35,303 nt of DNA from Vulcanimicrobiota bacterium (GTDB taxonomy: Bacteria; Vulcanimicrobiota; JAJTBE01): positions 1-35,303 of the forward strand of contig JAIORV010000182.1 of assembly GCA_021107945.1 (NCBI GenBank), written 5' to 3'. Positions within the stretch are counted from its first letter, which is position 1. Each line of letters opens with the position of its first letter. The notes under the pieces were generated by a model. It had not been told where the DNA came from, made no database searches, and was given only the letters and a program-made list of their open reading frames with translations. The translations under genes and the position numbers were made by a program. Shown here one piece after another: positions 1 to 35,303 of this stretch.

Positions 1-815
1 GTCACGACACCCAAAAAGCATATACCGGTAGCGGAAATGACAGGGTCTATCAGAAGGGTGGAAAAGGTAACGACACCCAGAAGGCATATACCGGCAGTGG
101 AAATGACAAGGTCTATCAGAATGGTGGAAAAGGTAACGATACCCAGGTAGCATACACTGGCAGAGGAGCCGACAAAGTTACCCAGAAGGGTGGAAAAGGT
201 AACGACACCCAGGTAGCAAGCACCGGTAGCGGTAATGACAAGGTTGTCCAGAAGGGCGGAAAAGGTAACGATACCCAGAAGGCATATACCGGCAGTGGAG
301 ATGACAAGGTTGTCCAGAGCGGTGGAAAGGGCAAAGACGTATTGGTTGCCAAAACCGGCAGTGGAGATGACAAGGTTGTCCAGAGCGGCGGAAAAGGCAA
401 AGACGTACTGGTTGCCAAAACCGGCAGTGGAGATGACAAGGTTGTCCAGAAGGGCGGAAAGGGCAAAGACGTATTGGTTGCCAAAACCGGCAGTGGAGCT
501 GACAAGGTTGTCCAGAGCGGCGGAAAAGGCAAAGACGTACTGGTTGCCAAAACCGGCAGTGGAGATGACAAGGTTGTCCAGAAGGGCGGAAAGGGCAAAG
601 ACGTATTGGTTGCCAAAACCGGCAGTGGAGCTGACAAGGTTGTCCAGAGCGGCGGAAAAGGCAAAGACGTACTGGTTGCCAAAACCGGCAGTGGAGATGA
701 CAAGGTTGTCCAGAGCGGTGGAAAGGGCAAAGACGTACTGGTTGCCAACACCGGCAGTGGAGCTGACAAGGTTGTCCAGAGCGGCGGAAAGGGCAATGAC
801 ACCATAAAAGTCAAC
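1..815 (+). repeat. 66-bp tandem repeats inside the RTX-like gene
   Basis: About twelve direct units of exactly 66 bp (for example CCGGCAGTGG begins at 91, and the same phase returns every 66 bases). Units before about 300 encode NDTQKAY-type sequence, later ones KDVLVAK-type. Between 421 and 684 the units alternate in pairs (Asp with Lys, Ala with Ser), giving a 132-bp higher-order repeat present twice. Confidence 0.9.
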
Positions 816-1091
816 GCCGGCGAGGGTGATGACGTTGTAAATATCGACGGCGGAAAAGGTAAAGACAAGATTACTTACGATGTCAGCGCCGGTAACGACA
901 AGGTCAGTATAAACGGTGGCAAAGGAAATGATTCTGCCACTATCAAGTCAAACGGCCAGAACTACACCGTAGTGGATGCAAAGGGCAATGAAATCTACTC
1001 ACAGGGTGAGGGAGGATCCAGCATCACTGTTAATGGCATCGAGCACCTTACAATTCTTGGAAATGATGGCAAGCCCGTATATCAAAACTAA
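1..1091 (+). CDS. RTX-like repeat protein, 3' part (5' end outside window)
   Basis: The frame is open from the first bases of the window to TAA at 1089-1091, so the start lies upstream. The visible 362 residues are mostly a 22-residue unit made of two 11-residue halves, one of the type TGSGDDKVVQS and one of the type GGKGKDVLVAK. Each half holds a core matching the RTX calcium-binding consensus (GGxGxDxUx), but spaced 11 rather than the usual 9 residues. After about residue 265 the units diverge (GGKGNDTIKV, GGKGKDKITY, GGKGNDSATI) and a non-repetitive tail containing VNGIEHLTIL closes the protein. RTX proteins are typically exported calcium-folded beta-rolls; export of this one is inferred. 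Synonymous variation is low between central units, so they are young copies. The function of the missing N-terminus is unknown. Confidence 0.8.
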   Translation, partial: HDTQKAYTGSGNDRVYQKGGKGNDTQKAYTGSGNDKVYQNGGKGNDTQVAYTGRGADKVTQKGGKGNDTQVASTGSGNDKVVQKGGKGNDTQKAYTGSGDDKVVQSGGKGKDVLVAKTGSGDDKVVQSGGKGKDVLVAKTGSGDDKVVQKGGKGKDVLVAKTGSGADKVVQSGGKGKDVLVAKTGSGDDKVVQKGGKGKDVLVAKTGSGADKVVQSGGKGKDVLVAKTGSGDDKVVQSGGKGKDVLVANTGSGADKVVQSGGKGNDTIKVNAGEGDDVVNIDGGKGKDKITYDVSAGNDKVSINGGKGNDSATIKSNGQNYTVVDAKGNEIYSQGEGGSSITVNGIEHLTILGNDGKPVYQN

Positions 1092-1118
1092 TTAACAACC
1101 AGGTTGATTTCAAATAAT

Positions 1119-1152
1119 AAAGCTCGAGGCCTTTTGCGCCTCGAGCTTTTTA
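1119..1152 (+). terminator. Rho-independent terminator of the RTX-like gene
   Basis: A perfect 12-bp stem (AAAGCTCGAGGC with GCCTCGAGCTTT) around a 7-base loop, followed by a T run, 28 bases after the stop codon. Confidence 0.93.
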
Positions 1153-1238
1153 ATGTTTTTCGAAAAGCTTAAAGGTGATATAGTCCTGTGAATTCTGCGT
1201 TGCAATAAACACATCTGCCCTACGTTATCTGCTTTTCT

Positions 1239-1354
1239 TATCGGGAAGACGCTGAAGCGTCTGAAGGTTTGGAGGGACGCGGGGGTGGGATTACTCTTAC
1301 TCCCCCGGTTAAAACCTGGGGGTTATTCTCATGGGAGGTTTGAAACCTCCATCA
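1239..1354 (+). repeat. Composite three-hairpin repeat, copy 1
   Basis: About 116 bp, roughly 85% identical by eye to 4299-4416 in the same orientation. It holds three successive hairpins: GACGCTGAAGCGTC, a C-rich/G-rich arm pair around TTAAAA, and GGAGGTTTGAAACCTCC. A partial third copy of its end (TTATTCTCATGGGAGGTT) follows at 1393-1410. The two full copies flank the permease operon. No coding capacity is credible here. Confidence 0.75.
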
Positions 1355-1684
1355 CTGAATACAACAAAGCGATGAAATGTGGAATTAAGGGGTTATTCTC
1401 ATGGGAGGTTAAAAATCTTCATTACCCTCCTCCGGTCTTCGTCAACATTCATTTTCTCTGTGTTCTCCGTGGCTCCGTGGTTTCGTGGGAAATGGGAAAA
1501 GGGAAATGGGAAATGGGAATCTTCCTTCGCCATCCACAATCCGTTATCTATTCTCTGCAATCCATGCCCTCTGCGAAATCTCTGCGCCCTCTGCGATCTC
1601 TGCGTTGAATAAACACTTCCGTCTCCGTTTATCGGGACGGGGACGTCCCTCCTACATTTCCGACCTCCGACCTCCATCATCCGT
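1355..1684. other. Gene-free gap made of low-complexity repeats and a REP-like element
   Basis: Holds a purine-rich run (GGGAAATGGGAAATGGGAA and relatives, 1486-1520), a CTCTGCG/CTCTGTG nonamer array (1457-1610), a REP-like palindrome at 1631-1656 and a CTCCGAC array (1657-1685). Short open frames crossing it are translations of these repeats. I see no gene, and no clear terminator for the leftward permease operon. Confidence 0.6.
1631..1656 (-). repeat. REP-like palindrome (GTAG foot)
   Basis: On the minus strand: TGTAGGA foot, stem GGGACG, loop TCCC, stem CGTCCC, then GAT. Identical to the element inside the deacetylase gene at 6757-6782, and near-identical to those at 26163-26188 and 30122-30147. 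Confidence 0.8.
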
Positions 1685-2914
1685 TCACACATACCTCAAC
1701 GCTTCCACAGGTCTGAATTTCGAGGCGCGATATGCCGGATATATTGACGCTATAACCATTGCGATTATTATGCTTACAAAGCCCTGCAACAAACCCTTCG
1801 AGGTAATATACATCGGCAGAACGCTCCCGGTTCCCAGGTAGGACATGCCCTTGCCCAGTCCCACAAGGGCAAAATCGAACTTGTTCTGCAGAATCACATC
1901 CAGGAAGATAATTCCTGCAACTACGCCGATAATCGCTCCGAACAAACCAATAAACAAAGCTTCATAAATAATCATAAAGAATATACTTGAAGGTCGCATG
2001 CCCAGCGACATCATTATCCCAAACTCCCTTATCCTTTCGAATATCTCCATCAGGAAAGCGTTAACTATTCCAAATGCAAGTGCGATATAAACAATCATGT
2101 ACATTATCCACATAAATTGATTCGACATTTCAACAGACTCTGTCAGGACAGGAGACAACTGTTTCCAGGTCTCAACAGAAAGGTTTTTATCATTCAATTT
2201 GCTCCTTATCGAAGCCGCTGTTGCCTCAAGATTCTCAGGCTTGTCAACTCTTATTGCAATCTCCTGTATCCCTTTCTTCAATCCCAGCATCTTGCGGGCG
2301 TCGTTTGTTGTCATATAGACATTGTTTTTATCGAAATCAGTGGAGGAAGTGCGAAAAAGCCCCTTTATCCGGAATGAAAAACCACTCATCTCACCTTCCA
2401 TATCCTTGGTCATTATAACTACTTTATCTCCCACTCCCACATTTAACTTGTCGGCAAGAGCTTTGCCCATATAAACCTTGTATTTATCATTTTTTTCAAG
2501 ATGCTTCCCTTCCACTATATCCTCGTTTATTATCGTAACTGTCCCTTCAAGCAGGGGATCGATACCATATACCTTGGCAAAATTGGAGTCCTCTGCGCTG
2601 GAAACGAAACCCAGGGTCAGCACTCTTGGTGAAAAACCCGTAACATGGGGCTCCTTTTCTATCACTTCCTCAATCTTGCGTGGGTCTTTCATATAGAGCT
2701 TTGCATCTCTTTTAAGAAGGTAATCTTTTTCATGAATCTGCATACTACCCATATTCGTGTCAACGGCTGTGTTTATCATCAGAGCATAAAATCCGTCCAT
2801 CATTGCGTTCATGCAGATAATACCGAAAAGGCCTGATGCAATAGCCAGGAGAAGAATTATGGTCTGACGCTTTCGTTTAACCAGGTTTCTCAATGCCAGT
2901 TTCAGTAATATCAT
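1685..2914 (-). CDS. ABC transporter permease, FtsX/MacB (LolC/E-like) type
   Basis: A 409-residue inner-membrane permease. One N-terminal membrane helix (about 17-37, after RNLVKRKRQTI) is followed by a roughly 230-residue extracytoplasmic MacB-like domain. Three C-terminal helices form the FtsX core (about 272-292, 315-350, 377-397), and the protein ends in the typical YPAYRASKFRPVEALRYV tail. In this family the permeases work with a cytoplasmic ATPase to move lipoproteins or drive envelope reactions by mechanotransmission. It is the second gene of a two-gene leftward operon, 17 bases after the first permease, to which it is clearly paralogous. No ATPase gene lies in the window, so the partner must be encoded elsewhere. 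The substrate cannot be told from sequence. Confidence 0.88.
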   Translation of the reverse strand: MILLKLALRNLVKRKRQTIILLLAIASGLFGIICMNAMMDGFYALMINTAVDTNMGSMQIHEKDYLLKRDAKLYMKDPRKIEEVIEKEPHVTGFSPRVLTLGFVSSAEDSNFAKVYGIDPLLEGTVTIINEDIVEGKHLEKNDKYKVYMGKALADKLNVGVGDKVVIMTKDMEGEMSGFSFRIKGLFRTSSTDFDKNNVYMTTNDARKMLGLKKGIQEIAIRVDKPENLEATAASIRSKLNDKNLSVETWKQLSPVLTESVEMSNQFMWIMYMIVYIALAFGIVNAFLMEIFERIREFGIMMSLGMRPSSIFFMIIYEALFIGLFGAIIGVVAGIIFLDVILQNKFDFALVGLGKGMSYLGTGSVLPMYITSKGLLQGFVSIIIAMVIASIYPAYRASKFRPVEALRYV

Positions 2915-2931
2915 TGATTACTCCATCGGTT

Positions 2932-4188
2932 TTATTGGTAAATGCTTCTTATCGCCTTATCAGGCTTCAGCCTCGAAACTCTCCATGCCGGGAAATAAGA
3001 GAAAAGTAAAGAAAGAAATATCATTATGCCAACGGCTATGGAAAGTCTCAATGGATATATAGCGAAAAACAACTTATTTTCCATGCCATATTCTGAGGAT
3101 ATCGATTCCATGGATTGTGGAAGATTAATTGGGTGAGAAATATGGTAAATCGACAATCCCAATCCGATGGCGAGCCCGATTCCAACTCCAACAATCGTTA
3201 AAAGCAGAGCTTCGAGCATAACCATCATAATAATCTGTTTCGGTTTTGTCCCCAGCGCCAGCATTATGCCGAATTCGTGGATTCTCTCAAGCACCGAGGC
3301 AAAGACTGCGCTGAGGATTCCAAATATTACCACAATTGCCAGGACTCCCAGAAAAAGATATGCGCCTACACTGTCAAGTATAACGAACTGAACCAGGTCG
3401 GGCATGAGTTTTTTCCAGCCGAGAACTTCAAATTTTATATGGTTGTTTTCATCTTTGATGGCGGATAGATTTTCTTTTAACCGGGAAACAACCTTGTGAA
3501 CATCATTCGGAGAATCCGTCGTGATTGCAATTGAATTGATCATACCCGGCGCCGCCAGTAAATTTCTTGCATCCTGGAGATTGATAAAAACAAGAGTTCG
3601 ATCCATTTCGTCAGAGCCTGTTTTGTAAATTCCCCTTATTCTAAACTTTATCGCCCCTGTCGATCCGTCAAATCCCTGAACCAGTGTAACCAGCTTGTCG
3701 CCTACTTTCGCCTCAAGATTCTTCGCCATTTTATCGCCGATCAAACATTCCCGTGTTTTCGATCCGACAAGGGATTTACCGTGAATGATCTTATCCTGAA
3801 TAATTGTAACTTTTGATTCCATCTCGGGATTAATGCCTACAACCATACCGCCCAGGGAGTTTTCCTCCGTCGCTACCAGCGCTCCCGATTGAAGTCTCGG
3901 GGAATATGCTTTGATTTTCGAGGTTGAATTAATCGCCGCCGTTATCTGTGGCGTCAATTTGAATGACTTGCTTATCTTTGGATCATCCTGGAATCCTTTT
4001 TCATGAATCTGTATATATCCACTAAAGATTTTCATAGCGCGCATTATCATTGCGTCATGAGAGCCGTCGGCCATTGCTATGGAATAAATTATTATGGCGA
4101 TACTAAAAGCGATAGCCGAGACCGTGATGATTGTGCGGCGTCTGTTTCTCCAGATATTTCTCCATGCTATTGTTACGAATTTACTCAA
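2932..4188 (-). CDS. ABC transporter permease, FtsX/MacB (LolC/E-like) type
   Basis: A 418-residue paralogue of the downstream gene with the same architecture. An N-terminal helix follows WRNIWRNRRRTI, then an extracytoplasmic MacB-like domain contains IQIHEKGFQDDPKIS (compare MQIHEKDYLLKRDAKLY in the neighbour). A C-terminal FtsX region ends with YFPAWRVSRLKPDKAIRSIY. It is the first gene of the two-gene operon. The two proteins probably form a heterodimer, as LolC and LolE do (inference). Upstream is the repeat cluster 4299-4770 rather than an ATPase gene, which is unusual because LolD-type ATPases are often adjacent. Confidence 0.88.
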   Translation of the reverse strand: MSKFVTIAWRNIWRNRRRTIITVSAIAFSIAIIIYSIAMADGSHDAMIMRAMKIFSGYIQIHEKGFQDDPKISKSFKLTPQITAAINSTSKIKAYSPRLQSGALVATEENSLGGMVVGINPEMESKVTIIQDKIIHGKSLVGSKTRECLIGDKMAKNLEAKVGDKLVTLVQGFDGSTGAIKFRIRGIYKTGSDEMDRTLVFINLQDARNLLAAPGMINSIAITTDSPNDVHKVVSRLKENLSAIKDENNHIKFEVLGWKKLMPDLVQFVILDSVGAYLFLGVLAIVVIFGILSAVFASVLERIHEFGIMLALGTKPKQIIMMVMLEALLLTIVGVGIGLAIGLGLSIYHISHPINLPQSMESISSEYGMENKLFFAIYPLRLSIAVGIMIFLSLLFSYFPAWRVSRLKPDKAIRSIYQ

Positions 4189-4298
4189 TATATTTCACCA
4201 TGCTAATGTATATGTTGTCAGGTTAATGATTTCTGCTTATTGTTATTTTTTGAAATGGATATTAAATCCTTCTTAAATTGTCAGGTTGCGAGTATTCA

Positions 4299-4416
4299 TT
4301 ATCGGGAAGCCGCTGAAGCGGCTGAAGGAATGGGAGACACGGGGAGTGGGATTGCTCCTATTCCCCCGGTTAAAACCGGGGGTTATTCTAATGGGAGGTT
4401 TGAAAACCTCCGCTAC
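4299..4416 (+). repeat. Composite three-hairpin repeat, copy 2
   Basis: Direct repeat of 1239-1354. All three hairpins are kept although their stems differ: GCCGCTGAAGCGGC here against GACGCTGAAGCGTC there is a compensated pair. The last hairpin reads on the minus strand as GTAGC followed by stem GGAGGTTT, loop TC, stem AAACCTCC, so it also carries a GTAG foot. Confidence 0.75.
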
Positions 4417-4424
4417 CGCATATC

Positions 4425-4770
4425 CCCGGTAGCGGAAACTTTCAGGTTTCCCGTCATATATGAGGAGGTTTAAAAAAACCAATACCATATATCCCGGTAG
4501 CGGAAATCTTCAGGTTTCCCGTCCTATATGAGCAGGTTTGAAAGCCCCCAATACCGCATATCTCGACACCGCATGTCCCGGTAGCGAATATCCCGGTAGC
4601 GAATATCCCGGTAGCGGAAACCTTCAGGTTTCCCGTCCTATATGAGCAGGTTTGAAAGCCCCCAATACCGCATATCTCGAACCGCATGTCCCGGTAGCGA
4701 ATATCCCGGTAGCGGAAACCTTCAGGTTTTACTCATCCGTCGGCAGGTTTAAAAACCTCCGATACAGGCA
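4425..4770. repeat. Tandem array of GTAG-foot hairpin units
   Basis: Four units start with CCCGGTAGCGGAAA at 4425, 4493, 4607 and 4705 (spacing 68, 114 and 98). Each carries a hairpin with stem GGAAACC, loop TTCA, stem GGTTTCC or a close variant. Units 4493 and 4607 share CCTATATGAGCAGGTTTGAA and CCCCCAATACCGCATATCTC. Shorter CCCGGTAGCGAATAT blocks lie between them. The array ends with a variant hairpin at about 4743-4761. Minus-strand open frames across it are repeat translations and not genes. Confidence 0.8.
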
Positions 4771-5163
4771 ATTGAAGTGAGAAACGGGAAGCGAGTTCTG
4801 TTCTCTTCGATCCGTTCTGAGACTATCGAATAAGTGGTTTTTAAACGCGGAGATCGCGGAGTCCGCAGATGATAACCGGAGAAAAACATTGATATCTCTG
4901 TGTCCTCTGTGTTTTCTCTATGTTCTCTGTGGTAAAATAAAGACCTTCAACAACCAGGATTTTGAGGTTTTTCGATGCCCTCTTCTCTGCAATCTATTCT
5001 TCGTTGTCCGTCTTCCGTAATTCATCCCCCTTATTTCCTCATTTCCTTAGAGGTAAAATTCCTTATCTTCCTTATTTCCTGATGAAAATCTCATTATTTC
5101 CTTGTTCCGCTATTCATAATATGAAAAGGACAATATATTTCACCCGGAGAATTAACTCTCTAT
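4771..5163. other. Gene-free gap upstream of the deacetylase gene
   Basis: Contains a GAAACGGGAAGCGAG purine stretch (4782-4797), a CGCGGAGATCGCGGAG-type array and its CTCTGTG complement (4840-4935), and T/C-rich low-complexity sequence (4970-5110). Except for the SD-like CGGAG at about 5144-5148, I see no recognisable regulatory site. Confidence 0.45.
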
Positions 5164-6996
5164 ATGTGTATTCACCTTGTAATAGACGGGGAAGAGATAG
5201 ACAAAAGCGCCTCATATAAAGACTATGGCAGACTGGATTTCTCACGGGTCTGGCAGAACACGCTTGATAAGGAGATGGGAAATTGTAAGGTTTTTGACAT
5301 ATCTCATATCAGATCACAGGAGCGGAATTCTTTGCCGGAAGAAAAAGATAACCCGGATTCAAAGCTAGATTATGCCGGGATTTTCAAGAAAGCGGCCGCT
5401 GTTATTTTCACCTCCTCGGTTAAAAATCCCCCCGACGATTTAATCAGCGAAGCTTGTAGGTTCATAAAGGACGGAAACCTTATCGTTATCGAGATGCCCT
5501 CGCCCCGTTGGAATGGACTCATGGAAAGAGAGGTTGTCCCCCGGGATGTTGAGACATCAAATATTTCACTTGATTCCGGCATAAACAGGATCTCCCCGCG
5601 GATTCTGCCTCTTTCGACTTCCGATCATCTAACGCATATGCCACTTACCACAAGGATTATGGATATCGACAGTGTCCCGGACGATATGGAAGTTCTATTC
5701 AGAATCGCTAAAAAGCCTGCATTTGTTCAGTATGAACTGGATGCTGGATGGATTATATTCCTGTTTTTCGATTTTGGCATGCAAATGACATCGATCTGCC
5801 AGGGTACTCCTTCAAAACGGGATTATTCCGTAAAAAAGCATTTAAGCCATATTCCCCTGATAAAAGAGAGTGAGGATCTGGCAATTCATGAGAATATGCT
5901 GAAAAAACTCCATCCTTACGCTGATATACTGGCAAAATTTTTTTTCGCCGCCCTGGAGGATCTTATATCGTTTCCCCGGTTATGGTATTACCCCTATAAA
6001 CACGACGGCGTTTTCATGATGACCCATGATGACGAAAAACGGGGGCAATCTATATCCATGTATATGGTGGAAGAGGAATTCTCCAGAAAATTTACATCAA
6101 CATTTTTCGTTATATGCAGTCCCGGAGTTGAGAAAAGATGGGAAAACGCAGACAAAGATGTGATTGACAAGGGATTTGATATTCAATGGCACTGGAACCG
6201 ATTTCCCGATAATCTTCAAATATATAGTCCTGAGGAGCAGATTGAGAATTTCAACAAGATACCGGGAGTAAATCTTACATCCTGCAGAATTCACTTCCTC
6301 AACTGGGGAAATCATTATACAAAACCCTTCCGGGTGATGGAGAAACAGGGAGTTTCATTTGACAGCACATACGGTCCCAACAAAGGCAGGGGTTACTTAT
6401 TCGGCACAGGCATGCCGTTTCATCCGATTGACACGGACGGGAGTTTGTTTTCACTGTATGAGGTCCCGTTTCAGACACAGGAAGACTGGGCAGGCGTTGA
6501 CATCAAATATTTCGAGAAGCTTTTCAAAAACAGCCTGGATTTGTATCACAGTATAATCATCTCGATATTCCATCCCCACAAAGTGGCAAAAGGAAAAGGA
6601 CGAGACCTCTGGCTTGGCTCATTTGAGTTGGCGAAGAAATACAACCACTGGATAACAACATTCTCCGAATTCGGTGATTTTTACAAGAAAAGATGCAAGG
6701 TAGAGATGAAGAGGTCGGAGGACGGAGAACGGAGAACGGATGCCGGAGGACGAATATGTAGGAGGGACGTCCCCGTCCCGATAAACGAAGAACGGAAGTC
6801 GGAAATAAAACCAGGGGATCCACCTTTTCGAATAATAACCGATGCGGGCAGGAAGTATATGTTAATTCCCGCAAGCAAGTTCAGGAGCTTCGACATACCC
6901 TTCTTAAAGAACTTGAATTTTTCGAATATTCCCGAAGAGATGGAGGATGTTATAGCGGTAAGAATACCATTCAAATTTTCACCACAAATGGGGTGA
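5164..6996 (+). CDS. NodB-like polysaccharide deacetylase family protein with N-terminal extra domain and in-frame repeat insertion
   Basis: 610 residues, no signal peptide. Residues 1 to about 230 resemble the flavodoxin/GATase-like domain often fused ahead of this fold (not certain). The catalytic-like part begins near 280 with KHDGVFMMTHDDE, matching deacetylase motif 1 (usually TFDDG). It continues with a WHWNR metal-site motif near 345, a FDSTYGPNKGRGYLFGTGMPF segment and SIFHPHK near 468. These enzymes remove acyl groups from polysaccharides using a divalent metal. Residues about 516-550 are repeat-derived: they translate a purine array plus a REP-like palindrome (6757-6782), giving ICRRDVPVPIN. 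Homologous-looking sequence resumes with FRIITDAGRKYMLIPASKF. The ATG start has a weak SD (CGGAG, about 15 bases upstream), so the start is tentative. Confidence 0.68.
   Translation: MCIHLVIDGEEIDKSASYKDYGRLDFSRVWQNTLDKEMGNCKVFDISHIRSQERNSLPEEKDNPDSKLDYAGIFKKAAAVIFTSSVKNPPDDLISEACRFIKDGNLIVIEMPSPRWNGLMEREVVPRDVETSNISLDSGINRISPRILPLSTSDHLTHMPLTTRIMDIDSVPDDMEVLFRIAKKPAFVQYELDAGWIIFLFFDFGMQMTSICQGTPSKRDYSVKKHLSHIPLIKESEDLAIHENMLKKLHPYADILAKFFFAALEDLISFPRLWYYPYKHDGVFMMTHDDEKRGQSISMYMVEEEFSRKFTSTFFVICSPGVEKRWENADKDVIDKGFDIQWHWNRFPDNLQIYSPEEQIENFNKIPGVNLTSCRIHFLNWGNHYTKPFRVMEKQGVSFDSTYGPNKGRGYLFGTGMPFHPIDTDGSLFSLYEVPFQTQEDWAGVDIKYFEKLFKNSLDLYHSIIISIFHPHKVAKGKGRDLWLGSFELAKKYNHWITTFSEFGDFYKKRCKVEMKRSEDGERRTDAGGRICRRDVPVPINEERKSEIKPGDPPFRIITDAGRKYMLIPASKFRSFDIPFLKNLNFSNIPEEMEDVIAVRIPFKFSPQMG
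6704..6806 (-). repeat. REP-like element and flanking purine array inside a coding region
   Basis: The palindrome at 6757-6782 is identical to 1631-1656 in reverse orientation: GTAG foot, stem GGGACG, loop TCCC, stem CGTCCC. Its flanks (GAACGGATG, GGAGGACG on one side and ATAAACG, GAACGGAAGTCGGA on the other) are the same filler seen in gaps near 1600-1690. The length is compatible with the reading frame and introduces no stop. Confidence 0.85.
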
Positions 6997-7287
6997 GACT
7001 ATCGAAGAAGTGTTTTTTTAACGCAGAGATCGCGGAGTTCGCAGAGGATTACCAAAGAAAAAAGTAACTGTTCTGCCTTCCGATATATGTAATTTAATAA
7101 GGGAGAATTAAAAACCGCAAAGAAGCAAAGAACGCAAAGAAAAATATAGTTGAGAATCTTAAAGAGGGTATCAAGAGAATTGTCTATAATATCTAAACTC
7201 TGTGGTCTTTGTGGTCTTTGCGGTGAATAAAATTATTATCTGTGTTAAATACTCCTTTATTAAGAAAAAATTAAATGAGGTGATAAA
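6997..7287. other. Gap with degenerate nonamer arrays
   Basis: Holds AACGCAGAGATCGCGGAG (7020-7037), an AAAGAACGCAAAGAA array near 7115-7142 and the complementary GTGGTCTTTGTGGTC array near 7201-7220. The two AAAG/CTTTG arrays face each other and could form a long imperfect hairpin. The SD of the ankyrin gene (GAGGTG) is at 7276-7281. Confidence 0.5.
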
Positions 7288-7833
7288 ATGAAAAAACCAA
7301 TAGTAATTATTGCATTGTTTGCCATTCTTGTGTTTCTTACCGGTAACGTGATGGCGGGTGAGATTCATAATGCTGCAAAAAATGGCGACCTGGCAAAAGT
7401 CAAGGCGATTCTCAAGAAGAATCCAAAAGTGATTGAAACCAAAGACGAAAAAGGAAAGACACCTCTTCATCTGGCGACAGGATGGGGACAGGTCGAGGTG
7501 GTAAAATTCCTGATATCACAGGGAGCTAATATCAACTCCAGGAACAAAGACAACGGGACGCCCTTGCATGTTGCAGGCTCACAGGGACAGCCCGAGGCGG
7601 CAATTATTCTCATAGCAAATGGGGCGACAGTTGACGCCAAACAGAATAACGGTGGAACTCCCCTCATATTTGCATCTTTCAAGGGACACATAGAAGTTGT
7701 AAAGGTGTTGCTGGAGAAGGGCGCAAATGTGAACGCAAAGTTGAAAAACGGGGCCACAGCACTTAGAATAGCTGAGAAAAAAGGTTACAAGAACATTGCC
7801 GAGCTTCTGAAAAAACATGGCGGGACGAAATAG
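7288..7833 (+). CDS. Exported ankyrin-repeat protein
   Basis: 181 residues. A classic Sec signal peptide (MKKPIVIIALFAILVFL, cleavage probably after NVMA at 20-23) leads into four or five ankyrin repeats. Recognisable units are TPLHLATGWGQVEVVKFLIS (about 58-77), TPLHVAGSQGQPEAAIILIA, TPLIFASFKGHIEVVKVLLE and a degenerate last unit ATALRIAEKKGYKNIAELLK. Ankyrin repeats bind partner proteins. With a signal peptide and no other domain, this one probably works in the periplasm. GAGGTG lies 6 bases before ATG. A paired REP-like element follows directly (7861-7938). The binding partner is unknown. Confidence 0.88.
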   Translation: MKKPIVIIALFAILVFLTGNVMAGEIHNAAKNGDLAKVKAILKKNPKVIETKDEKGKTPLHLATGWGQVEVVKFLISQGANINSRNKDNGTPLHVAGSQGQPEAAIILIANGATVDAKQNNGGTPLIFASFKGHIEVVKVLLEKGANVNAKLKNGATALRIAEKKGYKNIAELLKKHGGTK

Positions 7834-7860
7834 GGTCTCAGATTAAATGTTCTTCCTCTA

Positions 7861-7938
7861 TGTAGGAGTGGCATCCTGCCACGAGAATGAGGGCAGACTC
7901 CCACGAAAAACGAATCGAGGCTGGAAGCTTCTCCTACA
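7861..7938. repeat. Inverted pair of REP-like palindromes (REPIN-like)
   Basis: The left element is on the plus strand: TGTAGGA foot, stem GTGGCA, loop TCC, stem TGCCAC, then GAGAA. The right element is on the minus strand: TGTAGGA foot, an imperfect GAGAAGCT / AGCCTC stem around TCC, then GAT. The pair sits just behind the ankyrin gene. Stem bases differ from the 1631 element, but foot and loop are conserved. Confidence 0.7.
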
Positions 7939-8137
7939 ATATTTTATACACAGAAATTAAAACTTTACGAAATATTAACATAATTTTCGTTGAATTGTTT
8001 GTGTTGCTCCATTATAATGGAAGTGGATTCATCGCTATTAGGAAACCGTTCCTACATAACTGTCCAAAGTGTAAAAATTATCAAAACTCCGCGTCCTCTG
8101 CGTACTCTGCGGTGAAATTAAATTTTCGGGGTGCATT
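7939..8137. other. Gap upstream of the C11 peptidase gene
   Basis: AT-rich sequence, then a degraded REP-like element read on the minus strand (GTAGGAACGG, 8047-8056) and a CTCTGCG nonamer array (8086-8120) ending right before the SD (GGGGTG, 8129-8134). Confidence 0.4.
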
Positions 8138-9499
8138 ATGAAAATTCATGATAAAAGCTCGACATCGGAAAGCTATGGGGCAAAATTTAAACCCCTGGAC
8201 GAGAAATTGCTTGAGAAAAAGGTGAAAAACCCCAGGGAAGCTCAACAATCGGACGAGTTTGTCGGTCAGACAGGAGACAACAGGAGCCTGGCAATATTTA
8301 AACAAACAAATCCTCTCCCTGCAATATCGGAAGATGTAAAGCCCGGTGAATTCAAACCCAAACCAAAGGATTGGACTGTTCTTTGCTATTTTAACGGCAA
8401 CTGCGACCTGGAATCTGATATTGAAAGTAGTATGAAATCCCTCGAAAAAGTGGGGAGTGATGATAATATAAACTTTGTAGCGCAGATGGCTTACAGAAGT
8501 GAAGACGGAAAGGCCGAGAGGATTCTGCTAAAAAAGCCCGGTTGGCTCGGATTCAAGAAAAACAGCGAAGTTCTGGCAGATCTGGGCAAGACAAATATGG
8601 CTCATCCGCAAACATTGAAAGATTTCATAAGCTGGGGTATGAAGAAATTCCCTGCAAATCATTATGCGGTGATAATGAGCGGGCATGGATACGGTTTCGT
8701 GGGGTCGATGCCCGACGAGGTTGCGGATGATATAATGCTTACCACGGAGTTGAAATCAGCCCTGGACACCGCAACAAAAGAAACCGGGGAAAAAATAGAT
8801 ATACTCGGATTCGACTCCTGTCTCATGGCGAACGCCGAGACCGCCTATGCCACGAAAGATTCCGCCGATTTCCTCGTGGGATCCGAAGAGGTTTTGATTA
8901 GCGGAAACTGGGATTACAGCGAATTCGGGGGAAAGATGAAAGAGGAAGCTAACGGCGACGGGCTGACGGTTTTCGAGGCTCTTGAAGCGATGGTCAAGTC
9001 TCAACAAAATTACAAACTCCTCACATCCTCGATAATAGACTGCAGAGATATGCCCGGTTTTGCCAGAAGACTGAAGAAATTCTCGGAAAAGCTCCTGAAC
9101 ACGGAAACACCTGACAGATACATAAAGCATGCGTTCAGGAATGCACAACATTATTGCCAGCCAAAAATCATGGCACAGGCGGCAAACGGCGATATTGAGA
9201 CAAAGCCCATGAACCAGATGAGGGATGTGGTATCGGTAACGATGGAGATAATAGCAAGCGATTATATTGCCGACACTGATCTAAAACAATCCGCCCTTGA
9301 TCTTGCGAAATTCATAAAAGACCAGGTCGTAGTTTTCGAGATGCATCGAAAGGGAATGGACATATCCGGCTCAAAGGGGATCTCGATATATACCCCGACA
9401 TCTGATGCCGACAAATACGCGGATTTCTATGAAAACAAGCTCTCTCTCGGTAAAGATACAGGCTGGGGCAAAGTCGTGAGGAAATTCGGGGTGTCGTAG
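8138..9499 (+). CDS. Clostripain-family (C11) cysteine peptidase
   Basis: 453 residues. After about 80 polar, probably disordered residues the C11 fold begins with WTVLCYFNGNCDLESDIE. The catalytic His lies in MSGHGYGF (His183) and the catalytic Cys in GFDSCLMANAET (Cys228). Both match the clostripain motifs, which cleave after Arg or Lys in studied members. The remainder (SEEVLISGNWDY, later GISIYTP) is also typical. There is no signal peptide or lipobox, unlike most secreted C11 enzymes, so it may act in the cytoplasm or leave by another route. GGGGTG stands 3 bases before ATG. No neighbouring inhibitor or substrate gene is recognisable. Target specificity is unknown. Confidence 0.88.
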   Translation: MKIHDKSSTSESYGAKFKPLDEKLLEKKVKNPREAQQSDEFVGQTGDNRSLAIFKQTNPLPAISEDVKPGEFKPKPKDWTVLCYFNGNCDLESDIESSMKSLEKVGSDDNINFVAQMAYRSEDGKAERILLKKPGWLGFKKNSEVLADLGKTNMAHPQTLKDFISWGMKKFPANHYAVIMSGHGYGFVGSMPDEVADDIMLTTELKSALDTATKETGEKIDILGFDSCLMANAETAYATKDSADFLVGSEEVLISGNWDYSEFGGKMKEEANGDGLTVFEALEAMVKSQQNYKLLTSSIIDCRDMPGFARRLKKFSEKLLNTETPDRYIKHAFRNAQHYCQPKIMAQAANGDIETKPMNQMRDVVSVTMEIIASDYIADTDLKQSALDLAKFIKDQVVVFEMHRKGMDISGSKGISIYTPTSDADKYADFYENKLSLGKDTGWGKVVRKFGVS

Positions 9500-9725
9500 T
9501 TTTTTGCGGTTACAAATAATGGCATCGAAAAACCATGTATTCACCACGAAGACACGGAGGACACGAAGAATTTAAATTTAACTTTCGAGATCTCTGTGAT
9601 CTCAGCACCTTCGTGGCAAATTAGACCTTTCTCATCTCTCACCTTCCGCTTCTTGTTTCTCGCCTCTCATTTCACACTTCTCATTTCCCGAATAATAGGG
9701 CGATGTCCCTATTTCTTGTGAGCAA
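9500..9725. other. Convergent gap with repeat arrays
   Basis: Contains a CACGGAGGACACGAAG array (9553-9569), its complement (9588-9615), a TCTCATTTC-type pyrimidine array (9630-9690) and a short hairpin AGGG-CGATGT-CCCT (9698-9711) related to the GGGACAG hairpins at 22.0-22.5 kb. It separates two converging genes, and the hairpin may help terminate leftward transcription from neither side strongly. Confidence 0.4.
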
Positions 9726-10892
9726 TTATTCCGTTTCTTTCTCTATTTTTATTATATGCTTGCCTTTTATCATTCCAGGCTTGCCCTTTATCATTACAGA
9801 CTTACCCTTTGTCCTTACAGGCTTACCTTTTACCATGCCATCCTCCGGTTTCTCTTTTTCCGGAGTTATAAGCAAGTCTCCTTGTTTTGGCTTTGTCGGA
9901 ACCAGGAAAGGTGTCTGCTTTTTCTTTTCCTTACTGAAGAACTCTTTTCTCTTTTGAAATTTGAGGATTCTGTTATTGCCCGTATCCGCTATATAGATAT
10001 CTCCTTTTTGAGTAATAAAGATATCCATGGGCTTATTGAATTCTCCCTCCTTGACGCCCTGTTTTCCCCATTCCAAAATAAATTCAAGCCCCGGTGAGAA
10101 TTTCTGAATTCTATGATTACCTGAATCAATTACCAGTATATTGTCTTGTTCATCAGCCTCCACTGCCACCGGTTTCTTGAACTCGCCTTCTTTACTTCCA
10201 TAATGCCCCCACTGCGTGAGGAATTTTCCCTTATTTGTAAATTTCTGGATCCTGTGATTCTTGCTGTCGGCAACATATACATTGTCCCTATAGTCAACAG
10301 CGACATCAAGGGGGAGATTGAATTGCCCGACGTTTGCGCCAAACTCGCCCCAGGAATTGATAAATTTGCCTGATGGTGAAAATTTCTGGATTCTGTGATT
10401 TCTACTGTCAACAACAAAAATATTATTTCTTGAATCAAATGCGATACCGGCCGGTTGATGGAATTTTCCATCTTCCTCTCCCCAATTGCCGATTTCCTTT
10501 AAAAATATTCCCACAGGAGAAAACTTCTGCATCCTGTTGTTAAAATGATCCACAACAAAGATATTTCCCTGGTTATCAATTGCCACTCTTGCCGGAAAAT
10601 CGAACTCTCCCTTTTGAGTGCCTCTTTTTCCCCACAGGGAAAGCACCTTGCCCTTTGGCGAGATTTTCTGGATCCGGTGATTGCCGCTATCCGCTACATA
10701 TAAATTGCCCTCGCCATCCACACAAATTCCCTGAAGATTATTAAATTCACCGGGTTTGATACCCGATTTGCCTCCCCATTTTCTTGAGGAAACAGGAGGC
10801 GATTCACCTCTTGTCAGAAAAAAATATGCGGCGCCACCCGCCAGGCATAAGATAAGGACTATAATCACTACTACTAATATTCGTTTATCCAT
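9726..10892 (-). CDS. Membrane-anchored NHL-repeat beta-propeller protein
   Basis: 388 residues. A single N-terminal membrane helix (about 5-27, ILVVVIIVLILCLAGGAAYF) anchors an extracytoplasmic six-bladed NHL propeller. The blades are about 47 residues each and repeat the pattern IYVADSGNHRIQKFSPxGKF-WGxxGxxxGEFxxPxGIAVD (VVDHFNNRMQKFSP, VVDSRNHRIQKFSP, VADSKNHRIQKF, VIDSGNHRIQKFSP, IADTGNNRILKF). NHL propellers bind proteins or sugars and have no catalytic residues here. The C-terminus is a basic tail with a seven-residue repeat (KGKPVRT, KGKSVMI, KGKPGMI, KGKHIIK). ATG follows the upstream zinc-ribbon gene stop by 3 bases (TGA TCA ATG), with AAGGTGA as SD, so the two are translationally coupled. 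Confidence 0.87.
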   Translation of the reverse strand: MDKRILVVVIIVLILCLAGGAAYFFLTRGESPPVSSRKWGGKSGIKPGEFNNLQGICVDGEGNLYVADSGNHRIQKISPKGKVLSLWGKRGTQKGEFDFPARVAIDNQGNIFVVDHFNNRMQKFSPVGIFLKEIGNWGEEDGKFHQPAGIAFDSRNNIFVVDSRNHRIQKFSPSGKFINSWGEFGANVGQFNLPLDVAVDYRDNVYVADSKNHRIQKFTNKGKFLTQWGHYGSKEGEFKKPVAVEADEQDNILVIDSGNHRIQKFSPGLEFILEWGKQGVKEGEFNKPMDIFITQKGDIYIADTGNNRILKFQKRKEFFSKEKKKQTPFLVPTKPKQGDLLITPEKEKPEDGMVKGKPVRTKGKSVMIKGKPGMIKGKHIIKIEKETE

Positions 10893-10895
10893 TGA

Positions 10896-11381
10896 TCAAT
10901 TCACCTTACAACCAAAGAAAGACATGACTGATTTAATTACATCAGCAAGACTTCTTGTTCGTCCCTCTTTTTGTTCCAATCCCTTCTCCAATTCACCTGT
11001 AATCATTTGTTCCGTCCTGCGTCCTTTTTTATATTGTCCCACAATTCTTTGCAACTCGCCGTCATCCAGCCAAATTCCACTGCAAGTACGACATATATCG
11101 ATGGATACGTCCCCAAATAATTTTTCCTGCATGGGCTTTCTGCACCTGGGGCATAGCCTCGCTTTTGTGGAGATCACATACCCGGTTGTCTGTGCAGGCT
11201 TTACATCCTCCGTGAGAAAAAACCTTTTTCTCAGGTGATCACTTTTAAAGAACTTTCCAAGCTCATTAGCGTCAAACCAGATCCCCCAGCATTTGGAACA
11301 AGTATCAATTTCAAGTCCGGTAGTGGGATCTATGTGAGGTTGAAGGTGTACTTTCTTACAAGCCGGACATATAGAAGCCAT
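10896..11381 (-). CDS. Double zf-TFIIB-type zinc-ribbon protein
   Basis: 161 residues with two treble-clef/zinc-ribbon modules of the zf-TFIIB (PF13453-like) kind. Module 1 has CPACKKV and CSKCWGIWFDANEL (about 5-43). Module 2 has CPRCRKPM and CRTCSGIWLDDGEL (about 77-110). Each supplies two CxxC pairs for one zinc ion. The C-terminal 50 residues are polar and end CKVN. The start is very well supported by GGAGGTGATCC ending 3 bases before ATG. It is first in a two-gene operon with the NHL protein. The family's biochemical role is poorly known; a nucleic acid or protein-binding role is only a guess. Confidence 0.85.
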   Translation of the reverse strand: MASICPACKKVHLQPHIDPTTGLEIDTCSKCWGIWFDANELGKFFKSDHLRKRFFLTEDVKPAQTTGYVISTKARLCPRCRKPMQEKLFGDVSIDICRTCSGIWLDDGELQRIVGQYKKGRRTEQMITGELEKGLEQKEGRTRSLADVIKSVMSFFGCKVN

Positions 11382-11863
11382 TGGATCACCTCCATATTAT
11401 ATAAAAAATTTCTACTTTCTTCTATTCGAAGATACAATTGATTCCCCTTGTTTTGCCATGGCAAATATATTAATTTGAGTATATTGTAAAGGAAGATTGA
11501 GCTTGAAGGTTGAATATAAATGCATTAGAATTATATAGGCAAAGCCGTCTGAAGGGAGGGATGTTTTTACAACGCCCCGAATTTGAGGATTATAACGCAC
11601 CCGGACTACACTTTACCTGACTGCATTAAGATGATTTGAATACAAAGCATACTTATTGATTTTTCTCATTTCACTCTATTTAGTTTACAAGAACAATGAA
11701 TAGTATGTATTCAAATCCATCCTGTAAGAGAAGACAGACATCTGCCCAAATCACGGGGTAGTCTTAATGGTAATAAAGGATTAATGTTTTTTGGAATTTC
11801 CCGTAATCATGTCTTTATCCATTTATAACAAATTTACATTAACTATTAGGAGGGAGTAAACAA
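11382..11863. other. Divergent promoter region between zinc-ribbon and caspase-like genes
   Basis: 482 bases without a gene, AT-rich, and noticeably free of the repeats that fill other gaps. It must contain promoters for both directions. A perfect 14-bp palindrome TTTGCCATGGCAAA lies at 11452-11465, placed about 70 bases before the zinc-ribbon start, and could be an operator. AGGAGGGAG at 11849-11857 is the SD of the rightward gene. I cannot assign promoter boxes with confidence. Confidence 0.4.
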
Positions 11864-12679
11864 GTGAAAAACAGTAAAAATTTCAAGGTAATGGCAACCG
11901 TTGTTGCACTACTCTTCCTGGCGACATCATTTATAGTAATGATGGGCTGCGGCGGCGGCGGTGGCGGCGGTGGCGGCGGCAGTTCCTCAAACCTGGGAAC
12001 TGTTACCGGTACAGTTTATGATTCCAGTTCTAACACAGTAACAGGAGCTCTTGTAAGCTGGAAACTGTCGGGGGTAGCTTCTGCAAAGGAAACCTCGACG
12101 ACAACCGACAACTATGGTAACTTCAAACTGCAAGATGTAACTCCGGGCAATGTCCTTATTACCGCCAACTATAATGACGAGGCATACCATGTCGATATAC
12201 TGGTAACGGCAGATGGGACAAGCCAGGTACTGGCAAATCTGACACCTTCAGGAATAGTACAGGGAACGATCTCCGATTATTTGACAAGTTCAGTGTTGTA
12301 TGGCGCCGTTGTGTCAATTACAACCATTGATAATGTAACATTGCTGGATTCCTCAGACACCAGCGGTTTTTACCAGATTACCGATGTTTATACAGGTACT
12401 CATACCGTTTATACTACATTGAGCGGTTATTATACCTCATCAGCTTCCGTGACTGTTTCAATGGGTAATACAACATCACAGAACTTCTCGCTCACACCCA
12501 CAACCCAACCGACACCGACACCTACTCCGACGGTATCACCCACACCGGGAACCGGAAAAGTATATGCTGTTTTTGTAGGTATTAGCGATTATCGGATTAC
12601 TGTGTGGCTGACGCAGAAGGTATGCAAGCAAACTTTGAGAGTTCCACTCTCTGGAGCGGCTCAAGCATCACACTTCTGA
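11864..12679 (+). pseudogene. Caspase-like lipoprotein, N-terminal fragment (frameshifted)
   Basis: GTG start with AGGAGGGAG 6 bases upstream. The signal peptide ends in VMMGC, a plausible lipobox with Cys29, followed by ten glycines. Two carboxypeptidase-regulatory-like beta-sandwich domains follow (GTVTGTVYDSSSNTVTGALV near 45, and VQGTISDYLTSSVLYGAVVS near 127). A Pro/Thr linker leads to the start of a peptidase C14 domain (VYAVFVGISDY, about 233-243). The frame then runs into unrelated sequence and stops at 12679. The C14 domain continues in another frame from about 12586. The fused product would be an outer-membrane or surface-anchored caspase-like protease of about 490 residues. The break may be real decay or an assembly error between the similar strings GCGATTAT and CGGATTAC. 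Confidence 0.8.
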
Positions 12680-13344
12680 CCAACAGTGACGCAACAGAGA
12701 CCGCTATTGGAAACGCAATAACATACGTCAAGAACAATGCAACTTCCGATGACCTTTTCGTATTCACCTTCAGCGGACATGGAACAAACAGTGTTGGTAA
12801 CGCCGCCCTGGTGACATGGGACGACAGCGGAGGATTTGCATACCTCGATGACTCCGACCTTGAGACCTTGATCTCCGGCATGCCCTGCCCTACGGCGATT
12901 TATCTGGATTCCTGCTATAGTGGTGGAATGATAGGCAAGAAGCTTCAGAAAAAAATCAACGGCGACGTTCTCACCGGGAAAGTCTATACAAATGCACCCG
13001 GATATGATCCCAACTTCAAGGGCGGCTTCCTGCTGGGTAAAAAGAGCGTTGAAGCACTTAATAACCTGGTTGCCATATCAGCTTCCAGCGGCACCGAATT
13101 ATCCTGGGAAAGTAGTTCTCTCCAACACGGAGTCTTTACATATTATGTGATGCAAGGACTCGGAACCGGAAGTACATTAGGTCCGGCCGAAGTAGATTCA
13201 AGTGGAAATATTTCTGCCGAAGAAACGCATTGCTATGCAGAAGACCTGGTGCAGACATATTCCGGTTATGATCAAAACCCACAGATGACTGACAATTATC
13301 CCACAATACTGAGTAACACAACAGATTTGGTTGTTAAACAGTAG
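12586..13344 (+). pseudogene. Caspase-like peptidase (C14) catalytic domain, C-terminal fragment of the lipoprotein gene
   Basis: Continues the preceding fragment in a different frame, open from just after TAG at 12583 to TAG at 13342. It reads LSDYCVADAEGMQ, then the catalytic His motif FTFSGHGTNS (His codon 12778-12780) and the catalytic Cys motif IYLDSCYSGG (Cys codon 12913-12915). This is the His-Cys dyad of caspase/metacaspase peptidases. The join with the upstream part (GISDY ... LSDYCVADAEGM) lacks roughly 4-8 residues expected between strand 1 and the first helix. That fits a small deletion whose length is not a multiple of three. An internal GTG at 12604 could start translation but has no good SD. 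If the deletion is an assembly error, the gene is intact. Confidence 0.82.
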
Positions 13345-13396
13345 AATTAATAGAATATAGGAATCTGATTATCAGATTAGCTATTAATTGATATCT

Positions 13397-13432
13397 AACC
13401 GGGGGAGTCTTTAATTCTCCCCCGGTTTTTTA
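13397..13432 (+). terminator. Rho-independent terminator of the caspase-like gene
   Basis: Stem AACCGGGGGAG pairs with CTCCCCCGGTT around a 9-base loop, followed by TTTTT, about 55 bases after the stop codon. Confidence 0.92.
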
Positions 13433-13728
13433 TTATTCAGGATAGATTTTCTAATTTTCGAATAATTGATCTCGGATAACGCTTTTAAATTCAACGCAGA
13501 GATCACTGAAACAAATTCAGGATGACGTCTTCAGGATGCCTACCCCGAACTTGTTTCGGGGACGGTTCCAGGCTATTCCATTTTAATATGCATAACTCCG
13601 GGAAGGATATAAGAATAATAAGTATAATTTACCCATAAGGTTGGCTATTCTATCATTAATAAAAAACAAACTCAATCTCCAGCTTACAACAGCCAACTTC
13701 CAATCTCTATAGAGGAGGGCGTGTATCC

Positions 13729-14331
13729 ATGCTTGAAAAAAAAGAATTTAAATGTCTCAACCTTATTGTGGATTTATTAAAAAACAGCTCCAAATTCAGG
13801 CCTCTCTCAATAGAGAAGCCCGATACACACCTGCTGCCCGATATGGATGAAACAAAGGTTTTTGCCCTTTTTAAAGGATCTTACATGGCAAAAAGTATAT
13901 CCATCGGAATTTCCCTCAACTACAACATTGTAGAGCTGGACACTAGCTCAACTGTGGCGCTGTTTTATGTGGTTCCATGCAAACCTGGCTTTGCGGCGAT
14001 AATCACCAGAGAGACCGCGGCAGACAGGATTACAAAAGAAATCGGGCTAAAAATCGAAATCGAGGTTGATAACAAGATTATTGATGACGGTTATCTTATC
14101 AACTCCAATAACAGGGAAATTTTGACCGGACTTGCAAACGAGCATCCTCTTGAAACATTTCTTAAAAGTCATATAAATGACCTGGAACTTTTGCACATTA
14201 AAGAAGAGGAATTGGGATTCAGAAGAGCTTTTAAGCCAAATGAAGACACAGTCAAAACCATCGAGGCAGATATAAATAATCTTCTTGATGTCGCAAAGGC
14301 AATGGAAGAATATCCTAAGAACCGAGGGTAA
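13729..14331 (+). CDS. Conserved-looking protein of unknown function upstream of hypE
   Basis: 200 residues, soluble, no signal peptide or membrane helix. The middle is an alternating-strand region (SISIGISLNYNIVELDTSSTVALFYVVPC, about 63-91). It continues with ITRETAADRITKEIGLKIEIEVD and a DGYLINSNNREILTGL segment. The overall pattern recalls DUF3137-like domains without their membrane helices, but I do not recognise it firmly. GAGGAGG lies about 11 bases before ATG. Only 3 bases separate its stop from the hypE start, so the two are co-transcribed and probably coupled. It is not a known Hyp protein. Confidence 0.75.
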   Translation: MLEKKEFKCLNLIVDLLKNSSKFRPLSIEKPDTHLLPDMDETKVFALFKGSYMAKSISIGISLNYNIVELDTSSTVALFYVVPCKPGFAAIITRETAADRITKEIGLKIEIEVDNKIIDDGYLINSNNREILTGLANEHPLETFLKSHINDLELLHIKEEELGFRRAFKPNEDTVKTIEADINNLLDVAKAMEEYPKNRG

Positions 14332-14334
14332 GTT

Positions 14335-15345
14335 ATGAAAAGAAAAACAATTCTCTTATCTCATGGCGGCGGAGGAAAGCATACAAGGCAGTTGATTGAA
14401 GAGCATTTTCTCCCCGCTTTTTCAAATTCAATGCTGGAAAAACTGGGCGATTCAGCGGTCTTTAAAATAAACGGGAAAAACATAGCATTCACAACGGACA
14501 CATTCGTCGTGAAACCTCTTTTCTTTCCCGGCGGAGATATTGGTGACCTGGCGGTCTATGGAACGGTAAACGACCTGGCGGTTATGGGAGCGCGCCCATT
14601 GCATCTCTCCACGGGCTTTGTAATTGAAGAGGGATTGACATTCGAGACTCTGGACAGGGTAATTACCTCCATGAATGAAGCTTCGAAAAAAGCCGGTATA
14701 AATATCGTGACAGGTGACACAAAAGTTGTCGAGCGGGGAGGAGCGGACGGTATTTTCATCAACACATCGGGAATCGGTGTTATTGAAGATGGACTCATGT
14801 CCGATGAACCTATATCACCCGGAGACAGGATAATTCTGAACGGAACCCTGGGGGACCATGGAATTGCCGTTCTCTCGGCACGGGGAGAGCTGCCTTTAGA
14901 ATCAAATATCGTCAGCGATGCCGCGCCTCTTAATAAAATCATATTCCCATTGCTGGAAAAATTCCCCGGAAAAGTCAGATTTATGAGGGACGCCACCAGG
15001 GGCGGGTTTGCAACTGTCCTGAACGAGATATGCGAGGGTGAGAATTTCGGTATTACCGTTACCCAGCGTGATATTCCCGTCAGGGAAGATGTCCACGCCG
15101 TGTGTGAATTGCTGGGATTCGACCCTCTTTACGTGGCAAACGAGGGGAAAGTTGTGATAATAATTGACGGTGATGTCGCCGATGATGCACTGGAAATGCT
15201 GAGAAGTCAACCCCTGGGGGAGAATTCGGCGATTGTCGGAGAAATAACGCCGGATAATCCCGGAAGGGCTATCCTGAAAACAATGATAGGCGGAGGCAGG
15301 ATCCTGGATATGATGATTGGTGATCAACTCCCCCGGATATGCTGA
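14335..15345 (+). CDS. hypE: Hydrogenase maturation protein HypE (carbamoyl dehydratase)
   Basis: 336 residues, the normal size for HypE. HypE takes the carbamoyl group from HypF on its C-terminal cysteine and dehydrates it with ATP to a thiocyanate that becomes the CN ligand of [NiFe] hydrogenase. Seen here: the AIR-synthase/PurM fold with the N-terminal ILLSHGGGGKHTRQLIEEHF, the ATP-site FTTDTFVVKPLFFPGGDIG, MRDATRGGFATVLNEI, and the diagnostic C-terminus PRIC. SelD, the nearest relative, lacks this ending. The start overlaps no gene and is 3 bases after the upstream stop. No hypF, hypC, hypD or hydrogenase genes are in the window, so its partners are elsewhere. Confidence 0.95.
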   Translation: MKRKTILLSHGGGGKHTRQLIEEHFLPAFSNSMLEKLGDSAVFKINGKNIAFTTDTFVVKPLFFPGGDIGDLAVYGTVNDLAVMGARPLHLSTGFVIEEGLTFETLDRVITSMNEASKKAGINIVTGDTKVVERGGADGIFINTSGIGVIEDGLMSDEPISPGDRIILNGTLGDHGIAVLSARGELPLESNIVSDAAPLNKIIFPLLEKFPGKVRFMRDATRGGFATVLNEICEGENFGITVTQRDIPVREDVHAVCELLGFDPLYVANEGKVVIIIDGDVADDALEMLRSQPLGENSAIVGEITPDNPGRAILKTMIGGGRILDMMIGDQLPRIC

Positions 15346-15472
15346 GGGTATAGAGAAATCCCATCTGAGCATTAGACAAAATGAATAAGGAAGATGGAAA
15401 GAGGAAGAAGGATAACGAATCGCGATCCCATTTTCTCTTTTCTTTTATCTATTATCCTTTTTCCATTATCCT

Positions 15473-16435
15473 TTATCTTTTGTCGTAATACCGGGCGATT
15501 GTTTTTCGAAGGCCTTCTTCGAGGGAGATAGCAGGATCGTATTTCAGTATTTCCCTTGCGGCGGTTATGTCCGCCAGGGAATGTTTCACATCACCGGTCC
15601 GGGACGATATATGAACGGGTTTTATATCTGACTTAATTATTTTACCGATTATACCGGCAAGATGATTTACCGTATATCTATTACCGCATGCTATATTGAA
15701 AACCTTTCCCGGCGCGTCCTGTGCCTCGGTTGCCAGGAGGTTTGCATTCACAACATTCTCTATGTATGTGAAGTCCCTGCTTTGCTCGCCGTCGCCGTAT
15801 ATGGTGGGTGCCTCCCCTTTCATATACGCCGTTATGAACCGTGGGACAACGGCGGCATATTGACTGGAGGGATCCTGGTACGGACCGAATACATTGAAAT
15901 ATCGAAGACAAACTGTCTCGACACCATATATCTTGTAAAAGATCCGGCAATAATGCTCTCCTGTCAACTTGGTCAGTGCATACGGCGACAATGGATCGGG
16001 TTTCATTGTCTCCACCTTGGGAAGGATTTCGGTGTCGCCATAGACCGAAGAGGAAGACGCATAAACCACGCGGCGCACGCCCTTATATCTCGCCGCCACA
16101 AGGATGTTCAGCGTTCCCGCCACATTGGTCTCATTCGATGCGATGGGATCCCTGACAGAGCGTGGAACCGAAGGAAGCGCGCCCTGATGGAGGATGAAGT
16201 CTGCTCCTTCCACTGCATCCGTAACCGACGACAGATCTCTCAGGTCTCCCCTGATGATCTCGATCTTTCCGGCAATATCTTCCAGGTTACTCATCCTGCC
16301 TGTGGAAAAGTTATCGAACACTCTTACCTGTTGATCTCGTCTGAGCAACTCCCGGCATATATTTGAACCTATGAATCCCGCACCGCCGGTAACCAGGTAT
16401 GTCCGGGACTTTATATTATTAAGTTTATTCTTCAT
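15473..16435 (-). CDS. NAD-dependent epimerase/dehydratase, UDP-GlcNAc 4-epimerase (WbpP/Gne) type
   Basis: 320 residues from the preferred ATG at 16433-16435 (AAGGGA 9 bases upstream). The frame is open for 26 more codons, but that extension looks non-homologous. Extended SDR fold: NAD-binding TGGAGFIGSNI at about 14, catalytic Ser region YASSSSVYGD, YALTK active-site Tyr-Lys pair, and substrate-site RYFNVFGPYQDPSSQYAAVVPRF. These enzymes interconvert the C4 epimers of UDP-sugars for surface polysaccharide synthesis. LHQGALPSVPRSV and DPSSQYAAVVP resemble UDP-GlcNAc(A) 4-epimerases more than GalE, but substrate is an inference. It stands alone, with no glycosyltransferase nearby. Confidence 0.9.
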   Translation of the reverse strand: MKNKLNNIKSRTYLVTGGAGFIGSNICRELLRRDQQVRVFDNFSTGRMSNLEDIAGKIEIIRGDLRDLSSVTDAVEGADFILHQGALPSVPRSVRDPIASNETNVAGTLNILVAARYKGVRRVVYASSSSVYGDTEILPKVETMKPDPLSPYALTKLTGEHYCRIFYKIYGVETVCLRYFNVFGPYQDPSSQYAAVVPRFITAYMKGEAPTIYGDGEQSRDFTYIENVVNANLLATEAQDAPGKVFNIACGNRYTVNHLAGIIGKIIKSDIKPVHISSRTGDVKHSLADITAAREILKYDPAISLEEGLRKTIARYYDKR

Positions 16436-16704
16436 AATTAATTTTCCCTTATATTTGAAACAGAAGCCCTTACGCTGAAATCCAATCAGTCCATAAGTCC
16501 TTCCTTTTAGCAACCTCTATTACTTAACGATACCATTTAATAATATACTATTCAGACCTCACACTGCAAGAGAAACTTCCAACCTCGTTTTTCATAGAAA
16601 GATGCCGTTCCTACAAGGGAAGACTGAACATTTGCTTAATATTTATATTGACCTATTAAACACCCTATTAAACAATCCTCCGGAAAGGAATTGAGAAGAG
16701 TAAT

Positions 16705-17244
16705 ATGATAAAGAAAAGTATTAGAAATTGGTTCTTTGCAATGTCTTCAATTTTTCTACTGACTGCCTTGATTTCATGTCAATCACAGGCGGCCTCTCCG
16801 GTGATCCCTCCCGGCGTAGAGCCCGGATATGTTGCGAATCTAAACTCTGATTTCACACTGGAAATCAGAGACAAAAGCGGGACAAAATATTTGGTCAAAA
16901 GTCAGGATAAAAAAGCAAAGCTTCCTCCGGGGAAATTTACCATCGAATTTATCAGACTTGAAAAAAAGGACTCCAATGGAAAAACCTGGAGTATTTCAAG
17001 CTCGGGCTTCATGGCAATTCCCCTGGAGATTAAAGCAGGGAAGACAACGACCAAAAAGTTCGGCGAGCCACTGATTGTACAGGTCAAGAAAACCGGGGAT
17101 ACGCTGAACTATCAATTAAAAGGAAATGTTGGAGAGTTCTATTCAAAAGTAAAAGTTGGCCGAAGAATGGTCAGCGCTCCGATATTCAAAATACTGGGTC
17201 CCGATGGGAAAGTACTTAAAACAGGACGATTCCGCTATGGTTGA
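16705..17244 (+). CDS. Small lipoprotein of unknown function
   Basis: 179 residues. The N-terminus MIKKSIRNWFFAMSSIFLLTALISC is a lipoprotein signal with lipobox LISC (Cys25). The mature part is beta-rich with FTLEIRDKSGTKYLVKSQDKKAKLPPGKFTIEFIRL, a pattern like PEGA- or DUF-type single beta-sandwich domains that fix a value to the envelope. It ends in FKILGPDGKVLKTGRFRYG. I do not recognise the family. GAGAAGAG about 5-12 bases before ATG acts as SD. It is monocistronic, facing the S41 protease gene across a repeat-bearing gap. Confidence 0.75.
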   Translation: MIKKSIRNWFFAMSSIFLLTALISCQSQAASPVIPPGVEPGYVANLNSDFTLEIRDKSGTKYLVKSQDKKAKLPPGKFTIEFIRLEKKDSNGKTWSISSSGFMAIPLEIKAGKTTTKKFGEPLIVQVKKTGDTLNYQLKGNVGEFYSKVKVGRRMVSAPIFKILGPDGKVLKTGRFRYG

Positions 17245-17607
17245 GGATCTGCATGCTCGTATTCCGTGGGAATACAGGAAAAATTACCCAAAGGCAGCAA
17301 ATTGAAAGTTGTCCCAAAATTAGGACAGTTCAAACACAGGAAGATCAAACCTGTTTATTTAGATTAATAGATGTCATGAAATCGAATATCAATTGTATTA
17401 TCTCTGTGTCCTCTATTGTTGATATAATTCCCAAAAATGCATTTGAGATCTTGTAATTACCGTATTGTGGCTTTTTACCGGGGCATAAAATCAAATCGGA
17501 GAATGCCTGAAATTTAATGCGATTAATTGGCAGTGAACCCTCATATATAATTAATTTCTCTGCGCCCTCCGCGATCTCTGCGGTTAATTTAAAGCATTAT
17601 GGAACAA
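17245..17607. other. Convergent gap with dispersed repeats
   Basis: No credible gene; a 71-codon open frame at its left end is partly repeat sequence. A 52-base stretch at 17431-17482 recurs at 35251-35302. A CTCTGCG array sits at 17560-17585 just behind the S41 protease stop. Confidence 0.5.
17431..17482 (+). repeat. 52-base dispersed repeat, copy 1
   Basis: About 43 of 52 positions match 35251-35302, including AATTACCGTATTGT and TTTTTACCGG. Both copies follow a short CTCTGTG or TTGTTCGCC array, and both stand downstream of a rightward gene. Confidence 0.7.
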
Positions 17608-19020
17608 CTACTTCCTCGACATCTTTCTTTTCAGGTATCTTAATGCTTTTTGAAGCTGGATGTCTTTCTTGCCACCCATATAAATGGGATCCATCTTTAC
17701 TTTGATATCGGGATTGATTCCCTTTTTGTTAATGTCGCGCCCTTTTGGGGTCAGGTAATGTGCCGATGTATATTTAATCGCCCCTCCGCCCTTTACGGGA
17801 TAAATCGTCTGTACCGAGCCTTTCCCGAATGTCTTTGCCCCTATCAGGACTCCCTTCCCCAGATCCTGCATACAACCGGCGGTTATCTCCGATGCACTTG
17901 CACTATATTCATTTACAAGTATAACGAGGGGGAGTGTTTCGCGATTATAATCATACGACTTGTTAGCATCGCGGTTCCCCTTCCTGTAATTGACAACCGA
18001 GGTTATCACAGTCTCGGGATCGACAAAATGACTGCATACATAAACCGCCGCCCTGATATATCCACCGCCGTTATTTCTGAGGTCAAGCACAAGAGCCTTT
18101 GCTCCGCCTCTGTGCAGCTTGATCAGGGCATTCTCGAACTCTCCCTTTGTAGTTTGCCCGAAGAACCGGAGTCTTATATAACCTATGTTTCCTATCAATT
18201 TTTGCTTTAAACTGCTGACAACTATGTTCTTCCTCTTTATCTTCACATCAAAAGGACTTTTCACATTCCTTCGCCGGATCGTGAGGATTACTTCACTCCC
18301 TATAGCTCCCCTTATTCGTGACGAAGCTGAATCCATACTCATGCCCCTTGTTGAGACACCGTTTATCCTGAGTATATAATCCCCGGGCTTCAATCCTGCC
18401 TTATATGCGGGGGTTCCTTCGATAGGCTCCACCACCATTAACTTCTTTTTCGCCTTCCTGTCCATCTCCATGAATATTCCAATCCCTGAAAATCCCCTCG
18501 AATTCAGTTGCTCCTGAAGAATATGGAATTCCTTTTTGTCCATCGCTACCGTATATGGGTCATCATAAGTTTTTTGAATCACCTTTGCCATACCCTTGAG
18601 AGCGGCATCCACAATCACCTGCTCGTTAAACTCCCCACCATATATCATGAGGATTTTATTGTATTCTTTCCCAAATGCCCTCAAGTTCGCCTCCGGGGTT
18701 CTCTCGTCCAATATGGGATCCTTCAGCCCGCTTACATCCTGCCTCTTTAGTTTTAGATAATCCTTGATACCCTTAAGCGCGCCTCTCATCAGGCTGTTTG
18801 TGTCAACCTCGCTGATATACTCGTCCCTGAGAATCTGAAGTACCTTGTAGATTTCCCTGATACCCGCTTCGTTGCGGTATTCATCGTCGGAATCGCTCTT
18901 TGCAAGGAGAACTTCAGGCTTAATTGCCCTGGAAGCGAATGCGGGATTAACATATGAGATTGTGATGAATATCGCAACTACTAACAGCGCGATAATTGAT
19001 AAATTGACCCTTTTTTTCAT
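17608..19020 (-). CDS. C-terminal processing peptidase, S41 family (CtpA-like)
   Basis: 470 residues with an N-terminal membrane anchor or signal peptide (about 5-29, ending NPAFA). An alpha-helical N-terminal region precedes a PDZ domain at about 170-260 (GIGIFMEMD, GTPAYKAGLKPGDYILRINGV). The S41 core has VLDLRNNGGGYIRAAVYV, the nucleophile motif NEYSASASEITAG and the general-base Lys motif TFGKGSVQT. Members cut periplasmic proteins near their C-termini, often for envelope quality control. GGGAGG 7 bases before ATG marks the start. It has the standard Ser-Lys dyad and length, so it is probably active. Substrate unknown. Confidence 0.93.
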   Translation of the reverse strand: MKKRVNLSIIALLVVAIFITISYVNPAFASRAIKPEVLLAKSDSDDEYRNEAGIREIYKVLQILRDEYISEVDTNSLMRGALKGIKDYLKLKRQDVSGLKDPILDERTPEANLRAFGKEYNKILMIYGGEFNEQVIVDAALKGMAKVIQKTYDDPYTVAMDKKEFHILQEQLNSRGFSGIGIFMEMDRKAKKKLMVVEPIEGTPAYKAGLKPGDYILRINGVSTRGMSMDSASSRIRGAIGSEVILTIRRRNVKSPFDVKIKRKNIVVSSLKQKLIGNIGYIRLRFFGQTTKGEFENALIKLHRGGAKALVLDLRNNGGGYIRAAVYVCSHFVDPETVITSVVNYRKGNRDANKSYDYNRETLPLVILVNEYSASASEITAGCMQDLGKGVLIGAKTFGKGSVQTIYPVKGGGAIKYTSAHYLTPKGRDINKKGINPDIKVKMDPIYMGGKKDIQLQKALRYLKRKMSRK

Positions 19021-19784
19021 TTCTATCCTCCCGGATTAATTATGGAAACCGTCGAAGTGGTCGAAATCATTAAGAATAATGTCCGAATTTCCAATTACTT
19101 TATAATAAATATATAGTATTTTATGAAAATATCAATACATAACCTAAAATGCCAGTTATATTGCTTTGTGGGAGAAAGTTCTCAGCTTTAAGCCGCTGAA
19201 GCGGCTTGTTGTAAAGCTGCCTCCCCTAAGCCGCTTCAGCGGCTTGACTATGAAGAAACCCGCTTCGCAATCAGGGGGTGTGGATGAAACACTTCTAAAA
19301 TAAAGTTTTTCCCCAGATAACTAGCATATTGAGTTACATAATATTTCATTCTATAATAATCAGTCGATTTACTTCTTGTTTTATTCCGATCGTCGATCTT
19401 TCTCAAACAACACCTGTTGCATTTCAGACCGGAACAACCTTCCTGTCAATAGTTTCTTTATTACTCAAACATATTCCTTTTCGTGACATGTCATTGTTAA
19501 GTTTTGTCGAATATGTTGTTCGGGCAATAAAGGAAAAACTCTTCTTGAGATGTATATAAAGATCAGACGGTTGTCCCCGGCGGACCGGTTGATGGCGTTT
19601 TATTTTCATGGGAGTATAGCATCAGGACCCACGCAAGTGTCATTCTGAACGTAACGATTAGTCTCATAGCCACGCCATTTCAGGAAGAGATCCCCCACTT
19701 CGTTCAGGATTTCATACCAAACCATTACCGATAAGAAATGCGTAACTCCCGAATGTTATACAAGAGAAAAACGGGAGGCGAAAT
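19021..19784. other. 764-base gap between S41 protease and GH13 genes
   Basis: Promoter region for both divergent genes. It contains the paired palindromes at 19190-19245 and a degenerate element with TCATTCTGAACG ... AGAGATCCCC ... CTTCGTTCAGGAT (19639-19710), related to the TCATCCTGAGC family at 33.25 kb. Open frames of 61 and 76 codons near 19330-19610 lack SD sites and recognisable sequence; I do not call them. Confidence 0.45.
19190..19245. repeat. Inverted pair of 18-bp perfect palindromes
   Basis: AAGCCGCTGAAGCGGCTT at 19190-19207 and its reverse complement form AAGCCGCTTCAGCGGCTT at 19228-19245, 20 bases apart. Each can fold alone, with loop GA or TC, or with the other. The CTGAAG core recurs in hairpins at 1248-1261, 4309-4322 and about 32970. 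Confidence 0.85.
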
Positions 19785-21905
19785 ATGAAAAACATCCAGA
19801 GATATCTAACAGCTTTCATCATCATCTGTTTAATGTTCACAGTATTTACGGCAAGTCAGGCTAATGCAGAAAAGGACGATTACATAAAATGGCTCGAAGT
19901 TCGCTCCATGCTATACCAGGCAAAGCAGTTGGAGAAAGGGGTCTCCGGCAAAGGGATTCAATGGAGGCATCCTTATGCAAGGCCTCAACCTGACAAGGCA
20001 TGCAAAACCGCACCGGCATGGTTTACCGCATACCCCGCTGCAACCGTAACCAGGCAAGGGGAATCGATTATCCAGACACTGGGAAGCGAGAAGATGTGGG
20101 AGACTTTCCAGGAAATCGGAATCCAGGCAATGCACCCGGGACCGCTAAAAAGAGCCGGCGGAATCACGGGAAGAAAGTATTCGCCGACCGTTGACGGTGG
20201 ATTCGACCGGATAAGCTTGAATATGGATCCACTGTATGGAACTGAGAATCAATATATTCAAATAGTAAAGACAGCGGCAAAGCACTCTGCGGTAATTATT
20301 GCCGATGTCATACCGGGACATACCGGCAAAGGAGCCGACTTCAGACTTGCAGAACGCAATTACAAGGATTATCCCGGCATATATCATATTGTTGAAATTA
20401 ATAAAGAGGACTGGAAGATCCTGCCCGGTGTGCCTGAAGGTAATGACATCGTCAATCTCCAGGTTGAAGCTGTGGAGAAGCTTAAAAAGAAAGGGTATAT
20501 TGTGGGGCAACTCCAGAGGGTGATTTTCTATGAGCCCGGCGTGAAGGATACAAACTGGAGCGCAACCGGCGTTATAAAAGGAGTCGATGGAAAAGACAGG
20601 AGATGGGTGTATCTCCACTATTTCAAGACGGGTCAGCCCACATTGAATTGGCTGGATCCCTCATTCGGTGCGGACAGGCTTCTTGCAGGCGATATAATAC
20701 AATCGATTAATGTATCCGGGGTGAAGTTCCTCAGGCTTGATGCAAACGGATTCCTGGGTGTCGAGATTGAGCCCGGCAAGGAAAAGGCCTGGTCGGAGGG
20801 ACATCCCCTTTCGGTCAATGCATGCGATATGCTTGCAATGATGACACGAAAATTGGGTGGATTCACATTCCAGGAATTGAACCTGTCCATCGGTGATATA
20901 AAGTGGTTCTCGGAAAACGGACCAGACCTGTCATACGATTTTATCACAAGGCCCGCATTCTGCCATGCGCTGATAACAGGCGACGCGGAATTCCTGAGAC
21001 TTTGCCTCCATCTTATGAAAGAATACGAGATAAAGCCTATATCGCTGATTCATGCAATGCAAAATCATGATGAAATAACATACGAGTTAGTTCACTTTTC
21101 CACCTATCCCGACAAAAAGTTCAAGTTTCATGGGAAGGAAATGAAGGGATCGGATCTGAGAAAGCTTATAATCGGGCAGATGAAATCAAAAATAACCGGT
21201 AAAAAAGCTCCATATAACAAACTTTCCGGGAACGGACTCTGCACAACAATGGTGGGGCTTTGCTCGGCTTCGCTGGACATAAAAGATCCTTATAAAATGA
21301 CCCCGGAGGAGAAGGAAAAGGTCAAAAACGCGCATCTCCTGATGGTGATGTACAACGCAATGCAACCCGGCGTATTTGCCATATCGGGATGGGATCTCGT
21401 CGGTGCGTTACCGCTTCATGAAGATCAGATCAAGGAGAAGGTCGCCGATGGCGATTATCGCTGGGTGAACCGTGGCGCATACGACCTGATGGGAGTGAAT
21501 CCGGATGCAAAGAAATCCCTCACCGGTTTACCTTGTGCGCAAATGCTTTACGGGAACCTTCCTGAGCAGTTGAAGGATAAAAACTCATTTGCATCAAGAC
21601 TGAAAAAACTACTTGCAGTAAGGAAGAAATACAAGATTCATATATCGGAGCAAATAGCCATTCCGACACCGAAAAATACCGGCGTGGTAATAATGGTTCA
21701 CAAGCTCCCCGGAAACGGCGATATCGAGATCACCGCCATAAACTTCGGCAGAAAACCCGCCGATGAGAAAATTAGGCTTGATGTTTTAAAGAAGAAATCA
21801 TGCGTAAACCTTTTAAGCGAAAAGAGCGAGGGTAAAGCGGGAGATGACGGTGTATTTGAGTTGAAGCTGGAAAGTCTCCAGGGTAAGGTGCTGTTGTTCA
21901 GGTAA
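19785..21905 (+). CDS. Secreted GH13 family enzyme, trehalose synthase-like (GH13_33 type)
   Basis: 706 residues. The signal peptide is 1 to about 28, with cleavage likely after SQANA. The protein follows the pattern of stand-alone proteins annotated as maltose alpha-D-glucosyltransferase: PAWFTAYPAATVTRQGES, the Ca/active-site-region VIIADVIPGHTGKGADFR, the nucleophile motif FLRLDANGFLG (about 314), the general acid in FTFQELNLSIG (about 363), and QNHDEITYEL (about 427). GH13 enzymes act on alpha-glucosidic bonds by a retaining double displacement. The export signal is odd for a trehalose synthase, which normally works in the cytoplasm on maltose. GGGAGG lies 8 bases before ATG. The last 31 codons are duplicated at 22546-22638. 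The exact reaction is not certain. Confidence 0.85.
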   Translation: MKNIQRYLTAFIIICLMFTVFTASQANAEKDDYIKWLEVRSMLYQAKQLEKGVSGKGIQWRHPYARPQPDKACKTAPAWFTAYPAATVTRQGESIIQTLGSEKMWETFQEIGIQAMHPGPLKRAGGITGRKYSPTVDGGFDRISLNMDPLYGTENQYIQIVKTAAKHSAVIIADVIPGHTGKGADFRLAERNYKDYPGIYHIVEINKEDWKILPGVPEGNDIVNLQVEAVEKLKKKGYIVGQLQRVIFYEPGVKDTNWSATGVIKGVDGKDRRWVYLHYFKTGQPTLNWLDPSFGADRLLAGDIIQSINVSGVKFLRLDANGFLGVEIEPGKEKAWSEGHPLSVNACDMLAMMTRKLGGFTFQELNLSIGDIKWFSENGPDLSYDFITRPAFCHALITGDAEFLRLCLHLMKEYEIKPISLIHAMQNHDEITYELVHFSTYPDKKFKFHGKEMKGSDLRKLIIGQMKSKITGKKAPYNKLSGNGLCTTMVGLCSASLDIKDPYKMTPEEKEKVKNAHLLMVMYNAMQPGVFAISGWDLVGALPLHEDQIKEKVADGDYRWVNRGAYDLMGVNPDAKKSLTGLPCAQMLYGNLPEQLKDKNSFASRLKKLLAVRKKYKIHISEQIAIPTPKNTGVVIMVHKLPGNGDIEITAINFGRKPADEKIRLDVLKKKSCVNLLSEKSEGKAGDDGVFELKLESLQGKVLLFR

Positions 21906-21990
21906 CCTTTTTCCCACTTCCATACACCACGGAGGCACAAAGAACACATAGGACACGGAGTTTTTATGATTTTCGAAAAATAGGGGAAAA

Positions 21991-22538
21991 ATGGGGACAG
22001 CGCCCTATTTATCTGAAATATTTTCAGAGATCACAGGAGCGCTAAATGGCGTCATTACTTGATTAAAGCACATGTTGAAAATTATAAAACTAGGGACAGC
22101 CCCCTATTTATCAAAATATCCTTTATATATAAACATTCTAAAAGACCTGATAATAAAGTTATAAAAAGGGGGACAGCCCCCTATTATTTTCGAGAGATGT
22201 GAAGCGGGAAACGGGAGGTTGGAAGCAGGAGGTTGTATAAAACTAGGGACAGCGCCCTATTTATTAAAATATCCTTTATGTATAAACTTTCTAAAAGACC
22301 TGATAATAAAGGGATTCTGCAGTTTAAAAATGGGGACAGCGCCCTATTTTTCTGAAATATTTTCAGAGATCACAGGAGCGCTAAATGGCGTCATTACTTG
22401 ATTAAAGCACATGTTGAAAATTATAAAACTAGGGACAGCCCCCTATTTATTAAAATATCCTTTATATATAAACTTTCTAAAAGACCTGATAATAAAGGGA
22501 TTCTGCAGTTATAAAAAGGGGGACAGCCCCCTATTATT
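21991..22538. repeat. Array of two repeat blocks with GGGACAG hairpins
   Basis: A 100-base block X is present at 21991-22090 and 22330-22429. A block Y of about 90-110 bases is present at 22091-22190, 22244-22329 and 22430-22538. Blocks begin and end with small hairpins of type AGGG-ACAGCG-CCCT or GGGGG-ACAG-CCCCC followed by ATT. X also holds CTGAAA-TAT-TTTCAG. No open frame is credible. A GCGGGAAACGGGAGG purine stretch (22204-22218) interrupts the array. Confidence 0.85.
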
Positions 22539-22545
22539 AGACCTT

Positions 22546-22638
22546 TTGAGCGGAAAAAGCGAAGGTAAGGCGGGAAATGACGGTGTATTTGAATTGAAGC
22601 TGGGAAGTCTCCAGGGCAAGGTGCTTTTGTTCAGGTAA
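22546..22638 (+). pseudogene. Duplicated 3' scrap of the GH13 gene
   Basis: Translates to a 31-residue peptide differing from the real C-terminus of the GH13 protein at three places, and keeps the stop codon. The match continues past the stop: AACCTTTTTCCCAC follows in both, and a CACGGAG array follows that (21910-21960 against 22640-22694). No start or SD precedes it, so it is a remnant of a duplication. Confidence 0.85.
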
Positions 22639-22726
22639 CCTTTTTCCCACCTTGTTTTCACTACGGAGGTACAAAGAACACGGAGGACACGGAGATTTAA
22701 TGATTTTAAATAGGGACTCAAACCTC

Positions 22727-22882
22727 GTAGCTCAAACCTTTAGGTTTGCCAATTTGTTTGCCACCCGATAATCCAAACAATAACGTATGTTTGATGATTT
22801 GTCACAATGTTGAGCGGTACGTTTTGAATGGTGTTTTGCTACATTTATCGGGATTATTGGCGGGTTTAAAAACCCGCGCTAC
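22727..22882. repeat. Inverted pair of GTAG-foot hairpins (REPIN-like)
   Basis: Left, plus strand: GTAGCT, stem CAAACC, loop TTTA, stem GGTTTG (22727-22748). Right, minus strand: GTAGC, stem GCGGGTTT, loop TT, stem AAACCCGC (22882-22860). The interval holds nothing recognisable. Confidence 0.65.
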
Positions 22883-22885
22883 GTT

Positions 22886-22990
22886 ATCCATCCTCCGACC
22901 TCTGGCCTCCGACCTCCGTCATCCGTTATCCATCTTCCGGCCTCTGACCTCTGATCTCCGTCTTCCGCCCTCCGGCATCCGTTACCCGTC
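22886..22990. repeat. CTCCGAC/CTCCGTC degenerate array
   Basis: About a dozen near-copies of a 7-10 base pyrimidine-rich word (CCTCCGACC, CCTCTGGCC, CATCCGTTATC). The same filler follows REP-like elements at 1657, 26192 and 30160, and is part of the insertion at 6704-6756 in reverse. Confidence 0.7.
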
Positions 22991-23022
22991 CATTTGTTAA
23001 TAAGATGTTAACATGAAATATA

Positions 23023-23050
23023 TTGCACAATTGCAGTCCTTGTGTAATAA
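23023..23050 (+). promoter_or_regulatory. Possible sigma70 promoter for the glycine-rich gene pair
   Basis: TTGCAC at 23023-23028 and TAATAA at 23045-23050 with a 16-base spacer, about 70 bases before the start codon. A small CGGGATAACCCG palindrome sits between it and the SD. Matches are moderate only. Confidence 0.35.
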
Positions 23051-23118
23051 TTATATTAGTGATTTTATAAGTAATGGCAATAACGGGATAACCCGATAAA
23101 TTTTAGGAGGTGTGGAGA

Positions 23119-23637
23119 TTGGACGCAGTAAATAAAGTCCAAACGGGCGCACAGATGATACCTGCAAAAGCGGTGAAATCTGCGCCCAAACAGGAGCCTG
23201 TAGCCGAGCCGAAGGATTCCTTTATGGGTACAATCGGCAAGGAAGCAAAGAGCATGGCTCTCAAGGTTGGGAACATTACATCATCCAGCGTGGGAGGCGC
23301 TCTTGGTATTGCCGGACTGACCGTCGGTTTATACGCCGGTGCGGCAGGTGGAGCGATATTCTTGGGTGCGCTGGGAGCGGGCATAGGTCCGGTGCTGGCG
23401 GCAGTCAGCACGAAAGGACTGCTTTCCTTCCTGGGCACATCATTCGCCACAACAGGCTTTATGGCAAAGGTGGGTATAGCCATGGGCGGTGTCGCCACAG
23501 GAATCGGAGCTTTCCAGATCGCCCGCAAGTCAGCGGAATTGGTAGGCAAAGTTCCCGGCATGTTAATCGGAGGAGCGATTGGATTGGTCAGCGGAACGAT
23601 CAAAGCTGTCGAGAATAAACTGGGAGGTGGAGAATAA
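23119..23637 (+). CDS. Glycine-rich hydrophobic protein, first of an overlapping pair
   Basis: 172 residues from TTG at 23119, chosen because AGGAGG ends 8 bases before it; the GTG at 23110 overlaps that SD. A polar N-terminus (DAVNKVQTGAQMIPAKAVKS) leads to a long Gly/Ala-rich region with several possible membrane-inserting helices and glycine-zipper spacing (VGGALGIAGLTVGLYAGAAG, ALGAGIGPVLAAV, GMLIGGAIGLVSG). There is no signal peptide. The stop overlaps the next start (TAATG). I do not recognise a family. The pattern resembles pore-forming or membrane-scaffolding glycine-zipper proteins, which is a comparison of composition only. Confidence 0.78.
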   Translation: MDAVNKVQTGAQMIPAKAVKSAPKQEPVAEPKDSFMGTIGKEAKSMALKVGNITSSSVGGALGIAGLTVGLYAGAAGGAIFLGALGAGIGPVLAAVSTKGLLSFLGTSFATTGFMAKVGIAMGGVATGIGAFQIARKSAELVGKVPGMLIGGAIGLVSGTIKAVENKLGGGE

Positions 23638-24059
23638 TGGATAAGATTTCAGGATCAGCACAGGGTGGATATCCGGCCGTACAAAATCAGCCCGAGGTAA
23701 AAGCGCAGGAAGAGGTTGCTACTCCCGTACCACAGGATACCGTTTCCATAAGCAAGGGCAAGAAAAAGAAAAGCGGTCCCATTTCCAAGATATTCTCGAC
23801 CATAACCAGCGGCGTCGGACTTTCCAGCGGCGTAATAGGTGGAGGACTTCTTGGAGCCGCTGTGGGAACAAGCGGAAGCTTGCTCACCGGTTTGTTGGCA
23901 AAGAGTGTAACTATGGCAGCTCTTACCTCCGCCGGAATGACCGGTGGGATTGTCGGCGCAATTGCGTTTGGAGTCGCCGGGGCATATGGCGGATGGAAAA
24001 TGTCCGAGATGGTTGTCAACAGTGCGAAATGGGTAAAGAATAAGATTACGGGTAAATAA
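23637..24059 (+). CDS. Glycine-rich hydrophobic protein, second of an overlapping pair
   Basis: 140 residues. ATG overlaps the previous stop by one base, with GGAGGTGG 9 bases upstream, so translation is coupled. A disordered N-terminus (about 1-48, containing VPQDTVSISKGKKKKSG) precedes a hydrophobic glycine-zipper domain (GVIGGGLLGAAVGTSGS, AGMTGGIVGAIAFGVAGAYGG). The basic amphipathic C-terminus is SAKWVKNKITGK. It is built like its neighbour but not obviously homologous in detail. A two-component membrane-active pair is possible. No immunity or export gene is adjacent, and no leader with a double-glycine site is seen. Confidence 0.78.
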   Translation: MDKISGSAQGGYPAVQNQPEVKAQEEVATPVPQDTVSISKGKKKKSGPISKIFSTITSGVGLSSGVIGGGLLGAAVGTSGSLLTGLLAKSVTMAALTSAGMTGGIVGAIAFGVAGAYGGWKMSEMVVNSAKWVKNKITGK

Positions 24060-24112
24060 TTATCCGCAAACCTGTTCTTAGTTTAGATTCGTTAGACAAA
24101 TTCGAAATATTT

Positions 24113-24153
24113 TAAAAATCAGTCAACATCAGCAACATGTGGGCTGATTTTTT
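24113..24153 (+). terminator. Probable terminator of the glycine-rich gene pair
   Basis: An AAAAATCAGTC arm pairs with GGGCTGATTTTT around a 16-base loop, ending in a T run, about 55 bases after the stop. The large loop lowers confidence. Confidence 0.6.
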
Positions 24154-24274
24154 TATACCCAAAACCCACTATTTTTCTGCCATTTTTCTGCCATTTTTCT
24201 GATAATAGATGACAAAAAAAGATAACAAATGCAAAACCCCCCGAAATCAAAAAACCCCACTCCAATAATGAAAG

Positions 24275-24367
24275 TGGCGGGAGTGAAAAGGAGTCGAACC
24301 TTCCAGGGGTGTTAAGTCCCTCAACGGTGTTGAAGACCGCGGGAGCCACCGGGCCCCATCCACTCCC
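24275..24367 (-). tRNA. selC: tRNA-Sec (anticodon UCA)
   Basis: Folds as a bacterial selenocysteine tRNA of 93 bases. The 8-bp acceptor stem is GGGAGTGG with TCACTCCC, followed by G73 and an encoded CCA. A 6-bp D stem (GGGGCC with GGCTCC) closes a short loop. The anticodon arm is GCGGT-CTTCAAC-ACCGT with TCA central. A long variable arm (AGGG/CCCT) precedes a T arm with loop TTCGACT. The 8-bp acceptor, 6-bp D stem and long extra arm are the features that set tRNA-Sec apart from other UCA-like or serine tRNAs. It decodes in-frame UGA with SelA, SelB and SelD, none of which is encoded here. Confidence 0.95.
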
Positions 24368-24466
24368 GTGAGTGAACAACAATGTTCTTACATTTTTGAT
24401 AAAACCCTGCTCTAATACCGGAGGTGGGAAGCGAAAGGTGAGAAACGGGATCCGCCATCCTTATTT

Positions 24467-26110
24467 TCACACCACTATTCCCTCTTTTTTTAGAGCCGGC
24501 CAGAGTTTTTTCAGGGTCATGGAGTCGAGAAACTTCCTGGGGGCTGATTTGCCCTTCTCGCTAACAACGGCATTGAGAGTAAGTGCGACATAAGCCGGCG
24601 TAAAGCCCCGGGATACTATATCCTTCCCCACATCGAGAATAACTTTTTCATCCACTTTTGGATGCCCGTTTTGATAGTGATATATTGCGGTTTGAAGGTA
24701 ATTGTCCGTGAATATTATTTTATCCCTGTAGTGTGCTTTTCCGGTCTCAAGGGATTCAAGCCTGTCGGCAAACGTTATAAAGTCTTTCAGTTTTAGACCG
24801 TGCTTATTACTCAAATGTGGCTCATCGGGCTTTCCTGATCCCGCGTTTATGCAGATAATCTCCAGTCCGTCTCCCTTTGGCACTTCATCAACCGCCTGAA
24901 GAATCTGTTTTTTATCCGTATCGTGGACTCTTGCAAGCTCGGGCCAGGTCGTTTTGTCGGAGAACATCTTTTCAAGTCTTTCAGTACTCAGATCCCCTGA
25001 TGAAATACCATGAAACAGCAGGTAAAAAATCGGATCATATTCGGTTATATCACCCTGAGCAATTGTTTTAACACCCGGTGGCAAGTGAGATGATATTCCC
25101 ACCTGTTTTTTCAGCTTGAATCCCACCTGCTCGGAAATTCGTTTTATACGTTTCCTGAAGCCCTCTCCTATCCTCTTCTTTGTCCAGTTTTTGAATTCCA
25201 GAGCGCGGGGTTCTATGCCCTCGCTTTCCATTGCAGAAAGTATATTGGTGCTGAGATTGGTAGTACTCCCCGATACTGTATGAACATCTTCGGACAAAGC
25301 CCTGTAAAGTGGAATTGCGCCCGGCAAAAACTTACGCTTCCAGGGCTCCTGGTAGAAGTATCCCGGTCCTATCGTCGTATCCATTATGGTCTTATCGATA
25401 TCGCTTGAGATCACGGTTTCGCCGGGTTTTACAAGGTGGATATTTCCCGCCCCGACCGGATGAGTGCTTTCCTCATGTTTATTGAAATATGCCTGCCTGC
25501 TGTTCTCATCCTCGACACTCCGGAAAAATACATCGTATCTTAAATCCTGCCCTTTAACTTTCTTTTTCTCCTTGTCGGTAAGCTTCACATCGAGGTTGAA
25601 GTTACCCTCATTATTAGCTATTCCATTGCGAGTGGTAATTACTTCCCCGGATTTATTTTTTACCTTCATCTGAAAGTTTACGCCGCCCTTGACCTCGTCG
25701 GTCTCCAGATCAAGCATGTTTCCGACTATTCCGAGACCTATCTTCCGGAAAAATTTACAGAGCCAATGGTTTAGCGAGGAGAATGTAAGAAACCGCCCTT
25801 TCACCGCAAACCCTTTTTTAAGACTGCCTATGGTATTGAAGCTTCTGCAGGCCAACTGTCTCCTGCATTTTATCAGATTTTTCTTCGCCTGAATCCCCAC
25901 AACGTCCGGCGCTTCATCTGTGTTATAAAATTGCTTGTATGTATTCCATTTTTGCTTTATGCCTTTTGGATCCAGACGGGGAAGCTTCATTGCCGACATA
26001 CCCTTTTTAAACGCATCCCTTATGGGGTGTTGTGAAGGAGATTCAGTTTCGGCTCCATGTTTAAAATATATTTCCCTGTTTATCCCTGTTTCCGTTTTCT
26101 TTATGTTCAT
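24467..26110 (-). CDS. APP1/DUF2183-like HAD-fold phosphatase
   Basis: 547 residues, no signal peptide. The N-terminal 130 residues are basic and unrecognised. Residues about 140-225 look like a beta-sandwich of the kind that precedes the catalytic part in this family (VNFQMKVKNKSGEVITTRNGIANN ... DLRYDVFFRS). The HAD motif TVISSDIDKTIMDTT (Asp-x-Asp-x-Thr, about 232-246) marks the catalytic domain, with a second motif around VSGSTTNLSTNI. IIFTDNYLQTAIYHYQ near 500 corresponds to the conserved C-terminal DNxxQ region of DUF2183. Yeast App1 is a phosphatidate phosphatase; the bacterial substrate is not known. AGGGGAAG precedes ATG. It follows the large repeat protein gene in the same direction, 118 bases downstream. 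Confidence 0.78.
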   Translation of the reverse strand: MNIKKTETGINREIYFKHGAETESPSQHPIRDAFKKGMSAMKLPRLDPKGIKQKWNTYKQFYNTDEAPDVVGIQAKKNLIKCRRQLACRSFNTIGSLKKGFAVKGRFLTFSSLNHWLCKFFRKIGLGIVGNMLDLETDEVKGGVNFQMKVKNKSGEVITTRNGIANNEGNFNLDVKLTDKEKKKVKGQDLRYDVFFRSVEDENSRQAYFNKHEESTHPVGAGNIHLVKPGETVISSDIDKTIMDTTIGPGYFYQEPWKRKFLPGAIPLYRALSEDVHTVSGSTTNLSTNILSAMESEGIEPRALEFKNWTKKRIGEGFRKRIKRISEQVGFKLKKQVGISSHLPPGVKTIAQGDITEYDPIFYLLFHGISSGDLSTERLEKMFSDKTTWPELARVHDTDKKQILQAVDEVPKGDGLEIICINAGSGKPDEPHLSNKHGLKLKDFITFADRLESLETGKAHYRDKIIFTDNYLQTAIYHYQNGHPKVDEKVILDVGKDIVSRGFTPAYVALTLNAVVSEKGKSAPRKFLDSMTLKKLWPALKKEGIVV

Positions 26111-26162
26111 TATTTTCTTCCCCTAAAATTATGTTCACTACAAAGACACGAAGTTATCCATT

Positions 26163-26188
26163 ATCGGGACGAGGACGTCCCTCCTACA
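26163..26188 (-). repeat. REP-like palindrome (GTAG foot)
   Basis: Minus strand: TGTAGGA foot, stem GGGACG, loop TCCT, stem CGTCCC, then GAT; one base different from 1631-1656. Followed on the plus strand by a CTCCGAC array (26196-26228) that reaches the stop codon of the neighbouring gene. Confidence 0.8.
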
Positions 26189-26228
26189 ATTCTGATCTCC
26201 GACCTCCAACCTCCGGTCTCCGTTATCC

Positions 26229-28550
26229 TCACTCCATTCTCGGTTCCGGCGGAATCCATCCGTCGGGCCTCCCGGGGCGGGATTCCATTACATTCAGGAG
26301 TTTCAAATATTTCGAGAAATTCTTCTGAATCTCCTCGCCGCAAGGTTTCGCAATTTCACCCATCTCAGACAGTTTTGCTTGTAATTCATCCTTCTGTGAT
26401 GCAAATTTATCCTCATCCAGGCTTTCGATGAGCGATCTTAAGCTTGGGAACAATTGCTCTATACTCTCACCGCTTGAAAGTCTGAGTTCACCTGCTTCCA
26501 GTCTTTTTTTTGCACTCTCAAGGTCGGACTCGGCATTGGACAATTGTGATTTTGCCCTCCTTATTCTCCTCTCTGCGTCTGATATGTCACTCTCTGCCTG
26601 GCGTATCTCTTCCACTTTCTCCTCGTTTTCAACCTGATGTTGCCCGAAATGATACTCGTATTTACCCGTGCTGTAATTATAACCGTAATCATATCCGTAT
26701 TCCCATACCTCGTCGTCCATTGACTCAGCATAGAGGAGATCACGCTCGGCATCTCTGAGGTCTCTCTTCCCCCTTGTTATATCCGATTCAGCCTTGTCGA
26801 TATTACCCTTGGAATCGTTTATATCATTTTTGGATTTGTCGATATTTGATTTCGCCTCCTGGACATCTTTCTTGAGAATATCAGGAGTCTTTTTCATTTC
26901 TTTCGCCGTCTTGTCCTCATATTCGGGGAAGCTGAAGCTGTACTTGTCATATTCCTGCTGGTTTGCAAGTTTTGTAAGGGCATCGGGGAGATCATTGATA
27001 TTGCCCGCTTTCCCGGACATCAATTCGTCAAAGTCTCCTCCCTCCATCCTGTAATGAACAGGGGTCCCGTCCTGAAATTTCTGGAGTGCGCCATAAGATG
27101 ATATTGCCAGACTGGTTGGGGATCCGCTTTCACACAGGTATGGCTTTATCGCCTGTAGGTTGTCATATTGATCCTTTGGGAGTATGTCATTGACCCCTTT
27201 TCCCTCAAGGGCGTCAAGCTCGTGAATGTCTTCCGGCGTCCTTGCCCTTTCTATAAATCCGAGATATTTTATATAAGCAATGCTTCCCCCCTGCATCTCC
27301 TGGAGCGACTGATACGCATTAATCTTCCTGCCCCCCGGAGTTCTATACGCGCCCAGTTGGTCGAAACTTTTCATCGAATCGAACTGGTTCTCCGGTAGAA
27401 TGGTATTTTTTCCGCTTCCATAGAAAGCATCAAGTTCCGCCATATCCTGCGTTGTTCTCACAACCATGCCTTCTACATAGCCAATATTTATGGAGACACT
27501 CTCTCCGGACTGTAGTGCCTGTAGTGCTTCATACGCATTCGCCTTTTTCCCTTCGATAAGGAAGCCATCGTCGGGATCCTTCCCTTTTTCGAAATACTTG
27601 AAAAGCTGGAAATCCTTGTCGGGCATTATTGTATTTTCCCCCTGCCCGTAAAAGGCGTTTGCCTCGGCAAGGTCACCGGTATCCTTTGCGATGAGGTTAC
27701 TTTTTGACCCGACGTTTATCCCCACATTTTCTCCCTCCTGGAGTCTTTGCAGGGCGTCATAAGCGTTGACGCTCTCGCCGTCGACGTAAAGTCCATCTTT
27801 CTCTTTTTCTCCATGTTCAAGGTTTTTCAAAGCCTGGAATTGATCCTGCGGTAGAATTGTGTTCTCTCCCTCTCCATAAAGAGCGTTCGCCTCAGTGAGA
27901 TCCGCGGGACTGAAAGCTTTCAAGTCCGATTGCTCACCGATATTAACCTGTATCTCCTCGCCGGTTCTCAGGGCATTGTATGCATCAAATGAGTTTACTT
28001 TCTTTTCGCCCCAGAATCCAGGGTTGTAAAATCCGTCGTTCTCGTCAACGCCTTTTTCCAGGAACTTGAGGGCGTCAAACTGATTATCGGGCAGGATGGT
28101 GTTTTTGCCTCTGCCTTTTAGAGAATCAAGAACCTGCAATGTATCAAGATTGTCAACCCGTGAATGTCCATTCCTCTCGTTCTCTATATAGACGGGCTTG
28201 CCTTTCTTCAGTCTTTCCAGTACCTTGCCGGAATCTTTTATTTTATGGTGAAAGAAGAGGATTTTCTTGAAAAATCCTGCTTCTGTGCCGTTCTCCATTC
28301 CGTTTTTTGAAAAATATTCAATAGCTTCTTTCGCCTCTGAATCCGGGAAATACTTCATTGCGGATTTCATTTCCTGCGCCGTCTTGCTCAATTTCTGGGT
28401 TTCCACACTTTCAGGCATAGTTTCTTCGCTTTTTGAGCATAAGGCTACGGGATCGCTTTTTGTTTTTACAGACTTTTCATCTTTTATCCTTTTCCCGGTA
28501 TTGATCCCACCACCTATATTAATCCTGGCTCCTGAATCTCTTATTTCCAT
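26229..28550 (-). CDS. Large cytoplasmic repeat/coiled-coil protein of unknown family
   Basis: 773 residues from ATG at 28548-28550; GGAGG 8 bases before it makes the in-frame ATG 11 codons upstream unlikely. There is no signal peptide. A disordered N-terminus (1-55) is followed by a 72-80 residue tandem repeat. Its marker NTILPxxQFxALKxLExG starts at about 150, 230, 306, 382 and (degenerate) 454, each unit continuing with DGFY, NAYDALQxLQxGE, xxINIG and ExxAFYGxG. From 556 to 612 and 640 to 690 lie strict heptads of the type DIxKSKN/DLxDAER, split by a Tyr-rich hinge (WEYGYDYGYNYSTGKYEYHF). I recognise no known domain. A structural or scaffolding role is a guess. It precedes the phosphatase gene in the same orientation. 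Confidence 0.82.
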   Translation of the reverse strand: MEIRDSGARINIGGGINTGKRIKDEKSVKTKSDPVALCSKSEETMPESVETQKLSKTAQEMKSAMKYFPDSEAKEAIEYFSKNGMENGTEAGFFKKILFFHHKIKDSGKVLERLKKGKPVYIENERNGHSRVDNLDTLQVLDSLKGRGKNTILPDNQFDALKFLEKGVDENDGFYNPGFWGEKKVNSFDAYNALRTGEEIQVNIGEQSDLKAFSPADLTEANALYGEGENTILPQDQFQALKNLEHGEKEKDGLYVDGESVNAYDALQRLQEGENVGINVGSKSNLIAKDTGDLAEANAFYGQGENTIMPDKDFQLFKYFEKGKDPDDGFLIEGKKANAYEALQALQSGESVSINIGYVEGMVVRTTQDMAELDAFYGSGKNTILPENQFDSMKSFDQLGAYRTPGGRKINAYQSLQEMQGGSIAYIKYLGFIERARTPEDIHELDALEGKGVNDILPKDQYDNLQAIKPYLCESGSPTSLAISSYGALQKFQDGTPVHYRMEGGDFDELMSGKAGNINDLPDALTKLANQQEYDKYSFSFPEYEDKTAKEMKKTPDILKKDVQEAKSNIDKSKNDINDSKGNIDKAESDITRGKRDLRDAERDLLYAESMDDEVWEYGYDYGYNYSTGKYEYHFGQHQVENEEKVEEIRQAESDISDAERRIRRAKSQLSNAESDLESAKKRLEAGELRLSSGESIEQLFPSLRSLIESLDEDKFASQKDELQAKLSEMGEIAKPCGEEIQKNFSKYLKLLNVMESRPGRPDGWIPPEPRME

Positions 28551-28797
28551 AATATAACCTCCATAATTAGATAAATTGAGCATTTATAGATATGACTCTC
28601 CAATGTCTATTCTATATCAAATCATCAGTAATATCAACAGGTTTATGTTAATAATTGGTTAAACTTAAGATACAAAATTGACAAAAGCAAGATGAAGTAT
28701 GAAGTTGACAACATCCCGGAAAGGCTATAAAATTAGATCGGATATTAAGAAGATTCACATTAGCGGAATGATGCGGAATTATGAAAAGAGGCAAAAA

Positions 28798-30057
28798 GTG
28801 GACATCAAGAGAACGGGACAAACATCCTCCCAAAAACCTGTCAGGGGAAATATAAATAAAAAATCTGAAGCCAAATCTTTCCGGGATATTACAGATACAT
28901 ACAAACCCGGTGAAAAGTCGGCGAAAATTGACCCCGGGTTGAAGGCCGCTGCGGAGATCCTCCTGAAAACAAAAGAGCAGAGAGAGGTAAGGCAGGAATG
29001 GTCGGTTGATTGCTACGGCATCGCCTATGTCGCTGATGAGTCAAAGGTGGTAATTGGCGGTCATAATGCCCAGGTAAGAGCTCTTGATACATTGAACGGG
29101 AAAGATAAGTGGAAGTCGGAGAGAAAGGGATTCGTATCCCAGGGCAAGGATGGATCTCTTCTTGTATCTTCAAATGATAATACCATATATGCTCTCGATC
29201 CCGGTAACGGCAAAGATAGGTGGAAAAAGAAACTTGAGGGTGGAGCGAATATAGCCGGCATTGGCGACGACGGCACAATATACGCTGATATCGGCAAAGA
29301 GATCCATGCGATTGACCCCGATACAAGAGAAACAAAATGGAAGTGTAAGAAGATCGGTTACCCGGTAGTCAGTTCTGATGAGATGATATATTCGGGGAGT
29401 CCTGATAATCATGTATATGCATTTGACCCTGGCACAGGGGAGGAAAAATGGAACTTCAAGACAGATGGGCTTGTCAGATGCGCTCCCACCGTAGGAAAAA
29501 ACGGCACCGTCTTTGCAGGAGATACAAATGGCAAATTATACGCCATTGATCCGGATACGGGAGAGGAAAAATGGAACTTTAAGACGGGTAATTTCATCCT
29601 GGTCACACCCACCATAGCCGAGGATGGAACGGTCTATGTGGGGAGTTGCGATCATCACCTGTATGCCCTTGATCCCGAGACCGGCGAGAAGAAATGGTCA
29701 TTTGACGCCGGCGCTGAGATAAGAACAAGACCGAAGATTGCCCCGGACGATACGATATTACTTGTTAGCGACAGAAATTTCATATATTCCGTCAATCAGA
29801 AAAACGGCAGGAAGATATGGCAGAAAAAAGCTGACAGTTATGTCCATGTAACACCTATATTTGGGGACGAGGGAAAAATATATTTCGGATGCAATAATCA
29901 CAAAGCCTACGCGCTGAGGGATCCAATGATGAAAAAACGGGATGTTAAACAAATCCTGGATGAGCAGGAAAATTCTCCCAAAGAAAGAGCGAAGATCGTC
30001 ATGGGAGATGGATATGTGGAAATCGGTGGAGTAACTCTGCCCAAGAGGAAAAAATAA
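28798..30057 (+). CDS. PQQ-like beta-propeller protein (cytoplasmic, BamB-like blades)
   Basis: 419 residues from GTG at 28798, chosen because AAGAGG lies 6 bases upstream. The frame stays open to an ATG at 28699 that has no SD. A polar N-terminus (about 1-75) precedes eight PQQ-type blades of about 40 residues with the signature YALDPxTGEEKWxFKTG (for example VYAFDPGTGEEKWNFKTDG, LYAIDPDTGEEKWNFKTG, LYALDPETGEKKWSFDAG) and TPTIxEDGTVYVGS between blades. The C-terminus has MGDGYVEIGGVTLPKRKK. Such propellers bind partners and here lack quinone-enzyme features. No signal peptide is seen, unlike BamB. It is divergent from the large repeat protein gene across a 247-base AT-rich gap. Confidence 0.85.
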   Translation: MDIKRTGQTSSQKPVRGNINKKSEAKSFRDITDTYKPGEKSAKIDPGLKAAAEILLKTKEQREVRQEWSVDCYGIAYVADESKVVIGGHNAQVRALDTLNGKDKWKSERKGFVSQGKDGSLLVSSNDNTIYALDPGNGKDRWKKKLEGGANIAGIGDDGTIYADIGKEIHAIDPDTRETKWKCKKIGYPVVSSDEMIYSGSPDNHVYAFDPGTGEEKWNFKTDGLVRCAPTVGKNGTVFAGDTNGKLYAIDPDTGEEKWNFKTGNFILVTPTIAEDGTVYVGSCDHHLYALDPETGEKKWSFDAGAEIRTRPKIAPDDTILLVSDRNFIYSVNQKNGRKIWQKKADSYVHVTPIFGDEGKIYFGCNNHKAYALRDPMMKKRDVKQILDEQENSPKERAKIVMGDGYVEIGGVTLPKRKK

Positions 30058-30121
30058 GAAATCAGATGTGAGAATATCGAACAAATGTTTTCTCACCGCA
30101 GAGTTCGCGGAGTAACCCATT

Positions 30122-30147
30122 ATCGGGACGAGGACGTCCCTCCTACA
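30122..30147 (-). repeat. REP-like palindrome between convergent genes
   Basis: Same sequence as 26163-26188, with a CTCCGCCATCCG tail (30163-30174). It lies between the converging stops of the propeller gene and the RelE-like partner gene, a position where a hairpin could serve as a two-way terminator. Confidence 0.8.
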
Positions 30148-30174
30148 GATACGGACTTTATTCTCCGCCATCCG

Positions 30175-31110
30175 CTATTTCAATCCCTTGTCATGTTCAC
30201 CGGGACCGTAATAATCGATAAACACGAGCGTATTCCCCACTAATTTGTAATGGATCCTCTGCTCCCCTGATACTCTCATTCTTCTCTCGCCTTCTCTTCC
30301 TCTGATAGGCTCGTCGTTCAGTCCGCGATCTACGCTTGCATCAGCTCTGGAAAGGTTTACCCTCTTGGCGATTCCTTTTATAATAAGCTCTCGAAACCTG
30401 GGCTCTGCGTTTACAAGGTCTTCCACAAACTTATCATCAAAATCGAAATCCTGTTTCTGTCTTCTCTGGAGATCAGCGAATTTCTGCTCCGATGCGATTT
30501 CAACTGCAAGACGGAGTCTTTCCACTTCTTTCCTATCCGTATCCCGGGGCCAGAAGTCAATATAATTGACAACATGAGCCCAATCGGACGGATGCCTTAT
30601 GATCTCTGAATCTATTTTTTTTTGATCGCAGTCGCATAAAAGCCTGACACTTTTTGTATCTGTATCCCGGAATTCAATACCCGATGCGATATAGGGCGTT
30701 TCCCCCAGATCCATCATTATATGAAGAAGTACATGCCAGCTTTTCAGGATTTCCTTTCTCTGGAATCCGGAGAAAATGTCCGGGTTTATCTTGCATGCGT
30801 CAAGCTCGTCTGAATTGTCAACGAGAAACATGCATTTCTGGAATATCCTGTAAATAACAGGGACAAGCTGGTTATTCCATCCCTTTTTCATTCTCCAGGG
30901 AGGCGGATTGGGATCTGTCCAGAGAAACTCCTCCAATTCATCAGACCAGGCGAAGAGCATGTCGAAGCTCTCGATTTTCTGCATATGGCCCAGGAACTGC
31001 TCAAGGAAATCGTCCCTGTATTCCTCGTCGTTCCACTTCTCAGCCGATGCGAAGACAAGATCCGGCGACAGACTCGGCAACATATCAACGCTGTTATCTT
31101 CCCTTGGCAT
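30175..31110 (-). CDS. ATPase-associated protein with RelE-like C-terminal domain
   Basis: 311 residues. The first 200 residues are unrecognised, acidic and Trp-rich (WSDELEEFLWTDPNPPPWRMKK; FWPRDTDRKEVERLRL). Residues about 228-311 follow the RelE/ParE toxin pattern. A helix pair (FVEDLVNAEPRFRELIIKGI) is followed by EPIRGREGERRMRVSGEQRIHYKL, VGNTLVFIDYYGP and a His near the end. In RelE-type proteins the Arg/Lys-rich strand sits at the mRNA-cleaving or gyrase-binding face; whether it is active here is unknown. The start overlaps the upstream ATPase stop by 17 bases, so the two are one operon and probably one functional unit. No antitoxin-like small gene is present. Confidence 0.72.
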   Translation of the reverse strand: MPREDNSVDMLPSLSPDLVFASAEKWNDEEYRDDFLEQFLGHMQKIESFDMLFAWSDELEEFLWTDPNPPPWRMKKGWNNQLVPVIYRIFQKCMFLVDNSDELDACKINPDIFSGFQRKEILKSWHVLLHIMMDLGETPYIASGIEFRDTDTKSVRLLCDCDQKKIDSEIIRHPSDWAHVVNYIDFWPRDTDRKEVERLRLAVEIASEQKFADLQRRQKQDFDFDDKFVEDLVNAEPRFRELIIKGIAKRVNLSRADASVDRGLNDEPIRGREGERRMRVSGEQRIHYKLVGNTLVFIDYYGPGEHDKGLK

Positions 31111-31609
31111 TTTTTCTTCGTTTTCTCCTTTTTTTCAATCCCGCTTCTATAATTCTCTGCTGTTCATTTGCGGCCTGGTCAAAAAACTCTTCGGGCCAGT
31201 TCATGATTCCCCTGTAGTCATCAATTTCAACAGGCTCCAGTATCGACCCGTTTTTTCCGGGGCGTGCAAAATATATGGCGATAAGATCCTTCAGGTTATA
31301 TTTCTCATCTTCTACGATCCTTCTAACAAGGCGGTTTATCATATGGTCGCTGTGGGTCTCGACGATGGAATTCCTGCCCGATAATGCCATTGCTATGAGG
31401 AAATCGGATAGCTCCATCTGTAAATTTGGGTGAAGGTGTATCTCCGGTTGCTCCAGCACGAGGGTTCCACCATACGGAAGCCTTGCTCCTCCCACCAGGA
31501 TCGGCAGAATCTGGCTTACTCCGAACCCGACGTCTGCAATTGATACGCGTGTTTTTCCGTCCCGCGCTTCCAGTTCTATCGAGAGGATCTCAGTTTTTCT
31601 ATCCCCATC
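31094..31609 (-). pseudogene. AAA ATPase (DUF3696-like), C-terminal fragment after a frameshift
   Basis: Open from just after TAA at 31610-31612 to the stop at 31094-31096. It reads on from the N-terminal fragment: EILSIELEARDGKTRVSIAD, then the signature-like VGFGVSQILPILVGGA, Walker B TLVLEQPEIHLHP, and the switch region SIVETHSDHMINRLVR. It ends in a WPEEFFDQA segment typical of DUF3696 and a basic KKRRKRRKNAKGR tail. It has no start of its own with an SD. Together with the first part it makes an ATPase of about 503 residues with every motif present. A single-base loss in the A5 run at 31594-31598 would explain the break. Confidence 0.85.
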
Positions 31610-32604
31610 TTATCGAGCCAGAAATCCACAACATCGGAAATCCTTGCGTCGGCGACGGGATGGAAGCCGGTTCTCTTGTTGTGGTAATATGTCTTTACAA
31701 CTTCCCTGTCGCCCTGTGTCGCCAAAATATATGCCGCGTTCTCACCCTTGAGCCCCAGATCTGTAACCTCGTCCTCATAAATATACCTGCGGGAAGGCTC
31801 CTCCCGAAGGGGACCTATGTATGTGAATGAGTTGATAACCTTCCGGAGAAAATCCTGTATTTCGATTACAAGCTTGATAATATCATAAACCTGCTTTGTT
31901 TTTTCCGTATATTTAACTTTCCAGGGGAAAAGGTTGTGAAAGCGGGTTATCTCTATCTCCGTTTCCCCGTCCGTCTCCACCATGTCCGGGTTCTTGCCAA
32001 AGTTTTTCCAGGAGATCTTGTATTTCTCCCCGTCAACATGATCAATCTCGACCCGTGGACCCGGAATCGAGCTTTTTCCCCTTTTGACACTCTGATTTAT
32101 TACAAGTTTCTTCACATAGAGCTTCTCGGAGAGAATATGCCTGTCTTTCCCGCCGGTGGAGCTTATTGTAAAGGAGAGGAGTATCTTGTATCTGGACTCG
32201 AATGCGTCGTCAATATCTTCCTCAATACCGGACTCGTCCTCGAACTCCCAGGACTGAAATGAATCGATGAGCCTCTCCTCTATGTCTGCCCCAAAATCGG
32301 TCAGATAAAGCTCTTCGTGAAGCGGTAGAGGAAACGATATACGCAGGGTGTATGTAATATCCCTTGTGGGATCCCTGCCATGAACGATTTTTTGGAACGA
32401 CCCCAGGTTTGTATATTTTCCGCTTTTTAATATCACCCGGTCGGGATCACTGCTCTCCATGGTCTGTTTTAGAAGAAGAATGCTTTTAATTATTGAGGAT
32501 TTACCACAACTGTTCGCCCCGCAAAGAATTGTTACGGGTTTTATCCTGAAGTTATCAAGCTTCCGGAAGCATCTAAAATTTTCGAGATCAAGTTTTTTTA
32601 TCAT
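31576..32604 (-). pseudogene. AAA ATPase (DUF3696-like), N-terminal fragment before a frameshift
   Basis: Begins MIKKLDLENFRCFRKLDNF, the usual start of SMC/OLD-like AAA_15/AAA_21 proteins. Walker A GANSCGKSS is at 29-37, then an inserted beta-rich region with EIDHVDGEKYKISWKNFG and the YIGPLREEPSRRYIY motif near 265. The frame leaves the family after GIEKL and stops at 31576-31578. AAGGAG 8 bases before ATG supports the start. ATPases of this kind power anti-phage and DNA-repair-like systems (OLD, Gabija, Septu families are relatives). The overlapping downstream gene suggests a two-protein module. Frameshift by real mutation, programmed shift or assembly error cannot be told apart here. Confidence 0.87.
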
Positions 32605-32887
32605 TAAATCGGCTCCTTATCTCCACACCATCGCCTTGTGTTGCAGTTCTACCGAAGAATACATGTCTTTATATTCCGATAAATCTCCTTCCCAGTCGAA
32701 TTAAAATCCTTAAAAACGATTTATTTAATTTTCGTCAGAAGGTAGTAGAAGCCTTTTTTCAAGAAGGTTCTACCGAATAAATGATAAATAGAATTATAGA
32801 TTAACTCAATTGGTCAAAAACGCAATTGTAATTATTTCATCAATGTTCTTATGGCCATATTTCACTTCTCGAGTTTTAGGACAACAC

Positions 32888-33010
32888 CCGACTTTTAGTC
32901 GGGTGGCTAGAAACCTATAAAACCTACCTCTCACCTCCAATTTAACTGTTTCAACAGTTTCTTGATGAGATAAACCACTGAAGTGGTTAGAACGCTGTAG
33001 CGGTGGGGTT
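32888..33010. repeat. Cluster of short hairpins
   Basis: CACCCGAC-TTTTA-GTCGGGTG near 32886-32908, AACTGT-TTCA-ACAGTT near 32944-32959, AACCACT-GA-AGTGGTT near 32972-32987, then GCTGTAGC. The third has the CTGAAG core of the 19190 palindromes with a different stem. Confidence 0.6.
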
Positions 33011-33126
33011 TACACTCATTTTACCACAATAAATTGTGGTGCTGTCTTAAAACCCCTCAACATGCCTGTTATCATTTTTATGCACCTGCTCTTAAGCTAT
33101 TTCTCAAAAATAATTTCTTGTTATTT

Positions 33127-33188
33127 GGGCGGCGGGACGCCGCCCCCACCATTATAACAATGTAGGTAGCTGCGGCGTCTCGCCGCAG
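33127..33188. repeat. Inverted pair of GC-rich REP-like palindromes
   Basis: Left, best read on the minus strand: GTGG foot, stem GGGCGGCG, loop TCC, stem CGCCGCCC (33127-33145). Right, plus strand: GTAGGTAG, stem CTGCGGCG, loop TCT, stem CGCCGCAG (33162-33188). Same head-to-head design as 7861-7938. Confidence 0.72.
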
Positions 33189-33249
33189 GTCAAAAAGGAT
33201 AATACTTATTACAGGACTTACGCATTTCCAAGAAAGAAATGCATGAAAC

Positions 33250-33490
33250 TGTCATCCTGAGCGGAATACGATCTAATTTACTTTAATAGGCATACCTTTC
33301 TCAGGAACGGGGCTTACATACCTCCGATGTATTAATCAGCGAAGGATCTCTATCCATGAATAGCGATCTCTCAGGACAACATTCAGGAGATTCTTCGCTA
33401 TGTGAATCCCCGTACATCAAGGAAATCCCGTCCTTCAGAAAATCATCAGATTAAAGTAACTCTCTCGTATATCGCTCAGAATGACAAGGC
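33250..33490. repeat. TCATCCTGAGC / GAAGGATCTC dispersed-type element
   Basis: Opens with GTCATCCTGAGCGGAA and closes with CGCTCAGAATGACAAGG in inverted orientation, enclosing GCGAAGGATCTC and GAGATTCTTCGC, so the whole has imperfect two-fold symmetry. Strings like these are common intergenic elements in many bacterial genomes. A degraded relative lies at 19639-19710. Confidence 0.5.
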
Positions 33491-33842
33491 TAACTCCTCA
33501 TTTTGCGTAAATCCTGTTATTAGAAATAGCTAACCTTTTATCACATTAAAGCACCTGAAATAAATCCCATTACTTCCCAACAAATTCAAATGTGCGACAT
33601 GTGGTATTTATTCAGACCTCTCTTGTTGGAAGAACTCTCCATGCTCGATTTCATGCCGTTTCCAGACTGGTCGGGAGACCAGCCTCTACCCAAATAGTGG
33701 GGTGGTCTGAACAGTAGCGAAATGTGAGTTGTTATTGTTTAAAATAAAACATTCACACCCCTTTATTTCTTTATCATTTGCGTGATATACATGATGAGGA
33801 AGATAGTATTGTTTTACAAGTTTTTAAATAGAGGTGTTTCTC

Positions 33843-35075
33843 ATGTCATTTGGAGATATAGCAGCGGTTGGAGCGCCGAGAGAGGTTCTTCTCTCGGACC
33901 TGAAGAAAAAGCGGCAAACGGAAAAGACAAAGAACTGGACGACAGATAACGCCAGGATTCTGACGGGATCCGATAAAAAAAGCGCAAATCGTGCTGATAA
34001 GAACGACCGCCTTGCCGGGGATTTCAAACAATCCCAGGTTAAAAAGGCCAGATACGATTTAAACGAGTCCCTTGGCGATATCGTCCACGCAAAGCCTGCG
34101 TCCGAGGCAAAGTCCGAGATGGAGGCAACAAAAAGGGCGGATACAAAAGCACAAATTCGAAATTTCCAGGATAATGTTGACAATGTGCTTCATGACGTCA
34201 CTAATGTGGGAAAAGGAGAGAAGCTTTCTCACGTAACCGCCACGAAAGATGAAATCGGCCGGAATATGCAAATAAAAACGGGTAAGGTGGGAGCCGGGGA
34301 TCCCGATAAAAAAGCTACAATCGGAAGTTTCAATATAGAATGGCTTGGTCAAAAAAAGAGAAGCGAGGAAGATTACAGAAACATCGCCGGAGTAATCAAG
34401 GATTCTGGAGCCGCCCTTTTGGGTGTACAGGAAATCTCCAATGTAGAGGGCATGAACCGCGTTATGAAATACCTGCCTGATCACGGATATCTCCTGGGCA
34501 AGTCGGGACAACAGATGGTGGGGATGATCTTCGACAAGAACCGGGTCAAATACGACGCCAACTCGATTGACCAGATGGACAAGGTAACACTGGGCAATCC
34601 GCACATGAGGCCTCCTCTTTCCGTCGATGTTAAGGTGGATAATTTCGACTTTAATTTCAACGTGGTACACCTCAAGGCGGGCTTCAAGGATCGCTCTATA
34701 AAAATGAGGGATGAGCAGGCAGGCGAAATGAACAAATGGATCAAGGAAAGACAGAAAAATAATCCCGACAAGGATATGATAATCGTCGGTGATTACAACG
34801 ATTTTGTGGGAAGCAGTACCCTCAAGGGAATCGACAAGGGTGACACCGTCGATTACGCCACCGACGAAGTGGGCAAGGATTTCTATACAAATATAAGGTA
34901 CAAAAGCGTGATTGACCATGCCGCTTTCTCAAATGAAAAGGGCGGCGCAAGCGAGGAGTATGTGAAGGGAAGCATCCGCACGATAGATGAAAGCAAGTAT
35001 CCCGGTTATAAGCGTAGCGTTTCGGACCATAAGCCCATATTTTTCGATGTAAGATCGGGCGTGGATAACGATTGA
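33843..35075 (+). CDS. Endonuclease/exonuclease/phosphatase (DNase I-like) family protein
   Basis: 410 residues from ATG at 33843; GAGGTG ends 6 bases upstream, which rules out the GTG at 33834. The first 150 residues are highly charged and probably helical or disordered (LSDLKKKRQTEKTKNW). The EEP fold runs from about 158: IGSFNIEWLG (metal-binding Asn), GVQEIS (Glu), NFNVVHLKAG (His), IIVGDYNDF near 316 (Asp and Asn), VIDHAAFS, and the closing SDHKPIFFDV near 394 (catalytic His). All expected catalytic residues are present. Family members cut DNA, or phosphodiester or phosphomonoester bonds in lipids and nucleotides; substrate cannot be assigned. No signal peptide. It is monocistronic and followed by a REP-like hairpin. 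Confidence 0.88.
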   Translation: MSFGDIAAVGAPREVLLSDLKKKRQTEKTKNWTTDNARILTGSDKKSANRADKNDRLAGDFKQSQVKKARYDLNESLGDIVHAKPASEAKSEMEATKRADTKAQIRNFQDNVDNVLHDVTNVGKGEKLSHVTATKDEIGRNMQIKTGKVGAGDPDKKATIGSFNIEWLGQKKRSEEDYRNIAGVIKDSGAALLGVQEISNVEGMNRVMKYLPDHGYLLGKSGQQMVGMIFDKNRVKYDANSIDQMDKVTLGNPHMRPPLSVDVKVDNFDFNFNVVHLKAGFKDRSIKMRDEQAGEMNKWIKERQKNNPDKDMIIVGDYNDFVGSSTLKGIDKGDTVDYATDEVGKDFYTNIRYKSVIDHAAFSNEKGGASEEYVKGSIRTIDESKYPGYKRSVSDHKPIFFDVRSGVDND

Positions 35076-35156
35076 GGTAAAGATAGAAAAGAAGTCAGCA
35101 ATGTCCAAAGAAAATCTCTGGATTTGAGATTGTCGACATTCTTCAGTGGCATTGCC

Positions 35157-35182
35157 TGTAGGAGGGGTTTCCTAACCCCGAT
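35157..35182 (+). repeat. REP-like palindrome behind the EEP gene
   Basis: TGTAGGA foot, stem GGGGTT, loop TCCT, stem AACCCC, then GAT. The stem is completely different from the 1631 element, but foot, loop and tail are the same. It could also act as a weak terminator. Confidence 0.78.
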
Positions 35183-35250
35183 TTCCATTGTTTTCCTGAT
35201 TCCGATAATATCGTCCACCGTTGTTCGCCGTTGTTCGCCATTGTTTAACC

Positions 35251-35303
35251 CTAATAATGCATTTGGAATCTTACAATTACCGTATTGTAGCCTTTTACCG
35301 GTG
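35251..35303 (+). repeat. 52-base dispersed repeat, copy 2 (touches window end)
   Basis: Matches 17431-17482 and runs into the window edge, so its right boundary is unknown. A TTGTTCGCC short array precedes it (35220-35243). Confidence 0.7.

What the first reader, a model, noticed from the sequence alone, without database searches (positions are those of the whole stretch)
6704..6806. REP-like element and its purine array inserted in frame inside a coding gene
Residues about 516-550 of the deacetylase-like protein are a translation of the same filler found between genes, including the exact 26-bp palindrome of 1631-1656. The insert keeps the frame and has no stop; homologous-looking sequence continues after it. 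This resembles the Rickettsia palindromic elements that enter genes and become part of the protein, which is rare outside that group.
Basis: partly seen in the sequence, partly recalled or inferred. Interest (0 to 1): 0.66.

Follow-up and report, generated by a model that had tools for sequence, protein, structure and literature searches.

The report
Transposase-linked repeat translated inside genes
A short hairpin DNA repeat, present about 320 times in this uncultured bacterium and linked to its own transposase type, has landed in frame inside several protein genes and appears to be translated as extra loops; the copy in this window lies at the end of a deacetylase-like gene, where the site is less clear-cut than in the sister genes.

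Summary
ORF 5164-6996 (+) reads in frame through 28 bp (6757-6784) that are the exact reverse complement of 1629-1656, plus flanking purine heptad arrays. The core TGTAGGAGGGACGTCCCCGTCCCGATAA occurs about 320 times in this 5.56-Mb genome and in none of 148 other genomes of the phylum. It has the features of a GTAG-tagged REP: GTAG head, imperfect hairpin, and two REP-associated tyrosine transposase (RAYT) loci flanked by inverted copies. In other genes of this genome, copies are clean in-frame insertions against orthologues or solved relatives: about 31 aa in a GNAT acetyltransferase (a disordered beta-hairpin loop in the model), 47 aa in a radical SAM enzyme, 44 aa in a B12-radical-SAM enzyme. 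So RPE-like behaviour is supported genome-wide. In the window gene it is only partly supported: the PelA-like domain ends just before the element, and the 60 residues after it match neither the orthologues' C-terminal domain nor anything else, so a clean insertion cannot be told from a replaced 3' end. It is not a Rickettsia RPE (those are CGTC-tagged). Intragenic GTAG REPs are already published: new member of a known kind.

The parts
5164..6996 (+). Host ORF, 610 aa: PelA/CE4-like deacetylase that reads in frame through the element. No Pfam or NCBIfam family; orthologues at about 30-35% identity in the same phylum.
   Evidence: fold match to PelA 9cgy (E 2.8e-08) and CE4 deacetylases
5164..6708 (+). 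Conserved part shared with orthologues (residues 1-515), with invariant HDxE, HWN, RxHFxxWG and HPH motifs
6711..6756 (+). Purine heptad array (CGGANNN)n on the GTAG side, phase-locked to the core as in most other copies
6757..6784 (+). REP core TGTAGGAGGGACGTCCCCGTCCCGATAA: GTAG head, 6-bp stem with 4-nt loop, GATAA tail; translated as CRRDVPVPIN
6785..6803 (+). Short downstream heptad array (ACGAAGAACGGAAGTCGGA)
6814..6993 (+). Tail of 60 codons after the element: no relative found, intermediate codon score, low model confidence; origin unresolved
1629..1656 (-). Second core copy (GTAG-sense on the minus strand), between genes, identical to 6757-6784
26161..26188 (-). Third core copy, with arrays, between ORFs 24467-26110 and 26229-28583
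30120..30147 (-). Fourth core copy, between ORFs 28699-30057 and 30175-31110

Best explanation
The segment is one of about 320 copies of a GTAG-tagged REP element (a 28-bp core, usually embedded in phase-locked purine or pyrimidine heptad arrays) that spread within this lineage, most likely by a REP-associated tyrosine transposase (RAYT) acting on the single-stranded hairpin. Most copies lie between genes. Copies that landed inside genes survive where the whole insert keeps the frame and falls in a solvent-exposed loop or at a protein end; they are then translated as short hydrophilic, disordered peptides (usually ...CRRDVPVPIN...). In the window gene the copy lies right after the conserved deacetylase domain and forms part of an altered C-terminal tail. 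Shown: sequence identity, copy number, in-frame openness, RAYT loci flanked by inverted copies, clean in-frame gaps against orthologues or solved relatives in other genes, disordered loop in one model. Inferred: mobilisation by RAYT, translation, tolerance by selection, and that the window gene is functional.
For: 323 copies versus 0 control; 0 in 148 phylum genomes. Sharp 28-nt conserved core with heptads in fixed phase; ssDNA hairpin -6.7 kcal/mol, z -2.5. Two of 12 Y1 transposase genes (L171 at C1:39227, intact; L169 at C1:58656, with an internal stop) are flanked within about 600 nt by 4 and 3 core copies in inverted orientation; L171 scores 133 bits for NF047646 REP-associated tyrosine transposase (cut-off 80). 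Clean in-frame insertions: GNAT C10:64669, about 31 aa absent from five relatives, pLDDT about 50 or less for the insert between two strands of an otherwise confident GNAT model; radical SAM C9:18939, about 47 aa absent from five relatives; B12-radical SAM C10:62873, query 101-180 and 225-314 align to adjacent CysS residues 62-141 and 142-231. Further in-frame candidates: C3:20888 CHAP-like, C1:37715 kinase linker, C7:60454 U32 peptidase, C112:4344 PMT loop.
Against: For the window gene itself no clean gap exists: orthologues have a C-terminal domain of 60-80 residues there and the window's tail does not match it. The tail's codon score is intermediate (8% of gene windows score as low; 17% of open intergenic windows score as high), so it may be read-through of non-coding DNA. 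No expression data. No close relative of this genome is available to date the insertions.
Confidence: 0.78

Rival explanations
1. In the window gene the element did not simply insert into an intact reading frame. The gene lost or had replaced its C-terminal domain (through insertion, deletion or recombination between repeats), and translation now runs through the element into about 60 unrelated codons: a truncated, possibly still active enzyme with a chimeric tail. (This concerns the window gene only and is compatible with the genome-wide explanation.)
For: Orthologues' C-terminal domain is not detectable after the element in any of six frames; the tail has no relatives; its codon score is intermediate; the gene also lacks the N-terminal membrane segment that complete orthologues have.
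Against: The conserved part ends within a few residues of the array start with intact motifs; the frame stays open for 60 more codons; the tail length is close to that of the orthologous domain; orthologues are only 30-35% identical, and a fast-evolving terminal domain could be unrecognisable.
Confidence: 0.45
2. The gene is a decaying pseudogene and the open frame across the element is chance.
For: Neighbouring features show decay (split caspase-like gene 11864-13344); both ends of the protein differ from orthologues.
Against: 515 codons without stop or frameshift, catalytic-type motifs kept, gene-like codon score along the conserved part.
Confidence: 0.12
3. The element is a true Rickettsia-type palindromic element (RPE family).
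For: Same behaviour: palindromic repeat, in frame, within unrelated genes.
Against: R. conorii RPEs are reported to end in CGTC (PMC3733652) and to be about 100-150 bp (PMC2229807, PMC10969869); this core is 28 bp, GTAG-tagged and RAYT-linked.
Confidence: 0.02
4. Assembly chimerism at repeats created the in-gene copies.
For: Draft assembly of 215 contigs with about 320 repeat copies.
Against: In the GNAT, radical SAM and B12-radical SAM genes the same orthologous protein continues correctly on both sides of the insert, which a chimeric join would not give.
Confidence: 0.03

Closest known systems
GTAG-tagged REP elements and REPtrons (RAYT + REP); REPINs
   Same: GTAG head, short imperfect hairpin, hundreds of copies, mostly intergenic, RAYT genes flanked by inverted copies; intragenic copies known in several species, most in Opitutus terrae (O. 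terrae in PMC3733652).
   Different: Core embedded in phase-locked heptad arrays; in-gene inserts are composite (core plus arrays, 31-47 aa); restricted to this one genome of its phylum as far as sampled.
Rickettsia palindromic elements (RPE) and Wolbachia protein-coding palindromes
   Same: Palindromic repeats found in frame in unrelated protein genes, tolerated as extra segments.
   Different: RPEs are longer and reported CGTC-tagged; CGTC repeats are reported to lack a dedicated transposase (PMC3733652). Here a RAYT is present and the tag is GTAG.
Exopolysaccharide deacetylase PelA / CE4 polysaccharide deacetylases (host gene)
   Same: Predicted fold of the window protein matches PelA 9cgy and CE4 enzymes.
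   Different: No Pfam or NCBIfam match; moderate-confidence model (mean pLDDT 67).

Membership tests
GTAG-tagged REP (RAYT-associated) | Short palindrome/hairpin of 20-40 bp | tested here: met
   28-nt conserved core, 6-bp stem
GTAG-tagged REP (RAYT-associated) | GTAG tetranucleotide at one end | tested here: met
   T-GTAG invariant or nearly so in 138 copies (the copies were collected by core similarity, so this is partly by construction)
GTAG-tagged REP (RAYT-associated) | High copy number, dispersed | tested here: met
   323 and 322 copies
GTAG-tagged REP (RAYT-associated) | RAYT gene flanked by copies in inverted orientation | tested here: met
   L169, L171; NF047646 133 bits for L171
GTAG-tagged REP (RAYT-associated) | Bound and cleaved by its RAYT | not testable with these tools
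   needs purified protein
Rickettsia palindromic element | In-frame location in unrelated protein genes | tested here: met
Rickettsia palindromic element | CGTC tag at the end | tested here: not met
   GTAG tag instead; feature taken from PMC3733652
Rickettsia palindromic element | Unit of about 100-150 bp with terminal inverted repeats | tested here: not met
   conservation drops sharply outside 28 nt; size from PMC2229807 and PMC10969869
Protein-coding insertion in the window gene | Clean gap in orthologues at the site, homology on both sides | tested here: inconclusive
   homology only on the 5' side

The most novel reading that the evidence does not exclude
A RAYT-driven REP family whose GTAG-sense reading frame works as a translatable, tolerated linker peptide (CRRDVPVPIN with charged arrays), so that a transposase-linked repeat regularly adds disordered loops to proteins in a lineage unrelated to Rickettsia. 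The surveyed internal in-gene copies are almost all in the GTAG sense, and nearly all in that one frame, although the antisense strand is open in all three frames.
Probability: 0.2. Interest if true: 0.72.

Novelty: new member of a known kind. Interest (0 to 1): 0.5.

Why it matters
Palindromic repeats inside proteins are best known from Rickettsia, where no dedicated transposase is known for them. Here the repeats, the probable transposase and several clean in-frame insertions are in one genome of the phylum that contains the UBP9/Xenobia lineage, so the question of how such repeats enter and persist in proteins becomes testable with a defined enzyme-substrate pair and defined loop inserts. 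It also gives a yardstick: roughly 320 copies, of which about ten are plausible in-frame gene copies.

Tried and rejected
Profile search for the orthologues' C-terminal domain in the tail and in all six frames downstream: nothing. Joining the flanks of the window gene to show the empty site: score no better than with shuffled tails. Search for relatives of the tail in own genome and phylum: none. A first small codon model suggested that the tail was gene-like; a larger one made it ambiguous, so that argument was dropped. CHAP-like insert C3:20888: no orthologue in the phylum and no solved relative, so not counted as proven. C7:28568: its upstream glycosyltransferase part appears frameshifted, so not counted. 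C4:49092 and C26:28716 lie upstream of plausible starts and are probably not translated. U32 candidate C7:60454: no PDB match to place the gap. RPE membership rejected on tag and size.

Full report
Observation. ORF 5164-6996 (+, 610 aa) runs without a stop through 6757-6784, which is the exact reverse complement of 1629-1656 and is surrounded by the same purine heptads seen between genes. The repeat is not chance: 323 copies at up to 3 mismatches in the 5.56-Mb genome, 0 for the reversed control, and none in the 148 other genomes of the phylum searched.

What the repeat is. Aligning 138 copies shows a sharp 28-nt conserved core, TGTAGGAGGGACGTCCCCGTCCCGATAA, with heptads (CGGANNN) in fixed phase on both sides that fade with distance. 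The core folds as ssDNA into a 6-bp stem with a 4-nt loop. Twelve Y1 transposase genes are present. Two of them, C1:39227-39565 (intact) and C1:58656-58985 (with an internal stop), are flanked within about 600 nt by 4 and 3 core copies, in one orientation on the left and the other on the right. The intact one scores 133 bits for the NCBIfam model of REP-associated tyrosine transposases, cut-off 80. This is the published architecture of a REPtron with GTAG REPs (PMC3733652).

In-frame copies elsewhere in the genome. A pattern-based survey of 155 copies and a translated scan of the genome found about ten long open frames that hold a copy with coding sequence on both sides or at a protein end. 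Three have a clean gap in relatives: a GNAT acetyltransferase (about 31 aa between two beta strands), a radical SAM protein (about 47 aa) and a B12-binding radical SAM protein (44 aa between residues that align to adjacent positions 141 and 142 of solved CysS). The GNAT model is confident (mean pLDDT 85) except for the insert, which averages about 50 and lies between strands 51-60 and 91-100; Foldseek confirms the GNAT fold. In these three genes the same orthologous protein continues on both sides, which argues against assembly chimeras.

The window gene. Its relatives occur sparsely in the phylum (11 of 149 genomes give any match), and nine relatives were found in genome contigs, some titled UBP9. 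The predicted fold matches PelA and CE4 deacetylases, which supports 'deacetylase-like', although no Pfam or NCBIfam model matches and the model is only moderate (mean pLDDT 67). Homology to orthologues extends to about residue 515 and stops where the purine array begins. Complete orthologues then have a C-terminal beta domain of some 60-80 residues. The window has the element (about 31 codons) and then 60 residues that match neither that domain nor anything in the genome or phylum. Codon usage of the tail is intermediate. The gene also lacks the N-terminal membrane segment of its orthologues. So a clean insertion and a replaced 3' end both fit; this copy is the least informative of the set.

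Mechanism. Best-supported reading: RAYT-mediated spread of the hairpin core, most copies kept between genes, and a minority surviving in genes where length and frame allow and the peptide falls in a loop or terminus. Mobilisation and translation are inferred, not shown. The surveyed internal in-gene copies are almost all in the GTAG sense and nearly all in the frame CRRDVPVPIN, while the antisense core is open in all three frames; the antisense arrays would encode more hydrophobic S/P/F/L-rich peptides, so selection for hydrophilic loops is a plausible cause (inference). The numbers are small, and part of the set came from a search biased to that frame.

Known or new. Intragenic GTAG REPs, including many in Opitutus terrae, are already described, and the same paper notes that R. 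conorii RPEs end in CGTC (PMC3733652). In-frame RPE insertion is long known (PMC2229807, PMC10969869). This is therefore a new member of a known kind, in a lineage where my limited literature search found no such report, with unusually clear in-frame gaps and a candidate transposase. The assignment of the phylum to Vulcanimicrobiota/Eremiobacterota rests on UBP9 record titles among its members and on my own knowledge.

Noticed in passing
window 11864-13344 (+): A caspase-like (Peptidase_C14) gene with carboxypeptidase-regulatory domains is split into two overlapping ORFs, as by a frameshift.
   Followed up: partly
window 4393-4765, 22859-22882, 7860-7890: Other GTAG-containing palindromes (GGTAGCGGAGGTTTTCAAACCTCC-like; GTAGGAGTGGCATCCTGCCACG) suggest several REP families, in line with 12 Y1 transposase genes in the genome.
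   Followed up: no
window 24-917: Ten copies of a 66-bp repeat that is open on both strands and encodes a glycine/aspartate-rich repeat protein.
   Followed up: no
window 24279-24367 (-): Selenocysteine tRNA gene.
   Followed up: no
window 21987-22521: Direct repeats of 172 nt and 100 nt built around a GGGACAGCCCCCTAT palindrome between genes.
   Followed up: no
L207 2069-3709 (G000:C112): A mannosyltransferase-like membrane protein carries two adjacent core translations (CRRDVPVPD-CRRDVPVPIK) in a stretch between hydrophobic segments.
   Followed up: partly
L095 1679-2887 (G000:C9): The radical SAM insert begins and ends with a REP core; a GCATGTGG motif occurs at both borders, possibly a trace of the insertion event.
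   Followed up: no
L099 53-2308 (G000:C10): The B12-radical SAM protein seems to hold a second array-derived stretch (..ASHFPLPISS..) without a core, so arrays alone may also enter genes.
   Followed up: no
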